From Anaplasmataceae bacterium AB001_6 (lineage in GTDB: Bacteria; Pseudomonadota; Alphaproteobacteria; Rickettsiales; Anaplasmataceae), in NCBI GenBank assembly GCA_020002265.1, contig CP048228.1, forward strand, positions 496,001 to 560,000: 64,000 bases of DNA, read 5' to 3'. Position numbers and translations under genes: made by a program. The stretch's first letter is position 1. Each line of letters starts with the position of its first letter. This document shows positions 1-64,000 of this stretch, piece by piece. The notes beneath the pieces are model-generated. The model made no database searches, was not told where the DNA came from, and worked only from the letters and a program-made list of their open reading frames with translations.

Positions 1-456
1 TTTATTTAATAAATTTTTTGGCTCAGAAAATTTTAAAATTTCTATTTTTGTTTGTGGAATTATGAATTTTATTTCCATCATGCAATCATCTTTTTGTTGT
101 ATCTTTATCATTATGTGCTTTAAGCAATTTGTACATTCTGCCTGATGTATAGTATTTTTTATGATATTGAAAGTTGCTTTATTGCTATCAATGGAAGTAT
201 TGATATTTTTTGAAATTTTTGTAAAAAATTCTAGAAAATTATCACTGTGTGTTTCAAAGCTTTTAAGTTTATCTATATTAAATGATATGTTTTCAGTTGG
301 TAAATTTTTTTCTATATTTTCGATAATATAGAACACTGTTTTAAAAAAATGATACGCTTTGCAATATGGACAATGTATCTTTTGCGGAATCAATATAGGG
401 TAATCTATAGTATTGAACATTGATTCAACATCTTTATGTGCTATATCTTTGAGCAT
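1..456 (-). CDS. Partial protein with two CxxC motifs, 3' end outside the window
   Basis: An open frame of 152 codons starts with ATG at 456 and runs leftward off the window without a stop, so the C-terminus is missing. The protein has no signal peptide or membrane segment. It carries CPYC near residue 29 and CTNC near residue 112, two Cys pairs that could together bind one metal ion (split zinc-ribbon style); that is an inference from spacing only. I do not recognise the family. It is separated from the flagellin gene by a strong hairpin terminator, so it is probably transcribed independently from the 457-530 stretch. Confidence 0.6.
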   Translation of the reverse strand, partial: MLKDIAHKDVESMFNTIDYPILIPQKIHCPYCKAYHFFKTVFYIIENIEKNLPTENISFNIDKLKSFETHSDNFLEFFTKISKNINTSIDSNKATFNIIKNTIHQAECTNCLKHIMIKIQQKDDCMMEIKFIIPQTKIEILKFSEPKNLLNK

Positions 457-531
457 TTATTTTTTTAAAATATTATTGATGCTCAATTCTACGCTGATGA
501 TAAACAAATATCAATGTTAATTTATAAAATA

Positions 532-575
532 AAGAAGGCACAAGTGGTTTACTACCGCTTGTGCCTTCTTATTTT
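532..575 (-). terminator. Strong hairpin terminator after the flagellin gene
   Basis: Arms at 532-544 and 558-570 are perfect 13-bp complements (AAGAAGGCACAAG / CTTGTGCCTTCTT). They extend inward by four more pairs, one of them G-U, to a 5-nt loop at 549-553. T-rich sequence follows on both strands. It lies about 50 bases past the flagellin stop on the minus strand. It is the most stable hairpin in this part of the window and fits the end of a highly expressed gene. Confidence 0.85.
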
Positions 576-617
576 TATGCTAGATCTAAAAAAAGCTAAA
601 TATGATAGTATAAACTA

Positions 618-3600
618 TTAACTTGTTACTCTAGCTATTGTTTGCAATATATTAGCTACAGACTTTTGCTGTATGAGCAAATATTGCGATAAACCTTGAT
701 CTGCAGCATCTGCTGAAAGAGTAGCTGTTGTGACTTCCGTCATAGCATCAGCCATATCAATGTCTTCAAGTGTGCTACGAGTACTAATTAGATTTGCTCT
801 AGTATTCTTTAACAACGATTCCTGTTGCGCAAATTTTGAAGATTTTGCTCTTAAACCTGATACTTGGCTTTCAAGTTTATTTATTGATATATTAATGACC
901 TCTAAAGCAAATTTTGCATCTTCTTGAGTAGAAACATTGATAGTTTGACTAACATCATTGCCATTTTCATCTATATATATGGAATTTGGCAACATGCTTG
1001 GTAGACTAATTTTTACTATATCTGTCTTAGCATCCATACCAGTCAAGAATTCAACTCCCCCAGATCCATTTGAACCTAATAAGGTATTAAGGGCATCTTG
1101 AAGATTTGATGCATCTTTTGTATTGTTCAGAGATATGTCAGATTTTACACCATCTAGACCAATTATGATTTTATCACCTTTTGCACTTTCAAGGACTATA
1201 TCCTTATTTATTCCTACTATTAGGGTATTAGTAGTTTGGTCAAAAATTCCGCTGTGATCAGTTGATAAATCATTTGAAAAACGCTCACCATTTATCTCTG
1301 TAAATATTACAGGTGTTCCATTATCAAATGATACTGTAAAAGCACTACAGTCTGTTTCAGCAAATGTATTACTTTGTAGGAAGATATCTTCTTTACGAAT
1401 ACCATTTAATACTGTTGCAGACATATTCTCATCTTCCAGATTATAAATAGCCCTCTTTTGAGTGAATGTAATATCTTTTAGAGTTTCGTTTAAAGCTGCG
1501 CTAAACAATGCAACTTTTTCTTTATAGCCTGATTCAGTTTGAGAACTTAAATCAAAGTCTGTTAAGATAGTTACATTTGCTCCAACTTCTCCATCCTGAG
1601 ATACAAATTTTATATCAGTATTTTTCGTTATCATACCACCATAAGTTGAATCAGTTGAAACAGCTACAATTTCAGCATTAAAGGTATAGAAAGGATATTT
1701 CTTGACATCATCACCTCTGTTAAGCAGATTCATTGTTAATTTCAGTGTTGGACCATCTTCTACAACATTCAAAGATACAATATCTCCTAATATACTAGAA
1801 TTATATTCTGTAGGTGTTTTGATTTCAGATTCAGATTTTTCAGGTACAAAAGTTTTGTTTAATGCAGTGTCACTGAAGGCAGCAATAATTCTTGTGCCAC
1901 CTAATGGACCAGCTGGTGTTGTACTCGTTGTAATAGAAAAATCATAAGTTGAAGTATTTATTATTTCTAAATTAGTACCATTTACAGCAGTTGTTAAACC
2001 AGCAAACATTGCTTCATTAGCAAATATTGTATCAAACATTGTTTTAGTTGCTGCTTCTGAATCAACTGTCCCACCTGAAGGAATACCATAAACTGGATCA
2101 GCAGAACTTGCAGTACCACTATATGTTGGTGCAGCACCAGTAGCATTACCAAGAGTTACCTTAAAGCTACCCATTGCATTTCCGTAACAATCCGTAACAG
2201 CAAAGCTTAATGAATCACCGCTTGCATAGCTAGGTAGAGTAGAAAGATCAATAATAGATTTTGTTGCGTAAACACCATCATTTTCAGATTTTATTGAAGC
2301 ACCTGCGACTGTGGTATCAAAACCACTGGGGGCAGTAGGATCAGATTCAATAGCTATAGATATTGTGCTGCTTAAAAGTAGGTGTAAATCTGTAGTGGCA
2401 GCAGTGCCTATATAAGATTTTACCCCATCTAGAGTATTTAAATATTCATTAATAGCCGCTGCCAAAATAGCATCTACTGCTGGTGCTGCCTTAAATTTTA
2501 TTGTATCACCACTTATTTCATAATCTGGTGTTATACTAGCATCTTCAGCAACCATAACAGCTTTTGTGCTACCGTCTGCCATTTTTATTGACATAAGTTG
2601 AGCGCCGTCAGCTGGTGCTGCAGTTATTGCTGTTGTTACATCAAAATACTGCGATACACTTGTAACATTTTGTGCAGTAACAGTAGTACTTGAATCTACA
2701 AAATCTGTAGATTTAACAGTTGTCGTTGACCCAGAAGATACTATACCACCACCGCTGGATAATTTTGCTGAAGCTTCGGCAGATGAACCATCTAATACTT
2801 GAGCATTCAGAAGCATTATAGTGCCATTTACAGCAACATTTATATTTCCATATTCTTCACCTATAGCTTTAGATTGCATTATAAGCCCAGAATAAGGAAG
2901 CATTGATCCTGAGATATCACTAGTGAATGATTTTTGTGAGTAAATATAATTTGCTGCTTCTCCTGATGAAAAACTTTGTAAATACTGAGCTAGTTTTGCT
3001 GTGAAATTTGATGCACTTACTGTTGCTAAATCAGCAAAACCTAAATCTGTTTGTGAATTTACAGTAATAGAACCTATTTTTAGAATAACAGGGGTTGTCG
3101 CAGCAGCTTGTAGAACAGTATCCGTAAATGATAACATACCCGAAGCATAACCTGTTTGCACATCATTTGTTATTGATACACCAGATATAGAAAGAGTATC
3201 GGTTCCATTATCAAATTTATGTACTTCACCTTTTGTATCAAGTTGTGATATACTGTTTAGACCATAATCGTTAGTAGTAGTAGTAGTACCCACACTTCCT
3301 ATTTTCATGTTACAAGCTTCTATAATTTCGTTTGTTTGTTGAGTTTTTACGCTTAGTGAGGATAATAATTCGCTTTCGTTAGTCCCGTTAAGTACAATAA
3401 CCGAATCAGAACTTGTGGTAAATTGTAAACCAATACTATTATCTTCAAATCCGTAACCATTTCCCTTTAAAGTAACAGTAGTACCACTTTTCAATAGGTT
3501 ACCTTTTCCATCAAATGATGCAGTATTAGCATCTTCATATAGATATAATCTTTCACTTGCAAAAGTATTATCTCCAATATTTACAGAAAAAGTAACGTAT

Positions 3601-4541
3601 CTTCCAAGGTCTGGATCAATATCTATTGTTGATGTAAAATTTTGTACTTCTCCATATATTTCATTGAATTTTGTTGCAGCATCTGCAGAGCGATAATTAG
3701 TTCCACCAGAAAGAGTCTTAACACTTGATGCCGCTGTGAAGCTTTTTAAATTTCCATTCGTTCCAGCGTTAACACTCGTTCCTGTAAAAGAAGTTCCATC
3801 GCTATTTACGTGAAATACTATACCTGATTCATGAACTTTAGCGTCAGAATTCATAGTTTTCACAAAATTTGAAACAGTATCTGAAGCTGCTATGTATGTG
3901 AAATTTTTTCCATTAACCGTAATAACATCGCCATCATTCAATATTACAGATCCTGATGTAGCATGTTTATTGCCTATATCATCTACAACTTGGAAATTTG
4001 TTCCTTTTTGTATAATAGGGTTATCTGTTATCGTATTGTAAGATTGGTAACTATCAATTGAATTTAATTCAACTGCTTTATTTTGACCTTTTACGGTGCT
4101 TAATATAGTTTTTTCTTCATTAGAACCATCAAGCATAGGGATGTTCCCATATTTTGTGGTTGCTATATTAACCATCAAATCTTTCCCATCCTGAAAGTTA
4201 CTGTTTAAAGAAACTCTCATATCATCTGTTACTGTTCCACTTAGGGCTTGTGCTGCACTATCAAATTGTGTTTTTAAAACATTCAAGCCTTCTTCCATTG
4301 TATATATTGCAGATGACATAAAGTCTGATGCTTGACTATTACTTGTTATAGCATTTTCCGCTCTTCCTATATAATTTTCAGTTATAGATGATTGATAACG
4401 GTATGAGATACCTTCCGATATTCCTACAAATTTTTTCCCTGAAGCTGTCCTACTAATAGCATCTTCTTGTAATTGCCTTTTTTCATGATAGTTTTTCATT
4501 AACTTTGAAGGTTCTGTCCCTATACGGGTTATACTAGTCAT
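618..4541 (-). CDS. Giant flagellin
   Basis: Filament subunit homologue of about 1307 aa, three or more times the usual flagellin length. The N-terminal ~140 residues match the flagellin D0/D1 coiled region (RTASGKK, then the helix around NAITSNSQASDFMSSA). The C-terminal ~110 residues match the D1/D0 return helices (SQVSGLRAKSSKF, LEDIDMADAMTEVTTATLSA, QQKSVANIL). The ~1000 residues between are Ser/Thr/Gly/Ala-rich and would form outsized surface domains; they include a run of five Thr codons near 3270-3286. I chose ATG at 4541, preceded by AGAGG at 5-nt spacing. A GTG at 4547 overlaps that ribosome site and is unlikely. The reading frame is intact throughout. A FlgL-like hook protein is the main alternative, but the C-terminus looks more like flagellin. 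Confidence 0.85.
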   Translation of the reverse strand: MTSITRIGTEPSKLMKNYHEKRQLQEDAISRTASGKKFVGISEGISYRYQSSITENYIGRAENAITSNSQASDFMSSAIYTMEEGLNVLKTQFDSAAQALSGTVTDDMRVSLNSNFQDGKDLMVNIATTKYGNIPMLDGSNEEKTILSTVKGQNKAVELNSIDSYQSYNTITDNPIIQKGTNFQVVDDIGNKHATSGSVILNDGDVITVNGKNFTYIAASDTVSNFVKTMNSDAKVHESGIVFHVNSDGTSFTGTSVNAGTNGNLKSFTAASSVKTLSGGTNYRSADAATKFNEIYGEVQNFTSTIDIDPDLGRYVTFSVNIGDNTFASERLYLYEDANTASFDGKGNLLKSGTTVTLKGNGYGFEDNSIGLQFTTSSDSVIVLNGTNESELLSSLSVKTQQTNEIIEACNMKIGSVGTTTTTNDYGLNSISQLDTKGEVHKFDNGTDTLSISGVSITNDVQTGYASGMLSFTDTVLQAAATTPVILKIGSITVNSQTDLGFADLATVSASNFTAKLAQYLQSFSSGEAANYIYSQKSFTSDISGSMLPYSGLIMQSKAIGEEYGNINVAVNGTIMLLNAQVLDGSSAEASAKLSSGGGIVSSGSTTTVKSTDFVDSSTTVTAQNVTSVSQYFDVTTAITAAPADGAQLMSIKMADGSTKAVMVAEDASITPDYEISGDTIKFKAAPAVDAILAAAINEYLNTLDGVKSYIGTAATTDLHLLLSSTISIAIESDPTAPSGFDTTVAGASIKSENDGVYATKSIIDLSTLPSYASGDSLSFAVTDCYGNAMGSFKVTLGNATGAAPTYSGTASSADPVYGIPSGGTVDSEAATKTMFDTIFANEAMFAGLTTAVNGTNLEIINTSTYDFSITTSTTPAGPLGGTRIIAAFSDTALNKTFVPEKSESEIKTPTEYNSSILGDIVSLNVVEDGPTLKLTMNLLNRGDDVKKYPFYTFNAEIVAVSTDSTYGGMITKNTDIKFVSQDGEVGANVTILTDFDLSSQTESGYKEKVALFSAALNETLKDITFTQKRAIYNLEDENMSATVLNGIRKEDIFLQSNTFAETDCSAFTVSFDNGTPVIFTEINGERFSNDLSTDHSGIFDQTTNTLIVGINKDIVLESAKGDKIIIGLDGVKSDISLNNTKDASNLQDALNTLLGSNGSGGVEFLTGMDAKTDIVKISLPSMLPNSIYIDENGNDVSQTINVSTQEDAKFALEVINISINKLESQVSGLRAKSSKFAQQESLLKNTRANLISTRSTLEDIDMADAMTEVTTATLSADAADQGLSQYLLIQQKSVANILQTIARVTS

Positions 4542-4712
4542 TGGCACCTCTTAACTATATAAATAACGAAACAAATAAAACACATATCTTAAATTTTGAT
4601 AATCAAATATTCTTTATAAGATTATCAATAAAAATATTAAAACATTAATATTAAATTTTAATTAAAAGAAGTATTTAACAGGCAAATTAGAAATGCATAA
4701 CTTGATATCACA

Positions 4713-4946
4713 TTATTTAAGGTGCTTTTCAGTTAGAAGAATTATTTTTTCTGGATTGATTTCGCGACTATATTCTATTTCTAGCGCTATAATTTCTTTT
4801 TTTATTTTTTCTATTTCTGTTTTTTTCTTCAAAACTATGGAATCTTTTTCTTCAATAGCATGCTTTATGTAGAATAGTGATGTGGCACTAACGATTGTCA
4901 TTATTGATATTATTAGCGCAGATATTTTTTTTAAATTTATATTCAT
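4713..4946 (-). CDS. ftsL: FtsL-like cell division protein
   Basis: A 77-aa bitopic protein: a short basic N-terminus, one membrane segment (about residues 8-28), then a periplasmic coiled coil rich in Lys/Glu/Ile with heptad spacing (KKTEIEKIKKEIIALEIEY). This size and topology, and the 4-base ATGA overlap with the upstream rsmH, match FtsL, which joins FtsB/FtsQ in the divisome. FtsL sequences are poorly conserved, so the call rests on topology and synteny. No ftsI follows downstream as it does in many bacteria; the next gene is the flagellin. FtsQ is encoded separately at 40.3 kb. Confidence 0.75.
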   Translation of the reverse strand: MNINLKKISALIISIMTIVSATSLFYIKHAIEEKDSIVLKKKTEIEKIKKEIIALEIEYSREINPEKIILLTEKHLK

Positions 4947-5869
4947 TGTAATTTTCGCATTGCTCTTAATTTAGCTGATCTACTTCTAATATTTTTTTTA
5001 ATTTCTTCATTTCCTGGTGTTATAGGTTTTTTTGTTATTATTTCAAACTTATTTTTGATTGATTCACTTTCTTTATGTTCTCTTGAATATTTATTTTGTT
5101 TTATTTTTTTTACTTTATCTTTGAAAAAATTTTTTACTATTTTATCTTCTAAACCATGAAAAGATATGACCATTATTATTCCATCTTTATTTAGCATTTT
5201 TACCATACTAGTGAGACTTGTTTTTAAAATCTCTATTTCATTGTTCACAAATATCCTAATTGCCTGAAACGTTTTGGTTGCATTGTCTATTTTTTTTGTC
5301 TTATACGGAAATACCGATCTTACTATGTTTGCTAATTGGGTTGTTGTTTCTATTATACCATTTCTTCTTTCTTTGACTATTTTGGCTGCTATTGCACGAT
5401 ATTTTTCTTCTTCTCCATATATTTTTATTATTTCTGCGATTTTATCTTCATAAAATGTATTAACCACCGTACTTGCATTAATTATGTTATCTTGATTCAT
5501 TGACATATTTAGAGGACCTTCTTTCATAAATGAGAATCCTCTAGAAGCATTATCAATTTGCATTGAAGATACCCCTATATCCATTATTATTCCATCAATT
5601 TTACCTATTAAATCTGGAAATAAGCATTCAATTTCTTGAAAATTTCCTATCTCTAATACGCATCTTTTTTTATATTCGTCTGGCATTTGGTCATAATATT
5701 CTTGCGTAGTTTCATCTTTATCTGTTGCATAAACTAAGCTATCTTTTTTTGCTTCTAATATGGATCTTGCATGTCCACCAGCACCAAAGGTGCAATCCAA
5801 GAAATTACCAGATTTTTTTTCTTCTAAAATTTCTAAAATTTCTTTAGTTAATACAGGGACATGGGGCAT
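4943..5869 (-). CDS. rsmH: 16S rRNA m4C1402 methyltransferase RsmH (MraW)
   Basis: Methylates N4 of cytosine 1402 in 16S rRNA using S-adenosylmethionine. Length (308 aa) is normal. Visible motifs are the SAM-binding DCTFGAGGHARSIL near residue 25, GIIMDIGVSSMQIDNASRG near 89-107 followed by FSFMKEGPLNM, and ISFHGLEDKIVKNFF near 236-250. The C-terminal RSAKLRAMRK is also typical. It forms a two-gene unit with ftsL, a fragment of the ancestral dcw cluster. The start at 5869 is the only one that keeps the N-terminal HVPVLTKEILE. Confidence 0.96.
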   Translation of the reverse strand: MPHVPVLTKEILEILEEKKSGNFLDCTFGAGGHARSILEAKKDSLVYATDKDETTQEYYDQMPDEYKKRCVLEIGNFQEIECLFPDLIGKIDGIIMDIGVSSMQIDNASRGFSFMKEGPLNMSMNQDNIINASTVVNTFYEDKIAEIIKIYGEEEKYRAIAAKIVKERRNGIIETTTQLANIVRSVFPYKTKKIDNATKTFQAIRIFVNNEIEILKTSLTSMVKMLNKDGIIMVISFHGLEDKIVKNFFKDKVKKIKQNKYSREHKESESIKNKFEIITKKPITPGNEEIKKNIRSRSAKLRAMRKLQ

Positions 5870-5955
5870 GGTCTATTCATACTTAATTATATATTCATTA
5901 ATCTAACACATAATAAAATTTTTTCCGATATTAGGTTAAGTCTATTTTATATATT

Positions 5956-7308
5956 ATGGTTTTTCGCATAATTATTGTTTCTATTTTTAGCATAATAATA
6001 TCATTGTCTTTTGAGGTTTTATTTTTATATAAATATACTAAAAGCTTAAATGATAAATTTATGAAGGGCATTTTAATTGATATTAAGCAGCGCTTTTATG
6101 ATGAAGTATGGTATAGATATGATCCTATTTTTGATTTTTTGGATGATTATGATTCTATATTTTTGCTCAATACAAAAGAGTTGTTATATGATATTAATTT
6201 TTTTGTTGATAGATATTCACTCAATCAAATAACAATTTTTACTAGGAAAAATGATATCATATATTCGTACGATGACTCTTTCTTATATGATCATTTATAT
6301 TCCATGAAAGATAAAAAATATGATGATTATTTTGGTATTTTAGGAAAAGATAATTATTATTATAGAGATTTATTATCCACCCATACTGCAGTTGATGATA
6401 TGGATTCTTTTATAGAAATATATAAGCAAAATAGTTATCAAAATTTTCATTTTAAATATTTTATTTATGTAATAATAGCCAATATTTTCATATTCATAGC
6501 TATGATATATTTTATTATACGAATTAAAAATAAGGATAAAGATTATCACGCTTTATATGAAAGATATAATCATATCCATGAGAACACTAACAAAGAGGCT
6601 GATAATTCTTTATATTTTGCTAATTTATCACATGAACTTAGAACACCCTTGAACTCTATCATTGGTTTTTCTGATCTTATTATTGAAAATAATAATGTTA
6701 CTGATGAAATAAAATCTTATGCTAATGATATCGTTTCTTCGGGGGAATATCTTTTGAAGATGATAAATCATATGATAGATTTTTATCGCATTGAAGAAGA
6801 CAGGATAGCCAAAAATTATGAATTGTTTAATGTCAACGATTTGGTAAAATCTTGTATTAAAGTAGTAAATATTGGATCAAAAGATATTAGTATATCTTTT
6901 GATGAATATGATTCAGATATCAATGTTTATTTAAATAAAGTGCTGTTGCAGCAAGTTTTGATTAATTTAATTAATAATTCAGTGAAATATATAAATAAAG
7001 TACAGGGTAAAATTGATATCATAATTAGTAAAATTCAAGATTCATCAAAGTTTATGCTAGAAATTGCAGATAACGGAATGGGTATTAAAGATAGTGATAT
7101 TAAGATAGCTATGTCGTTGTTTGGGAAATTAAATAATAAATATGAAGATGATACCCATTCTTTAGGATTAGGTTTACCTCTATGTAAAAAAATAATAGAA
7201 AATATGGCAGGGGATTTCATAATTTGTGGTAATTATGGAAAAGGAGTTAATGTGAAAATAATTTTGCCACTCAATGATGGTATAGAAAATAATGATAAGA
7301 TTTCCTAA
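5956..7308 (+). CDS. Membrane sensor histidine kinase, PleC-like
   Basis: A 450-aa two-component sensor kinase. Membrane segments lie at about residues 1-27 and 165-188 and enclose an extracytoplasmic sensor rich in Asp and Tyr. The dimerisation/phosphoacceptor helix has FANLSHELRTPLNSIIGF (His near residue 226). The ATPase domain shows the N box LINNSVKY, G1 DNGMGI, and G2 with GLGLPLCKKI. The H box most resembles alphaproteobacterial PleC, one of the few kinases retained in Anaplasmataceae; that subfamily assignment is inference. No response regulator is adjacent. Its 3' end overlaps the next gene by 17 bases, suggesting co-transcription. Confidence 0.85.
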   Translation: MVFRIIIVSIFSIIISLSFEVLFLYKYTKSLNDKFMKGILIDIKQRFYDEVWYRYDPIFDFLDDYDSIFLLNTKELLYDINFFVDRYSLNQITIFTRKNDIIYSYDDSFLYDHLYSMKDKKYDDYFGILGKDNYYYRDLLSTHTAVDDMDSFIEIYKQNSYQNFHFKYFIYVIIANIFIFIAMIYFIIRIKNKDKDYHALYERYNHIHENTNKEADNSLYFANLSHELRTPLNSIIGFSDLIIENNNVTDEIKSYANDIVSSGEYLLKMINHMIDFYRIEEDRIAKNYELFNVNDLVKSCIKVVNIGSKDISISFDEYDSDINVYLNKVLLQQVLINLINNSVKYINKVQGKIDIIISKIQDSSKFMLEIADNGMGIKDSDIKIAMSLFGKLNNKYEDDTHSLGLGLPLCKKIIENMAGDFIICGNYGKGVNVKIILPLNDGIENNDKIS

Positions 7309-7927
7309 TATTATTGATATCGATAATTTTTATAGTTCTATTTATGGCAAGAAGCTTTATCATTCTCTGTCTAATTGTATTTTATCAGACAAAGCTTTCT
7401 ATGATATTGATGAATTTAAACAAGTTATTTTTTTAGGGTATAGTGATATATATCGTAGCACTCTTTCTTTTAAAAAAAGCACCTATGTGAATCATGTGAA
7501 ATATCAATGTCTTGATGATTGCCGTATTATTACATCTTTAGATGATATTGCTTTGATAGAAAAATCTGGGACTATCGATTATTTAATAGTTTGTCATTTT
7601 TTGGAATATCAAAAATCAATATTAGATTCTTTGGGATTTTTATATGATTTTTTAAGTGAAAAAGCTGAATTAATAATTGTTATTCCAAATATGTATGGTT
7701 ATCTAAAAGAAGGGATATGCTTTAACATAAATACAGATATACTGAAAATTAGGACGCTTATCAAGCAAGTTGGTTTTTTTTACAAAAAAACTAATTTTAC
7801 AGATGCATTAAATTATGTTTCCAGAAAAATAGGCATTAAGAGCGATCACTACGATATTATCAAATTAACCAAATTAGATCATCAAAAAAGCCAAGATGCT
7901 AAATATATAAGAAGCATTGAATTTTGA
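7292..7927 (+). CDS. Degenerate SAM-methyltransferase-like protein
   Basis: A 211-aa soluble protein overlapping the kinase gene by 17 bases. Its layout resembles a class I methyltransferase family found in alphaproteobacteria: an N-terminal IIDIDNFYSSIYGK, a beta strand QVIFLGYSDIYRS where the SAM loop should be, IDYLIVCHFLEYQ in the motif IV/VI region, and a strand with IIVIPNMYGYLKEG. The glycine-rich SAM loop is reduced to LGYSDIY and the acidic ribose-binding residue is not evident, so catalysis is doubtful. The reading frame is intact. I recognise the likely family from pattern only; the substrate is unknown. Confidence 0.55.
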   Translation: MIRFPNIIDIDNFYSSIYGKKLYHSLSNCILSDKAFYDIDEFKQVIFLGYSDIYRSTLSFKKSTYVNHVKYQCLDDCRIITSLDDIALIEKSGTIDYLIVCHFLEYQKSILDSLGFLYDFLSEKAELIIVIPNMYGYLKEGICFNINTDILKIRTLIKQVGFFYKKTNFTDALNYVSRKIGIKSDHYDIIKLTKLDHQKSQDAKYIRSIEF

Positions 7928-7945
7928 ATAAACAAAATTAGCAAA

Positions 7946-8407
7946 TTAGCCTATAGTAGCCATTATCTGAGCTTCTGCAACAACTATATTTTCACCTTTT
8001 TCAGAGATAGTTCGTGCGGTGCAATCAAAAATCTTTGCATTTTTTATTGATCTATTCAACAATGATTTTATGATAAGATTATCACCTGGAAAAACACCTT
8101 TGCGAAATATCGCATTATTTATCTTTAAGAAGAATGTATTTTTGCCAGCTAATTCTGCAGAAGAATATATTGCTCCAACGGCTGAAGTTTGTGCCATAGA
8201 CTCTACAATTAATACCCCAGGCATTATAGGATAATTAGGAAAGTGACCTTTGAAGAACCAACTTTCTTCTTTAACCGCAAAATATCCGTCAGTTTCCACA
8301 CCAGGATCGACAATCTTTATTTTATCGAGAAACAGAAAAGGATCTCTATGAGGTATTAATTCTTCTATTTTTTCCTTATTCAGAAAAATATCCGTAACAG
8401 TAGGCAT
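7946..8407 (-). CDS. fabZ: 3-hydroxyacyl-ACP dehydratase FabZ
   Basis: Dehydrates (3R)-hydroxyacyl-ACP in fatty acid elongation. The 153-aa hot-dog fold protein has the active-site HRDPFLFLDKI (His near residue 20) and GHFPNYPIMPGVLIVESMAQ (catalytic Glu near residue 67). Length is normal. It lies 27 bases downstream of skp on the same strand, the usual proteobacterial skp-(lpxD)-fabZ order, but with no lpxD between them and no lpxA after it. This fits an organism without lipid A. Confidence 0.95.
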   Translation of the reverse strand: MPTVTDIFLNKEKIEELIPHRDPFLFLDKIKIVDPGVETDGYFAVKEESWFFKGHFPNYPIMPGVLIVESMAQTSAVGAIYSSAELAGKNTFFLKINNAIFRKGVFPGDNLIIKSLLNRSIKNAKIFDCTARTISEKGENIVVAEAQIMATIG

Positions 8408-8434
8408 AAAGTTGTATCTGATAAAAAAATAACT

Positions 8435-9043
8435 CTATTTGCTATTTGCTTTTATAAACGATTTGATATCCTTATTTGACATAAATCTTTCGGCAATTTT
8501 ATTTGTCAAATCTACAGTCTTCATGCTGGGATTATCATCATTTTTAAACATGATTGCTGTTTCTTCTATCATTAAATCAATTTTCTCCTCTTTTGCGACA
8601 TCTTGCATAGAACCTCTAACTATACTCATGATGTTTTGAACTTCAGATGTTATTTTTTCGATTTGTGATTGAGATTTTTGTAATAAATCAGATTTTTGTT
8701 TTTCAAATCTCTCATTTTCAGAATTTACTGCTTTGTCATATTTCTCAGGATCTAAAATTCCCTTCTTTTTTTCAATATCGGTAATTTTTTTATCGTGAGT
8801 AGTTCGCATTTCAGACATAGATTTCATACTTTTTTCTTCTGTGTCTTGATATCTTCCTTGTATGCTTTTATAGAGCTTATTAAAATTTTCATGCTCTGTT
8901 GCATTAATAGTGCCAATTCTGACTTCTGAATGGATTTCAGATGTAACATCCTTTTTTGCCTTTTCTGCATATGCGCTACTTATAGTAAATACGGTCAGTG
9001 AAAAAACTACCGATAGAGCAATTATTTTTCTTGAAAATTTCAT
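8435..9043 (-). CDS. skp: Periplasmic chaperone Skp (OmpH family)
   Basis: Holdase chaperone that carries unfolded outer membrane proteins across the periplasm. The 202-aa precursor starts with a clear signal peptide (residues 1-26, ending SSAYA). Then come a strand (VRIGTINATE), two long charged helices that would form the Skp tentacles (about 45-160), and a return strand with IDLMIEETAIMFKND. It is the first gene of the skp-fabZ pair. A chaperone for outer membrane beta-barrels is plausible given the nine barrel genes in this window. bamA, its usual upstream neighbour, is absent here. Confidence 0.85.
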   Translation of the reverse strand: MKFSRKIIALSVVFSLTVFTISSAYAEKAKKDVTSEIHSEVRIGTINATEHENFNKLYKSIQGRYQDTEEKSMKSMSEMRTTHDKKITDIEKKKGILDPEKYDKAVNSENERFEKQKSDLLQKSQSQIEKITSEVQNIMSIVRGSMQDVAKEEKIDLMIEETAIMFKNDDNPSMKTVDLTNKIAERFMSNKDIKSFIKANSK

Positions 9044-9176
9044 ATTGAGTACAACAAAAAATTACATATAAAGAACATTACAACACATAAGCGATTTTAA
9101 AGCAATACTGTATTATAAGACAACTGCAGCTATTTTTGTTTAGCTAGAAATAATGGATTAAGAAGTAATATTTTTT

Positions 9177-10820
9177 TTATCTATTTTTTAATTTTTCCAT
9201 GATTGTTAGCACAGATTTATTAAGTTGGGAATCACTCTTAATCGAACAATCAATTTTTCTTATAGAATGTATGACAGTTGCATGATCCCTTCCAAAGCTT
9301 TTACCTATTATAGGAAGGCTGTTTTTTGTCATTTTTTTTGCTAAAAACATTGCAATTTGTCTTGGTACAGAAAATTTTTGCGATCTTTTTATAGATTTTA
9401 TCTCGCTAATTTTAATATTAAAATGATTTGCTGTTTGTATTATTATTTCATCTATCGTTGTTGTTTTATCTGCTGTTCTTAAAAGATCATTTAAGATTTC
9501 TTTTGTTGAATCTAGAGAAATTTCCTGTCCGGTTAAAGATGAATGTGCAACAACTTTTTTTAGCGCTCCTTCTAATTCTCTCACACTTGATGTGATGTTT
9601 TTTGCAATAAATTCAGTTATTTTATTTGGTATCTTTATTTCTAATTGTTCTAATTTTGATTGCAATATTCCCATTCTTAGTTCAAAAGTTGTTGGATTAA
9701 TATCCGCTACTAAACCCCATCCTAACCTAGATTTTATTCTTTCTTCAACGCCATTTAGATCATTCGGTGATCTATCAGCTGATATAACTAATTGTCTTTT
9801 TTGATCAATAAGGGCATTAAATGTATGGAAAAATTCCTCCTGAGTACTTTCCTTTCCACTGATAAATTGCAGATCATCTATCATTAATATATCCACTGAT
9901 CTCAGATGATTTTTAAAAGATAGGAGTGTGCGCTCTTTTAAAGAAAGTATATATTTATACATGAATGTTTCTGCTGACATATATATGACTTTCTTATCTT
10001 TAAAATTTTTTTTTGTATTCCATGCTATAGCATGCATCAAATGAGTTTTTCCTAATCCCACGTTCCCATATAAAAAGAGAGGGTTGCTATCATTCGATGG
10101 ATGTTCCATTTCTGATACTCTTTTAGCGGCTTCAAAGGCAAAATTATTAGGCTTTCCAACTATGAAATTACTAAAAGTATATCTAGAATCCAGTATTACT
10201 TTGAATTTGTCTTCTTTTGATATCTTATCTATAATATTAGGATCTTTGTCTGATTCTTTATCATTATTGATTATTTTTGAATATATTGATTGTTTATCAA
10301 TTTTTTGGCTAATATCATGATTTTCGGATTCTAAGTAAGTTATTTGTTCTTTATTGTCTTCTTCTTTTATAACAAAAGTTTCCTTTATCTCTGATTTTGG
10401 TTCAGATTTTTTTACTATTATATCTATACTTTTGATCTCTGGGATATGTTTATGCCATAAACGAAGGAGTTTGTCATAATAATTGACCATGATCCAATCT
10501 TTTACGAATTCTGTGGGAGCGGCAAAATATACACAATTATTTTTTATTGTTCCCAATATTATGCATTTGAACCAACTTTCAAATGCATCTTTTCCGCATA
10601 TTTTAAGTAAATCAAGTTGTATATCGTTCCAGATTTTAATAAAATGTTGTTCATCTTTTGTTGCTTTTATGCAAGATTCATCATTTTTATATTCATCTAC
10701 TTTCTCTTTGGTAGGATAATTTGTTGATTGCTTTATTTCTATTATATCGTGCTTTTTTTTAGTAGAATTAAATTTTATTTCTTGTAATATTTCTTGTACT
10801 GTTTTATAAGTTATTACCAT
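9177..10820 (-). CDS. dnaA: Chromosomal replication initiator DnaA
   Basis: AAA+ ATPase that opens the replication origin. Domain I lies at about residues 60-140 (FIKIWNDIQLDLL), a charged linker follows to about 205, and the AAA+ core has Walker A GNVGLGKTH and Walker B ILMIDDLQF. Domain IV has the DnaA signature SFGRDHATVIHSIRKI near residues 505-520. At 547 aa it is longer than the usual 450-470 because of a ~60-residue Lys/Glu-rich extension before domain I; no internal Met sits before domain I, so the long start is favoured. It is followed downstream by skp-fabZ rather than dnaN, so dnaA need not mark the origin. Confidence 0.96.
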   Translation of the reverse strand: MVITYKTVQEILQEIKFNSTKKKHDIIEIKQSTNYPTKEKVDEYKNDESCIKATKDEQHFIKIWNDIQLDLLKICGKDAFESWFKCIILGTIKNNCVYFAAPTEFVKDWIMVNYYDKLLRLWHKHIPEIKSIDIIVKKSEPKSEIKETFVIKEEDNKEQITYLESENHDISQKIDKQSIYSKIINNDKESDKDPNIIDKISKEDKFKVILDSRYTFSNFIVGKPNNFAFEAAKRVSEMEHPSNDSNPLFLYGNVGLGKTHLMHAIAWNTKKNFKDKKVIYMSAETFMYKYILSLKERTLLSFKNHLRSVDILMIDDLQFISGKESTQEEFFHTFNALIDQKRQLVISADRSPNDLNGVEERIKSRLGWGLVADINPTTFELRMGILQSKLEQLEIKIPNKITEFIAKNITSSVRELEGALKKVVAHSSLTGQEISLDSTKEILNDLLRTADKTTTIDEIIIQTANHFNIKISEIKSIKRSQKFSVPRQIAMFLAKKMTKNSLPIIGKSFGRDHATVIHSIRKIDCSIKSDSQLNKSVLTIMEKLKNR

Positions 10821-10847
10821 ATCTTTTGAATTGTAATCCTAATAATT

Positions 10848-11237
10848 TTATTTTATATGTTTGACAGGGAGGTTCGCTTTCCAACAATTTTCTGTGCCAT
10901 TATCGAAACCATCTTGCACATTGAAACAATCATATCCTATATTTTGTAAAAGTGTACATACAAATTTTGATCGGACACCAGATTTACAAATAACAAATAT
11001 TTTTACATCTTTTGAGATATTTTGCTCTAAAAATTTTTCAGTAAAACCTGATTGAAACTTTTCTTCTAGTGGTTTTGTCACATTTATTTCAATCAATAAT
11101 TTTTTGTCATAATCGGGAGTTCCATAAATATCATGTTCTGCTTTAGACCTAACATCTAATAATATCTTATTTTCATTGCTATTGTCATCGAATAATGATT
11201 TTTTTAAATCTAATATATTTATATTTTTAACTGACAT
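10848..11237 (-). CDS. Rhodanese-domain protein
   Basis: A single rhodanese fold of 129 aa without a signal peptide. The N-terminal strand ends in ILLDVRSKAEHD. The active-site loop is CKSGVRSKF, with the catalytic Cys near residue 94 and the CxxGxRS pattern typical of sulfurtransferases. The C-terminus has the usual GYDCFNVQDGFDNG followed by a Trp. It probably handles persulfide sulfur, but the acceptor is unknown. It ends 27 bases before dnaA on the same strand and may be co-transcribed with it. Confidence 0.85.
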   Translation of the reverse strand: MSVKNINILDLKKSLFDDNSNENKILLDVRSKAEHDIYGTPDYDKKLLIEINVTKPLEEKFQSGFTEKFLEQNISKDVKIFVICKSGVRSKFVCTLLQNIGYDCFNVQDGFDNGTENCWKANLPVKHIK

Positions 11238-11331
11238 AATTCATATATTCATGATTAAATTTATTTTTAACAAAGTATATTAGTCCTATATGTTGCATAT
11301 AGCAAATAATGTATTAAATTAACATTTTATA

Positions 11332-11355
11332 ATTATTAATTTTTTAATTAATAAT
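11332..11355. repeat. Inverted repeat between divergent rhodanese and ftsY genes
   Basis: Perfect 10-bp arms ATTATTAATT (11332-11341) and AATTAATAAT (11346-11355) with a 4-nt T loop. It sits in the middle of a 181-bp divergent intergenic region. Position suggests an operator or a structured promoter region rather than a terminator. It is made only of A and T, so chance is possible in this genome. Confidence 0.35.
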
Positions 11356-11418
11356 ATTTGCATTATAATCATCAAATATTTTAGAATATAGGTTAGTTCT
11401 TGTATAACGATTTCTTCA

Positions 11419-12363
11419 ATGATAAAAGTCAAAGATTTTTTCACTAATTTCAAAAAAAATATAAAAAAAGATGGGTCTTTTTTAAGTGGAATAGGGTCAA
11501 TTTTTACTTATTCTGCTAAGCGAAAGATTGATGATGCAATGTTACAAGATATTAAAAGATGCCTTTTGGAATCTGATGTTGGTTCTAAAGCCACTAAAAA
11601 GATTATTAATCAAATATCAAAGAAAAAATGCAAAGCTGAAGAATTTGGTATTGATGCATTTAAGAGTCTATTATCAGAAATAATACAGGAGATTGTATCG
11701 AATAATGGATTTAATCTTAACATTAATAATGATAATGATTTAACAGTATTTGTTGTTTGCGGTGTTAATGGTAATGGAAAAACAACTACAATCGCAAAAA
11801 TTGCTAATTTGTATATACAGAACAAAAAAAAGGTAGTCTTAGGAGCATGTGATACATTTAGAGCAGCAGCCAAAGATCAGCTTTTATTATGGTCTGAAAA
11901 ATTAGGAATAGAATGTATTTACGGTGATAAAATTGATTCTGATCCAGCTAGTGTTGCATACAAAGCTTTGGAATATGCTATAAAAGAAGATGCCGATTTA
12001 TTGATAATAGATACAGCTGGAAGAGTGCATAATCAAGACAATTTAATGTCAGAATTACAGAAAATTATTAAGGTTATAAATAAGAAAACAGGCAAAGAGA
12101 TTGATGAAATCATAATGTGTATAGATGCAACAACTGGCCAAAATGCTATTTCTCAATTGTCAGCTTTTAATGATAGAATAGGTGTCAGCAGTGTTATTAT
12201 TACCAAAATGGATGGTAGTGCAAAAGCAGGAACTATAATAGCTCTGTCTGATACATTTAAATCAATTAATATCGCTTATTTAGGTGTTGGAGAAAATATT
12301 GGAGATTTACAAAAATTTGATCCTGTGAAATTCTCTAAGGATATTTTAGATATAGCAGATTAA
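11419..12363 (+). CDS. ftsY: Signal recognition particle receptor FtsY
   Basis: GTPase that docks SRP-bound ribosomes at the membrane. The 314-aa NG-domain form lacks the long acidic A domain of E. coli, as is usual in alphaproteobacteria. The N domain occupies residues 1-100. The G domain has VNGNGKTTTIAKIA (G1, about 114-127), DTFRAAAKDQL, DTAGR, and TKMDGSAKAG (G4, near 270-279). The last base of its TAA stop is the first base of the next gene's ATG, indicating translational coupling to the MidA-like gene. Confidence 0.96.
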   Translation: MIKVKDFFTNFKKNIKKDGSFLSGIGSIFTYSAKRKIDDAMLQDIKRCLLESDVGSKATKKIINQISKKKCKAEEFGIDAFKSLLSEIIQEIVSNNGFNLNINNDNDLTVFVVCGVNGNGKTTTIAKIANLYIQNKKKVVLGACDTFRAAAKDQLLLWSEKLGIECIYGDKIDSDPASVAYKALEYAIKEDADLLIIDTAGRVHNQDNLMSELQKIIKVINKKTGKEIDEIIMCIDATTGQNAISQLSAFNDRIGVSSVIITKMDGSAKAGTIIALSDTFKSINIAYLGVGENIGDLQKFDPVKFSKDILDIAD

Positions 12364-13409
12364 TGTTTAATAATTCAGAGATAAAAATAAGAAAGAAAAT
12401 TACAGATCATGGGTTTATAACACTTTCTGATTTTATAAATGAAGCATTATATGGACAATATGGTTATTACACTACGCAAGATCCTTTGTCTTATACTGAT
12501 GGCGATTTTATAACATCTCCTTTGATACATCAGATATTTGGTGAAATCATCGCGATAGCTTGCATGGTTAATTGGGATAAATTGATTAATCGGAAAAAAA
12601 GCCTAACTATCGTGGAACTTGGTTCTGGATCCGGCATAATGGCCTTAGATATGATGAATGTTTTTAGGCAATTTAATGATTTTTATTCCTCTATGAATAT
12701 TTTTCTTGTTGATTGTAGTGATAAAATGAGAAAAATACAAAAACAGAAATTGGTTAATCATCTAGAAAAAGTGACACAATTTTCTTCTGTGGAAGAAGCC
12801 ATATCTTGTCTTTCTGCCGATTCTAATGTTTTCTTTGTAGCTAACGAATTTTTTGATGCTATATCTGTTAATCAGTATATTTTTAAGGATAACAATTGGT
12901 ATATTTCTATTATTAAAGAGAATTTTAAGGGAGATTTAATTTTTTCTACTAAACCAATTGATAAATTACCAAAAAGTGATTTTGTGGATTTTCTTCATCC
13001 TATAGAAGGCGATATTATAGAATATTCTTCTGGTATTTCTAATACTATTTCATTAATAAAGAAGACGTTGAATATCATGGGTGGTTATGGCTTATTTATA
13101 GATTATGGCTGTATTAATAAAAGATGTGTATCAACAATTCGATCTTTTTATAAGAATAAAATTTTACCTAATATTTTTTTTAAAATAGGTTTAAGTGATA
13201 TAACGCATGACTTAAATTTTAAAATATTTGGCCAATATAAAGATTATTGTACGCAGAAGGATTTTCTATATAAGTATGGTTTAAAGGAGAGAGTAGAAAT
13301 TTTATCTAAGAAGTGTGATATTCGTGATCGTTATCTTTTATCGCAAGCTATTGATAAATTGACAGCTTCTCATCATATGGGCGAAAAATTTAAAGCTATC
13401 GAATTATAA
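12363..13409 (+). CDS. SAM-dependent methyltransferase, MidA/NDUFAF7 family
   Basis: A 348-aa class I methyltransferase of the DUF185 family. In mitochondria NDUFAF7 methylates an arginine of a complex I subunit; bacterial roles are less clear. Motifs are LYGQYGYYTTQDPLSY near the N-terminus, GDFITSPLIHQIFGE, the SAM loop VELGSGSGIMALDMM (about 86-100), and the hallmark ANEFFDAISVNQYIF (about 160-174). It overlaps the ftsY stop codon by one base. In alphaproteobacteria this family often sits beside lgt; here it is coupled to ftsY. Confidence 0.88.
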   Translation: MFNNSEIKIRKKITDHGFITLSDFINEALYGQYGYYTTQDPLSYTDGDFITSPLIHQIFGEIIAIACMVNWDKLINRKKSLTIVELGSGSGIMALDMMNVFRQFNDFYSSMNIFLVDCSDKMRKIQKQKLVNHLEKVTQFSSVEEAISCLSADSNVFFVANEFFDAISVNQYIFKDNNWYISIIKENFKGDLIFSTKPIDKLPKSDFVDFLHPIEGDIIEYSSGISNTISLIKKTLNIMGGYGLFIDYGCINKRCVSTIRSFYKNKILPNIFFKIGLSDITHDLNFKIFGQYKDYCTQKDFLYKYGLKERVEILSKKCDIRDRYLLSQAIDKLTASHHMGEKFKAIEL

Positions 13410-13794
13410 ATTTCTATAAAAAATTAAGATTAATAAGAAGAAGAGAAGATTTTTTTCAAAAAAATTTATTTTCTCTGATTGATTTTAACTATTTCTCTTG
13501 TAAATTTAAAAAATCATTTTTCATCACAGGGTAGAGTAACATCTATGCATGCCATAATTAATTGATGAAGAAATCTTTAACAGGAATATACAGATGATAC
13601 TGTATAGATTAATACATTGTTATTTTTAGGTGTGTTTTGGTTATTATTTCAATTAAAGGTTGAAATATGAAAATATATATTATATATTGTCACTGAGTAA
13701 TTAACGAATTATTTTTATTAATAGTTGATAATATCTACTATTAATTGTTATTATTCTGTTTTATCTTTTATCCGAGTAATTTAGAGGTTTTACA
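13410..13794. other. 385-bp intergenic leader of the surface-antigen array
   Basis: No ORF or tRNA is recognisable. An 8-bp inverted repeat (TATTTCAA / TTGAAATA) lies at 13645-13667 with a 7-nt loop. A second, shorter one (AATAGT / ACTATT) lies near 13719-13741. A GAGG ribosome site ends 8-10 bases before the ATG at 13795. The promoter for the first antigen gene must lie here or further upstream, but no convincing -35/-10 pair was found. Confidence 0.4.
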
Positions 13795-14601
13795 ATGAAT
13801 CTAAAAAATAAAGTGTTACTGGGACTGGCTGCCGTTGCTATGTTTGGAATTTCTTCTCTAAATGGAGTAAGTGCAGCTTCTACGTCCTCTAAACCTTCAA
13901 AATCTTCTGGTATGTACGCTGCTGTGTTCTACCAGCCTAGTTTTCTTCACTCAATGACAGTAACAGCAAAGCATGAAGCTAATGCTATTGGTGCTACTGG
14001 TATTAATCAAGTTGAGCAAGAATTATCAAAATTCAATTTTAATTGGTTAGGCGGTGGTATCGAAGTTGGATACAAAACCGGTGGTTTTGTAATATCTGGT
14101 ATGGTTGATATGTCAACTGCTACAGAAGTAGATGTTGAAGGTGATGATAATAAATATTTGGCAATTGGTAGTGATGTGAAAGCTGCTGCTAGTGAAAGTA
14201 ACTATTTCCTGAAATTGCATGACTATAGAAGTGCTTTCTTTGGTATCTTAGCAGATTATGAATTTGGTATGGGTTCCATGGCTCCTTTTGTTGGGGTAGG
14301 TGCTGGTATGGAATACACTAAACTGACTTTCCTAGGAGGGCTTGATAATTCTGAAACTACTGTAACGGAATATCCATTTGCTGTACAGGGAAGAGCAGGT
14401 ATATCTTATGATATGGGTTCTGGTGTTCAGCCATATGCTTCTTATACTTTTAGATATGTCTTTGAAAAAGAATTTGAAACTACAGTTCCTGAATACGCTA
14501 TAGATGATGCATCTAACATTGCTGACAATGGAAAGGCTAAGTTCACTTTGAATAGTGCAATGAAAAGTTTAGTACAAATTGGTGTTAGATTTACTTTCTA
14601 A
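13795..14601 (+). CDS. Msp2/P44-type outer membrane protein, array member 1
   Basis: A 268-aa surface antigen predicted to be a beta-barrel. The signal peptide ends near residue 27 (NGVSAAS). Conserved family blocks follow: SGMYAAVFYQPSF, FNWLGGGIEVGYKTGGFVISG, FFGILADYEFG, APFVGVGAGMEYTKL, YPFAVQGRAGISYDMGSG, and a C-terminal strand ending GVRFTF with a terminal Phe, the usual outer membrane insertion signal. Variable segments lie between the blocks. It is the most complete match to the Anaplasma/Ehrlichia surface antigen family among the divergent members. A hairpin terminator follows, so it may be a single-gene unit. Confidence 0.85.
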   Translation: MNLKNKVLLGLAAVAMFGISSLNGVSAASTSSKPSKSSGMYAAVFYQPSFLHSMTVTAKHEANAIGATGINQVEQELSKFNFNWLGGGIEVGYKTGGFVISGMVDMSTATEVDVEGDDNKYLAIGSDVKAAASESNYFLKLHDYRSAFFGILADYEFGMGSMAPFVGVGAGMEYTKLTFLGGLDNSETTVTEYPFAVQGRAGISYDMGSGVQPYASYTFRYVFEKEFETTVPEYAIDDASNIADNGKAKFTLNSAMKSLVQIGVRFTF

Positions 14602-14611
14602 AAACAATCTT

Positions 14612-14655
14612 AATCAAGGGAGAGTATGTCATATTTACTTCCCTTGATTTCTTTT
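14612..14655 (+). terminator. Hairpin terminator after array member 1
   Basis: Arms AATCAAGGGA (14612-14621) and TCCCTTGATT (14640-14649) are perfect complements, followed by T-rich TCTTTTT. It starts 11 bases after the stop codon. Confidence 0.8.
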
Positions 14656-14892
14656 TATTTTGAAAAAAATTTTCTTTGATGTAGGTGTTGGATCAAGAAA
14701 TACCTATTCTTTTGAAGTCAAAGTTTTTTTTATTATCTTTTAAAATTAGGGTGATGAATGTGTTTGTAAAACATTTACCTTTCGCCTTTAATTCTCTTTT
14801 TGTTCTTTAATATAAACTAAAAATTATTGTATTTAGGATATATCTAATTCATTTTTTATTTATCAGCAAAAGCTGTTTATTGATCTTATCAG

Positions 14893-15840
14893 ATGAAAAG
14901 AATTAGTATTATATTTTCTGTTTTTTTATTAACAATTAATAATATTGAAGCTGCGATAGTGCAGAAGAAGAGTAATATATATTCTGAGATATTTTATCAA
15001 TATAGTATTATGAATGACATTAGTGTCTCTATTAAAGATTCTAAATATAAGGATAAAATTATATATGATACTGCCGTAACAAAACAAAGTATAGATGAAT
15101 CTCTTTTGGGATTTGGCTTTGAAGTAGGGTATGAATCTGGTGATATGTTTTCTTTCGGTATTATTTTTGATCATAGAGAGCACGGTTGTTTTACTAATAA
15201 TATAAACAGCAATAATAAAGATTCTTCATCTGAAGGAATATCTGGTTTTTTTAATAATGATAATACATCTTCATCCAATGGTAATGATGAAACTACAAAA
15301 ACAAGAGGATATAAATTAACTTCAACAAAATTGATTGAGCATACTCCTGCTGATGAAGATACTGATACACCACAAAAAGATGTTTTCAGAGATAAAAATA
15401 GCTATATTGATTCGATAAGCAAAAATTTTATTGGCTTGGTATCTGATGTTAATTTCCATATTAGAGAACACAAATTAACACCATCATTAGGTTTAGGGTT
15501 GGGTGTGAATCGCACCGCGGTAACATATAATACTATCGATTTTTACACTAATAATAGTAGTAATTTTACAACTGTTACTGCTTGGCCATTAGCACTATTA
15601 GCGCGTGCTGGGATATCTTATGATTTTAGTGAAAACTCTTATATTTTTACACGCATTGCAATTAATTACACTACAGAAAAAAATTTAAGCGGTAATGTAT
15701 TTGTTGATGAATTTGAGAGAGTGATTGAAGATAATGAACTTAAATCAAATACTCCTAAAGGAACCATAAATAATCAAAAATCTGCTTTTTATGGAGATTT
15801 TTCTTATCAATTTCAGTTAGGAATAGGGTTTATGTTTTGA
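14893..15840 (+). CDS. Divergent Msp2/P44-type outer membrane protein, array member 2
   Basis: A 315-aa precursor with a signal peptide of about 20 residues (LTINNIEAA). Family landmarks are weaker but in order: IYSEIFYQYSIMNDI, LLGFGFEVGYESGDMFSFGI, NFIGLVSDVNFHI, PSLGLGLGVNRTAV, WPLALLARAGISYDFSEN, and a terminal GIGFMF. A low-complexity Asn/Ser/Asp-rich insert occupies about residues 100-150 and would form an external loop. No close paralogue is present in the window. There is no SD-like sequence before the ATG and no clear promoter. Confidence 0.75.
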   Translation: MKRISIIFSVFLLTINNIEAAIVQKKSNIYSEIFYQYSIMNDISVSIKDSKYKDKIIYDTAVTKQSIDESLLGFGFEVGYESGDMFSFGIIFDHREHGCFTNNINSNNKDSSSEGISGFFNNDNTSSSNGNDETTKTRGYKLTSTKLIEHTPADEDTDTPQKDVFRDKNSYIDSISKNFIGLVSDVNFHIREHKLTPSLGLGLGVNRTAVTYNTIDFYTNNSSNFTTVTAWPLALLARAGISYDFSENSYIFTRIAINYTTEKNLSGNVFVDEFERVIEDNELKSNTPKGTINNQKSAFYGDFSYQFQLGIGFMF

Positions 15841-15907
15841 ATGGTATTAATAAGTTAATATTATTCTTTTATAATTTTCTCAGGTTATGGTGTAATGTTA
15901 TGGGCGG

Positions 15908-16690
15908 ATGAGTAGAAAATCGTTTGCAGTTTTACTTGTTATCTTTTCATATTTGATACAATCAGAAATTAGAGCTGATTCGCTATCAAAAGATATGTAT
16001 TTATTTCATTCTAATGCTTTTGCACGCGTATTTTTAGGTGTGAATAACATCTTTAATGATAATTTAAACGAACGTATTGCTTTTGATACTAGTCAATATA
16101 AGGGAACAGAATATACAAAAGTTAATTCTCCATTTTTTGTATTTGGAGGAGAGGTAGGTTATATGTTTGACCCTTTATCTATTTCTTTTCAATTAGATTA
16201 TGCAAAACTGTCTTGTTATGAAAAATCATTAAAGGATGATGGTAGTTTTATAGTACCTCAAACCGGTACTGATGTAGATCTTACTGGATTAAGAATTAAA
16301 AATATGTATGACCTTCATTTTTCAACTAATTTCAACTTTACATTTAACATGTCAGGATGGATTTATTTTATTTTGGGGGCAGGAATAGGGTTTGATAGTA
16401 TATATTTTGATGCTTTTGATGAATCTGATAGTTCTTTCAAAGCTACTTATAAATCTATGCCGCTTTCTACACAACTTAATTGTATGATCGGTATTAAATC
16501 TAGTGGAGTATTAAATGTGTCTCCTTATCTTGGTTATCATTTAAAACATACTTATAAAACAGAAATCGATTTTAAAGACCCTTCCATGAATCCTATGCTA
16601 GAAGATAGCAAGGACAGAAATCTTACTCTAGCTGATATGAATAATACGAATTATCACGCATTTGTTATCGGGTTGATGATACATCTATAA
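15908..16690 (+). CDS. Divergent Msp2/P44-type outer membrane protein, array member 3
   Basis: A 260-aa precursor with a signal peptide ending near residue 24 (SEIRADS). Retained features are FFVFGGEVGYMFDPLSISF, a strand with MSGWIYFILGAGIGFDSIYF, MPLSTQLNCMIGIKSSG and VSPYLGYHLKHTYKTEI. The protein ends in MIHL, so the terminal Phe typical of barrels is replaced by Leu. It is the most diverged member of the array and has kept an intact frame. The ATG at 15908 follows GGGCGG with almost no spacing, so the ribosome site is unusual. Confidence 0.65.
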   Translation: MSRKSFAVLLVIFSYLIQSEIRADSLSKDMYLFHSNAFARVFLGVNNIFNDNLNERIAFDTSQYKGTEYTKVNSPFFVFGGEVGYMFDPLSISFQLDYAKLSCYEKSLKDDGSFIVPQTGTDVDLTGLRIKNMYDLHFSTNFNFTFNMSGWIYFILGAGIGFDSIYFDAFDESDSSFKATYKSMPLSTQLNCMIGIKSSGVLNVSPYLGYHLKHTYKTEIDFKDPSMNPMLEDSKDRNLTLADMNNTNYHAFVIGLMIHL

Positions 16691-16785
16691 TTACACATAC
16701 AGTGATTTTCTTTTATTTAAAAATCCCTTTTTTATAATTTGACGCGTTATCTTTTGATTAATTAATGTATATTTTAATATACTAT

Positions 16786-16818
16786 TTGACTAATCATATT
16801 TTTTTTTATATTTATAAT
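16786..16818 (+). promoter_or_regulatory. Probable mis-spaced promoter of array member 4
   Basis: A -35 hexamer TTGACT at 16786-16791 is followed by AATCATATT exactly as in member 7. The best -10 TATAAT lies at 16813-16818, giving a 21-bp spacer instead of the 18 bp found for members 5-7; a weaker TATTTA sits at 17-bp spacing. The 5' UTR inverted repeat of the other members is missing. Expression may therefore differ. Confidence 0.5.
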
Positions 16819-16866
16819 AATATAAATTTAAAGATAAAAATAAATTAATAAGGTATATTTTAAAAT

Positions 16867-17706
16867 ATGAAAATAAAAAGAAGATTATTAAGAAGTCTGT
16901 TTTTGGTTACTATTATGAGTGTTGTATCTTTGACAACAGTTTCTGCTGCTTCTAAAAAAGCAAGCAGTGATGGTATGCAAGTAGACATCTTTTATTCTCC
17001 AAGTATCGTTAATAATGAAATTGTTATAAGCAATCCTGAGGGTGTTAATGGATTGGCAAAAGCCATCAATCTTAAAGATAATACAAATATTGCTTGGTTA
17101 GGTGGTGGAGCTAAAGTTGGTTACAAAATGGGTGATATTACTATTTCTGCTGTTACTGATTACCGTAAAACAGATTATTACTTAGATAATGAAAATACGG
17201 ATTTACTTTATAAAGTACTAGGTGGTACTATTATTGATAGTATTCCTAGACTACCTAAAACAGCTACAGAAGGTGCTTATTATATTGGGTTAAAAGATAT
17301 TAGTAAGTGGTACACTGGAATTGATGTTGAGTATGTAATAGGCATCTCTAAAGAAATATCAGCATCTGTTGGTATTGGTGCTGGTGTAGAGTATGAATCA
17401 ATAAATATTCAATATGCAACTCCAGAGAATGTAAATAGTACTGCTGAAACTAAATTAACAGCATTGCCTTTTGCTATGCAAGGTAATGCAAGTTTTGGTT
17501 ATGAAGTATCTCCTGGCATAACTCCTTATGTTGGTTATACTCTAAGATACGCTCTTGAAACAGATTTAAAACCCAAAGACGATGCTATAAAACTCCTTGG
17601 AATTGGTGATGGAACTGGAAAAACAGTAACGCCAGCAGAACTTCCTATGAAGCTTCAAAGTGGCATCGATCATATTTTAAGAATTGGTGTAAATTTTGCT
17701 TTCTAA
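16867..17706 (+). CDS. Msp2/P44-type outer membrane protein, array member 4
   Basis: A 279-aa precursor, the first of four close paralogues (members 4-7). The signal peptide ends near residue 27 (TTVSAASKK). Blocks shared with members 6 and 7 include IFYSPSI, AWLGGGAKVGYKMGDI, SAVTDYRKTDYYL, KWYTGIDVEYVIGISKE, TALPFAMQGNASFGYEV, PGITPYVGYTLRYALET and DLKPKDDAIKL; the C-terminus is GVNFAF. Variable stretches lie at about residues 55-68, 103-125 and 175-190, the expected surface loops. The duplicated terminator cassette follows. Confidence 0.88.
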   Translation: MKIKRRLLRSLFLVTIMSVVSLTTVSAASKKASSDGMQVDIFYSPSIVNNEIVISNPEGVNGLAKAINLKDNTNIAWLGGGAKVGYKMGDITISAVTDYRKTDYYLDNENTDLLYKVLGGTIIDSIPRLPKTATEGAYYIGLKDISKWYTGIDVEYVIGISKEISASVGIGAGVEYESINIQYATPENVNSTAETKLTALPFAMQGNASFGYEVSPGITPYVGYTLRYALETDLKPKDDAIKLLGIGDGTGKTVTPAELPMKLQSGIDHILRIGVNFAF

Positions 17707-17741
17707 TTTCTCTTTAACTGAGATTATTATTTAGGTATTCT

Positions 17742-17777
17742 AGACCCGTGTTGTATATATCAGCGCGGGTCTTTTTG
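17742..17777 (+). terminator. Terminator cassette, copy A
   Basis: Stem arms 17742-17753 and 17761-17772 form 12 pairs, including two G-U wobbles, around a TATATAT loop, followed by TTTTTG. It is the same cassette as after members 6 and 7, differing at a few bases. Confidence 0.88.
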
Positions 17778-17890
17778 TTATGAATTATTTAAAAATTCTT
17801 ACTTACTTAAAAAGTATTACTTTGGGTTACTATTTTTTATAATTTAGCGCATAATCCCTTGAGTAGACTAGGATCAACCCTCATATTTAT

Positions 17891-17920
17891 TTGACCTATC
17901 ATATTATATTATTTTATAAT
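17891..17920 (+). promoter_or_regulatory. Sigma70-type promoter of array member 5
   Basis: TTGACC at 17891-17896 and a perfect TATAAT at 17915-17920, separated by 18 bp. The spacer starts TATCATATT, close to the AATCAT of the other copies. It lies 78 bases before the start codon, leaving a long 5' UTR. Confidence 0.8.
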
Positions 17921-17931
17921 AGATGTGTTTT

Positions 17932-17956
17932 CTTGCATATCTTAACATGATGCAAG
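17932..17956 (+). promoter_or_regulatory. 5' UTR inverted repeat, copy 1
   Basis: CTTGCAT (17932-17938) and ATGCAAG (17950-17956) with an 11-nt loop. It starts 11 bases after the -10 box. Copies 2 and 3 stand at the same place upstream of members 6 and 7 with 6-nt loops. It could be an mRNA 5' stabilising hairpin or a palindromic operator. Confidence 0.65.
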
Positions 17957-17998
17957 TTAGATTTAGGATTCAAAACAAACTGATAGGGGTATTTTTAT

Positions 17999-19030
17999 AT
18001 GAAAATAAGAAACAGGTTATTGGGAAGCCTATCCTTGATTGCTGTTATGGGCGTTGCATCTTTGGCATCTGTCTCTGACGCGTCGGCATTAGCTGCTTCT
18101 GGGAAATCAGGTAGCAAGGGTGTGCAAGTAGGCATCTTTTATTCTCCAAGTATATTTAATGGTAAAATTGATATAAGCAGTCCTGCGGGATATACGATAC
18201 AAGGTGATACGGATGAATTTACACAAACCGTTGATTTTAAAGACCACACAGACTTTTCTTGGTTAGGCGGTGGAGCTAAAGTTGGTTACAGAATGGGTAA
18301 CATTGTTATTTCTGCTGTTACTGACTACCGTAAAGCGGATTATTACGCAAATAAAGATAACAAGGATGCTGCTTATGCTATAAGCGGAAAAGATGGCGAC
18401 TTCAGTAAACCTAGTGTGCCATCAGGTAGTGATGTAGATAGTGGTGGGCTAAGTGAGCTAGAAAATGTTGCTCCTAAACCAACTGATGCTGCTGCTTATA
18501 AAATTGACTTTAAAGATGTTTCTAAGTGGTACAGCGGAATTGATGTTGATTACATGGTAAACCTAACTAAAGGAATGTCAGCTTCTGTAGGTGTTGGTGC
18601 TGGAATGGAATATAATACAATAAATGTTAAGTATTCTGATAAAAAAGGAGGATCAATAAACCTAAAACCACCACTTGCTGCTCCTAACGTGGAGGCTAAG
18701 TTAACAGCATTGCCTTTTGTTATGCAGGGTAATTTAGGTTTTGGCTATGAAGTAATGCCTGGGATAACTCCTTATGTTGGTTATACTCTAAGGTATTCTT
18801 TTGAAACTGATTTTGATTCAAACAGCCTTGCTGTGCGTCATTGTTCAGAAGATAAGATCTACACAGATGATCCCGACGCCAGCAGCAACAACACGGTTGA
18901 TAAAGATGGTAACTGGCTGACAAGTCACCCAGATCCGAACAACGACCAAACTAAAACAACAAATCTTCCTATAAAACTTAAAAGTAATGTTGACCACATC
19001 TTCAAAGTTGGTGTAAACTTTACTTTCTAA
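17999..19030 (+). CDS. Msp2/P44-type outer membrane protein, array member 5
   Basis: A 343-aa precursor, the longest of the four close paralogues. The signal peptide ends near residue 30 (SDASALAAS). It shares FSWLGGGAKVGYRMGN, SAVTDYRKADYYA, KWYSGIDVDYMVNLTKG, TALPFVMQGNLGFGYEV and PGITPYVGYTLRYSFET with its neighbours. Extra length lies in loops at about residues 120-160, rich in Asp/Ser/Pro, and 275-320, rich in Asp/Asn. The last loop is encoded by markedly GC-richer DNA (54 of 120 bases G+C at 18841-18960), unlike the rest of the gene, which suggests acquisition by recombination. The C-terminus is GVNFTF. Confidence 0.88.
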   Translation: MKIRNRLLGSLSLIAVMGVASLASVSDASALAASGKSGSKGVQVGIFYSPSIFNGKIDISSPAGYTIQGDTDEFTQTVDFKDHTDFSWLGGGAKVGYRMGNIVISAVTDYRKADYYANKDNKDAAYAISGKDGDFSKPSVPSGSDVDSGGLSELENVAPKPTDAAAYKIDFKDVSKWYSGIDVDYMVNLTKGMSASVGVGAGMEYNTINVKYSDKKGGSINLKPPLAAPNVEAKLTALPFVMQGNLGFGYEVMPGITPYVGYTLRYSFETDFDSNSLAVRHCSEDKIYTDDPDASSNNTVDKDGNWLTSHPDPNNDQTKTTNLPIKLKSNVDHIFKVGVNFTF

Positions 19031-19065
19031 TCTCTCTAGTAGAGATTACTTGCAAGATATTTTTA

Positions 19066-19117
19066 GATTCGCGTTGTATTTTTCTCCATAATAATATTCA
19101 ACGCGAATCAGTCCTTT
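19066..19117 (+). terminator. Hairpin terminator after array member 5
   Basis: Perfect 11-bp arms GATTCGCGTTG (19066-19076) and CAACGCGAATC (19099-19109), with a 22-nt loop and a T-rich tail. It differs in sequence from the cassette after members 4, 6 and 7. A smaller hairpin (AATCTCT / AGAGATT, 19029-19047) lies just before it. Confidence 0.7.
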
Positions 19118-19202
19118 ATTTCAAAATTCTTGTTCATCTTTGCTTTTTTTCATCAAATTATCCTCAATTTCCTAATTAATAGGGGTCTATCCTAAAATTT
19201 GT

Positions 19203-19232
19203 TTGACAAATCATTTTTGTTTGTTTTATAAT
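19203..19232 (+). promoter_or_regulatory. Consensus sigma70 promoter of array member 6
   Basis: TTGACA at 19203-19208 and TATAAT at 19227-19232, both perfect consensus, with an 18-bp spacer beginning AATCAT. It is the best promoter match found in the window and lies 75 bases before the ATG at 19307. Confidence 0.88.
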
Positions 19233-19242
19233 GGCTGCGTTT

Positions 19243-19262
19243 CTTGTATATGCCAATACAAG
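19243..19262 (+). promoter_or_regulatory. 5' UTR inverted repeat, copy 2
   Basis: CTTGTAT (19243-19249) and ATACAAG (19256-19262) with a 6-nt loop. Compared with copies 1 and 3 (CTTGCAT / ATGCAAG) both arms have changed together (C-G to T-A), so pairing is preserved. Confidence 0.68.
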
Positions 19263-19306
19263 TCTAGATTTGAATCAAAAACAAACTAATTGAGGTATTT
19301 TTTAAT

Positions 19307-20158
19307 ATGAAAATAAAAAACAGATTATTAAGAAGCCTATCCTTGATTGCTGTTATAAGTGTTGTATCTTTGACGTCTGTCTCTGTTACAACAGCTTCTG
19401 CTGCTTCTAAAAAAGCAAGCAGTGATAGTATACAAGTAGGTATTTTTTATTCTCCAAGTATCATCAATGATAAAATTGATGTAACCAATCCTAAAGAGGT
19501 TAGCGCTAACGATTTAACAGGCACTATAGATTTTAAAGATCACACAAAATTTGCTTGGTTAGGTGGTGGAGCTAAAGTTGGTTACAAAATGGGTGACATT
19601 GTTATCTCTGCTGTTACTGACTACCGTAAAACAAATTATTACCTAGATAAAGATAATGTGGATATTCCTTATCAAATAGATGGTGGTAATACTCCTACTC
19701 TACCTGCAGCAGAAGGTATTGGTGCTTATCTTATAGATTTTAAAGATGTTTCTAAGTGGTACACTGGAATTGATGTTGATTATATAATAGCTATATCAAA
19801 AGAAATGTCAGTAGCTGTAGGTGCTGGTGCTGGTATGGAATATAATACAATGAACATTAACTATTTTAAAGCAAATGATACAGGTGATGACGCTGTGCCA
19901 GCTGAAGCTAAATTGACAGCTTTACCTTTTGCTATGCAAGGTAATGCAAGTTTTGGTTATGAAGTAATGCCTGGGATAACTCCTTATGTTGGTTATACTC
20001 TAAGGTATTCTTTTGAAACTGACTTGAAACCAAAAGACGATGCTGTAAAACTTGCTGGCAGTTTTGTTGGTGGTAAAGTAATTTCTGTAGACCTTCCTAT
20101 GAAGCTTAAAAGTAGCGTTGACCACATCTTCAAAATTGGTGTAAACTTTACTTTCTAA
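19307..20158 (+). CDS. Msp2/P44-type outer membrane protein, array member 6
   Basis: A 283-aa precursor with a signal peptide of about 32 residues (VTTASAASKK). It is nearly identical to member 7 in the conserved barrel blocks: GIFYSPSIINDKID, FAWLGGGAKVGYKMGD, SAVTDYRKTNYYL, KWYTGIDVDYIIAISKEMS, VAVGAGAGMEYNTMNI, TALPFAMQGNASFGYEV, and a C-terminal GVNFTF. It differs mainly in loops at about residues 60-70, 115-135, 190-205 and 258-268. It has a consensus promoter, the 5' UTR inverted repeat and the shared terminator cassette, so it looks like an expressed, self-contained unit. Confidence 0.9.
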   Translation: MKIKNRLLRSLSLIAVISVVSLTSVSVTTASAASKKASSDSIQVGIFYSPSIINDKIDVTNPKEVSANDLTGTIDFKDHTKFAWLGGGAKVGYKMGDIVISAVTDYRKTNYYLDKDNVDIPYQIDGGNTPTLPAAEGIGAYLIDFKDVSKWYTGIDVDYIIAISKEMSVAVGAGAGMEYNTMNINYFKANDTGDDAVPAEAKLTALPFAMQGNASFGYEVMPGITPYVGYTLRYSFETDLKPKDDAVKLAGSFVGGKVISVDLPMKLKSSVDHIFKIGVNFTF

Positions 20159-20193
20159 TTTCTCTCTAACTGAGATTATTATTTAAGTATTCT

Positions 20194-20232
20194 AGACCCG
20201 TGTTGTATATATCAGCACGGGTCTTTTTTATT
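20194..20232 (+). terminator. Terminator cassette, copy B
   Basis: Hairpin 20194-20224 (AGACCCGTGTTG / CAGCACGGGTCT, loop TATATAT) followed by a T run. The 77 bases at about 20155-20231 are identical or nearly so to the cassette after member 7. Confidence 0.9.
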
Positions 20233-20335
20233 TATTTAATTTGCTTTTTTTTGCTTTTTTTTTTACTTTTTTATATTTATATTCATAAAATAGCATATAA
20301 ATTTCTAATCAGTTGAAATTAATCCTAATATTTGT

Positions 20336-20365
20336 TTGACTAATCATATTTTTTTGTTTTACAAT
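20336..20365 (+). promoter_or_regulatory. Sigma70-type promoter of array member 7
   Basis: TTGACT at 20336-20341 and TACAAT at 20360-20365 with an 18-bp spacer beginning AATCATATT. It matches the promoters of members 5 and 6 in layout and in the flanking TTTG and GTGTTTTCTTG sequences. Confidence 0.8.
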
Positions 20366-20376
20366 AAATGTGTTTT

Positions 20377-20396
20377 CTTGCATATCTTAATGCAAG
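20377..20396 (+). promoter_or_regulatory. 5' UTR inverted repeat, copy 3
   Basis: CTTGCAT (20377-20383) and ATGCAAG (20390-20396) with a 6-nt loop, 11 bases after the -10 box, as in copies 1 and 2. Confidence 0.68.
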
Positions 20397-20446
20397 TCTA
20401 GATTTGAATTAAAATTAAAAACAAAACTAATTGAGGTATTTTTAAT

Positions 20447-21250
20447 ATGAAAATAAGAAACAGGTTATTAGGAAGCCTATCCTTGATTGCTGTTATGAGT
20501 GTTGTATCTTTGGCATCAGCTTCTGCTGCAACAACTTCTGCTGCTTCTAAAAAAGCAAGCAGTGATGGTATGCAAGTAGGTATTTTTTATTCTCCAAGTA
20601 TCATTAATGATAAAATTGATGCAACTGCTGAGGCTGCTGGCGCAGAAGTAAAACCAATAGACCTTACAGGTAACACAAAATTTGCTTGGTTAGGTGGTGG
20701 AGCTAAAGTTGGTTACAAAATGGGTGATGTTGTTATCTCTGCTGTTACTGACTACCGTAAAACAGATTATTACGCATCTGATGATAACAAGGATCTACCT
20801 TTCCCTGTCCCTACTGCTACTGCTACTGCTACTGATGCTGGTAAGATTGAGAGCTTTGTAGATGTTAGTAAATGGTACACTGGAATTGACGTTGATTACA
20901 TGATAGCTATATCAAAAGAAATGTCAGTAGCTGTAGGTGCTGGTGCTGGTATGGAATATAATACAATGAATATTAAGTATGGTACTACTGATACTACTGG
21001 TGCTGCTATCTCCGCAGACGCTAAACTAACAGCTTTACCTTTTGCTTTGCAAGGTAATGCAAGTTTTGGTTATGAAGTAACTCCTGGAATAACTCCTTAT
21101 GTTGGTTATACTCTAAGATACGCTTTTGAAACTGATTTGAAACCAAAAGACGATGCTGTAACACTTAACACTAATCTTGGGCTTAAAGAATTAAAGCTTA
21201 AAAGTAGCGTTGACCACATCTTCAAAATTGGTGTAAATTTTGCTTTCTAA
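20447..21250 (+). CDS. Msp2/P44-type outer membrane protein, array member 7
   Basis: A 267-aa precursor with a signal peptide of about 31 residues (TTSAASKK). It carries the same barrel blocks as members 4-6 (FAWLGGGAKVGYKMGD, KWYTGIDVDYMIAISKEMS, TALPFALQGNASFGYEV, PGITPYVGYTLRYAFET) and ends GVNFAF. The loop near residues 120-135 is encoded by three exact copies of ACTGCT (20813-20830), giving alternating Thr-Ala. The promoter, 5' UTR and terminator match member 6 closely, so the two units arose by recent duplication or are kept alike by gene conversion. Confidence 0.9.
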   Translation: MKIRNRLLGSLSLIAVMSVVSLASASAATTSAASKKASSDGMQVGIFYSPSIINDKIDATAEAAGAEVKPIDLTGNTKFAWLGGGAKVGYKMGDVVISAVTDYRKTDYYASDDNKDLPFPVPTATATATDAGKIESFVDVSKWYTGIDVDYMIAISKEMSVAVGAGAGMEYNTMNIKYGTTDTTGAAISADAKLTALPFALQGNASFGYEVTPGITPYVGYTLRYAFETDLKPKDDAVTLNTNLGLKELKLKSSVDHIFKIGVNFAF

Positions 21251-21285
21251 TTTCTCTCTAACTGAGATTATTATTTAAGTATTCT

Positions 21286-21327
21286 AGACCCGTGTTGTAT
21301 ATATCAGCACGGGTCTTTTTTATTATT
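21286..21327 (+). terminator. Terminator cassette, copy C
   Basis: Hairpin 21286-21316, the same sequence as copy B, followed by TTTTTTATT. It ends the transcription unit of member 7. Confidence 0.9.
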
Positions 21328-21352
21328 AAATATATTTGTTTTATAATATAAC

Positions 21353-21424
21353 TTTTCAATTTATAGTAGAAAATCTCCTTTTATTTTAACTAAAATAAAA
21401 TATTTTCAATTTATAGTAGAAAAA
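21353..21424 (+). repeat. Direct repeats flanking a perfect palindrome upstream of array member 8
   Basis: A 21-bp sequence, TTTTCAATTTATAGTAGAAAA, occurs at 21353-21373 and again at 21403-21423, exactly 50 bp apart. Between them lies a perfect inverted repeat, TTTTATTTTA / TAAAATAAAA (21379-21388 and 21391-21400), with a 2-nt centre. The block ends 35 bases before the ATG of member 8. It looks like a regulatory site or a duplication scar; I do not see it elsewhere in the window. Confidence 0.6.
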
Positions 21425-21458
21425 TATTTTTTGTGTTGATTTTTTTGGGGAACTATAA

Positions 21459-23294
21459 ATGAGAATTAAACATAAAGTAAGAGGATGCCTTACGTTATTG
21501 GCAGTTTTTTGTGCAACATCTTTTAGTTTAAGCGAATTAAATGCTGCTGATAAAGCTATAAATAAAAAGAAATCTGGTATGTATATTGGAGGCTTTTATG
21601 CTCCCAGTAACATGATGCTTCCTAAAATTAATACTAGTGGTGATAGTGGATCATCAAGTGCTGGTGGTGCATCTATAAATATAGATGATAGTGTAACTCC
21701 AGCTTTACCTGCAACTGGAACTATAAACTTGCCTGGAGCATCTGGAGGCAATGGTGGAATTTTGCTAACAGACAAAAGTGAATGGGCTAATTTAGGAATA
21801 GGAGGGGAAATTGGATACAATTTTGGTAACTTTTCTGTAGGAGCATTAATAGATTATAGAAAATATGAAGATGATTCAACCAGTAGTGATAGTGGTACTT
21901 CAGATGCTGGAGGAACAAGTGTTACTACGTTGTTTGAAGCACATGAAAGTGCTGGTAACATTGACCCTTTGGCCTATGATACTAATCATGTATTTACAGC
22001 TATTCCTTTAAATATACAATCAATAGTAAATGGTACTTATACTGGTGTAGATAATAGAGCTGTACGCTATGTAGATAGCGGTGCTGATGGCGGTATAACA
22101 AATAATACTTTGAATATAATTGATGTAAAAGATAGTGGCGAAAGTGTAAATTCTGGTGGAATTTTAAGTAGTGGAACTGGAACGGACTATGATATAACAA
22201 ATTCTGATGGTTTTGTTAGTAATGGACAATTAGGACAAAGTGATAGTATTAACGGAAGATTATTGGGCTTTAAAGCTGTTTCTACTGGAACTACTACTAG
22301 TGTAAAAATAAGCAAGATGGAAAAGACATTCTTAGGTGCTGTTGCTGATTATAATATTAATATTAGTCCCAAATTTACAGCTTTTATAGGTGCTGGTGCT
22401 GGTGTTGATATTGTCAAAGGTACTACAAAAATTACTGGTGGTGGAACTACTAACATTTATGCTACTAAACAAACTGATCCTATTTCTGCATTTGAAGCAA
22501 CAGGTACAGATGCTATATATAAATTCACTCCAGAAACTCCTGAAGGTTTAATGATATATAAATTAGCAGGTAGTAGTGAATATATCCATGAAGGACAAAA
22601 GCATCCTTCTGCTACAAATAATTATGCATTAACTTATAAATTAAGTGGACCTGTTGCTCTTACAGGAGAAAATGGGCCTACAGGTACAGCAAATTCATTA
22701 CTGGTTGCTAAGTACTCTGAACCATTTATGCTAGATGAATCAAAATTACCTGCACATAATATGCAATTGGCTGATGAAGATTATGATGATGCTACGCTAA
22801 TTGGAACTTATACTTTTTCAGATATAGATGTATCAAAAGATTTTGATACTAGCGTATTTGCTATGCAAGGTAGAGTAGGTATTGAATATCGTATTTCTGA
22901 TTCTATAGCTCCTTATGCTACATACACTGCTAGATACAGTGCATCAAAAGATATTACCGTTAATTTAGATAATAATTCATCTAGTGATGGTGCTCTTGGT
23001 GTATTAGATATAACTAGTGGAGAAATTGCTCCACATACAGTTAACATTGCTCATACAAATTGTGATCTAACTGTACAACCTGGTGATCTTGCTAATATAT
23101 TGCAAACTCCTGTAATGGCAGATACAGTAACATCTACGGTAGATACTACTAACAAAGTAACGATAACTGTTCCTAGTGATAACGGTACTATGCGTAATAC
23201 TACACCTTCTTCGGTAGGCGACAAAAGCGTTAAAGTAAGCATACCTAATGCTTTAGACCATGTGTTTGCTATAGGTGTTAAATTCTATTTTTAA
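21459..23294 (+). CDS. Large Msp2/P44-related outer membrane protein, array member 8
   Basis: A 611-aa precursor, about twice the family's usual size. The signal peptide ends near residue 30 (LSELNAADK). The same barrel landmarks occur in order but are separated by long insertions: GMYIGGFYAPSNM, ANLGIGGEIGYNFGNFSVGALIDYRKYE, MEKTFLGAVADYNI, FTAFIGAGAGVDIVKG, VFAMQGRVGIEYRISDS, PYATYTARYSASKD and a terminal GVKFYF. The insertions (about residues 150-285 and 325-460, plus a C-terminal loop) are Gly/Ser/Thr/Asp-rich and probably surface exposed. It is paralogous to member 9 along its length. A palindrome-and-repeat block lies upstream and a perfect terminator downstream. Confidence 0.85.
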   Translation: MRIKHKVRGCLTLLAVFCATSFSLSELNAADKAINKKKSGMYIGGFYAPSNMMLPKINTSGDSGSSSAGGASINIDDSVTPALPATGTINLPGASGGNGGILLTDKSEWANLGIGGEIGYNFGNFSVGALIDYRKYEDDSTSSDSGTSDAGGTSVTTLFEAHESAGNIDPLAYDTNHVFTAIPLNIQSIVNGTYTGVDNRAVRYVDSGADGGITNNTLNIIDVKDSGESVNSGGILSSGTGTDYDITNSDGFVSNGQLGQSDSINGRLLGFKAVSTGTTTSVKISKMEKTFLGAVADYNINISPKFTAFIGAGAGVDIVKGTTKITGGGTTNIYATKQTDPISAFEATGTDAIYKFTPETPEGLMIYKLAGSSEYIHEGQKHPSATNNYALTYKLSGPVALTGENGPTGTANSLLVAKYSEPFMLDESKLPAHNMQLADEDYDDATLIGTYTFSDIDVSKDFDTSVFAMQGRVGIEYRISDSIAPYATYTARYSASKDITVNLDNNSSSDGALGVLDITSGEIAPHTVNIAHTNCDLTVQPGDLANILQTPVMADTVTSTVDTTNKVTITVPSDNGTMRNTTPSSVGDKSVKVSIPNALDHVFAIGVKFYF

Positions 23295-23520
23295 TATCTA
23301 ATCAATATTTTTTATGATAATACACGCAATATTATGATACGAATATTGCGTGTTTATATTTTTTCCATATTTCTTTGATAGGATATCCTTATATTTATCA
23401 AAAAATTTGATGATTAGCATGGATATTCGTACCCAACATTTTAAATTATGTATTTATAGGTATTAAATTCTATTTTTAATATCTAATCAATATTTTTTAT
23501 GATAATACACGCAATATTGT
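23271..23520 (+). repeat. Duplicated 3' end of the large antigen gene
   Basis: The last 24 bases of member 8 plus the start of its 3' UTR (23271-23333) recur at 23456-23518 with a single mismatch, a period of 185 bp. The second copy encodes an orphan GIKFYF plus stop and only the left half of the terminator hairpin. It is the remnant of a gene copy or a short segmental duplication. Confidence 0.85.
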
Positions 23521-23680
23521 GATGTGATAATTATGAATCCAATTTTTCTTGATTTTTAGATAGATATTCTTGAATTTTGCTAGTAAATTCAGATCGATTA
23601 ATTGATCGTTGTTTACAGCTAAGATTTTATTTTATTTTTTTGATATGGGGGTTGCTATGTAATTTTTTTGGTGATTATAA
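23295..23680. other. Intergenic region between array members 8 and 9
   Basis: This 386-bp stretch holds the terminator of member 8, the duplicated 3' tail, and then about 160 bases of AT-rich leader for member 9 with no clear promoter. Nothing else was recognised. Confidence 0.5.
23322..23365 (+). terminator. Hairpin terminator after array member 8
   Basis: Perfect 12-bp arms ACACGCAATATT (23322-23333) and AATATTGCGTGT (23342-23353) with an 8-nt loop, followed by TTATATTTTTT. Confidence 0.88.
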
Positions 23681-25591
23681 ATGAAAAGTAAATGTAAAGT
23701 AAGAACTTGCCTTACGCTGTTGGCAATTTTTTCTATAACATCTTTTAATCTGGAAGAATTGAAAGCCGATGATAAAGTTAAAGTTATGCTTATGCTGAAG
23801 AGAAAAGAGGTGAAGCCTAGACCTGGTATGTATGTTGGCGGTTTTTATTCTCCTAGCAATATGACACTTCCTGAGATCGGTTCTTCTGAAGCTATGGCGC
23901 TTAATGTTGAAAATATAAGCGTAAATATTACTGAAGTAGATTCTACAGTTGTTCCTAATTTATCTGGTGTTGTAAATTTGAATGTACCTAATTTAGGAGA
24001 AACGAAGATACCTTCGAATGATAAAGAGGCAAAATGGTCAAAATTAGGGTTTGGAGGAGAAATTGGATATAATTTCGGTAACTTTTCTATAGGGGCATTA
24101 ATAGATTATAGAAAATATGAAGCTACTTTAGCAGGTGTTGATAAATTATTAACTACTTCTTCTGCATATACATCTCCTGCATATACATTTATTGAAGATC
24201 ATGAACCAATTCTTTTGGACCCTTCTGGTATCGATGATGCTGCTCATTATGTTAATCCTGACCGTGTTTTTACAACTATTCCTTTGAATGTAAAATCGAT
24301 GGCGGTAGGTACAAAGGCGTTTTTAAAAGACGCAGAAAACAGAGCTGTACTTTATGAAGATTTAGGCAAAGATGATGGTAGAACAAATAATACCTTAAAT
24401 GCAATTAAAGCGATATTAAAAGATGGTAGCATAGCTTATGATACCTCAGGTGTTTTAAATAAGAGACAAGGGGAGAACTATGATTTAGAAAACGTTACAC
24501 ATAATCTTAATATCACAGAAGGACAATTAGGGCTAAGTGATGGTTTAATTGGAAGAGGGATAGGTTTTAAGACTATTCTTGATAAATCTCCTGCTATTAT
24601 AACAAAGATAACTAATATGGAAAAAACGTTCTTAGGTGCTGTTGCCGATTATAACATTAATTTTACTCCTAAATTTGCGGCTTTCGTGGGTGTGGGTGCT
24701 GGTATTAATCTTGTTAAGGGTAAAGCAAATATTTCTGCTGGAGCTTATAATTTTAAAATTTATCCTACCATAGACACTAATGATATTTCTGGTTTTAAAT
24801 CAACAAGTGGTGATACGATATATAATTTTGCACCTACTTCGGGTGCTTCGACACCAGAAGATGCATGGATACACATATTAACAGCAGGTAGTCTTGTAGG
24901 GGATGGTGGTGAGCATATTGCTAATATGCAAGGAATTCCTGAGCTTGATTATAATCTTCGTTATCAATATGCGAAACTTGTGGATGGAAGTGCCGTTATG
25001 GTTGATGGTACAAGTGGACCTGAAGGAACAAAAAATTCTATATTAATTGCTAAATTTTCTGAACCAATTGAGTTAAAAGAAGTAGCACCTCACAATAAAA
25101 ATCTAGGAGATGATGCTTATAAAGATGAATTGATTGCTACTTATAGTACTTCAGATTTGGATACATCAGGAGATTTTAATACTAATGTATTTGCTGCACA
25201 AGGTAGAATAGGTATTGAATACCATATTTCTGATTTTATAGCTCCTTATGCTGCATATACTGCCAGATATAGTGCAGCAAAAGATGTTAATGTTGATATG
25301 CCAATAGCTACTTTTAATAATAAGTTAGACATTTCTACTGGAAAAGAAATTGTACCACATAAAATTACGGTTGAAAATGACAATGATATTCTTGCTAAAC
25401 CTAGTGTTGAAACAGATTATATTAAAACACCTAAAGTAAAATCTTTATATGAAGTAGATAGTAGCAAAGTAGCACTAACAGCTAATATTAGCAATTCTAT
25501 AAAAAATGAGGATAAAGTTAAGAATGTTAAAGTAAGCATACCTAGTTCCTTGGATCATGTATTTACTGTAGGTATTAAATTCTATTTTTAA
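23681..25591 (+). CDS. Large Msp2/P44-related outer membrane protein, array member 9
   Basis: A 636-aa precursor, paralogue of member 8. The signal peptide ends near residue 30 (LEELKADD). It shares GMYVGGFYSPSNM, KLGFGGEIGYNFGNFSIGALIDYRKYE, MEKTFLGAVADYNINFTPKF, AFVGVGAGINLVKG, VFAAQGRIGIEYHISDF, PYAAYTARYSAAKD and a terminal GIKFYF. The long loops align in position with those of member 8 but differ in sequence, the pattern expected of surface loops diversifying under immune or host pressure. A 13-bp hairpin terminator follows at 25634. Confidence 0.85.
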   Translation: MKSKCKVRTCLTLLAIFSITSFNLEELKADDKVKVMLMLKRKEVKPRPGMYVGGFYSPSNMTLPEIGSSEAMALNVENISVNITEVDSTVVPNLSGVVNLNVPNLGETKIPSNDKEAKWSKLGFGGEIGYNFGNFSIGALIDYRKYEATLAGVDKLLTTSSAYTSPAYTFIEDHEPILLDPSGIDDAAHYVNPDRVFTTIPLNVKSMAVGTKAFLKDAENRAVLYEDLGKDDGRTNNTLNAIKAILKDGSIAYDTSGVLNKRQGENYDLENVTHNLNITEGQLGLSDGLIGRGIGFKTILDKSPAIITKITNMEKTFLGAVADYNINFTPKFAAFVGVGAGINLVKGKANISAGAYNFKIYPTIDTNDISGFKSTSGDTIYNFAPTSGASTPEDAWIHILTAGSLVGDGGEHIANMQGIPELDYNLRYQYAKLVDGSAVMVDGTSGPEGTKNSILIAKFSEPIELKEVAPHNKNLGDDAYKDELIATYSTSDLDTSGDFNTNVFAAQGRIGIEYHISDFIAPYAAYTARYSAAKDVNVDMPIATFNNKLDISTGKEIVPHKITVENDNDILAKPSVETDYIKTPKVKSLYEVDSSKVALTANISNSIKNEDKVKNVKVSIPSSLDHVFTVGIKFYF

Positions 25592-25633
25592 TAAATTTAA
25601 TGTCTAATGAATATTGTTTATATTGCCTTTGAA

Positions 25634-25675
25634 AAAAAGCATCTTTAAAATTTTTTTCATTAAAAGATGCTTTTT
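25634..25675 (+). terminator. Hairpin terminator after array member 9
   Basis: Perfect 13-bp arms AAAAAGCATCTTT (25634-25646) and AAAGATGCTTTTT (25663-25675), the second arm ending in a T run. Confidence 0.82.
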
Positions 25676-25742
25676 GGATTTTAGAGAATGATGCTTTTTT
25701 GCTATCTATAGATGATAGATCAATATAAAGAATTGTTTTATA

Positions 25743-25955
25743 TTGTTTGTAATTTTTTGTACAATTTGTACAATATTTTTTAGTTTAAGTGCTGTTGATA
25801 AGGACAATATTCTCTAAAATTAGCATTAGGGGGCAAGTAGTGATCAGTAATTTTTTTATTTCGTTATTTTCTTTAGTAAGTAACAGCGTCAAAGTAAATA
25901 TGACCGATATCTTATAGTAATTCATTACTATAGAGATTAAAGTGTATTTTTATGA
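25743..25955 (+). pseudogene. Remnant of a third large antigen gene, internally deleted
   Basis: About 25743-25803 translates to LFVIFCTICTIFFSLSAVDK, matching the signal peptide of member 8 (LLAVFCATSFSLS, then ADK). About 25883-25952 translates to SVKVNMTDIL, two stops, then FITIEIKVYF, matching the C-terminus SVKVSIPNALDHVFAIGVKFYF region of member 8. The ~1.7 kb that should lie between is gone and the remainder carries stops. The 3' flank also resembles that of member 8, so the ancestral duplication included the terminator region. Confidence 0.7.
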
Positions 25956-26045
25956 TATAATATATAATATTATGATATGACATTATATATTTATATTTTT
26001 TCCATATTCTTTTGATAAGATGTTTTTGTATTTATCGATAAATTC

Positions 26046-26126
26046 GGTAGTTATCAAAGATATTTTTTCGTTGGAAGGCATTTTTTGTCCCGAAAAAGGA
26101 TAGGATAATATTTTTTGATAACTGCC
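26046..26126 (+). repeat. Nested inverted repeat upstream of secG
   Basis: Outer arms 26046-26058 and 26114-26126 pair over 13 bp, with one G-U (GGTAGTTATCAAA / TTTGATAACTGCC). An inner pair TTTTTCG (26064-26070) and CGAAAAA (26091-26097) lies inside. The 81-bp unit could be an RNA leader structure, an attenuator for secG-pyrG, or a small MITE-like element. No target-site duplication is obvious. Confidence 0.5.
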
Positions 26127-26217
26127 ATAATAAAGCTACTTATTCGTCTTTTATTATTTCTTTTTTGGATGTTTTTTTGTATACTGAGATTAGTACGTGT
26201 TCTTATTATACAATGGC

Positions 26218-26550
26218 ATGATCAATATTTTTCTTGTGTTGCATTTTTTGCTAATTTTTCTTATCTTGTTGCTAATTTTGGTGCAGAGTATAGATTCAGA
26301 TTTTGTTAGCGATTTTGTTGGCAAAAAAAGCACTTCTTTTGGTAAAATCAATAAACTGAAACCGGTTGCAAAATTTACTTGGGTTATAGTGTTTTTATTT
26401 ATTTGTAATACTGCAATTCTAACTGCTGTTTACAGTAGTGGTCATAAATCATCTTTGTTTATAGAAGAAGATGATCTTATTACAGATCAATCAGAATTAA
26501 AATTTGATAAATTGCGTGATTTCGATAACTCGGTGCCTTTAGATGGTTAA
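26218..26550 (+). CDS. secG: Preprotein translocase subunit SecG
   Basis: Small membrane subunit of the SecYEG channel. Two membrane segments occupy about residues 1-24 (MINIFLVLHFLLIFLILLLI) and 52-74, joined by a loop rich in Gly and Lys (FVGKKSTSFGK). I chose ATG at 26218 because the family starts directly with the first helix; a GTG at 26197 in the same frame would add seven residues. It overlaps pyrG by 8 bases. The secG-pyrG order is a known alphaproteobacterial arrangement and supports the call. Confidence 0.82.
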   Translation: MINIFLVLHFLLIFLILLLILVQSIDSDFVSDFVGKKSTSFGKINKLKPVAKFTWVIVFLFICNTAILTAVYSSGHKSSLFIEEDDLITDQSELKFDKLRDFDNSVPLDG

Positions 26551-28291
26551 CAATAATAATTGTAAGATAGTTTGTATAACAGGGGGAGTTATTTCATCTT
26601 TGGGTAAAGGGCTCGCTACAGCCGCTTTAGGCTCTTTATTACAACAAAAAGGTTTTAAGATAAAATTAAAAAAACTTGACCCATATCTTAATGTTGATCC
26701 AGGAACAATGAATCCTGTTCAACATGGAGAGGTGTTCGTGACTGAAGATGGTGGCGAGACAGATTTAGATCTTGGACATTATGAAAGGTTCGTTGGGATA
26801 AATTGCTCTAAGAATGACAACATTACTACTGGAAAGATATACCAAAAATTGATCATGAAAGAGAGAAAAGGTGGTTATCTTGGCGAGACTGTACAAGTGA
26901 TTCCTCATGTGACTGATATAATAAAGGATTTCATTTTATCAGATATTGAAGACTATGATTTTTTACTGTGTGAAATCGGGGGAACAATAGGTGATATTGA
27001 AAGCCAACCTTTTATTGAAGCAATCAGACAATTGATGTATTCGAGTCGTAAAATAAGAAAAAATATAGCTCTTATGCATTTGACTATGGTTCCGACTATT
27101 AATAATGATAAAGAATTTAAAACTAAACCTACTCAACATTCAGTAAAAAGTCTTAATTCCATGGGTATACAGCCTGATATTATAATGTGCAGAAGTCCTT
27201 CTTCTATTCCAAAAGATAAATTAGAAAAAATAGCTTCTCTTTGTAGTGTTGATAAAGATTTTGTTATATGTGCTCCTGATGTTAAATATATATATGAAAT
27301 ACCAGTGGTATATCATAATTTCGGATTAGATAAGCAGATTTTAAAATACTTTGATATGGAAGATTGCTTTAAGCAATCTGAAAATAACCCTTTGATTATT
27401 AATAAATGGGAGAACATAATAGAAAAATTTTATAGTGTAAAGCATTATACTGTAAAGATAGCTCTTATAGGAAAATATGTTGAATTATCTGATTCTTATA
27501 AATCAGTTTTAGAGGCATTAGATCATGCTGGATTAATCAATAATTGTAATGTTAAAGTTGAATTAATTAATTCAGAGGACCTGTCTTCTTACGAATATAC
27601 CCAAAAAACTCTGAAGTGTTTTGACATAGTGATTGTTCCAGGAGGTTTTGGTAGTAGAGGAATAAAAGGTAAATTATTGGCAATAAGGTATGCAAGGGAA
27701 TTTAAAATTCCTTTTTTAGGAATTTGTTTGGGTTTTCAATTGTCTATTATAGAGATTTGCCAAAATGTTTTAAAAATGAAAGATGTAGGATCTTCAGAAT
27801 TTGGATCTTATGAGAATGAAGTTATTGTTTTAATGGACAGTTGGACTTCTAAAAAAGACTTAAAAAAGGAGTATAGAACCTCTTCATGTGATAAAGGAGG
27901 GACAATGCGCTTAGGATCTTATAAATGCTTACTTGTTCCAGATACGAAGATTAGTGAAATATATGGCAAAGTGAATTTCATATTAGAGCGTCATAGGCAT
28001 AGATTTGAATTTAACATAAAATATCAAAGTATTCTTGAAGAGAAAGCAGGTGTGATTTTTTCGGGTATATGTGATAATAGAGATGATATATTAGAAGTCA
28101 TAGAATTATCAAATCATCCTTGGTTTATTGCTACACAATATCATCCTGAATTTAAATCAAGACCTTTTAATTGCCATCCATTATTTGCTTCTGTAATTGC
28201 AAAATCACTGCAGATTAAGGAAGAGAATAGCAAAAAATCTGTAGGATCGGGATCGATAAATATAATAAATCAGAATCAAACAACACATTAA
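26543..28291 (+). CDS. pyrG: CTP synthase
   Basis: Converts UTP to CTP using glutamine and ATP. At 582 aa it is slightly longer than the usual ~545. The amidoligase domain has TGGVISSLGKGLATAALGSL at residues 10-29 and CEIGGTIGDIESQPFIEAIR near 143-162. The glutamine amidotransferase domain has the nucleophile loop LGICLGFQLSI near 400 and the catalytic QYHPEFKSRP near 533. A short non-conserved Ser/Asn-rich tail ends the protein. It is translated from a start overlapping secG. Confidence 0.97.
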   Translation: MVNNNNCKIVCITGGVISSLGKGLATAALGSLLQQKGFKIKLKKLDPYLNVDPGTMNPVQHGEVFVTEDGGETDLDLGHYERFVGINCSKNDNITTGKIYQKLIMKERKGGYLGETVQVIPHVTDIIKDFILSDIEDYDFLLCEIGGTIGDIESQPFIEAIRQLMYSSRKIRKNIALMHLTMVPTINNDKEFKTKPTQHSVKSLNSMGIQPDIIMCRSPSSIPKDKLEKIASLCSVDKDFVICAPDVKYIYEIPVVYHNFGLDKQILKYFDMEDCFKQSENNPLIINKWENIIEKFYSVKHYTVKIALIGKYVELSDSYKSVLEALDHAGLINNCNVKVELINSEDLSSYEYTQKTLKCFDIVIVPGGFGSRGIKGKLLAIRYAREFKIPFLGICLGFQLSIIEICQNVLKMKDVGSSEFGSYENEVIVLMDSWTSKKDLKKEYRTSSCDKGGTMRLGSYKCLLVPDTKISEIYGKVNFILERHRHRFEFNIKYQSILEEKAGVIFSGICDNRDDILEVIELSNHPWFIATQYHPEFKSRPFNCHPLFASVIAKSLQIKEENSKKSVGSGSINIINQNQTTH

Positions 28292-28337
28292 CGGAATAAA
28301 TAGCAGACGTCCAGATTATTTTCCAATCCCAAAAAAG

Positions 28338-28378
28338 AATAGAGAAGGATTCTATATTGTATATTATCCTCTTCTATT
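28338..28378. terminator. Convergent terminator between pyrG and ctaE
   Basis: Arms AATAGAGAAGGAT (28338-28350) and ATCCTCTTCTATT (28366-28378) pair except for two central mismatches. The hairpin lies between two convergent genes and could serve both. Confidence 0.5.
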
Positions 28379-28388
28379 TAAAAGTATT

Positions 28389-29219
28389 TTATCTTGAAAA
28401 TACATATACAAAAAGAAATACGAATATCCATACTACATCTACAAAATGCCAGTACCAAGATGCAAATTCAAAACCTAGGTGATTTAATGGTGTAAGTTGT
28501 CCTTTGATTGCCCTAATTAAACAAACAGTAAGGAAAATTACTCCAATTATTACATGTGCACCGTGAAAACCTGTCAACATATAAAAGTTTGAAGTATATA
28601 AAGATTTTATACCCTCTTCTACAAAATTAAAATCAGAGTGAGCGAATTCAAAAAATTGCAGAAATATGAATATTAAACCTAGCATTATCGTTATAAATAA
28701 GGCATTAACTAAATTTGTATTATCTTTATTTAAAAGAGCATAATGAGCCCATGAAACTGAACATCCTGAAAGAAGTAATATACATGTATTTATAAAAGGT
28801 ATTTCTAAAGGATCTACAGTTTTTATGCCTTCTGGTGGCCAAGATGAAACTATTATGTTCCAAAAATCTTCTATAATGTAAGTGTTTATCCAAGCAGTGA
28901 AAAAAGATGCAAAATATGAGCCAAAAAATACAATTTCAGTGATAATAAACAATATCATTCCTATCTTTAGCCCTTTTTGAACCACTTCATTATGTGCTTT
29001 ATCTCTTATTGCTTCCAAGATTATATCTTTCCACCATAAGAAAAGAGAGAATAATAAAATTGATAAAGAAGCTAAAAAAGCAAAGATGGTAAGAAAATTT
29101 TTTTCTCTCATGAATAATACAAAACTAATTACCAAGAGAAAAAGAGAAAAAGAGGTAAAGATTGGTTTATAACTAGGATCTATGATATGAAATTTGTGTT
29201 CTACTTTTTTTTCTAACAT
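28389..29219 (-). CDS. ctaE: Cytochrome c oxidase subunit III
   Basis: Subunit III of aa3-type oxidase, with seven predicted membrane segments. Characteristic stretches are EKKVEHKFHIIDPSYKP at the N-terminus, GMILFIITEIVFFGSYFASF (helix III, with the conserved Glu), and the C-terminal FHGAHVIIGVIFL and FEFASWYWHFVDVVWIFVF. I chose ATG at 29219 because family members begin just before HxxDPS; an ATG at 29264 would add 15 residues. Subunits I and II and the Cox11 assembly factor are not in the window. A SCO-type copper factor is encoded at 51.4 kb. Confidence 0.93.
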   Translation of the reverse strand: MLEKKVEHKFHIIDPSYKPIFTSFSLFLLVISFVLFMREKNFLTIFAFLASLSILLFSLFLWWKDIILEAIRDKAHNEVVQKGLKIGMILFIITEIVFFGSYFASFFTAWINTYIIEDFWNIIVSSWPPEGIKTVDPLEIPFINTCILLLSGCSVSWAHYALLNKDNTNLVNALFITIMLGLIFIFLQFFEFAHSDFNFVEEGIKSLYTSNFYMLTGFHGAHVIIGVIFLTVCLIRAIKGQLTPLNHLGFEFASWYWHFVDVVWIFVFLFVYVFSR

Positions 29220-29370
29220 GATTAGTATCAAACCCCAAGAAATAATATATTGAGCAATATGCATTCACGATATTATATTATTATATTACAATAAATTAAA
29301 CAAATGGTAATCTTATTTTTTTATACTATGAACAATATAAAATATTATTTTTGTACTTATTTTATGTAAA

Positions 29371-30099
29371 ATGAGAAAGATTTTTAATAAATTACTGAGT
29401 ATTTTCCCAGCATATTTTTTTCTAAGTGCGTTCGGTGTCGGATATTTACCAACTTGGCAAAGCCATTGGGCGGCTTTTGCAGCAATTCTAATATCTCATA
29501 TTATAGTTTTTTTTACAGTAGGATATCAAGCTCATGTTATTGAGTTTACATTTAATTTATATCTTATATGTGCTGCGTTTTTAATAATATTCTCATTTTC
29601 TTTTCTAATTTTATTTTTAAAGGGAGATGAAATAGCGCATGAAAATGTTATGATCGCAAGTTTTTTTGGACAAATGATTTTTTTATTTGCAACAGCTCCT
29701 ATGGTGTTTGTTTTAAGAGATTGGATCCAAGAATTATATGATGAAACATGTGAAAATTTAATTGAATGTGCAATTTGGGTGAATCAAAGCATGGTTTTTT
29801 TAACTCTATATGGAATATTTTATTTTATATATAGAGTCATTGATGTCTTTAAATTATGGCCTGTTTCTTTTTTAGAGAGAGATTATCATAATGCCCTTTC
29901 TTATATAATGCAAGGTATCATAAATGCATTTTATTCTTCTTTAATAGTATATTTTGTAGGATTCGTGTTTTTCAATCTTAATTTTGAAGCAGTCTATATG
30001 CTTTATAAAACAATATTCCAGAATCAAAAAATGGTACTATTATCAGTTTATAATGAAAGCATACAGGGCTTTGACTTACCAATTAATATTAATAAATGA
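29371..30099 (+). CDS. Membrane protein resembling a degenerate PgpA
   Basis: A 242-aa protein with about five membrane segments. The start FFLSAFGVGYLPTWQSHWAA recalls phosphatidylglycerophosphatase A (family pattern GxGYxPxAPGTxGS), and HENVMIASFFGQMI recalls its IDExxGQ segment. But the APGT loop is replaced and the IDE acidic pair is absent, so the known active site is not preserved. It may be a fast-evolving PgpA with altered chemistry, or an unrelated membrane protein. It is divergent from ctaE and is followed by asd. Confidence 0.4.
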   Translation: MRKIFNKLLSIFPAYFFLSAFGVGYLPTWQSHWAAFAAILISHIIVFFTVGYQAHVIEFTFNLYLICAAFLIIFSFSFLILFLKGDEIAHENVMIASFFGQMIFLFATAPMVFVLRDWIQELYDETCENLIECAIWVNQSMVFLTLYGIFYFIYRVIDVFKLWPVSFLERDYHNALSYIMQGIINAFYSSLIVYFVGFVFFNLNFEAVYMLYKTIFQNQKMVLLSVYNESIQGFDLPININK

Positions 30100-30204
30100 G
30101 TATATATTTTTTACAAAAAATGCATACTGAAATGTATGATTGTATATTCGATTTTGTTGATATATAATTACGGCTATCTTGGGATATTGTAATAGCAACT
30201 TTTT

Positions 30205-31212
30205 ATGAAAAGTTTTGTAATAGCCGTAATTGGTGCTACTGGTGTTATTGGTAGAGAAATAATTAACATTCTATACGAAAGGGGCTTTCCTGTTTCTAAA
30301 ATTATTCCTCTTGCATCTATGGATTCCTATGGAAAAAAAATTTCTTTTGGAGAAAAGCAAGTTTATCAAGTAGAAATGCTAGAAAAATTTAACACTTTTA
30401 GTGACGTTGATATAGTTTTTTTTGCTACAAATGAATATATTTCTAGAAAATATGTTGATCGTTTTCGATCTGCTGGATGCATTGTGATAGATACAAGTGA
30501 TGCTTATAGATTAGATGAAAAAGTCCCGTTAATTGTTCCTGAGATAAATGCTCATGACGTAGGCGATAGTAGATTTTTTGCTAGTCCCAATTGCTCTGCC
30601 ATTCAATTGCTTATGTCTATTTTTCCTTTAACAAAATTGGTCAACATAAATAGGATTTTTGTGTCAACATACCAATCAGTTTCTGGGATAGGCCGCAAAG
30701 CTATGAATGAATTATATGATAAAACTAAAGCTAGTTATTCTTTTATAGATAAAGACGAAGAAGAGAGTGTTTTTCCAGAAAATATAGTTTTTAATTGCTT
30801 GCCACATGTTGGTGATTTTGATGAATTAGGAAATTCTTCTGAAGAGAATAAAATAAAATTAGAAAGTAATAAGATAACAGGGGGCATTTTGAGTGATATT
30901 ATAGCTACTTGTGTACGTGTCCCTGTTTTTATTGGTCATGCACAGTCTATATTTATAGAATTTGATGGCTCTATGAAGAATATAAATTCTGTGATTGAAG
31001 CGTATGATGATTTTCCTGGGGTAGATTTGTTTAATGATGTAGAGAAATATGCTACACCATTGAATGCTAAAAATTTTGATGATGTAGTTGTTTCTCGATT
31101 GAGAATTGATGAAGAAAAAAGGATATGTTCTATTTGGAGCGTTGCAGATAACTTGAGAAAGGGTGGTGCACTGAATGCTGTTCAAATAGCTGAAATTATT
31201 GCAAATCTTTGA
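30205..31212 (+). CDS. asd: Aspartate-semialdehyde dehydrogenase
   Basis: Reduces aspartyl phosphate to aspartate semialdehyde, the entry to diaminopimelate, lysine and threonine. The 335-aa protein shows an NADP-binding IGATGVIGREIINILYERGFP at its N-terminus, the catalytic Cys in FASPNCSAIQLL near residue 131, a conserved STYQSVSGIGRKA, and RVPVFIGHAQSIFIEF with the catalytic His near 248. With dapD at 49.5 kb this points to a retained meso-DAP route. Length is normal. Confidence 0.95.
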   Translation: MKSFVIAVIGATGVIGREIINILYERGFPVSKIIPLASMDSYGKKISFGEKQVYQVEMLEKFNTFSDVDIVFFATNEYISRKYVDRFRSAGCIVIDTSDAYRLDEKVPLIVPEINAHDVGDSRFFASPNCSAIQLLMSIFPLTKLVNINRIFVSTYQSVSGIGRKAMNELYDKTKASYSFIDKDEEESVFPENIVFNCLPHVGDFDELGNSSEENKIKLESNKITGGILSDIIATCVRVPVFIGHAQSIFIEFDGSMKNINSVIEAYDDFPGVDLFNDVEKYATPLNAKNFDDVVVSRLRIDEEKRICSIWSVADNLRKGGALNAVQIAEIIANL

Positions 31213-31236
31213 TTTTCCTTATCTTATTTTTTAATT

Positions 31237-32574
31237 ATGAGTGATAAACTAAAAAAAAGATCCAACGATATGCTCACGATTTTTATGATTGCATTAATAT
31301 CTGGGATGATGTTTTCTTTTACTCATGGGACAATTAATATGTGGTTTTCTGTTGCTGGGATACCTAAATCGAAGATTGGATTTATGCACATCGCAACTTT
31401 CCCCTTTGCTCTTAAATTTTTGTGGTCTGGCTTTTTTGATATAATTATAGTTAAATTTTTTAAAAAATTTAATAATTATTATCGCTGGACAGTTGTCTTT
31501 CAGATTTTAATATTTATATGCATTTCGATTTACTTTTTCATTAACCCTACTAAGAGTCTATTTTTCATATTTATATTTCAGTTTTTTTTATCTATTTTAG
31601 CTGCTAGTCATGATGCTAATTCTGATGCTTATAGAGTAAAAATTCTGTCATCAAAAGAACAAGGATTGGGAACTTCTTTTGCTATTTCTGGCTATAGAAT
31701 TGGTATGTATTTAGCGGGCGGTATATTTTTATTATTAGTTTCTTATTTATGCGATGTAAATCTTTTGTGTGATAATATAACAAATTGGCAATATTCTTAC
31801 CTTATTTTTTCTATTTTAATTTTCACCATTATGGTGATGATTTTTTTTATCAGGAGAAATTCAAAGGATTTTTATGATCGTAACTTTTCTGAAAATAAAG
31901 GGGAAAAAAAGTATGATAATTTTCTAGGTCATATAGAGCATTTCTTACGTACTTCATTTATAAGCCCTATTAAAGACTTTTATTCGCGTGAATCTATGTG
32001 TATCTTGATACTCTTTTCACTTTTATTTGCCAGAGCACCTGACATATTTATAGGAGTTATGCTTAATCCTTTTTTTCTAGAGATGGGTTATTCTATACGC
32101 GATATAGCATTTGTTAATAAAACTTTTGGTTTTTTTATAACTTTTGTTGGGGCATATTTTGGTGGTTTTTTACTTTTACGTTTTAATTTAAATAAAATGG
32201 TCATAATTGGTTTGTTTTTGCAAATGATATCAAATTTATCTTTTATGCTAATATATTATATTGGTAACTATATACAGTTGCTTTTTTTAGCAATTGCTGT
32301 AGAAAATATCACAGGAGGAATGATTACCACTATATTTGTTGCTTATATATCTAATCTTTGTAAAAATTCCAATTATATTGCTTTGCAATACTCAATGTTA
32401 ACTTCTTTCACAGCACTGGGTGTGCTTATTATATCACCTATTTCTGGTATATTGGCTGAATTGTTAAATTGGGATTCTTTCTTCTTAATTAGTGCATTAA
32501 TCGGTATTATACCTTTATTTACTATGCTACATATATTTTCTAATAAAATAAATACAACTACTGAGATTGCTTAA
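31237..32574 (+). CDS. AmpG-like MFS permease 1
   Basis: A 445-aa protein with about 12 membrane segments. The first third matches the AmpG muropeptide permease pattern: a start helix, INMWFSVAGIPKSKIGFMH, then FALKFLWSGFFD. AASHDANSDAYRV fits the charged A-B loop motif, and ISGYRIGMYLAGG follows. In bacteria AmpG imports anhydro-muropeptides for cell wall recycling. A paralogue follows 17 bases downstream. Substrate is inferred from family only; Rickettsiales carry several AmpG-like transporters whose substrates are not settled. Confidence 0.8.
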   Translation: MSDKLKKRSNDMLTIFMIALISGMMFSFTHGTINMWFSVAGIPKSKIGFMHIATFPFALKFLWSGFFDIIIVKFFKKFNNYYRWTVVFQILIFICISIYFFINPTKSLFFIFIFQFFLSILAASHDANSDAYRVKILSSKEQGLGTSFAISGYRIGMYLAGGIFLLLVSYLCDVNLLCDNITNWQYSYLIFSILIFTIMVMIFFIRRNSKDFYDRNFSENKGEKKYDNFLGHIEHFLRTSFISPIKDFYSRESMCILILFSLLFARAPDIFIGVMLNPFFLEMGYSIRDIAFVNKTFGFFITFVGAYFGGFLLLRFNLNKMVIIGLFLQMISNLSFMLIYYIGNYIQLLFLAIAVENITGGMITTIFVAYISNLCKNSNYIALQYSMLTSFTALGVLIISPISGILAELLNWDSFFLISALIGIIPLFTMLHIFSNKINTTTEIA

Positions 32575-32591
32575 TATATTCAATATATTAT

Positions 32592-33860
32592 ATGAGAAAT
32601 AAAACTATAACTATTTTAACTGCTGATAATGCAGAAATATTTATTTTTGGAATTATAAGCAGTATGGTTTTCTCTCTTATTCATTCTAACTTTAGTACTT
32701 GGTTATCAAATATTGGAGTATCAAAAACAGAAATTGGATTTATTTCATTGTTTTCGATGCCTTATGCTCTAAGATTTATCTGGTCTTCTGAAATTTCAAA
32801 ATACAAAATACCAATTTTATCAAGATTATTTGGCAATCATAAATCATGGGTATTTATTATTACTATTATGATTTCATTTACAACATTGATTCTATTTTTT
32901 ATAGATTTAGATTCAGATAACATATATTTTTTTAGTGTATTTGTATTTATTTATTCCGTATTTGGTGCTTTGCAGGTATCACTTATAGATTGTTATAGAA
33001 TTAATAAATTCTCTTATAAGCAGCAAAGCATAGTGTCTTCTTTCTATATGACAGGATATAAAACAGGTATAATACTTGCTAGTGGTTTTTTATTAATACT
33101 TGTTGATTATTTATGCAAAATGTTTGGTTTATGCGATGCATCCATAAATTGGAAGATAAGTTATTTAATCTTATCGTTATTAATGGTTTTTTTTAGTCTA
33201 ATAAATCTGTTATTTTTTCCAAAATTTAGTTTAAATATTGATGATTATGGCAAAAGAATATTTTGCATACAGAAAATGAAATCTGCTGTACTTAGCGTTT
33301 TGAGTGTTAAGGGAGGTATATATTTATTATGCTTTGTTACGATTTATAGAATTCCTGATGCTTTTATTAGTAATATGATAAATATATTTTTTTTAGATAG
33401 AGGGTACTCTTTATCAGAAATAGGTTTTTATTGGAAAATTATTGGGTTTATAACAAATATTTTAGGTCTTTTATTAGGTGGTTATTTGTCTACTATCACT
33501 AATGATAAAACATTTTTAATGATAGGTGCTATTTTACAAATGATATCTAATATCTTCTTTGTTTATATGGCAAATAATATAAATAATGATATTATCACTT
33601 TATGCATTACCATTTTTGTAGAAAATATATGTGCAGGTGTTGCAACGTGTTGTATAGTATCTTATATTGCTAAAAAATGTAAGATTTATGTTAATCCTGC
33701 AGCAAGCTATGCTTTTATAGAATCATTTTATAGACTGTTTGAAATATTTATCAATTTATTTTCCGGTATTTATGCAGATAATTTTTCTTGGATTTCATTT
33801 TATATCTTTAGTATGTGCCTTGGTTTAATTCCTTTGTTTATGATACTTAAATTAAAATGA
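32592..33860 (+). CDS. AmpG-like MFS permease 2
   Basis: A 422-aa paralogue of the preceding gene, with the same landmarks: FSTWLSNIGVSKTEIGFIS, PYALRFIWSSEIS, QVSLIDCYRINK and MTGYKTGIILASG. It is clearly diverged from permease 1, which suggests separate roles rather than a recent duplication. Its stop overlaps the next gene by 4 bases. The trio permease-permease-SH3b is likely one operon started upstream of 31237. Confidence 0.8.
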   Translation: MRNKTITILTADNAEIFIFGIISSMVFSLIHSNFSTWLSNIGVSKTEIGFISLFSMPYALRFIWSSEISKYKIPILSRLFGNHKSWVFIITIMISFTTLILFFIDLDSDNIYFFSVFVFIYSVFGALQVSLIDCYRINKFSYKQQSIVSSFYMTGYKTGIILASGFLLILVDYLCKMFGLCDASINWKISYLILSLLMVFFSLINLLFFPKFSLNIDDYGKRIFCIQKMKSAVLSVLSVKGGIYLLCFVTIYRIPDAFISNMINIFFLDRGYSLSEIGFYWKIIGFITNILGLLLGGYLSTITNDKTFLMIGAILQMISNIFFVYMANNINNDIITLCITIFVENICAGVATCCIVSYIAKKCKIYVNPAASYAFIESFYRLFEIFINLFSGIYADNFSWISFYIFSMCLGLIPLFMILKLK

Positions 33861-34327
33861 GGATACTTTTATATTGTTTATTTGTTGTGTTATTTACAAT
33901 ACCTTTTATTGATGATTTTTTTTGTTATGATTGCCCGAAAGATCATTTTTTTAAAACTAAAAGTAATAAGATAAATTTGCGCAAGGGACCATCAATTGAA
34001 TACCCTATAATTTTTACTTATAATTCTAAAAATATTCCTGTTCGTATTTTATCATGCTATGAAGATTGGTTTTATATACAAGATTATGAAAATAGAGCAG
34101 GATGGATAAAAAAATCTTTCTTAATAAAAAATATCAATTATGCTATAGTAAGCATAGATAAAGCTTCATTATTCCATAAATCAGATATTAATTCTAAGAA
34201 GATATATTATTGTGATGTTGGAACAATATTAAGTTATAAAATTTGTCAAGGTGAGTGGTGTAAAGTAAAAATAAATAAGAATGTTACCGGTTGGATACAA
34301 AAAAGTAAAATTTGGGGTGTGGAATGA
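33857..34327 (+). CDS. Secreted protein with two SH3b domains
   Basis: A 156-aa protein with a signal peptide or N-terminal anchor (about residues 1-20). The first SH3b repeat contains KINLRKGPSIEYPIIFTY and NRAGWIKKSFL. The second contains VSIDKASLFHKSDINSKKI and VTGWIQKSKIWG. This is the alphaproteobacterial SH3_4 type, thought to bind cell wall material. It is translationally coupled (ATGA overlap) to the AmpG-like pair, which makes a cell-wall link more likely. Confidence 0.8.
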   Translation: MRILLYCLFVVLFTIPFIDDFFCYDCPKDHFFKTKSNKINLRKGPSIEYPIIFTYNSKNIPVRILSCYEDWFYIQDYENRAGWIKKSFLIKNINYAIVSIDKASLFHKSDINSKKIYYCDVGTILSYKICQGEWCKVKINKNVTGWIQKSKIWGVE

Positions 34328-34338
34328 GAAGCGTTTTT

Positions 34339-37300
34339 TTATTGATCTGCTCTACATAAAATATCACTGAATATTTCAATATGTTCTATAGCCCTTTTTA
34401 AGGATTGTTCAAGACTTTCATTGTATTCTACTACTTTTATTTCATCTTTTTTAATTATCTTATATTTCAAATTATTTTTCATTATAAATAATATTAGATT
34501 TTTTGCATCTATATTAATTCTTAAAAAATTAATATAGATATATTTTTTTGTAATAGTAATAGATTTTATACCAATATGTTTGGATAAAGTTATCAATAAG
34601 CTGATTTTTATTAAATTATCTACAACATCTGGTATTTCACCAAATCTATCTATCATTTCAGAAGTTATTTGTAAAATTTCTTCTTTTGTTTCAGCTTTGC
34701 TAAGTTTTCTATATATTTGCATCCGTGTTTTAAAATCTTTAATATATTCATTTGGGATTCCTCTATTGAGATTTATAGAGACCGTTATTTCTTCAATTAC
34801 TGGCTTATTTAATATTGCTGCATTCAACATTTCTTGATACATTTCAATTCCAACTTCTTTTACTTTACCAGATTGTTTATCTCCCACTAAATTTCCAAAT
34901 CCACGAAAATCCATATCGTAATTTGCGACACTAAAACTACAGTTCATTTGGTTTAAAGATTTGATAAAATTTAATCTATCTTCGGCTGCTTCGGTTATAT
35001 CATCGGGTTTAATAAAATAAACATAAGATTGTACGTTTGATCTGCCTACCCTTCCACGTAACTGATATAACTGAGATGTTCCAAATTTATGTGAATCATA
35101 AACTATTATTGTATTTGTATGACTAATATCTATTCCCGACTGTACAATATTTGTTGCTAAAACAACAGAGGTATCCCTTTTACGAAACCTCGACATTATA
35201 TCTTCAATTTCTTGATTTTTTAATTTGCCATGTAAAACCTCTGTATTGATATTGTATTCTTTGCAAAAATCTGCAATATCTGAATATAAATATTGGATGT
35301 CTTTAATTCTTGGGCATATGTAAAGGACTGATCCCCCTCTTTTATATTCTCTTAGTATAAAATTTTTAATTATAGTTAAATTATATTGTGATACGAAAAC
35401 ACAGGGAATTATTCTATCTTTAGGAAATGTTGTGATTAAACTTAGATCTCTTATAGAAGATAATGACATTTGTAATGTTCTAGGAATAGGAGTGGCTGAC
35501 ATTGAAATAACATGTGTTTTAGGATATGTCTTTTTTATATATTCTTTATCTTTTACTCCAAATTGTTGTTCTTCATCTATAATCAGCATTTTTAAATTAG
35601 CAAATTCTGTTTTTAATAGGGAAGTAGTCCCTATCACTACTTGTGCTATTCCAGTTTTTATTTCTTCTTTAATTTTTTTTGGATTTTTAGTATTGCTAGA
35701 TAATTCAACAACGTTAATACCAAATTCTGACATTCTATTATGGAATAATTTATAATGTTGATTGGCTAGAACAGTTGTAGGTGATAATAAGGCAACCTGA
35801 TTATTAAAGTTGTTATCTGTGATAATAAATGCTGCTCTCAATGCTACTTCTGTTTTACCTACTCCAGCATCACCGCATATTAAGCGATCAATTAATTTAT
35901 TATTTTGTAAATCCGTAAAAATGTCTTGTAAGACCGTTAGTTGATCATCCGTTTCTATATAAGGAAAAGAATCACAGAATAGTTTATATGATTCACAATT
36001 AATTTTAATATTATCAATTTTTATCCTATTTCTTATTGCAGCAGTTTTAATTAATTCATCGGCTATTAAAGATATTCTATTTTTTGCATTTTCTTTTCTT
36101 TTTTGCCAATTTTTTGATCCAATCGTATCTAAAACAGTAGTATCGTTTGATGTTCCATATTTGAAAATTAGATTAACATTTTCCACAGGGGTATATATTT
36201 TATCATGATTTTGATATTCGATAACATAAAAATGTTGCTTCAATTGTTTATCGATAAATAATTCTATAATTCCACCAAAAATCCCTATGCCGTATTTTTT
36301 ATGCACCACTAAATCACCAATTTCTATATCATGCATATATATAGAAGATAATTTATAATCAGTAGATTGTTGCTTTACTAAAGTATTTTTTAAAGCAATG
36401 AATATATATTTCTCAGATTGGCAATTAAAACCATAATTTAAGTGTAGAATAGAGCAATTTATTTCTTCCGATTTAGCTTGAGAAATTTTTTCAATTATAT
36501 TGAATTTTAAGTTCAATATTTTTGCAACACTAATTAAGCACCCTTGAGAAGGAAACGTTAAGATTATTTTAGTTTGCTTAGATTTAGATGCAAATGTCTC
36601 ACGTAAGTTTTGTTCATGGTTAAGAAAATTTTGAATTATTTCAGATTTTTGAACAACATGATCTTTATGTGTTTTATGATAAAATGAATCCTGAGTTGCA
36701 ATGAATGCTATATTATTTTTAAATTTTTTAGAGATATCTTGCTGCACATCTAAGTACAGCAATTCTTTAGCGGAAGAGAATTCTACCTCAACGTTCTTTT
36801 TTTGCTGAGCATAAAGAGCAGATAATGAATTATTTATATTAGTCAAATTTATATGATCAAAAATTAATACACATTTTTTTAAGCAGTCTTTTTCAATTTT
36901 ATCAAGATATTTAAAAAAATTTTGTAATTCAACATTATAAAAAATATTAGCCCAATTTTCCTCTCCTGGATATCTTATGTTATGATTCAAAGATTTGGTA
37001 ATGTTTAGGTTTTTTTTCTTAAAAAAATTATTAAGAGAGTTAATATTGATATAATCATACATTAATAATTTTACGGGAAAAATTTGGCACTTTTGTTCAA
37101 TTTTTGCGGTAGTTAATTGTGTATTTATATCAAATAGCCTTATATTATCTATTTTATTATCAAAATAATCTACTCTTAAGGCTTCTAAAGGAGTAATAAT
37201 ATCTACTAAATTTCCTTTTATAGCGATATCTCCAATAGCATAAGCTGTTTTTTTTATCTCATATCCCCAATGTAATAATTTTTGTACTAAGATGTGTTGT

Positions 37301-37680
37301 TCTAAATTTTTTCCGCATTTAATTTCTATATTTGCTTTATTTATAATACTTTTTGGTAAATTTTTTTTAATTAATGTATTAATTGTTAGTATTATAACTT
37401 TAATATTTTTTAGATTGTTAGATAAATTATTTAAAGATTTAAAATATAAAAAAACAGATTTTTTGCTAGAAAAATTTAATTCATACGGTATAACATCAGG
37501 ACTCTCTATTATCAAAGAATTAATTTCTAAAAAATCTAGCCATTTTTTTATTTTTAAAGGATCAACTTTATTATCACATATATATATAATAAGACTATCT
37601 ATTGTTAATTTGCTTATATTTTTTTGCAACAAAAAAGGAGTGGCTTCGATAGGTACATCTGTGAATATAAATTCTTTCAT
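34339..37680 (-). CDS. mfd: Transcription-repair coupling factor Mfd
   Basis: Translocase that removes RNA polymerase stalled at lesions and recruits UvrA. At 1113 aa it has a full domain set: a UvrB-like N-terminal module (1-330), the RNAP-interacting CarD-like domain (DLVVHKKYGIGIFGG near 456-470), helicase motifs GDAGVGKTEVALRAAF (Walker A, near 614), IDEEQQFGVKD (motif II), SATPIPRTLQ and QLRGRVGRS (motif VI), and a C-terminal TRCF domain. It is convergent with the SH3b gene, with 11 bases between the stops. Confidence 0.96.
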   Translation of the reverse strand: MKEFIFTDVPIEATPFLLQKNISKLTIDSLIIYICDNKVDPLKIKKWLDFLEINSLIIESPDVIPYELNFSSKKSVFLYFKSLNNLSNNLKNIKVIILTINTLIKKNLPKSIINKANIEIKCGKNLEQHILVQKLLHWGYEIKKTAYAIGDIAIKGNLVDIITPLEALRVDYFDNKIDNIRLFDINTQLTTAKIEQKCQIFPVKLLMYDYININSLNNFFKKKNLNITKSLNHNIRYPGEENWANIFYNVELQNFFKYLDKIEKDCLKKCVLIFDHINLTNINNSLSALYAQQKKNVEVEFSSAKELLYLDVQQDISKKFKNNIAFIATQDSFYHKTHKDHVVQKSEIIQNFLNHEQNLRETFASKSKQTKIILTFPSQGCLISVAKILNLKFNIIEKISQAKSEEINCSILHLNYGFNCQSEKYIFIALKNTLVKQQSTDYKLSSIYMHDIEIGDLVVHKKYGIGIFGGIIELFIDKQLKQHFYVIEYQNHDKIYTPVENVNLIFKYGTSNDTTVLDTIGSKNWQKRKENAKNRISLIADELIKTAAIRNRIKIDNIKINCESYKLFCDSFPYIETDDQLTVLQDIFTDLQNNKLIDRLICGDAGVGKTEVALRAAFIITDNNFNNQVALLSPTTVLANQHYKLFHNRMSEFGINVVELSSNTKNPKKIKEEIKTGIAQVVIGTTSLLKTEFANLKMLIIDEEQQFGVKDKEYIKKTYPKTHVISMSATPIPRTLQMSLSSIRDLSLITTFPKDRIIPCVFVSQYNLTIIKNFILREYKRGGSVLYICPRIKDIQYLYSDIADFCKEYNINTEVLHGKLKNQEIEDIMSRFRKRDTSVVLATNIVQSGIDISHTNTIIVYDSHKFGTSQLYQLRGRVGRSNVQSYVYFIKPDDITEAAEDRLNFIKSLNQMNCSFSVANYDMDFRGFGNLVGDKQSGKVKEVGIEMYQEMLNAAILNKPVIEEITVSINLNRGIPNEYIKDFKTRMQIYRKLSKAETKEEILQITSEMIDRFGEIPDVVDNLIKISLLITLSKHIGIKSITITKKYIYINFLRINIDAKNLILFIMKNNLKYKIIKKDEIKVVEYNESLEQSLKRAIEHIEIFSDILCRADQ

Positions 37681-37823
37681 TATAGGTGTTTAAATGTTGT
37701 TAAATAATGCTATAAATATTAAGCGCAAATAAAATAAAGCATAAAATAACATTTTTTCAAATGTCTTCCAATTTAATATATATTGTGTATGAATAATATT
37801 TTACTATTCACACACATAAGGTT

Positions 37824-39305
37824 ATGTCTTGTTTTACTTTATCTCTAATTTTATTTTGTTGTTTAATTGCATCCATTATAACTACTTTGGTATTTTTTTT
37901 TAAATATCAAAGTAAAATTTTACAAAAAAATTTTATAATTGATTCACTAAAAAATGATACGGAATCATTTATTCGTACTAATTCTGAATTAAACAAAGAG
38001 TTTGGTGATTTAAAAATAAAATATGAAAAAAATTTGCTTGAAAGGCAAACTTTAGAAAAGAATTATATTGCTATAAAATCATCTTTAAATAGTGAATTAA
38101 CAATATTAAAAGAAAATTACTCAAAATTGCTTGATGATTATCAAATTTTTAAAAAACAAAGAGATACTCTGATTGCAGAAAATTCTTCTTTAAAAAAGGC
38201 TGATGAATTTAGTAAAAATTATCAATCTGAGTTTAAGAATTTTTTTGAAAATGTTGCTAATAAAAATATTAAACAACAGTCTATAGAATTTACATCAAAG
38301 TCTGCTGATCATTTAAAAACACTTATAGAGCCTTTACGAACAACTATAGAAAAATATGAAAAAGAGCATAGAAATAATTCAGATTATTTAAAAGAATCAA
38401 ATGTTGTTTCTCGTAAAATGCAAGAAGAAATGATTTCGATTTTTAATCGTATGTTTAATACATTAAAACATGATAATAAAATTCAGGGTAATTGGGGAGA
38501 AACCATTTTAATTAATATACTTAAAAATTTTGGATTTAAAGAAGATCGAGATTTTTTTGTACAACAGAGCTTACCTTCAAAAAGAATAGCTGATGTGATA
38601 TTAAAAATTCCGCATTACAATAGAGAAGATACTTCTATTATAATAGATTCCAAAGTTTCTATTAAATCTTATGATGAATATATTAATGCTGAGGATGATT
38701 TGAAAAAAGATTTCCTAAAGAAACATGCAGATTCGATAAAAAATCATATTAAAAATTTAGCCGAAAAAGAATATAATAGCTTATTAAATGAATGTAAAAC
38801 AGATCACAATTTTGCTCCTTTTATTATAATGTTCGTACCTATGGAAGATGCTTTAAATTCTGCTATTTATTATAATAAAGATATATTTAGTTTTGCGTGG
38901 AAAAAGAAAATAATACTGGTTAGTCAAAATCAATTAGTTATGTCGTTATTTATTATACGTTCTATTTGTGATGCTGCTAAACAATATGCAAACAATAACA
39001 ATATCATTTATGAATTTAGGAAAATTTATTCTAATTTAGAGAAATTTATAAAAGATTTTGATAAATTAGGTAATGAAATTATGAAAATTCAAGAGAGATA
39101 TCATGAAATAAGCAAACGAATAATAAATAATAGAAAAGGCTTTGGTATTTGTAAAAGTATAGAATCTCTTGATGTAAGCGGCTCTGATGTTAATATTTTG
39201 GATTCTTCAAATGAATCTTTGATAGCAATTAATAACGAGCAAGATAATAATATTGAAGATAGTATGAAAAATCTAAAAGATATGGGATGTATTGATATTA
39301 AATAA
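37824..39305 (+). CDS. rmuC: RmuC family protein
   Basis: A 493-aa protein with an N-terminal membrane helix (about residues 5-28), a long coiled coil (40-130), and the RmuC domain. Diagnostic stretches are KIQGNWGETILINILKNFGF near 222-241, RIADVILKIPH, IIIDSKVSIKSYDEYINAE (the putative PD-(D/E)xK core) and APFIIMFVPMEDALNSAI. RmuC limits certain recombination events in E. coli; its mechanism is not known. The final residues overlap the start of ddl by 14 bases. Confidence 0.92.
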   Translation: MSCFTLSLILFCCLIASIITTLVFFFKYQSKILQKNFIIDSLKNDTESFIRTNSELNKEFGDLKIKYEKNLLERQTLEKNYIAIKSSLNSELTILKENYSKLLDDYQIFKKQRDTLIAENSSLKKADEFSKNYQSEFKNFFENVANKNIKQQSIEFTSKSADHLKTLIEPLRTTIEKYEKEHRNNSDYLKESNVVSRKMQEEMISIFNRMFNTLKHDNKIQGNWGETILINILKNFGFKEDRDFFVQQSLPSKRIADVILKIPHYNREDTSIIIDSKVSIKSYDEYINAEDDLKKDFLKKHADSIKNHIKNLAEKEYNSLLNECKTDHNFAPFIIMFVPMEDALNSAIYYNKDIFSFAWKKKIILVSQNQLVMSLFIIRSICDAAKQYANNNNIIYEFRKIYSNLEKFIKDFDKLGNEIMKIQERYHEISKRIINNRKGFGICKSIESLDVSGSDVNILDSSNESLIAINNEQDNNIEDSMKNLKDMGCIDIK

Positions 39306-40242
39306 AATGATTCATAAAAAAAAAATATTGGTTTTAAAAGGTGGATATTCTGTAGAGAGAGAAATATCTTTAAACAGTGCTATTGAAGTAGAAAAATCTT
39401 TAAATAACCTCAAGTACGAATGGGATTCTTTTGATTTGAAAAATCGGAATGAAATTATCAATTTTATAAAAATTTGTAATAATTTTGATCTTATTTTTAA
39501 TTGTATTCACGGAATATATGGAGAAGATGGTTGTATACAAGGTTTGATGAATATGTTGGGGATCGCGTATACAGGGTCTGGTTTATTACCTAGTTCAATT
39601 TTAATGAACAAAATAATGACAAAGAAGCTATGTTCATCTGTTTTGAATATTAATATTGCTGATGGGTGTTTTATAAAAAGAGACATATATAGTAATAACT
39701 ATAAATATGATGAATCATTGTTAAAAAGGCCGCATATTGTTAAACCTGTTTGTGAAGGCTCTAGTTATGGAGTCAGTTTTTTTGATGCTATTGAAAATTT
39801 CTTTGATCCTAGTATTTTGGATGAATATAAAGGAGTTGATTTTATGCTTGAAGAATATATCCCTGGTATTGATGTTACGGTTGGAGTAATATCGGGTAAA
39901 GCTGCAGGTGTTATGGAAATATTAATTAATAGAGATAAGATATTTTATGACGTAGAAAGTAAATATTCTCAAGATAAACTTGCTAAACATATCTATCCTG
40001 CTAGGATAGATGAAGCTACTTATAAAGAGATTATGAATCAATCTTCGGAAATATTTTCTTATTTTGGCTGTAGAGGTGTTATTAGAGTTGATTATCGATA
40101 TGATCCAGCAAAAAATCGAGCTGTATTACTAGAAGTTAATACGAGCCCTGGTCTAAGTAAGAAGTCTCTTATTCCTGATATAATAAATCATAATATGATC
40201 AGTATGGATGATCTTATTGAAAAGATTATTGATGATTTATAA
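39292..40242 (+). CDS. ddl: D-alanine-D-alanine ligase
   Basis: ATP-grasp enzyme that makes the D-Ala-D-Ala dipeptide of peptidoglycan. In 316 aa it shows VLKGGYSVEREISLNSA at the N-terminus, HGIYGEDGCIQGLMNMLGI, VKPVCEGSSYGVSFFDA, and the C-terminal metal and substrate loop LLEVNTSPGLSKKSLIPDI. An internal Met five residues after the first is an alternative start. It lies between rmuC and ftsQ; ddl-ftsQ is the end of the dcw cluster in many proteobacteria. Confidence 0.95.
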   Translation: MILNKMIHKKKILVLKGGYSVEREISLNSAIEVEKSLNNLKYEWDSFDLKNRNEIINFIKICNNFDLIFNCIHGIYGEDGCIQGLMNMLGIAYTGSGLLPSSILMNKIMTKKLCSSVLNINIADGCFIKRDIYSNNYKYDESLLKRPHIVKPVCEGSSYGVSFFDAIENFFDPSILDEYKGVDFMLEEYIPGIDVTVGVISGKAAGVMEILINRDKIFYDVESKYSQDKLAKHIYPARIDEATYKEIMNQSSEIFSYFGCRGVIRVDYRYDPAKNRAVLLEVNTSPGLSKKSLIPDIINHNMISMDDLIEKIIDDL

Positions 40243-40272
40243 TGGTAAAATTATTTTATTAAATCTGTTCTT

Positions 40273-41100
40273 ATGTTTGGCGTTAAATTTAACCGCAGTC
40301 TAAATGATAGGGTGAATTATAAAAAAAATAAATCAAAAAGTAATGTTTTATACACTTTAACCCTCTTATTTTATGTATTTTTAGCTGTATTGATAGTATT
40401 TTTATTTGGGATAATGTTTAAAAATTCCATTAAGTTATGTGAAAAATATGCTGTAAATAGGGGATTGATAGTTAAAAATTTTAACATTAATGGCTCTAAA
40501 TTATTAAATGATAATTTTATTAAAAATATTGAGAATAAATTATTGGCGAATAATATGATCAGTGTAGATTTGCATGATTTATCTAATGATTTTTTTAAAA
40601 ATGCTTGGGTGAAGAACGTAAAGATCAGGAAAATTTATCCAGAATCTATATCAGTTGATGTTGAGGAATATGTACCGTTTGCATTATGGAACGGTATTTC
40701 TATTATCGATATTTTTGGTAACGTTATTATTGATAATATTGCTGAGGCTAATCATGATATTATAAATGATACTTTAGATACAAACTCTTTAATTAGTCTG
40801 TATATGGACGCTAATGATAATAATTTAGATCATTTTATTGATTTGGTAAATTATATAAAAGATTGCTATCCTGAATTTTTTGCAAAACTAAAGCAAGTTC
40901 GTCAATCTAGATCTATGAAATGGGAGATAAGATTATCAGATGGAACATTATTGAAAATACCAGGTAATCATTATGACAGCGCCTTTGCTAAAATTAAATC
41001 TATAATTCACTCAAATAGCTATCTTTCTAATTATAATAAAGAAAAACCTCCTTTAATAGATGCTAGGATACCCTCCAAAACTTATTTTAAACAGCAATGA
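40273..41100 (+). CDS. ftsQ: Cell division protein FtsQ
   Basis: A 275-aa bitopic divisome protein: cytoplasmic residues 1-26, one membrane helix (about 27-50), a POTRA domain (about 70-140, with VKNFNINGSKLL and WVKNVKIRKIYPESISVDVEEYVPFALW), and a C-terminal beta domain. The POTRA ending in PxxxxVxVxEYxPxA(L/I)W is typical of FtsQ. It follows ddl by 30 bases. No ftsA or ftsZ follows; a convergent gene ends 14 bases away. Confidence 0.92.
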   Translation: MFGVKFNRSLNDRVNYKKNKSKSNVLYTLTLLFYVFLAVLIVFLFGIMFKNSIKLCEKYAVNRGLIVKNFNINGSKLLNDNFIKNIENKLLANNMISVDLHDLSNDFFKNAWVKNVKIRKIYPESISVDVEEYVPFALWNGISIIDIFGNVIIDNIAEANHDIINDTLDTNSLISLYMDANDNNLDHFIDLVNYIKDCYPEFFAKLKQVRQSRSMKWEIRLSDGTLLKIPGNHYDSAFAKIKSIIHSNSYLSNYNKEKPPLIDARIPSKTYFKQQ

Positions 41101-41113
41101 AAGAAAGATATTT

Positions 41114-42388
41114 TTAGTTATTATAATATTTCATAATTTCAGCAGGGTGTATTAATGATTCCATTTCATTAATCTCATTTCTTTTAAGTTGAATAAATTC
41201 TTCTATCATTTCTTTTGTGAATATTTTTGATAAAAAAGAATTGTTTTCTTCTAAAGAAGATAATGATTCTGAAAATTTTTCTGAGGTTTTTATATCTTGT
41301 ACAGTTAAATCTTTGGTATGTATATTTTTATCTATTCCTTCTATACCAGCCATAATAATTGCGGACATTGCAAGGTATGGATTAGATATTGCATCAGAAA
41401 ATGATACCTCAAGTAATGTATTATTCTTTTTTGTACTGTTATCTAATACAATACTTATGTAATTGTCGGATTTTTTATTTTTCAATGCTTTGTAACTATT
41501 TGTATTTGCGTTACATAAAGCATTTAATGATTTTATATTTTTCATTATTCCCATGATATAATTTTTACCTAAATCTTCATTTTCAAATATATTTTTACCA
41601 TCCTTATCATATAAAGCATGTCTATAAAATATACAATTTCCCTGGCTATCTGGCATGGTATATGGCATAAAAGTTGCTTTTTTACCGTATGATGTACTTA
41701 TTTTTTGAGTAATATATTTTATTATGAAAACATGATCTAAAGCACTTTGTATGTTACTAATTCCCAAATTGAAGCAACATTGTTTTTTTTCTTTATCCTT
41801 ACTGTGCGAAGATATTTCCATGCCCATGTTACATGCAGTATTAGTTATTTCATTTCTTATATCTGCCAAATTATCTATATTATCTCTTTCTAAGAAAGAT
41901 TTATTGCTTTTATTATCTAATTCATATGATGAATTAAAGAGATTTATTTCGCAGTGCATTTCGTCAAATATCTGACATTGTATGTCAAATGAAATATCTA
42001 TGTGATTTGCTATATTTTTTTCTTTTAATATATCTTTCAATTTTTTTATAGTGTATCTTGTATCTAAAGGGTGAATATTAAATTTTTCATCAATTATATT
42101 ACACATAAATACTGCTGTTGCCATTGGGGTAAATTGTTCTATAAAAAGACTATCTATATCTGGTAGTAAGCGTAAATTTGATAATGATGAATATTTGTCA
42201 CAAGAACTTAAATGTAAAGATCTTACAGGAAGACCTTCTAAGAGAATAGTTTTATCACATGTAGACATCGGGATACAAATATTTCTGCACTTACCAGATA
42301 AGTCAACATAACAAAAATTTATATATTTTACATCGTATTCATTTAGATATACAAATAACTCGTCTAAGTTATTACTTTTAAATGTCAT
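41114..42388 (-). CDS. Glutamine synthetase homologue lacking catalytic residues
   Basis: A 424-aa protein with the fold of type I glutamine synthetase (usually ~470 aa). Recognisable landmarks are IHPLDTRYTIKKLKDIL, ATFMPYTMPDSQGN, LNALCNANTNSYKAL and LLEVSFSDAISNPYLAMSA followed by IIMAGIEGI. Catalytic positions appear lost: the EPEFF segment reads SFDIQCQIF, the HHEVAxxGQxE segment reads SHSKDKEKKQCCF, the GMHxHxS segment reads NCIFYRHAL, NSYKRLVPGYEAP reads NSYKALKNKKSDN, and EVRxPD reads EVSFSD. The frame is intact, so it is probably kept for another role such as nitrogen sensing or binding. Alignments are by eye. Confidence 0.8.
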   Translation of the reverse strand: MTFKSNNLDELFVYLNEYDVKYINFCYVDLSGKCRNICIPMSTCDKTILLEGLPVRSLHLSSCDKYSSLSNLRLLPDIDSLFIEQFTPMATAVFMCNIIDEKFNIHPLDTRYTIKKLKDILKEKNIANHIDISFDIQCQIFDEMHCEINLFNSSYELDNKSNKSFLERDNIDNLADIRNEITNTACNMGMEISSHSKDKEKKQCCFNLGISNIQSALDHVFIIKYITQKISTSYGKKATFMPYTMPDSQGNCIFYRHALYDKDGKNIFENEDLGKNYIMGIMKNIKSLNALCNANTNSYKALKNKKSDNYISIVLDNSTKKNNTLLEVSFSDAISNPYLAMSAIIMAGIEGIDKNIHTKDLTVQDIKTSEKFSESLSSLEENNSFLSKIFTKEMIEEFIQLKRNEINEMESLIHPAEIMKYYNN

Positions 42389-42611
42389 TTTAATAGCTTT
42401 TAATTTAAATTAAAATCTATAAATTAAATACATTATTATTCACCTTCATACAAGTATATAGAGAGGATTATAGCATTAATTATTATATGAATAATATTGA
42501 GTATAATAATTAATCTATGTTAAAATATCTGGTTCAGATGATGACGTATTCTTTGGAAGATAATTATATTACGAATTTAACATGGTTTAATAATTTTAGG
42601 CGAATTTTTTT

Positions 42612-42950
42612 ATGACATATGATGATGATAATATCTTTGCTCAAATAATAGATGGACGTTCTTCGTGTGATTTAGTATATGAAGATGATAGGGTGATTGC
42701 ATTTCACGATATCTATCCTAAGTCAAAAATTCATGTTTTGGTTTTACCTAAGAAGAAGGTACGTGATTATGATAGCTTTATAGAAAAATCATCAAATGAT
42801 GAAATAGCGTATTTTTTTAAAAAAATTAATTTTATAGCAAAAAATATTCTGGATCTTAATAATGATGGATATAGGGTATCTACTAATAATGGAAAAAATG
42901 TAGGGCAAATTATTTTTCATTTCCATGTTCATATTCAGAGTAAATTTTAG
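42612..42950 (+). CDS. HIT family nucleotide-binding protein
   Basis: A 112-aa histidine-triad protein of the HINT branch, which hydrolyses nucleoside phosphoramidates. It has IDGRSSCDLVYEDDRVIAFHD, PKSKIHVLVLPKK, and the catalytic triad HFHVHIQ at residues 103-109. Length and motif order are normal. It begins a likely operon with the Mic60-like and HemY-like genes, each separated by 11 bases. Confidence 0.94.
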   Translation: MTYDDDNIFAQIIDGRSSCDLVYEDDRVIAFHDIYPKSKIHVLVLPKKKVRDYDSFIEKSSNDEIAYFFKKINFIAKNILDLNNDGYRVSTNNGKNVGQIIFHFHVHIQSKF

Positions 42951-42961
42951 TTACGGTTATT

Positions 42962-43930
42962 ATGAAGAAAAATATTGATGTAAATTGTTCTGATTCTGAT
43001 AGTAATCTTAATTCTAAAAAGGCATTTCTAATAAATCAAAAACTGTTAATGACCTTTGTTTTTATTATCTTATCTATTTTTGCATTTTTATTTATAGATT
43101 TGTCTAATAGATTAGTGAATATTAAAAATGTTATTTCTAATATAGATAACAGCCTTACTATTAATTCTCATATATTGTCTGAAATATCTTCTGCTAACAA
43201 TAGGGATAGTGAGCATTTTAAGAATGTTATAGAAAATAATATAACTCATGTTATAGAACAAGTTGTTAGGAATTTAGAGATGGCTGATCCTACATCAAAT
43301 AAATTTTTCTTCAGCTTCTTAAATATAGAGAATATGATATTTTCTATATTAAATGATGCTGCGTTTCAGCCAGAATTATTTATTAATAAGGAACTCATAT
43401 CTAATGTATTAAATATTGCAAATTTAACTGATGAAGAAAAAGAGGTTTTTTTGAATGTATTGAATCAAAAAAAGAAAATTAAAACTTATCAAAAATTACA
43501 AGTAGATAGTTTTGATTTATTGTTCAATTACATTAGTGTTTCTGAAAAATTCTTTAAAAATCAATATAAAAAAAAGTATCATGATAATAATTCTATTATT
43601 GATCATTATATTAATAATCATATAATTAATTTTTTGGATAATAATATATCAATTAATACACAAATGCCCGATATAAAGAGTATAGAAAATATTTCTCATA
43701 AAATAATACAAAAGAATTTTATTAATGCATTTGAAGATTTAAAAAATTTGGGTGAAATAAATGATTATTTGTTATCTTGTGTTGATGGCTTACATAAAGA
43801 ATTTTTGGAAACTAGTGCTTTTTTAGAATTGCTGTTTAATATAAGAGATCGGTATAAATTTATGATATTGGAAATAAATACTGGTATAAGTGATGTTGAT
43901 AATGTAGAGAATTTTTCGGATAAAAATTAA
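42962..43930 (+). CDS. Membrane-anchored coiled-coil protein, possibly Mic60/mitofilin-like
   Basis: A 322-aa protein with a polar N-terminus (1-29), one membrane helix (about 30-50), and a periplasmic region predicted helical throughout. There is no recognisable catalytic motif. Its position directly before a HemY-like gene and its topology match alphaproteobacterial Mic60 homologues (COG4223), usually encoded between hemD and hemY. Sequence conservation is too low for me to be certain. hemC and hemD are not adjacent here. Confidence 0.45.
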   Translation: MKKNIDVNCSDSDSNLNSKKAFLINQKLLMTFVFIILSIFAFLFIDLSNRLVNIKNVISNIDNSLTINSHILSEISSANNRDSEHFKNVIENNITHVIEQVVRNLEMADPTSNKFFFSFLNIENMIFSILNDAAFQPELFINKELISNVLNIANLTDEEKEVFLNVLNQKKKIKTYQKLQVDSFDLLFNYISVSEKFFKNQYKKKYHDNNSIIDHYINNHIINFLDNNISINTQMPDIKSIENISHKIIQKNFINAFEDLKNLGEINDYLLSCVDGLHKEFLETSAFLELLFNIRDRYKFMILEINTGISDVDNVENFSDKN

Positions 43931-43941
43931 GAGATAATTTT

Positions 43942-45234
43942 ATGAATAGCATTTTAAAGATTATTATTTTTATATCTTTTTTTATTTTATTAGTGCATTA
44001 TAATAATTCTCATTTTATTTTTCAATATAATACCTTTTATCTAAAAATAGATAGTATTCTTTTTGTTTTTACGCTAATAGCCGCGTTATATTTTATAGTT
44101 AAGATTAGTAATCGGATATTTTTAATACGTAACATAGATAATGCTAAATTATCTGCTCTTATTAATGAGGTTATAAAAGCTGATTATTCATCAGAATCAA
44201 ATAATAAGAAAATAAGTAAAATATTTGAGAAAAATAAAAAAATACTCTCATTTTATGGTTATTATCAAAATTTAAAAGATCTATTGGATTTCAAATTAAT
44301 TTTATCAGAAGATAATAATCAATCTTTGAATTCTTTCTGTAATGAAATTGCGATAGGCAATAAAAAGTATGATATTTTAATTTCAAAAGTTCTTTTTGAA
44401 TATATAAAAGATAATGAAAGCACTGTTAGTAGAGAACATTATCAAATTCTAATTCATCTCTTAAAAAATGTTAATATATACGATAAAAAGGATAAATACG
44501 AGGCGACCGTTTTATTTCTTTTTGCTATTTTGCATAATGAAAAGGATATAAATTATGAAGAATTTTTTTCTAAAATATGTGAATCTGTGAAATATATAAT
44601 TCAATCAAAGATTTTTTACAGCAAAAAAATGCTTTATATATCTAATTATAAAGCAATTAATCAAAAATATGTTATATTTCTAGCATTTTATTCAATGATT
44701 AAATTAATTACTGAAAATGATTTAATGAATGAAAAAATTAATTACTTTTCTACCAATAAAACAATAGATATAAAATTTGCTTTACGAATTTTAAAAGACA
44801 TGATGAATGTCATGAAAAAGAGTTTTTTTGATGAACAAAGTAATAATGAAATATTGAATTTAATAGCTTCGACAATTTTAATTTCTGAAAAATTCTTTCT
44901 AAGATCTAATCAAAAGAAGAAATATTTTAATTTGTTGAAAGATTATATTACGAATTGTTCCAGATTCTTTAATTATAATATTGTTTTTCAATATATTAGA
45001 TATTGCTCAATTTTGAATATTGATAATAGCAGTAATAACTCTTCATTTCATTTTTTAACAAGATTTTTTTCTAACGATTATAAATATAAAATACTAATTT
45101 GTTATTTAATTTTAGATAATAGCGCTATAAAAAATTGTTTTAAGAAAGAAGATCTTTGGAAAGAATTATTATCTAAAAAATCTATAGATAGTGATGATAT
45201 AAAATTCTTATTACAAATTCTACATAAATCTTAG
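43942..45234 (+). CDS. HemY-like membrane protein
   Basis: A 430-aa protein with two N-terminal membrane helices (about 5-22 and 38-58) enclosing FIFQYNTFYLKIDSI, a layout typical of HemY (pattern: helix, short beta hairpin, helix, then basic residues). The remainder is all helical and Lys/Asn-rich, consistent with degenerate TPR-like repeats. HemY proteins are linked genetically to tetrapyrrole synthesis, but their biochemical role is unclear. It is paired with the preceding membrane coiled-coil gene. Subfamily assignment rests on topology and order. Confidence 0.5.
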   Translation: MNSILKIIIFISFFILLVHYNNSHFIFQYNTFYLKIDSILFVFTLIAALYFIVKISNRIFLIRNIDNAKLSALINEVIKADYSSESNNKKISKIFEKNKKILSFYGYYQNLKDLLDFKLILSEDNNQSLNSFCNEIAIGNKKYDILISKVLFEYIKDNESTVSREHYQILIHLLKNVNIYDKKDKYEATVLFLFAILHNEKDINYEEFFSKICESVKYIIQSKIFYSKKMLYISNYKAINQKYVIFLAFYSMIKLITENDLMNEKINYFSTNKTIDIKFALRILKDMMNVMKKSFFDEQSNNEILNLIASTILISEKFFLRSNQKKKYFNLLKDYITNCSRFFNYNIVFQYIRYCSILNIDNSSNNSSFHFLTRFFSNDYKYKILICYLILDNSAIKNCFKKEDLWKELLSKKSIDSDDIKFLLQILHKS

Positions 45235-45506
45235 GAAATTTAAGCTGCATAGGAAAAATCAATATTATTTAAATTACATAATATATATTATGGAAAAAAC
45301 AAATTATAAATAAATAATATCTATAGCTAAATTAATAAATTATACAAAAAAACAAGCATCTTAGTTAAAGTTATTCTTTAATTACTATATATAAATATAA
45401 AGCATTACTTTACTTTAACTTTATTATAATAAATTATTACAATTTTGCCTTTAAGATTTTAAATATTTAGCATAGTATATAATTATGTTTATACTTATCA
45501 CGGATC

Positions 45507-45956
45507 ATGACAGTTTTTTCTTATAATAAAAAAATTGGTTTTAATTATGAGTTAAAAAATTCTATAGAAGCTGGGATATGTTTAAAAGGCTCTGAAGTTA
45601 AATCAATAAAAAAAAATTCTGTTAACATAAGCAATGCATATATATATGAAAAAAATGAAGAGCTATTCATAAAAAATCTTTACATTAAAAAATATCAATT
45701 TTCTTCTGACGCTTGTAATCATATTCCTGAAAGAGAAAGAAAAATTTTGATAAAGAAAAAAGATATTTTAAAGATGATTGGAAAAATTAAAGAAAAAAAT
45801 TTAACTATAGTACCTAAGAAGATATATTCAAACCCCAAAGGTCTGATAAAAATTGAAATTTGCTTAGCAAAAGGAAAAAATAAACGTGATAAAAGAGAAG
45901 AAAAAAAACAAAAAGAATGGAATATAAGAAAGGATAAAATAATGAAAAATTTATGA
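45507..45956 (+). CDS. smpB: SsrA-binding protein SmpB
   Basis: Binds tmRNA and brings it to stalled ribosomes. The 149-aa OB-fold protein has NKKIGFNYELKNSIEAGICL, KGSEVKSIKKNSVNISNAY, an HIPERERKILI segment where the family has HxPxRxRKLLL, and the basic tail KGKNKRDKREEKKQKEW. Length is normal. No tmRNA gene was seen nearby; the 272-bp gap upstream holds nothing I can identify. It is convergent with cysS, with only six bases between. Confidence 0.95.
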   Translation: MTVFSYNKKIGFNYELKNSIEAGICLKGSEVKSIKKNSVNISNAYIYEKNEELFIKNLYIKKYQFSSDACNHIPERERKILIKKKDILKMIGKIKEKNLTIVPKKIYSNPKGLIKIEICLAKGKNKRDKREEKKQKEWNIRKDKIMKNL

Positions 45957-45962
45957 TGATTG

Positions 45963-47366
45963 TTATTTGATTTTTCTTATATACCATTTAATTTGATCAT
46001 TATGCCCTTCTTCTATTGATATACCTAAATTATACAGTTGATGAGTTAATACATCAGTTTCTTTGAACATTTTCTTTTTTTTATAGAAAGATCTTAGCTG
46101 TATTTTATCTTCAATATCTTTGATGTAAGATTGATTTCTATATTCAGGTATTGATGTATATTGCATGCCTAAAATATCTAGTATTATATTCAAAGTGTAT
46201 AATATATCGTATATGTTATTTTTATTTTTTGATATTTCAGAAATAAATTTGAAAATTGCGCTAAATACTTGAGGTGTTTTTATATCATCGTACATGATAT
46301 TTAAAATATCTCTCAATATATCTTTTAATATACAACATTTATTTTTATCAATGCATGAAAATTTACTTTTATCATACACAAGATAAATTTTTTGCATGGA
46401 TTTTTTTGCATAATCAATTAATGATGCATTCCAAATTAGAGGTTTCCTATAATGAGTAGATAATAAAGCATATCTTACAAAAAAACCGCTTATATCATTT
46501 AGCATTAATTCATTTATTGTTACAATATTTTTTAATGATTTACTCATTTTTATTCCGTCTACTGTAACAAAGCCATTATGAACCCAATATTGCGCAAATT
46601 GGCTACGACCATTAGCACAAATACTTTGAGCAATCTCATTTTCATGATGAGGAAATTGTAAATCAATACCTCCTCCATGGATATCAAACGATTTCCCAAG
46701 GTATTTTGTGCTCATTGCGGAACATTCAATATGCCATCCTGGCCTACCTTTACCCCAAGGACTATCCCAATAAAAATGATCACTGAGATCATCTATTTTT
46801 TTCCATAAAGCAAAATCATTAATATTTTTTTTATCTTCTTTATTGATGATTCTTACATTTTTTTTTAAATCTTCGATTCTCTTTCCAGATAAATCTCCAT
46901 AATTTGAAAATTTTTTTATATTAAAATAAACATTTCCTGAAGAAGTTATATATGCAAACCCTTTTTCAATCAATGTCTGTATCATATTTATGATATCAGG
47001 TATATGAGCAACGGCCTGTGGCTGTATATTAGGATTGATACAATTCAAATATCGACAATTATCTAAAAATATTTTCAAATACTTATCTGATATATATTCA
47101 ATACTTTTATTATCTTGAGTAGCTTTTGCTACTATTTTATCATCGACATCTGTTATATTTCGTACATAACAAACTTTGTCTTTACCGTATTTATGGCGAA
47201 GAATTCTATATAAAACATCATATATAACTGTCGATCTTGCATTACCTATATGGGGATAATCATATACTGTAGGACCACAAACATACATTCTGACATTTTC
47301 ATCATCTATGGGTTCAAATAGTTTTTTTTTCTTGACTAAAGAATCATAAAGATAAATATCTTCCAT
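45963..47366 (-). CDS. cysS: Cysteinyl-tRNA synthetase
   Basis: Class I aminoacyl-tRNA synthetase, 467 aa. It has the zinc ligand Cys in [18 protein letters not shown] (HIGN form of the HIGH motif, near residues 29-46), [10 protein letters not shown] with another zinc ligand, [10 protein letters not shown], and KMSKSLKN near residue 274. The anticodon-binding region follows. It is shortly upstream of a 132-aa unknown on the same strand (34 bases between), and the two may be co-transcribed. Confidence 0.96.
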
Positions 47367-47400
47367 TCAAAAATATACCTTTCTGGATCATTTAATAAAT

Positions 47401-47799
47401 TTAATCCTCTATATCATACATTTTTTTTATTTCATTTACAATTTCTTTTCCAGGCTCTTCACCCCAACCAGATTTTTTAATCTCACCGTATAAACTAACA
47501 TCTAATGATCCTGTTTTGACAGCTTCCAAAAATGCCCTTTTTTTAGAGGGAAATACCCATACATAGTGCCATGCTGGTTGACCCTTATCTTTCCCCTTTA
47601 CTAAATATAATAAATCTTTACGCTTTTTTTGCGCTAAGAATGCTTGATTTTTATTTTCTTCAGATTTTGTATCATTACCAGTTCCTTTTTGCACCTTTTT
47701 GAAATCATCCTTTTTATCATTTTTTGCAAATTTTTTTATAATTGGATTGTTATTTTTCTTAAACCTTTCAGCAAAAGACTTTTTATTTCCATCATTCAT
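47401..47799 (-). CDS. Small basic protein of unknown function
   Basis: A 132-aa protein in two parts. Residues 1-60 are very Lys/Asn-rich and probably disordered. Residues 60-130 look folded and conserved: RKDLLYLVKGKDKGQPAWHY, VFPSKKRAFLEAVKTGSLDV and YGEIKKSGWGEEPGKEIV. It has no signal peptide, Cys or membrane segment. I do not recognise a characterised family. It sits between cysS and the ferredoxin gene on the same strand, 27 bases after the latter's stop. Confidence 0.75.
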   Translation of the reverse strand: MNDGNKKSFAERFKKNNNPIIKKFAKNDKKDDFKKVQKGTGNDTKSEENKNQAFLAQKKRKDLLYLVKGKDKGQPAWHYVWVFPSKKRAFLEAVKTGSLDVSLYGEIKKSGWGEEPGKEIVNEIKKMYDIED

Positions 47800-47826
47800 C
47801 TAATCTTCCCTCATCACTTATATTAT

Positions 47827-48219
47827 TTAAATTAACATATCTTTATTTTCAATTTTTTGATACTTTTCAGCAGTCTCTAAAGGTTCCCTCTTTTCTGTTA
47901 TATTACGCTTTCTTTTCGCTATTTCAACGTTTACATTATGCATTTTAAGAACATAACGTTGTTTTTTTGTTAATTTTTCATTATTTTTATCATCTTTGGC
48001 CATTTGCAATATGTCATCAATATTAAGATTGTCAAATGTATCTGTATCAGAATAAATAGCATTTATAGGACATTGTCCCACGCAAGCACCGCAATCTATA
48101 CACTCTTCTGGGTCAATAGCTAACATTTCATGATTTTCATAAAAACAATCAACTGGACATACTTCAACACAATCAGTATATTTACACCTTATGCATTTTG
48201 AACCAACAAGATGTGTCAT
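47827..48219 (-). CDS. fdxA: 7Fe ferredoxin, FdxA type
   Basis: Electron carrier with one [3Fe-4S] and one [4Fe-4S] cluster. The N-terminal 60 residues contain [19 protein letters not shown] and [19 protein letters not shown], which carry the cluster ligands of the Azotobacter FdI/FdxA class. A Lys/Glu-rich tail of about 60 residues follows and extends the protein to 130 aa. The start at 48219 places Thr-His at the N-terminus as in homologues. The thioredoxin gene is divergent. Confidence 0.94.
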
Positions 48220-48264
48220 AAAAAATACTTATCAAAAAATAATACATTATATCTATATAATGCA

Positions 48265-48293
48265 TTGTTAACAACTTAAAAACTGATTATAAT
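48265..48293 (+). promoter_or_regulatory. Probable sigma70 promoter of the thioredoxin gene
   Basis: TTGTTA at 48265-48270 and a perfect TATAAT at 48288-48293 with a 17-bp spacer, 70 bases before the ATG. Confidence 0.6.
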
Positions 48294-48362
48294 AAGGCTG
48301 CGGTGATTGTTTTTTGTTTACCCTTTGTTTTATCTAGTGAAATAATTTTTATTTAAAATATT

Positions 48363-48701
48363 ATGTCAGAATATGTTAAATTTTTAAGCAATCAAGAAGA
48401 TGGTGAATTGATATCTAATATATCCAGCAGTGCTGTAATTAAGATTTCTGCAGAATGGTGTGCTCCTTGTCAATCTTATAAACCCGTATTTGCCAAATTT
48501 GCGAGTGAATATACAAATATTGATTTTTATGATGTTGATATCTCGTTGTCAAAATATTTATCAGATAAATTTGATGTAAATATCATGTCTGTTCCTTTTT
48601 TTATTTTTGTTAAGAATGGAACTAAAGTAATGGAAAAGGTTGGTTCAATAAAACCTGATCAATTTGTTCAATATATTAAAATTCTAACTATTGAAAAATA
48701 G
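48363..48701 (+). CDS. Thioredoxin-like protein with a WCAPC active site
   Basis: A 112-aa thioredoxin fold without a signal peptide, hence cytoplasmic. The active site is SAEWCAPCQSYKP near residues 31-43, with Ala instead of the Gly of canonical WCGPC. The cis-Pro loop is VNIMSVPFFIFVKNG. The change at the second position of the CxxC is expected to alter redox potential, but by how much cannot be said from sequence. The 3' end overlaps the convergent tatD gene by 18 bases. Confidence 0.9.
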   Translation: MSEYVKFLSNQEDGELISNISSSAVIKISAEWCAPCQSYKPVFAKFASEYTNIDFYDVDISLSKYLSDKFDVNIMSVPFFIFVKNGTKVMEKVGSIKPDQFVQYIKILTIEK

Positions 48702-49466
48702 TGAATTAAAATTATCCTCTACTGCTTTTTTAATCTTGTTATTCTTAAGTTCTTGTTCTAGAAATTCTACTATATGTTTTACATATCCTGGTTTATTAAT
48801 TTTACCTCGCATTGGAACTGGAGATAAATAAGGGGCATCTGTTTCTGTAAGCATTTTATCGATAGGTACCTTTTTTTTAGCTATTTTAGCTATATCTTTA
48901 GCATTTTTGAAAGTTATTATCCCAGAGAATGATATATACATGTTCATATTTAGAGCTGAAGTGCATAATTTATCTGAAGAAGCAAAACTATGTAATACTG
49001 CTTTAAATTTACCTTTAGCATACTCTTCTTCTAGAATTTTTATCATCATTTCATCGCATTCTCTGGAGTGTATGATAACTGGTAAATTAGTATTTCTAGC
49101 AATATCTATGTGTGTTATAAAAAATTTTTTTTGCAATTCTGGATCTGTATGATTTTTATAGAAATCTAACCCTGTTTCTCCGATAGCAATTATTTTTTTA
49201 TTATCTAGTATACAATTTTCCATCTCGTGTTTTAGTCTTGATAGATCTATTTCAGAAGAGACATTATTAGGATGAATACCTATGGAACTATATATAAAAT
49301 CATATTTATTTGCTATAGAAGACATGTATGTTATTTCATTCATATTAGTACATACATTCAATATTTTTTTTACACCAATTTTTTTTGCATCTAAAATAAT
49401 GTCATCTATTTCATCTTTTTTGAAAAAATGTAGGTGGCAATGCGAATCTATTAAATTATCAGGCAT
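48684..49466 (-). CDS. tatD: TatD family metal-dependent hydrolase
   Basis: A 260-aa TIM-barrel phosphoesterase or DNase. Metal ligands are visible in IDSHCHLHFF (residues 6-15), AIGETGLDFYKN (Glu near 97), PVIIHSRECDEMM, and LTETDAPYLSPVPMRGK near 206-222. Length is normal. It shares its terminal 18 bases with the thioredoxin gene on the other strand and starts 15 bases after the dapD stop on the same strand, so dapD-tatD is probably one transcript. Confidence 0.94.
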   Translation of the reverse strand: MPDNLIDSHCHLHFFKKDEIDDIILDAKKIGVKKILNVCTNMNEITYMSSIANKYDFIYSSIGIHPNNVSSEIDLSRLKHEMENCILDNKKIIAIGETGLDFYKNHTDPELQKKFFITHIDIARNTNLPVIIHSRECDEMMIKILEEEYAKGKFKAVLHSFASSDKLCTSALNMNMYISFSGIITFKNAKDIAKIAKKKVPIDKMLTETDAPYLSPVPMRGKINKPGYVKHIVEFLEQELKNNKIKKAVEDNFNSLFFNS

Positions 49467-49481
49467 ATATAATTATATTTA

Positions 49482-50243
49482 TTATTTTCGTAAATCATAA
49501 TTTATTGATGTTTTGCTCTTAGTATTTTCATCAATGTTTTTTATTATTAATGCACAAGAAATTGCATAATTAGTATTTTTATATTTATAAGTTCCTGGTA
49601 CCACTAAAGATTTTTCTGGTATCTCTCCTTGATAAATTACATCACTGTTTATATCTATAATTTTAGTCGATGAAGTTAAATTTACTCCTGATGATATAAC
49701 AGATTTTTTTCTAACAATTATTCCTTCTGCAATTTGCACCCTACCTCCTATAAATACATCATCTTCAATTATTACAGGGTTGTTATTTAATGGTTCTAAA
49801 ACACCGCCTATACCAACACCAGCGGATATATGACATCTTTTACCTATTTGCGCACAACTACCTATGCTAGCCCATGTATCTATCATTGTATCATCATCTA
49901 TATATGCTCCAATATTAATAAAAGATTTCATTAATACTACATTTCTTCCAATATAAGATCCCTTTCGTGCAAGGCATCCTGGAATAACTCTGATATTATA
50001 TTTTTGAAAATCTTCTTCTGTCCATTTAGTAAATTTTAGATCACACTTATCATAAGAATTCTCATCAATTTTATATGATTTTGAAAATTTCAGATAATCC
50101 AGGATAGCTTTTTTATATTGAATATTGACTAAGTATTTGCTTTCTGTTTTTTCTACTATTCTGATTTTACCTTGGTCTAACAACTCTATTATCGTCTGAT
50201 AATTTATATTTAGAGAATTTTCATTTTCTATTTGAGTATTCAT
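49482..50243 (-). CDS. dapD: Tetrahydrodipicolinate N-succinyltransferase DapD
   Basis: Succinylates tetrahydrodipicolinate in lysine/meso-DAP synthesis. The 253-aa protein ends in a left-handed beta helix built of hexapeptide repeats (IGRNVVLMKSFINIGAYID, IGSCAQIGKRCHISAGVGIG, GVLEPLNNNPVIIEDDVFIG). VIPGCLARKGSYIG matches the usual RxVPGxxxRxGAxI segment. It is slightly short of the family's 270-285 because of a trimmed N-terminus. With asd it indicates that diaminopimelate is still made. Confidence 0.94.
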   Translation of the reverse strand: MNTQIENENSLNINYQTIIELLDQGKIRIVEKTESKYLVNIQYKKAILDYLKFSKSYKIDENSYDKCDLKFTKWTEEDFQKYNIRVIPGCLARKGSYIGRNVVLMKSFINIGAYIDDDTMIDTWASIGSCAQIGKRCHISAGVGIGGVLEPLNNNPVIIEDDVFIGGRVQIAEGIIVRKKSVISSGVNLTSSTKIIDINSDVIYQGEIPEKSLVVPGTYKYKNTNYAISCALIIKNIDENTKSKTSINYDLRK

Positions 50244-50320
50244 TGCTTTTTCAATTTACTACTTATTAGCAATAATCATACAAATATCATTCATACATTG
50301 CAAACGTTACTCTTATTAGA

Positions 50321-51370
50321 ATGGTTGATGAACATAGTAAGACAGAAAAGCCCACAAAATTTAGGTTAAAAGAGGAGAGAAAAAAAGGAAATGTACCATT
50401 TTCCAAAGAATTATCTTTAGGAATGATGATACTTATCTATTCTATTATTATATATTTCTTTTTACGGCACATAGTAGATCATATTATTGTTTTATTAAGA
50501 AGTATAATAGAATTTAGCTATATGGTGGATCAGATAGATATAAGATATTTGGTTTTTGATATTTTTGCACAAATATTTAGTATTTTGCTTTTTCCATTAT
50601 GTTTATTATTTATTTTCGGTTTGTTTGGTGGATTTGTACAGAATGGTTTTGTTTTTTCATTTCATAATTTAAAACCCAAGCTAAAAAAATTATCTCTTAA
50701 AGAAGGGGTATCTCGGCTATTTTCTAAAGAATCATTGAAAAATACTATTATATCAGTAATAAAAATAGCATTCTTGTCAGTAATACTTTATCTTTCTATT
50801 AAAAATCAATTACCATTATTATTTAACATTAGCTCTAGTCTATATATTAACGATAATTTATCGTTGCTGTCGTTAAGTATAAAAAAAATGATGCTGTATA
50901 TAGTATATTTTATGATTTTTACTTCAATTGTAGACCTTATTATTACTAGAAAATTATATGTTGATAAACTTAAAATGTCCAAAAAAGAGATAAAAGATGA
51001 ATTAAAGAGACAAGAAGGTGATCCAAAAATTAAATTGAAGTTAAAAAATAAGCAAAAAAAGCTAATTAATGAAATAATAAAAAGTATAGGATCCGCAGAT
51101 TTTATAGTTGTGAATCCAGAGCACTATGCAGTAGCTTTAAAATATGATAGTGAAAAAATGTATGCACCACGAATAGTGTTAAAAGGAATTGATCAAACTG
51201 CTCTGATTATAAAAAATTTAGCAATAAATAAAAATATACCAATATTTGAAGATAAAAAGCTAGCGCGTGCATTATATGATAACACTAAAATTGGCGAATA
51301 TATCCCAGAAGAATACTACATCGCTATAGCCAAGATAATCAGATCAATAAAGAAGTATCAAGAAATATAG
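50321..51370 (+). CDS. flhB: Flagellar export apparatus protein FlhB
   Basis: Inner-membrane component of the flagellar type III export gate that switches substrate specificity. The 349-aa protein starts with KTEKPTKFRLKEERKKGNVPFSKEL, has four membrane segments, a basic linker (KDELKRQEGDPKIK), and the autocleavage domain. The cleavage site reads NPEH (in VVNPEHYAVALKY, near residue 265) where NPTH is usual; the Asn, Pro and His needed for cleavage remain. A type III secretion paralogue is less likely given the flagellin at 0.6-4.5 kb. No other flagellar gene is adjacent. Confidence 0.9.
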   Translation: MVDEHSKTEKPTKFRLKEERKKGNVPFSKELSLGMMILIYSIIIYFFLRHIVDHIIVLLRSIIEFSYMVDQIDIRYLVFDIFAQIFSILLFPLCLLFIFGLFGGFVQNGFVFSFHNLKPKLKKLSLKEGVSRLFSKESLKNTIISVIKIAFLSVILYLSIKNQLPLLFNISSSLYINDNLSLLSLSIKKMMLYIVYFMIFTSIVDLIITRKLYVDKLKMSKKEIKDELKRQEGDPKIKLKLKNKQKKLINEIIKSIGSADFIVVNPEHYAVALKYDSEKMYAPRIVLKGIDQTALIIKNLAINKNIPIFEDKKLARALYDNTKIGEYIPEEYYIAIAKIIRSIKKYQEI

Positions 51371-51380
51371 TGTTATCTAT

Positions 51381-51959
51381 CTATACAATATTTTCATTAA
51401 GAAAAGACATCAAATCTTCTGTACTTTCTGCTGCTTTAAAAGATATCAATTTTCCATTTGGTGCTAATAAATATATAAATACAGAATGGTTTATATCTTC
51501 AGGTTCATCAACATTATCCATGACAAAAACTTTATAATTATTTCTCATAGCTAATATATTTTCTTTACTACCTGTTAGCATTTCTATTTTATTTGTATAA
51601 TTTTTCTGGTATTTTTTCAGTACTTCGGGAGTGTCATGATCAGGATCAACTGTTACAAATAAACCTATTAATTTATTATTTTTTATCTTATTTAAGGCTT
51701 CTGTCATCATATCTAGATGAAAAGGACATATTTGCTTACATCTACTAAATCCAAAATATAAGATAACGTATTTCCCCAAATAAGTATTGTCTGTTACTAC
51801 CGCTTCATCTTGATTAATAAGACTAAAAGAACCCCCAATTTTTGTCATATTATTCACTGAATATTTATCTTTTTTTATGTCATTAACATAAAAATAAACT
51901 GCAATAAAGGCAGATATAATAAAAGAAAGAGATATTAAATACTTACTGATTTTTGACAT
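51381..51959 (-). CDS. SCO1/SenC family copper protein
   Basis: A 192-aa membrane-anchored thioredoxin-like protein that helps insert copper into cytochrome oxidase subunit II. An N-terminal helix (about 7-25) anchors it. Copper ligands are the CxxxC pair in SRCKQICPFHLDMM (near 75-88) and the His in HSVFIYLLAPNGK (near 159). FVTVDPDHDTPEVLKKY is also diagnostic. It fits with ctaE at 28.4 kb. It is convergent with flhB, with 10 bases between the stops. Confidence 0.93.
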   Translation of the reverse strand: MSKISKYLISLSFIISAFIAVYFYVNDIKKDKYSVNNMTKIGGSFSLINQDEAVVTDNTYLGKYVILYFGFSRCKQICPFHLDMMTEALNKIKNNKLIGLFVTVDPDHDTPEVLKKYQKNYTNKIEMLTGSKENILAMRNNYKVFVMDNVDEPEDINHSVFIYLLAPNGKLISFKAAESTEDLMSFLNENIV

Positions 51960-51986
51960 AAAGACAACTCAAAACACATAGTGTCA

Positions 51987-52730
51987 TCATATCATAATTT
52001 TTTTTACAATAGTAGTATAATATTTACTTATTAAGTCTTTATTATATTCATAGCATAAATTATTGCTTTCTCTTATTTCAATTGAATAAGGAACTCTTTG
52101 TATGATATTTTTGTTTTTTTCATTATTTAAGTAATTATTTTTTATCATATCGTATTTTTCATGGCATAAATTTTCTACTATTCCAAGATTTTTTACGTTA
52201 AATAATTCCAATAAACGTTTTGTTTTATTTATTCCTATATAGGATATATTATCTTGGGTTGCAATTAATATGCATCCGTCTAACATATATTCCGACATTA
52301 AAGTTATTAATATATCGCCCGTTCCCGGGGGAGTATCTATAATTAGAATTTCAACATTTTGCCAATATATTTCATCTAATAATTTTTTAATGAATTTTGA
52401 AAGCATCGGGCCTCTCCATAAAACTGCATCATTTGTATCATCAATAAAATTTGCAACTGAAATGAAATTTATATTTTTATACACTATGGGCATAAACAGT
52501 TTATGTTTATCAGAGAATTTTACTATTTGCTTTTTATCTTCTAGAAAATGAGTAATGGTTGAGCCATATATGTCAGCATCTATTATTCCTATTTTATATC
52601 CTTGATCTGTCATATTTCTTGCTAAATTCAGAGCAGTTGTTGATTTTCCTACTCCTCCTTTCCCTGAAGCTACAACAAATATCTTTTTTATGTTAGGATT
52701 CAGTGTTTTTAAATTTTTTTTTTCTTTCAT
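51987..52730 (-). CDS. Mrp/ApbC-type P-loop ATPase without CxxC
   Basis: A 247-aa member of the Mrp/NBP35 iron-sulfur carrier family. It has the deviant Walker A VASGKGGVGKSTTALNLA near residues 20-37, GIIDADIYGSTITHFL, and LIIDTPPGTGDILIT near 123-137. Two family features are missing: the N-terminal MIP18-like domain and the C-terminal CxxC that bridges the Fe-S cluster between subunits; the segment after GIVENL holds only one Cys. The frame is intact. Fe-S transfer by the usual dimeric site is therefore doubtful. Confidence 0.85.
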   Translation of the reverse strand: MKEKKNLKTLNPNIKKIFVVASGKGGVGKSTTALNLARNMTDQGYKIGIIDADIYGSTITHFLEDKKQIVKFSDKHKLFMPIVYKNINFISVANFIDDTNDAVLWRGPMLSKFIKKLLDEIYWQNVEILIIDTPPGTGDILITLMSEYMLDGCILIATQDNISYIGINKTKRLLELFNVKNLGIVENLCHEKYDMIKNNYLNNEKNKNIIQRVPYSIEIRESNNLCYEYNKDLISKYYTTIVKKIMI

Positions 52731-52884
52731 ATTTTTTTTATTTTTTTATCTATTATAAGTGAGCTTAATTAAGATTTTTTTTCTGATGTAAAGATGATTG
52801 AGTAATTATTTTGCTTGATTATAAAACATTGTTGTTATAACTCTTATTTTACATTTCTTCAATTTTTTATTTTTATGAACTTTA

Positions 52885-54378
52885 ATGATGCGTATCAGAT
52901 ATATTCTTTTAATTTTCTTTATTATTTCACTCGCTTACTACGATTTATCTATTTTATTTTCTGATGAAGGTTTTTTTCAAAGTAAGAAAATAAAACTGGG
53001 TCTAGATATAAAAGGAGGATCGTATATAAGGTTAAAAATTGATCATAAATTTGCTATGAATGAATATTTATATGATCTGCGTGGCAATATAGAAACTGAA
53101 TTAGAAGAAAAAAATATAGATTTTGCATCAGTAAAATACGATGGGTATAATAATGTGATTATTAAACTCAATGACTTAAATTCTAAAAAAAGAATTGATA
53201 AGATATTATCTGATTTAAATAAAGATTTTAAAATAGTTCATGAAAATAGAAACATTATAATAACGCCTAAAGGGAGCTTTTTAGCTTATCACGCTAAAGA
53301 AATTATGGAAAATACAATTGAAAGTATTAGAAGAAGAGTCGATGCAATAGGAACAAATGAAGCGCAAATTAGTCATCAAGGCTTAAATTATATATCAGTG
53401 CAAGTGCCTGGTATTGATAATCCGGATAAATTAAGAGCTATAATAGGGAAGAATGCAAAATTATCTTTTCATTTATTTGCCGATGACGATACAGAAGGAG
53501 ATTCTACAATAATAAAAGATAAATTAGATAATAAATATAAAATAAAGAAAAATCCCGAGATGTCTGGAGATATTTTAAAAAAGACAACAGTTACTTATGA
53601 TAGAATGGGTGAGCCTGTAATTTCGTTTTTTATGAATTCCAAAGCATCCGATAGATTTGCTTATATAACAAAACATAATGTAGGGAAACCACTTGTAATA
53701 GTTCTTGATGATGTTGTTTTGACTGCTCCTGTTATTAAAGAGCCAGTTATTGCAGGAAAAGGTGAAATTAAAGGTTCCTTTACAAATGAAGAAGTATCAG
53801 AGTTAGCCTTATTGTTAAGATCAGGTTCTCTTCCTGCTCCATTAAAAATAGAAGAGGAAAAAATGATTGGAGCTACATTGGGCGATGATATAATAAAATA
53901 TGGTATAGAATCAGCAATTGTTGCGCTGATTGCCGTTGGTTTATGTATGATATTTACATACAGAATATTTGGAATATTTTCTGTTATTGCTCTAACAATA
54001 AATTTGATGATAATGCTATGCATTGTCAGTGTATTGGGTATAACAGTTACTTTACCAGGGATATCTGGTATGATACTAACGATAGGGATGTCAGTAGATA
54101 ATAATATTTTGATATTTGAAAGAATTAAAGAAATAAATATGGAATATAAGGATATGACGTATTCTGTTAGAAGAGGCTTTACGTATGCTAAATCTGCTAT
54201 ATTTGACGCAAATATTACAACAATGATAGCAGCTGTCATGATGTTTATTATTGGTGTTAGCACGGTTAAAGGATTTGCTATAATGCTTTCTTTAGGTATT
54301 TTATCTTCTATGTTTTCATCTCTATTTATTACCTATTCTTTGATATGTATTTGGAATGGTATTAGATCTTATTCTTAA
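52885..54378 (+). CDS. secD: Protein translocase subunit SecD
   Basis: RND-type membrane protein that uses proton motive force to help late export steps. The 497-aa protein has a first helix, LGLDIKGGSYIRLKID (the GLDLxGG motif, near 36-51), a periplasmic P1 domain (to about 300), and five further helices with LTIGMSVDNNILIFERIKE near 391-409. Shorter than E. coli SecD (615 aa) because of a smaller periplasmic domain. secF and yajC are not adjacent. An internal Met directly follows the first, so either may start. Confidence 0.95.
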   Translation: MMRIRYILLIFFIISLAYYDLSILFSDEGFFQSKKIKLGLDIKGGSYIRLKIDHKFAMNEYLYDLRGNIETELEEKNIDFASVKYDGYNNVIIKLNDLNSKKRIDKILSDLNKDFKIVHENRNIIITPKGSFLAYHAKEIMENTIESIRRRVDAIGTNEAQISHQGLNYISVQVPGIDNPDKLRAIIGKNAKLSFHLFADDDTEGDSTIIKDKLDNKYKIKKNPEMSGDILKKTTVTYDRMGEPVISFFMNSKASDRFAYITKHNVGKPLVIVLDDVVLTAPVIKEPVIAGKGEIKGSFTNEEVSELALLLRSGSLPAPLKIEEEKMIGATLGDDIIKYGIESAIVALIAVGLCMIFTYRIFGIFSVIALTINLMIMLCIVSVLGITVTLPGISGMILTIGMSVDNNILIFERIKEINMEYKDMTYSVRRGFTYAKSAIFDANITTMIAAVMMFIIGVSTVKGFAIMLSLGILSSMFSSLFITYSLICIWNGIRSYS

Positions 54379-54428
54379 TTCATATTAAAACCTTAGGTGC
54401 TCTATAATTATTAATTAATAAGTAATAT

Positions 54429-56444
54429 ATGGATCTTCATAAAATAAAATATATGTCTGATGCTATCAGATGTTTATCAATCGATGCTATAGAAAAGTCA
54501 AAATCTGGTCATCCTGGTTTACCATTAGGTATGTCAGACGTGGCAGCTGTGCTATTTTCTGAATTTTTGAAAATTAATCCGGATAATCCTAAATGGATAG
54601 ATAGAGATAGATTTGTTCTTTCGGCAGGGCATGGTTCAATGCTGCTCTATTCTTTATTGCATTTTTTTGGATACGATGATTATAAGATAGATGCTTTAAA
54701 GAATTTTAGACAGCTTGGCTCTAAAGCGGCAGGACATCCAGAAAATATATGCTCTAATGCGATAGAAGTGGCCACAGGTCCTTTAGGACAAGGCTTAGCT
54801 AATGCTGTTGGTATGGCGATATCTGAGAAACTATTATCTAAAAAATTTGGATCTGATATATTCAATCATCATACATTTGTGATGGCAGGAGATGGATGTT
54901 TAATGGAAGGGATATCTCATGAAGCTGCTTCTTTTGCTGGTCACTTAAATCTGAATAAATTAATAGTGTTATTTGATAATAACAATGTTTCCATAGACGG
55001 TTTTGTTTCAATGGTTTCTTCAGAGAACGTGTTAGAAAGGTTTATTTCGTATGGATGGTATGTGGAGGAAATTGATGGTCACGACTATAACGAAATATAT
55101 GAAGCTTTAAATAATGCAAAAAAAAGTGATAAGCCATCCTTTATATCATGTAAAACAATTATTGGAAAGTACTTAGGTAATGATGCTGGAACATCATCAG
55201 CGCATAGTTGGCCAATTGATAATTCATCTTTAGCCAATTTTAAAGATAATATAGAGTGGTATACAGATCCCTTTATTATTCCACCGAAGATCTATTCATA
55301 TTGGAATGAGTCTATTTTAAGATGTAAAAAACAATATGATAAGTGGCAAGCTAATTTAGATGATATGGATAAAATTAGTAAACAAGAGATTGAATCATGC
55401 CTAACAAGAAATATAAGTAATGAAGTTTTTACAAAATTAGAGAATATGAAGAATTCTTTAGATAATTATAAAATGGATTCTACTCGCAAATACTCTAGTA
55501 TTATTATTTCTGAGATTGTTAATCTAATTCCAAATATTTTAGGTGGCTCTGCAGATTTAAGTTCATCAAATTGTACATACGTTAAAGGTATGATTCCAAT
55601 ATGTGATATCAAAAATGAAGATAAAATAAATTATATTCATTATGGTATTCGAGAACATATGATGGCAGCCTGCATGAATGGAATAATTGCTCACGGTGGT
55701 TTTATCCCATACGTTGGTACTTTTTTTGTTTTTAGCGATTATTGCCGACCTGCAATAAGAATGTCAGCTTTAATGAAATTACCTGCAATATATGTTATGA
55801 CGCATGATTCTATAGGTGTTGGAGAAGATGGACCAACACACCAACCTATAGAACATTTAGCATCATTTAGAAATATGCCAAACATAAATGTTTATAGACC
55901 TGCTAATATGCTGGAAACAATAGAAAGTTGGAATATGATTTTAAAAACTACTGATACTCCCTCTTTATTAGTTTTATCTAGACAAAAAATAATTACCCCT
56001 ATACAAAATGAGGTTTATAATAATAGAAATTATGATTTAAGTAGAGGTGCTTACGTAATTTCCGATTCTGAAAAATATCCTCAGATTATATTACTATCTT
56101 CTGGAACAGAATTATCAATAGCGTTAGATGTGCAGCATAAATTATTAAAAAATGGTATATACTCAAGAGTGATATCTGTTTTTTGTATGGATATTTTTGA
56201 TATGCAGTCTGATGACTATAAAAATGACTTGTTGCATTATGATGATAAAGATATGATAAGAATATCTATTGAGGCTGGGATCAGTTCATGTTGGTATAAA
56301 TACATAGGTTTTAGAGGAATGCATTTTGGCTTAGAAGATTTTGGTTTATCAGCGCCTTCTGAGGATTTATTTAATTATTTTGGTTTAAATTCTCAAAAGA
56401 TATATCATAAATGTATTGATATGCTCTCTTCTAAGAATCATTAA
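54429..56444 (+). CDS. tkt: Transketolase
   Basis: Thiamine diphosphate enzyme of the non-oxidative pentose phosphate pathway, 671 aa, full length. The cofactor motif is GDGCLMEGISHEAASFAGHL followed by LIVLFDNNNVSIDG (about 154-195). KSGHPGLPLGMSD and GPLGQGLANAVGMA sit in the N-terminal domain, and the central domain has HYGIREHMMAACMNG, YVGTFFVFSDYCRPAIR and THDSIGVGEDGPTHQPIEHL. It lies between secD and an antiporter gene, spaced by 50 and 29 bases; co-transcription is possible. Confidence 0.97.
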   Translation: MDLHKIKYMSDAIRCLSIDAIEKSKSGHPGLPLGMSDVAAVLFSEFLKINPDNPKWIDRDRFVLSAGHGSMLLYSLLHFFGYDDYKIDALKNFRQLGSKAAGHPENICSNAIEVATGPLGQGLANAVGMAISEKLLSKKFGSDIFNHHTFVMAGDGCLMEGISHEAASFAGHLNLNKLIVLFDNNNVSIDGFVSMVSSENVLERFISYGWYVEEIDGHDYNEIYEALNNAKKSDKPSFISCKTIIGKYLGNDAGTSSAHSWPIDNSSLANFKDNIEWYTDPFIIPPKIYSYWNESILRCKKQYDKWQANLDDMDKISKQEIESCLTRNISNEVFTKLENMKNSLDNYKMDSTRKYSSIIISEIVNLIPNILGGSADLSSSNCTYVKGMIPICDIKNEDKINYIHYGIREHMMAACMNGIIAHGGFIPYVGTFFVFSDYCRPAIRMSALMKLPAIYVMTHDSIGVGEDGPTHQPIEHLASFRNMPNINVYRPANMLETIESWNMILKTTDTPSLLVLSRQKIITPIQNEVYNNRNYDLSRGAYVISDSEKYPQIILLSSGTELSIALDVQHKLLKNGIYSRVISVFCMDIFDMQSDDYKNDLLHYDDKDMIRISIEAGISSCWYKYIGFRGMHFGLEDFGLSAPSEDLFNYFGLNSQKIYHKCIDMLSSKNH

Positions 56445-56473
56445 TTTTATTGATTTAAAAATTTTTTATTTTT

Positions 56474-58003
56474 ATGGAGAAAATTGTAATATTATCTGTT
56501 TTATTGCCTATGATTTCTGGTATGGCAGTTGCTATTATACCTAACAAATTTATTGCTTGGTTATTTTCTATTATATCTATTTTGGGTAATATAACGCTAA
56601 TAGTATTATGTATATATGCTACTTATTATGGAAATAATATAGGGTATAATATAGGCGGCTGGGATCATAACTATGGAATAGAAATCAATATAAATGCCGT
56701 TTCTTCTTTTTTATTATTGGCTATATCTGTTGTAGTATTTAGCATTGTATTTTATTCAAAGAATTATCTCGATAAATTTTTTATTTTAGATAGAAAATTT
56801 AGATATTTTTTATCTTGTATAATGTTCTGTTATACTGGTTTATCTGGTATTTTAATTACGAATGATATCTTTAATCTATATGTATTCTTAGAAGTTTCAG
56901 CGCTTTCTTCATATACTTTATTATCAATTGGAGCTTCTAAAAGTGCATTAAAAAGAGCTTTTTCGTATTTGATAATTGGCACTATAGCATCAACTTTTTA
57001 CTTATTTGGTGTTGGCATTGTTTATGCTGCTAGTGGTTCATTAAACGTTACCGTTATTATTGATTATATTAACAAAGGTGTTTCTGACAACAATTTGATG
57101 ATGTTTGGGATAGTCTTTATGGTTATTTCAATGCTTATGAAAATTGCTGTTTTTCCCTTTAATTTTTGGGTTACAAAAGCTTATTTTGAAGCTAACAACT
57201 TAGTTACAGCATTTCTTTCAGGTTCTTCAACAAAAGTGATGGCTTTCGTATTATTTAAAATTTTTATATTAATAAATTATAGTTTTGGATCTTCCATAGT
57301 TTCTAAATATATATCAACAATTATCATAATAATTGCATTTTTATCTATATTTATTGGAATATCATATGCATTTTTATCTAATCAGTTAAAACATATACTA
57401 GTTTATTCTAGTATAGCGCAAACAGGATACATATTATTAGCGATAACTTCCACGATTACAATTAACAGCAACGAAAATATGTTGTATTCCATGCTAGCAG
57501 TAGTCTTTATGATAGCAAGTGATTCTATGATAAAGACTTCCATATTTGTATGTGAAGATATAATATCGAACATTATTCATGACATACACCTAACAAATAT
57601 ACAACAATATAATCATCGTATACCTGGATTATTAAAATCATTTATATATCTTAACATAATGTCTTTAATAGGTTTGCCAGCAACTTTAGGATTTTGTGGA
57701 AAAATATATCTAATAACATCATTTGTATCTGATAAGATAATGTTGATATTGATATCTTTATGTTTGGCATTTTCTCTTATATATTGTATGAAAATTGTAT
57801 ATTGCTTTTACATTAAGAGTAATGTATTACATTTACAAAATGATAATAGTCTCAAAAATGCTAAAACAGATGCTTTGAATATAATATCAATAATATCTAT
57901 AGCAGTTCCTTTAATTGTAACTTTATCTTTGGGAACTTTTTTATCCTTTGAATCTGTTACTGCGATATCTAACGCGGTAGTAAATTTATATACAGATCTA
58001 TAA
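56474..58003 (+). CDS. MrpD-like antiporter subunit (NuoN/MrpD family)
   Basis: A 509-aa protein with about 14 membrane segments, related to complex I antiporter-like subunits. IGGWDHNYGIEININAVSSF matches the GGWxxPxGIxLxxD segment of MrpD subunits of multisubunit Na+/H+ antiporters. Charged helix residues appear in FLEVSALSSYTLLSIGASK (Glu) and VFPFNFWVTKAYFEA (Lys). QLKHILVYSSIAQTGYI is the conserved second Lys helix. The usual neighbours mrpA, B, C, E, F and G are not here, so it may work with subunits encoded elsewhere. Confidence 0.85.
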   Translation: MEKIVILSVLLPMISGMAVAIIPNKFIAWLFSIISILGNITLIVLCIYATYYGNNIGYNIGGWDHNYGIEININAVSSFLLLAISVVVFSIVFYSKNYLDKFFILDRKFRYFLSCIMFCYTGLSGILITNDIFNLYVFLEVSALSSYTLLSIGASKSALKRAFSYLIIGTIASTFYLFGVGIVYAASGSLNVTVIIDYINKGVSDNNLMMFGIVFMVISMLMKIAVFPFNFWVTKAYFEANNLVTAFLSGSSTKVMAFVLFKIFILINYSFGSSIVSKYISTIIIIIAFLSIFIGISYAFLSNQLKHILVYSSIAQTGYILLAITSTITINSNENMLYSMLAVVFMIASDSMIKTSIFVCEDIISNIIHDIHLTNIQQYNHRIPGLLKSFIYLNIMSLIGLPATLGFCGKIYLITSFVSDKIMLILISLCLAFSLIYCMKIVYCFYIKSNVLHLQNDNSLKNAKTDALNIISIISIAVPLIVTLSLGTFLSFESVTAISNAVVNLYTDL

Positions 58004-58017
58004 TGAATACTAGATAT

Positions 58018-58911
58018 TTACTCAATTAAATCCATAGATTGAACACTCATAGAAATAATGCTTAATAGTAAATTAAAGACATTTTTACCATCTTTATAAG
58101 AATTGGGATCGTTGATAATACCGCTTTGCTTATCCACTTTTATTTGATAGATGTGCATTATCCACTCTATTGCAGACCTACCATTAATGACATATTCGTA
58201 GGCTTTCTTAGGGATATTACTTATTGTAATATTTTCATTATAAATTATAGTAGTTTTATCCTTATTATCGGCAAATTTCATTTTTTTCACATCATAAAAT
58301 TTTAGGTTAGAATCATCCTTACCGGCTATATCAATTTGCACTTCATCGAGCGGTTTTACATTTTCATAGTTTAGATGTAAATCTGCTAATTTTTTTCCCA
58401 TGATATGAAATTTATTGAAATCTTCTAGCATGGGTATACGCGGCAGCGACCTAAATAAAAAACCAGAGAAATCATCCTGATAATCTTTTGAGTACAAAAC
58501 ACCATATATATAATAGAAAATATCCTCCTTGGTGATTGCATCGTTATACTTTTGTTTAAACTTAGAAAGCGTTGCATCTGTTATGTTGTCATGCCTGGTG
58601 TAGCCGTTAATGCTATTTACATTAAATAAATTATTTGTTTGCTTAGCATAGCTATATAAAGCAAACCATTGGCTATTTTCTATTAAATTCTTATCTGGGG
58701 TAATATTAACCATTAAAGGGTTAAGCCCCAGGCCACGTCTGCCAATAACGCCAATAAAAATATTTGGCAATTGTGCAATTGGCATAAGGGCTGGCATTTG
58801 GAAAACACTATGGTTTAAATCCCTGCCGTAATAAAGATATTGCTTACAAAACGGACGATATAAACTTTCTCGTATGCCATACGTAGCACACTCCTCTCCT
58901 ATATTTTTCAT
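58018..58911 (-). CDS. Type ISP restriction-modification enzyme, C-terminal part (separate ORF)
   Basis: A 297-aa ORF that corresponds to the C-terminal target-recognition region of single-chain type ISP enzymes: ESLYRPFCKQYLYYGR and VFQMPALMP near its start, IGVIGRRGLG, YIYGVLYSKDYQDDFSG, LPRIPMLED, and GRSAIEWIMHIYQ with DPNSYKDG near the end. It begins with ATG preceded by AAAGGA at 5-nt spacing, so it could be translated on its own. A TAA stop lies 15 bases before that ATG in the same frame. Restoring a fusion with the upstream ORF needs at least two changes, a stop removal and a frameshift. Confidence 0.85.
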   Translation of the reverse strand: MKNIGEECATYGIRESLYRPFCKQYLYYGRDLNHSVFQMPALMPIAQLPNIFIGVIGRRGLGLNPLMVNITPDKNLIENSQWFALYSYAKQTNNLFNVNSINGYTRHDNITDATLSKFKQKYNDAITKEDIFYYIYGVLYSKDYQDDFSGFLFRSLPRIPMLEDFNKFHIMGKKLADLHLNYENVKPLDEVQIDIAGKDDSNLKFYDVKKMKFADNKDKTTIIYNENITISNIPKKAYEYVINGRSAIEWIMHIYQIKVDKQSGIINDPNSYKDGKNVFNLLLSIISMSVQSMDLIE

Positions 58912-58934
58912 GCTATCCTTTCCCCCTTAGTATA

Positions 58935-61900
58935 CTATATATCCCTAAAATCCCTAAATGATAGGGTTTCTAATTTTTTTAATTTATTTTTTAACCCGAC
59001 CGACCAACTAATTTTTGTACTATCGTTTGAAACAAAGTCATCAAGTTTTTTTTGGTCAGCCATAATTTCTTTCATATTACTTGCTTGCTCTAATCTTTTA
59101 ACCTCGCTGTTATAAAATTCTATGGTGCGCTTTACATTTTTTTCCAATTCTTCTCTGCTAAAGTTATATACCCATGCATCCCTACCAGTAGAAACACCCA
59201 TGGTGTAATTAGCAAAAATGCTATCGGTTTGCTGGTTTTTTTTATCACCCATCACCTGATAGCTTTCATATTCGAGGTTATCGCGTTGTTCCAGCCAATC
59301 AGCGTATTTATTAGGAGTTATTTCCTTCATAGGTAGATTTAAAAAACTACCGTATTCTTTGATAATCTCTAATTTTTCTTTTCTAGATTTATAATCTCCG
59401 ATATCATAATAATAGATCTTAGCATCTTCTTTTGGATGTTGATTCGTCTTTTTTTGCATAACAAAAAGCCATATACATATTGGTGTACGGCTAGCTTTAC
59501 CAAATATTTGTCCACCTTCTTTTCGTGATACCTCTCCAGAAGTTCTCTGATTACCACGTAAATCAAATAGGTAAATTTTATCATATTCTTTTACTAAGCT
59601 TTTGCGTATACCGCTATCTACCTTAGTAGTCATAAAAGAGCCATTTGTCACAAAAGAGACAATTCCATGCCCTGCTGCTTCTAACCTATCGGTTGCAAAT
59701 CTAATAGCTTGTTTATAGCTATCGTAAAGTTTGCTTGAGTTCTGTGCCCCTGAAAGCTTGGCATAAGTATCTTGTATTTTTTTATTTAGCTTTGGATACT
59801 CAATATTTTTATTATTATCATTCTCAGATTTTTGCCCAGCAGAATACGGTGGATTACCAATTATTACTGTTATTGGGAGATCTTTTAATTTATCTATACG
59901 GTCAGTGTTTTCTTTAATATCTATTTTGGAAAATAACCCCTTAGTTTGATGTATATCTTCAAAGATATTAAAGGTATCCGTTAAGCAAATACCTTGGAAT
60001 GGTTTATATTCATCATTTATAAAATGATAAACCATCTCTATATTTACAGTTGCAATATAGTAGGCCAATAACACTATTTCATTAGCATGAATTTCATTTT
60101 GAAATTTATATTCCAATTTTGCTTTTTCTATTAATCCAGATTGCAATAGCCTAGTTATAAAAGTTCCTGTACCTGTAAAAGGATCTAATATATGAACATT
60201 CTTATCACTTAAATTTCTATCAAACTCTTTCTCTAAAACATCATTGCTAGACTGTATAATGAAATCTACAATTTCAATTGGAGTATAAACTATTCCTAAT
60301 CTTTCAGCCATTTTGGGAAAAGCATGTTTAAAAAATTTATCATATAAATCGATAATAATTTTTTGCTTTCCTTCGGCATTGTCTATACCAGAAGCTCTTT
60401 TTCTGACACTATCATAAAATTTTTCTAGACTTTGTGTTTCATAGTCTAATTTTTCTGAAAAAGTATTTAATACATTTTGTATTCCGTGTGATACAGGGTT
60501 ACTTTCTATAAAGCCATTATATTCTTTTGTTTGCACAAATAGTGCATTGAATATAGGTTGAGTAATCACATGTTGTGCTAACATCTCAATAGCTTCGTCT
60601 TCTTCTATAGAATTATTAATGTTTTTCTGCAAGACATTTAAAAATTCCTTAAATGTTTGTTTTGCAATACCATCTTGTTTTACTATTCCATTGATTATTT
60701 CTATATGTCTATTAGCTATGATAGAAATATCTTTTGCCCAATTTTCCCAGTATTTCCTATCACCACATTTTTCTGCTATTTTAGCAAAGAGTGAATCCTC
60801 TAATCCTTCCGAAAAATCTAATATTGCTTGATGAATTTTATCATTATGTAATTCTTCTTTTACTATAGAACCTATATTTGCCATGATTATTTTTGATGGT
60901 TTATTTTTATTTAATTCCATTTTATTTATTTCTGCATCTAGCCTATCATCATGACTCCTTAATGCATTTACTACTTCCCATATGTGAGAATAATTAAAAT
61001 CATTTTGCAATATAAAATTTTCATCTGAACCTGGGGGAATAGCGATAGGCAATATTATGTATCCCATTTCTTTCTCAGGAGATTTACGCATTACACGACC
61101 AACAGATTGCACTATATCTATTATTGATCTACGTGGTCTTAAATACATTATGGCATCTAATGCAGGTATATCTATTCCTTCACTAAGGCACTGTGCATTT
61201 GAGAGAATCCTACATTGATTTTCAGAGATATTTTCCTGTAACCATGCAAGTTCCATATTACGTTCTAAAGAATTTTGGGTTCCATCAACGTGATGTACTT
61301 CACAGTTCAGTTGATTATCATCTTGATTATTATTAATACAATGTAAATTTACTACTGTTTGAAAGCACTCAGCTATAATTCGTGAACTTGCAATATCTCC
61401 CGAAAAGGCAATTGCGCGTTGCATAGGTTTATCATTACCAAGTAATGAAATAGTAGATTTATTAGCTATTTTTTTTGATAGTGCATTAAAACAACCAATT
61501 ATTTTAGATCTATCTGCTAGTTTTATTGGTTTATCTTCTTTATGAATTTGACCTTGATGCATTTGGTAGTTTACGTACTCTTCACTTACTGTGAGAATTA
61601 TTATTTGGTAATCAACTAAAAGACCAAGTTCAATTGCTTCACCAAATCTTAATTCATAAAAAGTTTTTCCATATGTTTCTTTATCGTCCATGCAAAAGAA
61701 ATCTATGTCTAAATCTTTTGCCTTTCTTTTGCCTCTTTCGTCTTTATAAACACGCGGAGTGGCTGTCATGTATAGGCGTTTTTGCGCATTAATATTCTTA
61801 TTTTTATGCACTTTTAAAAAACAAGAAAGTTGATCATTTTGCTCAATACCAGTGGTCCGATGAGCTTCATCACATATAATTAATGAAAAGTCAGGAAGTC

Positions 61901-62840
61901 CTTTTTTTTGAGCTTCAATTACCACATCAATAGATTGATAGGTAGCTAAAATTGCTATTATATCGGAACTTTCATTTTCGAGAGAATATTTTATATTATT
62001 ATATAATCTTGTATGATCGGTAGTAACAGGTATTCTTATATCACTAGGTGAGATATCTTCATCAATTTTAGTAACTTTTTTATCAGAACAAACAGCACAG
62101 AAATCAAAAGATCTATCTTTTTCTTCTATCCATTCTTTTAGTGTCTGAGATAATAAGGATAGCGAAGGTACCATAAATAGTACAATAGATTTTTTCTGCA
62201 TTATTTTTTCAGTTATTTTTAAGGCAGTAAAAGTTTTGCCTGTTCCACAAGCCATGATAAGTTTACCCCTATCACTAGTCCTAAAACCTGTAATAACATT
62301 ATTTAATGCTTTTCTTTGGTGTGCTCTTAGTATTTTTTTACAAGTATCTTTTTTCTTTAATACAATAGGGTTTTTTTTATAATCGAATATACTCCAATCT
62401 ATAGATTCATCTTGATAAATTGCATCTATTCCTATCCTTGTTAAAGGAATTATTTGGTTTTGAATGATATTTTCTGAATTTTTATTCCACTTATTCGTAG
62501 TGGAAATAAACAAACGTTCTGAAAAATAATCTTTCCCTGAAGCAGCTAAAAAGGTATCTACATCATGTTTGTTAATTTGATGATTTTTATCGTAAAATTT
62601 ACACTGAATTGCACAATAAGTATTTGAATTTTTTAATTTTGCTACTAGATCTATTCCAATATCATTCGTTTCTTTTAATGGAAAATCCTTCCATTCCCAA
62701 ACTTTTTCGTATCTATCTTTATAAAAATAACTTAATTCTAAATAATTTTTCACTATCTTCTCAAAGATAGTTCCAACATCTCTAGGGCATAAGTTAAGAT
62801 GTTTATAGTTTTCTAGCAATTCTTTTAAATTATTCCCCAT
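58935..62840 (-). CDS. Type ISP restriction-modification enzyme, nuclease-helicase-methylase part
   Basis: A 1301-aa protein in the layout of LlaBIII-like enzymes. An N-terminal Mrr-like nuclease has NDIGIDLVAKL and AIQCKFYDK (D...QxK). An SF2 translocase follows with MACGTGKTFTALKI (Walker A, near 196), ICDEAHRTTG and QSVGRVMRKS. The N6-adenine methylase has ILDPFTGTGTFITRLL (motif I, near 890) and VIIGNPPYSAGQ (motif IV). It ends just inside the target-recognition domain (SWSVGLKNKLKK), then LETLSFRDFRDI and a stop. The full-length family is about 1580-1600 aa, which equals this ORF plus the next. G+C of sampled lines varies from 23% to 43%. Confidence 0.92.
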   Translation of the reverse strand: MGNNLKELLENYKHLNLCPRDVGTIFEKIVKNYLELSYFYKDRYEKVWEWKDFPLKETNDIGIDLVAKLKNSNTYCAIQCKFYDKNHQINKHDVDTFLAASGKDYFSERLFISTTNKWNKNSENIIQNQIIPLTRIGIDAIYQDESIDWSIFDYKKNPIVLKKKDTCKKILRAHQRKALNNVITGFRTSDRGKLIMACGTGKTFTALKITEKIMQKKSIVLFMVPSLSLLSQTLKEWIEEKDRSFDFCAVCSDKKVTKIDEDISPSDIRIPVTTDHTRLYNNIKYSLENESSDIIAILATYQSIDVVIEAQKKGLPDFSLIICDEAHRTTGIEQNDQLSCFLKVHKNKNINAQKRLYMTATPRVYKDERGKRKAKDLDIDFFCMDDKETYGKTFYELRFGEAIELGLLVDYQIIILTVSEEYVNYQMHQGQIHKEDKPIKLADRSKIIGCFNALSKKIANKSTISLLGNDKPMQRAIAFSGDIASSRIIAECFQTVVNLHCINNNQDDNQLNCEVHHVDGTQNSLERNMELAWLQENISENQCRILSNAQCLSEGIDIPALDAIMYLRPRRSIIDIVQSVGRVMRKSPEKEMGYIILPIAIPPGSDENFILQNDFNYSHIWEVVNALRSHDDRLDAEINKMELNKNKPSKIIMANIGSIVKEELHNDKIHQAILDFSEGLEDSLFAKIAEKCGDRKYWENWAKDISIIANRHIEIINGIVKQDGIAKQTFKEFLNVLQKNINNSIEEDEAIEMLAQHVITQPIFNALFVQTKEYNGFIESNPVSHGIQNVLNTFSEKLDYETQSLEKFYDSVRKRASGIDNAEGKQKIIIDLYDKFFKHAFPKMAERLGIVYTPIEIVDFIIQSSNDVLEKEFDRNLSDKNVHILDPFTGTGTFITRLLQSGLIEKAKLEYKFQNEIHANEIVLLAYYIATVNIEMVYHFINDEYKPFQGICLTDTFNIFEDIHQTKGLFSKIDIKENTDRIDKLKDLPITVIIGNPPYSAGQKSENDNNKNIEYPKLNKKIQDTYAKLSGAQNSSKLYDSYKQAIRFATDRLEAAGHGIVSFVTNGSFMTTKVDSGIRKSLVKEYDKIYLFDLRGNQRTSGEVSRKEGGQIFGKASRTPICIWLFVMQKKTNQHPKEDAKIYYYDIGDYKSRKEKLEIIKEYGSFLNLPMKEITPNKYADWLEQRDNLEYESYQVMGDKKNQQTDSIFANYTMGVSTGRDAWVYNFSREELEKNVKRTIEFYNSEVKRLEQASNMKEIMADQKKLDDFVSNDSTKISWSVGLKNKLKKLETLSFRDFRDI
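58941..58958 (-). repeat. Tandem 9-bp repeat at the break between the two type ISP ORFs
   Basis: ATCCCTAAA occurs twice in tandem (58941-58949 and 58950-58958) on the + strand. On the coding strand it encodes the duplicated FRD of FRDFRDI just before the stop codon of the upstream ORF. Confidence 0.8.
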
Positions 62841-63073
62841 ACCCTACCCTATATTACAAGATATATGTAAGAATAATAATAAAATAAAATAATTAATTTT
62901 TTAAAAAAATAAAAATTACTATACTATATGCACAACATATCTATATCGTTGTGATACAATTTTAAATCTCCAATTATATTCCAATACCTTGGTTAAGATG
63001 CTGGCGATTTTTCTATAATTTTTTGATTTTCATAGAAAATATGTACCATGAACATCTATCAGAAGTTGCTTAA

Positions 63074-64000
63074 TTACTTTAAAAAAGTCCTTAATTTACT
63101 AGATCTAGTAGGGTTGCGTAATTTTCTCAAAGCTTTTGCTTCTATTTGCCTGATTCTTTCTCTTGTAACATTATATTTATTTCCAACTTGTTCTAACGTT
63201 AGACTATTATTTTTGGTACTCATGGTTCCAGTACCACTATTTACATTGTTAGATAGACCAAATCTAAATCTTATAATTTTTTCTTCTCTGGGTGATAAAC
63301 CAGATAATGCTTCATCAATAACCCACTTTAAATTTTTTGACAAAAGTATATCTATTTGGCTTTTAATATTCTTATCTTCAATAAAATCACCAAAATATCC
63401 CCCACTATTATCATCATTGCCGATAGGTGTTTGTAAACTTATAGGATCTTGATTGACTTTCATTGCTTTACGAACCTTATCTACTGACATCTCACATTTT
63501 GATGCCAATTCTTCAATCGTAGGATCATCGCCTGTAACGTGTAACATGCGTCTTTTAGCCTTCATAACCTTGTTAGAAGTTTCATGTATATGTACAGGTT
63601 TTCTTACTATGCTACCAAAATCAGCAATAGCTCTTGTTATAGCTTGTCTTACCCACCATGTTGCATAGGTAGAAAACTTATGACCTCTAGTATGATCAAA
63701 TTTATCTACGGCTCTCATAAGACCTATATTACCTTCTTGTATTAAATCTGGAAAAGGCATTCCACGATTTGCATATTTTTTTGCTATTGATATTACAAGT
63801 CTTAAATTAGCTTGTACCATTTTATGCTTTGCTAAATCAGAGTTATTGACGTGAAGCATGATTTTATTAGTAAAAATATACTTAAATAAATTCAAATCAA
63901 TTTTCACTGATTGCTCTATTGCATCAAGTTGTGTGTATATATCTTCAATTTCTGGATAAGAGCTAATAGAAACATTTTTTTGTAATAAAGAATTAAAAAA
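63074..64000 (-). CDS. rpoD: RpoD-like primary sigma factor, 5' end outside the window
   Basis: The frame is open from 63907 to the right edge with no stop (31 further codons), so the N-terminus lies beyond the window and the GTG at 63907 is not the start. Region 2 is clear: MVQANLRLVISIAKKYANRG, LIQEGNIGLMRAVDKF, HKFSTYATWWVRQAITRAIA. Region 3 has DDPTIEELASKCEMS and DPISLQTPIG; region 4 has LSPREEKIIRFRFGL and VTRERIRQIEAKALRKLRNP. Two oddities: region 2.4, normally QARTIRIPVHMIETINKL, reads FGSIVRKPVHIHETSNKV, and about 16 extra residues (NNVNSGTGTMSTKNNS) interrupt region 4. It ends SSKLRTFLK. Confidence 0.9.
   Translation of the reverse strand, partial: FFNSLLQKNVSISSYPEIEDIYTQLDAIEQSVKIDLNLFKYIFTNKIMLHVNNSDLAKHKMVQANLRLVISIAKKYANRGMPFPDLIQEGNIGLMRAVDKFDHTRGHKFSTYATWWVRQAITRAIADFGSIVRKPVHIHETSNKVMKAKRRMLHVTGDDPTIEELASKCEMSVDKVRKAMKVNQDPISLQTPIGNDDNSGGYFGDFIEDKNIKSQIDILLSKNLKWVIDEALSGLSPREEKIIRFRFGLSNNVNSGTGTMSTKNNSLTLEQVGNKYNVTRERIRQIEAKALRKLRNPTRSSKLRTFLK

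Follow-up and report, generated by a model that had tools for sequence, protein, structure and literature searches.

A predicted 5'-proximal hairpin behind the promoters of three tandem antigen-like genes of an Anaplasmataceae bacterium as a candidate mRNA stabiliser

Three neighbouring antigen-like genes of Anaplasmataceae bacterium AB001_6 carry a short inverted repeat between promoter and start codon, which raises the question of whether this repeat works in the mRNA, on the DNA or not at all. We analysed a window of 64,000 nucleotides (contig CP048228.1, positions 496,001 to 560,000), in which the genes, here members 5, 6 and 7, are tandem, neighbouring duplicates whose homology spans the whole leader. 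We take them to belong to an outer-membrane antigen family, partly on a Surface_Ag_2 match. The features are, in window coordinates:

16786..16836, + strand: leader of member 4, TTGACT at 16786, TATAAT at 16813, spacer 21; 17 bases (16820-16836) against 50 in member 5
17742..17772, + strand: intrinsic terminator past member 4
17891..17920, + strand: predicted promoter of member 5, TTGACC (17891), 18-bp spacer, TATAAT; 11/12 consensus matches
17932..17956, + strand: inverted repeat and predicted mRNA hairpin of member 5, arms CTTGCAT (17932-17938) and ATGCAAG (17950-17956); 7-bp stem, 11-base loop
17999..19030, + strand: member 5, outer-membrane antigen-like paralogue, 343 aa
19066..19109, + strand: terminator-like stem past member 5 with 11 pairs of different letters, a loop of 22 bases and a weak run of T; uncalled by the terminator scan
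19203..19232, + strand: predicted promoter of member 6, TTGACA (19203), 18-bp spacer, TATAAT; 12/12 consensus matches
19243..19262, + strand: inverted repeat and predicted hairpin of member 6, arms CTTGTAT (19243-19249) and ATACAAG (19256-19262); loop 6; carries the double change
19307..20158, + strand: member 6, antigen-like paralogue, 283 aa
20194..20224, + strand: intrinsic terminator past member 6
20336..20365, + strand: predicted promoter of member 7, TTGACT (20336), 18-bp spacer, TACAAT; 10/12 consensus matches
20377..20396, + strand: inverted repeat and predicted hairpin of member 7, arms CTTGCAT (20377-20383) and ATGCAAG (20390-20396); loop 6
20447..21250, + strand: member 7, antigen-like paralogue, 267 aa
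21286..21316, + strand: intrinsic terminator past member 7

Judged by their motifs, members 5 to 7 carry strong, near-consensus sigma-70 promoters, and the shared geometry proposed in the initial annotation (TTGACN, an 18-bp spacer and TATAAT or TACAAT) was reproduced by script. The promoters of members 6 and 5 stand at the top of 83 promoter-like sites in 13.1 kb (best among the 60 of the 83 that are listed). Promoter-like sites as such show no clear enrichment (83 versus 71.5 in shuffles, sd 8.6). Across the 1.01-Mb genome the near-consensus pattern is found six times, twice in this cluster, and a reversed control pattern four times.

The arms were found as annotated, CTTGCAT/ATGCAAG in two copies and CTTGTAT/ATACAAG in the third, and all three 7-bp stems are perfect. 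The gap of 11 bases between the -10 and the arm, as annotated, holds for members 5 and 7, but script geometry gives 10 in member 6, so that the arm begins at base 12, 11 and 12, respectively. An equally good inverted repeat 4-16 bases past the -10 appeared in 0.5%, 0.8% and 0.4% of 5000 dinucleotide shuffles per leader, a rarity that counts once, since the copies share one ancestor. The length of the loop, on which the initial annotation was silent, varies (11, 6 and 6 bases in members 5, 6 and 7). The loop letters vary as well: ATCTTA and ATGCCA differ at 3/6 positions, and the loop of member 5 has five extra bases. A similar style of variation is seen in the terminators of members 5 to 7; the stem past member 5 differs in its letters from those of members 4, 6 and 7, with pairing kept and loop length differing too.

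Both arms did change together in one copy, in a single pair that reads T-A in member 6 but C-G in members 5 and 7. Since member 5, which by coding identity stands farthest from the other copies (70-75%, versus 77-83% among members 4, 6 and 7), shares its arm state with member 7, the state of member 6 is probably derived. For the comparison of leaders, the register of the three copies was taken from the covariance-model alignment, since MAFFT misplaced the loop of member 5. Between members 6 and 7, the pre-arm stretch and loop differ at 7/16 compared sites and the arms at 2/14, both in one pair; not all flanks have diverged, as a single difference falls in the 14 bases that directly follow the stem on its 3' side. 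Members 5 and 7 are nearly alike (arms 0/14, loop 0/6, initial stretch 1/11 differences), and their agreement in the arms therefore says little, because loop and initial stretch barely differ either. Two arm changes placed at random leave all seven pairs intact about 3-4% of the time. In a simple neutral simulation under assumed branch rates, all pairs persist in 0.3-2.7% of runs, and persist together with a compensated change in 0.07-0.18%. On the other hand, 165/500 column shuffles match the observed level of covariation, which is thus not significant for three copies that are 100% paired. The initial annotation had read the double change as selection for pairing; this is plausible, but the covariation alone (one pair, one event, three sequences) is thin ground for it. 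A four-row alignment with better-looking covariation (5/500 shuffles) was dropped, its fourth row being a spurious antisense match.

Where the transcript starts bears directly on the nature of the repeat. In the available part of a study on Ehrlichia, five of 12 mapped starts lie 3-8 bases past the -10 (PMC3836757). Since the arm begins here at base 11 or 12, we predict that the hairpin lies inside the transcript with the start upstream of the arm, and a start downstream of the repeat is not expected. Over the Ehrlichia range, 3-9 free bases would precede the stem, or 4-5 if the start is assumed to be base 7. Two p28-Omp starts are placed at base 3 in the same partial source (PMC3836757), and a start of this kind would leave 8-9 free bases here.

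Excised around the repeat already identified, the hairpin segments of members 5, 6 and 7 have folding energies of -6.3, -5.5 and -7.5 kcal/mol (z -2.5, -3.7 and -4.0), but the leaders taken whole are no more stable than shuffles (z 0.74, 0.03 and -0.97). In the predicted transcript, the mean pair probability of the stem is 0.92 in member 6, 0.98 in member 7 and 0.10 in member 5, whose stem loses to pairing with the coding region when 132 bases of transcript are folded. According to these models, a hairpin that hides the ribosome-binding site is unlikely, because holding the arms open leaves the openness of the translation start unchanged in members 6 (0.45 to 0.45) and 7 (0.43 to 0.43) and lowers it in member 5 (0.48 to 0.40).

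We tentatively favour the reading of the hairpin as an ompA-like, 5'-proximal mRNA stabiliser within a duplicated expression cassette, to which we give a probability of roughly 0.4. The putative cassette occurs three times and would comprise a near-consensus promoter, the 5' hairpin, a roughly 70-base leader whose ribosome-binding site sits well downstream of the hairpin, the antigen-like gene and a terminator stem. If it folds in the cell, the hairpin would most likely work in the RNA as a structural shield slowing 5'-end-dependent decay (by RppH, then RNase E), and the shielded surface-protein messages would live longer and presumably be abundant. Both enzymes of 5'-end decay, RNase E/G and RppH (149.6 bits versus a curated cut-off of 116), are encoded in the genome. 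A stabiliser hairpin wants about 2-4 free bases at the 5' end, and 8-9 would be long. In the available parts of the sources, B. subtilis RppH needs just two unpaired bases according to a review (PMC3997798), and a large E. coli study reports that decay is little affected by hairpin height, the single-stranded length being important (PMC11541907). A point against the stabiliser is the neighbouring member 4, which lacks the hairpin. A free 5' stretch of up to nine bases and the partial conservation of the flank also weigh somewhat against the stabiliser and in favour of a neutral relic.

Reviews, as available to us in part, describe 5'-proximal stem-loops as mRNA stabilisers (PMC3997798, PMC7509114), and the closest known kind are those of E. 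coli ompA and papA, with others in the vacA, recA and aprE leaders of other bacteria. The initial annotation's statement that no element of this form has been described was therefore too strong. As in ompA and papA, a short hairpin is predicted near the 5' end, a long way before the ribosome-binding site, on the message of an outer-membrane or surface protein, in a genome with RppH and RNase E/G. Unlike these, the present hairpin has no Rfam relation, 3-9 predicted free bases, one short stem and a setting in tandem paralogues, and its effect on half-life is a prediction.

Between the mRNA hairpin and the site for a dimeric regulator, both offered by the initial annotation, the hairpin fits better, because the loop measures 6, 6 or 11 bases, its letters differ, the site falls within the predicted transcript and the terminators vary likewise. 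An operator bound by a dimeric helix-turn-helix regulator would suit a place just downstream of the promoter, which is typical of repressor sites; three HTH_3 proteins are encoded in the genome, and another TTGCAT/ATGCAA pair is found 60 bases 5' of a tRNA-Lys gene. However, the half-sites are spaced by 6, 6 and 11 bases (9 in the pair near the tRNA gene), and a rigid dimeric operator is disfavoured since the 5-bp, half-turn shift puts one half-site on the opposite helix face. A genome search with one form of the half-site (TTGCAT/ATGCAA, 5-13 bases between) gave five places, namely two of these leaders, two inside long ORFs and the tRNA-Lys one, and matches with up to three mismatches number 14 in the window versus 16.6 in shuffles. 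Common ground with related bacteria is that Tr1 and EcxR (ApxR) act in Anaplasma and Ehrlichia as DNA-binding regulators at antigen promoters (PMC7971322, PMC13410764, both in part). The mapped Tr1 sites, however, lie far upstream and have another motif, with protected regions in E. chaffeensis at -143 to -94 (p28), -130 to -81 (omp-1B) and -355 to -306 and the motif A(C/T)TATA (PMC7971322, available part), and 0/3 of the HTH_3 proteins, the one HTH family searched genome-wide, are encoded in the window. We consider the operator unlikely.

A neutral relic, in which a repeat present by chance in the ancestor's leader was duplicated along with the gene and has yet to decay, the double change of member 6 being coincidental, is a somewhat doubtful explanation to which we nevertheless give weight. 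In its favour, the copies are tandem duplicates, homologous over the entire leader; comparable inverted repeats are frequent in the 64-kb window (38 distinct centres), and the non-significant column shuffles, the near identity of members 5 and 7, the conserved 14 bases 3' of the stem and the lack of convincing copies beyond this cluster, in its own genome and in 66 others of the family, all agree with it. The perfect pairing of members 6 and 7 despite their diverged initial stretch and loop argues against a relic, as do the low frequencies in the neutral simulation under its assumed rates. We regard it as very unlikely that the hairpin acts instead in early transcription, through pausing or escape of the polymerase, or is a target of a small RNA or an RNA-binding protein. 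Its predicted place is among roughly the first 30 bases to be transcribed, after an exceptionally strong promoter, but no Rfam family falls on the hairpins, even below threshold, and the unkept loop letters speak against sequence-specific recognition of the loop.

The hairpin, as it stands, is a modest feature restricted to one lineage. A covariance model built from two copies recovers the third at 43 bits, and neither pattern (which finds the three), DNA similarity nor covariance model gave a convincing further copy in the same genome. DNA similarity returned members 5 to 7, the promoter half of member 4 (E 1.7e-5) and 18 weaker matches with E of at least 0.005; a covariance match upstream of a gyrB-like frame (20.1 bits, E 1.86) was taken as chance. 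No convincing copy was found with the covariance model in 66 other genomes of the family, with stricter filters used above 40 genomes. The only one of them to reach E 0.05 (27.6 bits, E 0.042) was counted as chance, because its match folds into two other stems instead of the model stem and no closed 60-aa frame lies downstream in the locus. A loose pattern matched in 11/54 genomes, own included, and its reversed control in two. No antigen relatives were confirmed in named genomes; weak antigen matches in 4/34 other genomes (best E 2.3e-4) were too distant for leader alignment. Rfam gave no match at the gathering threshold in the window and, at E up to 1 in 17700-20500, two matches below threshold, both away from the hairpins. 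Among the matches listed from open-licence literature, no title concerned a hairpin in the leaders of Anaplasmataceae antigen genes.

The E. chaffeensis p28-Omp genes resemble this cluster as a monocistronic outer-membrane antigen family with sigma-70-like promoters. In the available parts of the reports (PMC2694197, PMC3836757), however, their palindromes and direct repeats lie upstream of the -35/-10, whereas the repeat here is in the leader; their mapped starts precede the start codon by 34 and 26 bases, as against about 70 predicted here; and their -35/-10 elements are farther from consensus (PMC3836757). As far as the available parts of the papers go, studies of how antigen genes are controlled in this family deal mainly with promoters and DNA-binding regulators (PMC13410764, PMC2694197, PMC7971322, PMC3836757). 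Should the hairpin determine how long the message lives, it would be a control element of another kind, simple and testable, with member 4 as a natural control next door.

In member 4 (start 16867) the hairpin segment is absent and the promoter spacer is 21 bp. Its homology with member 5 runs in two blocks, 16728-16819 with 17833-17921 and 16837-16924 with 17972-18056. We entertain, as quite unlikely, the idea that a leader hairpin private to one Anaplasmataceae-type antigen-gene lineage is a copy-specific expression setting, in which paralogues with promoter and hairpin would be expressed and member 4, having lost the hairpin and the 18-bp spacing, would be turned down, so that antigen choice would reside in leaders and need no regulator. 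For the genes with starts at 14893, 15908, 21459 and 23681, the leaders show no structure beyond shuffles. The leader of member 1 contains a longer, imperfect hairpin, with z -3.2 on a chosen segment and -1.7 on a longer one.

The genome is a single contig of 1,013,119 bases, and the nine successive frames across 13.8-25.6 kb of the window (members 1-9) read as outer-membrane antigen-like genes, preceded by an FtsY-like SRP54-type GTPase gene and followed by secG-like and CTP synthase genes. In a Pfam scan of seven of the nine frames (those starting at 19307 and 23681 were left out), member 1 was the sole frame above the cut-off (Surface_Ag_2), while three gave sub-threshold barrel matches and three none. 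The Surface_Ag_2 match, together with general background, points to Anaplasmataceae. Searched against its own genome, the member 7 protein found itself and members 1, 3, 4, 5, 6 and 8; members 2 and 9 were not matched. Members 4-7 are close paralogues, with 61-74% protein identity of members 4, 5 and 6 to member 7, and coding identities of 82.6% (6-7), 78.7% (4-6), 77.4% (4-7) and 70-75% (5 versus the others). Two far larger antigen-like frames follow, at 21459-23294 (611 aa) and 23681-25591 (636 aa); by eye, sequence around the end of the former partly recurs near 23460-23520.

A script check confirmed the promoters, inverted repeats and coordinates that the initial annotation had assigned to members 5-7:

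17932-17956, member 5, arms CTTGCAT/ATGCAAG, loop of 11 bases
19243-19262, member 6, arms CTTGTAT/ATACAAG, loop of 6 bases
20377-20396, member 7, arms CTTGCAT/ATGCAAG, loop of 6 bases

The claimed gap of 11 bases between -10 and repeat holds for members 5 and 7, but is 10 in member 6. The observation is therefore real and nearly exactly as first described, if modest. The promoters match the consensus at 11/12, 12/12 and 10/12 positions, respectively. The pattern TTGAC-N, 17 to 19 bases, TATAAT occurs at six genome sites, two of them in the cluster (reversed control: four). One of the four near-consensus matches outside it, L038 (G000:C1:300998-301027, minus strand), likewise has predicted structure in the leader downstream of it (-9.9 kcal/mol over 45 bases), with a 260-aa frame about 170 bases further on.

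Across 5000 dinucleotide shuffles for each leader, 7-bp repeats that begin 4-16 bases after the -10, and whose arms each contain two or more G/C, appeared by chance in 0.4-0.8%, a rarity that counts only once, since the three copies descend from one ancestor. The hairpin segments, which were cut around the known repeat, fold with z of -2.5 to -4.0; whole leaders were not better folded than shuffles (z 0.74, 0.03 and -0.97). As for the proposed covariation of the arms, there is indeed a double-sided change, in one pair of one copy, but column shuffles equalled it in 165/500. Judging from the coding identities, the C-G pair would be the older and T-A derived in member 6. Across the initial stretch and loop, members 6 and 7 differ at 7/16 sites, and among 14 arm sites only at both ends of that pair. 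Members 5 and 7 differ at 1/17 initial-stretch and loop sites and at no arm site, and because they barely differ there, this comparison is uninformative on pairing. Against selection on pairing, the 14 bases 3' of the stem also show a single difference between members 6 and 7. Under a simple neutral model with assumed rates, all pairs survived in 0.3-2.7% of runs, and survived together with a compensated change in 0.07-0.18%. On balance, pairing in these stems is probably under selection.

Member 4 lacks the hairpin segment. Its alignment with member 5 has two blocks. The first, 16728-16819 with 17833-17921, ends just after the -10; the second pairs 16837-16924 with 17972-18056. The stretch separating them measures 17 bases in member 4 and 50 in member 5. 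The hairpin is present in member 5, which is the most diverged copy, so the more economical history is that member 4 lost it. The promoter block of the paralogues is retained, with TATAAT (16813) 21 bases behind TTGACT (16786). From its sequence, member 4 (16728-16866) may be an antigen copy with low expression. In member 1 (start 13795), the leader carries a long imperfect hairpin at 13706-13756, about 40 bases before the start codon (25-base arms, 76% complementary, -10.3 kcal/mol, z -3.2).

The genome scan for further copies by pattern, DNA similarity and covariance model recovered the three of members 5-7 and no convincing one beyond. With the covariance model and stricter filters, no convincing hairpin copy was found in 66 other family genomes, none of the same genus.

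The repeat could act as a DNA site for a dimeric regulator or as an RNA hairpin, and several points favour the latter. With loops that differ by 5 bases, one half-site would be rotated by about half a helix turn, and RNA loops tolerate such a change; the loop letters are not the same between copies. The half-site pair TTGCAT/ATGCAA occurs at five genome places, two being cluster leaders and two lying within long reading frames (at least 819 aa and 269 aa). The fifth, at L049 1501-1521, has a spacing of 9 and precedes a tRNA-Lys gene by 60 bases. Counting against RNA, the member 5 stem loses to coding-region pairing at equilibrium in folding predictions, although it would form before that competing pairing. 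An excerpt on Ehrlichia gives the distance from the -10 for five of 12 mapped starts, namely 3, 3, 5, 6 and 8 bases (PMC3836757); similar starts here would place the entire repeat in the transcript, preceded by 3 to 9 free bases. The likeliest reading of the repeat is a hairpin close to the mRNA 5' end, part of an antigen expression cassette that has been duplicated.

With the arms held apart, members 6 and 7 show no change in predicted openness of the translation start region and member 5 a slight decrease, so that by the folding model the hairpin is no ribosome-site switch. No Rfam family fits the hairpins in a search of the window. In the excerpts consulted, the mechanism that comes closest is that of the stabilising 5' stem-loops of ompA, papA and others (PMC3997798, PMC7509114). 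Two cautions apply to this reading, the first being that an extract of a large E. coli study gives hairpin height little weight for decay (PMC11541907). RNase E/G and RppH, the latter above the curated cut-off, are encoded in the genome. The second caution is that the free 5' bases may let RppH in, most readily, by analogy, if the start were as near the -10 as in p28-Omp genes, leaving 8-9 free bases. If its function is shown, the leader hairpin would extend a known kind of 5' stabilising element.

The cassettes also end in stems:

17742-17772, intrinsic terminator after member 4
19066-19109, terminator-like stem after member 5, fully paired, weak T run
20194-20224, intrinsic terminator after member 6
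21286-21316, intrinsic terminator after member 7

Those after members 4, 6 and 7 have nearly identical stems and loops of 7 bases, versus other letters and a 22-base loop after member 5, where, by eye, three pairs are altered on both sides. A structure of a known RNA-acting kind, re-lettered with pairing kept, thus evolves here as the leader hairpin does, which favours RNA over DNA for the latter. Members 6 (19922-19944) and 7 (21035-21057) carry another perfect 7-bp inverted repeat, TTACCTT/AAGGTAA, within their coding sequence.
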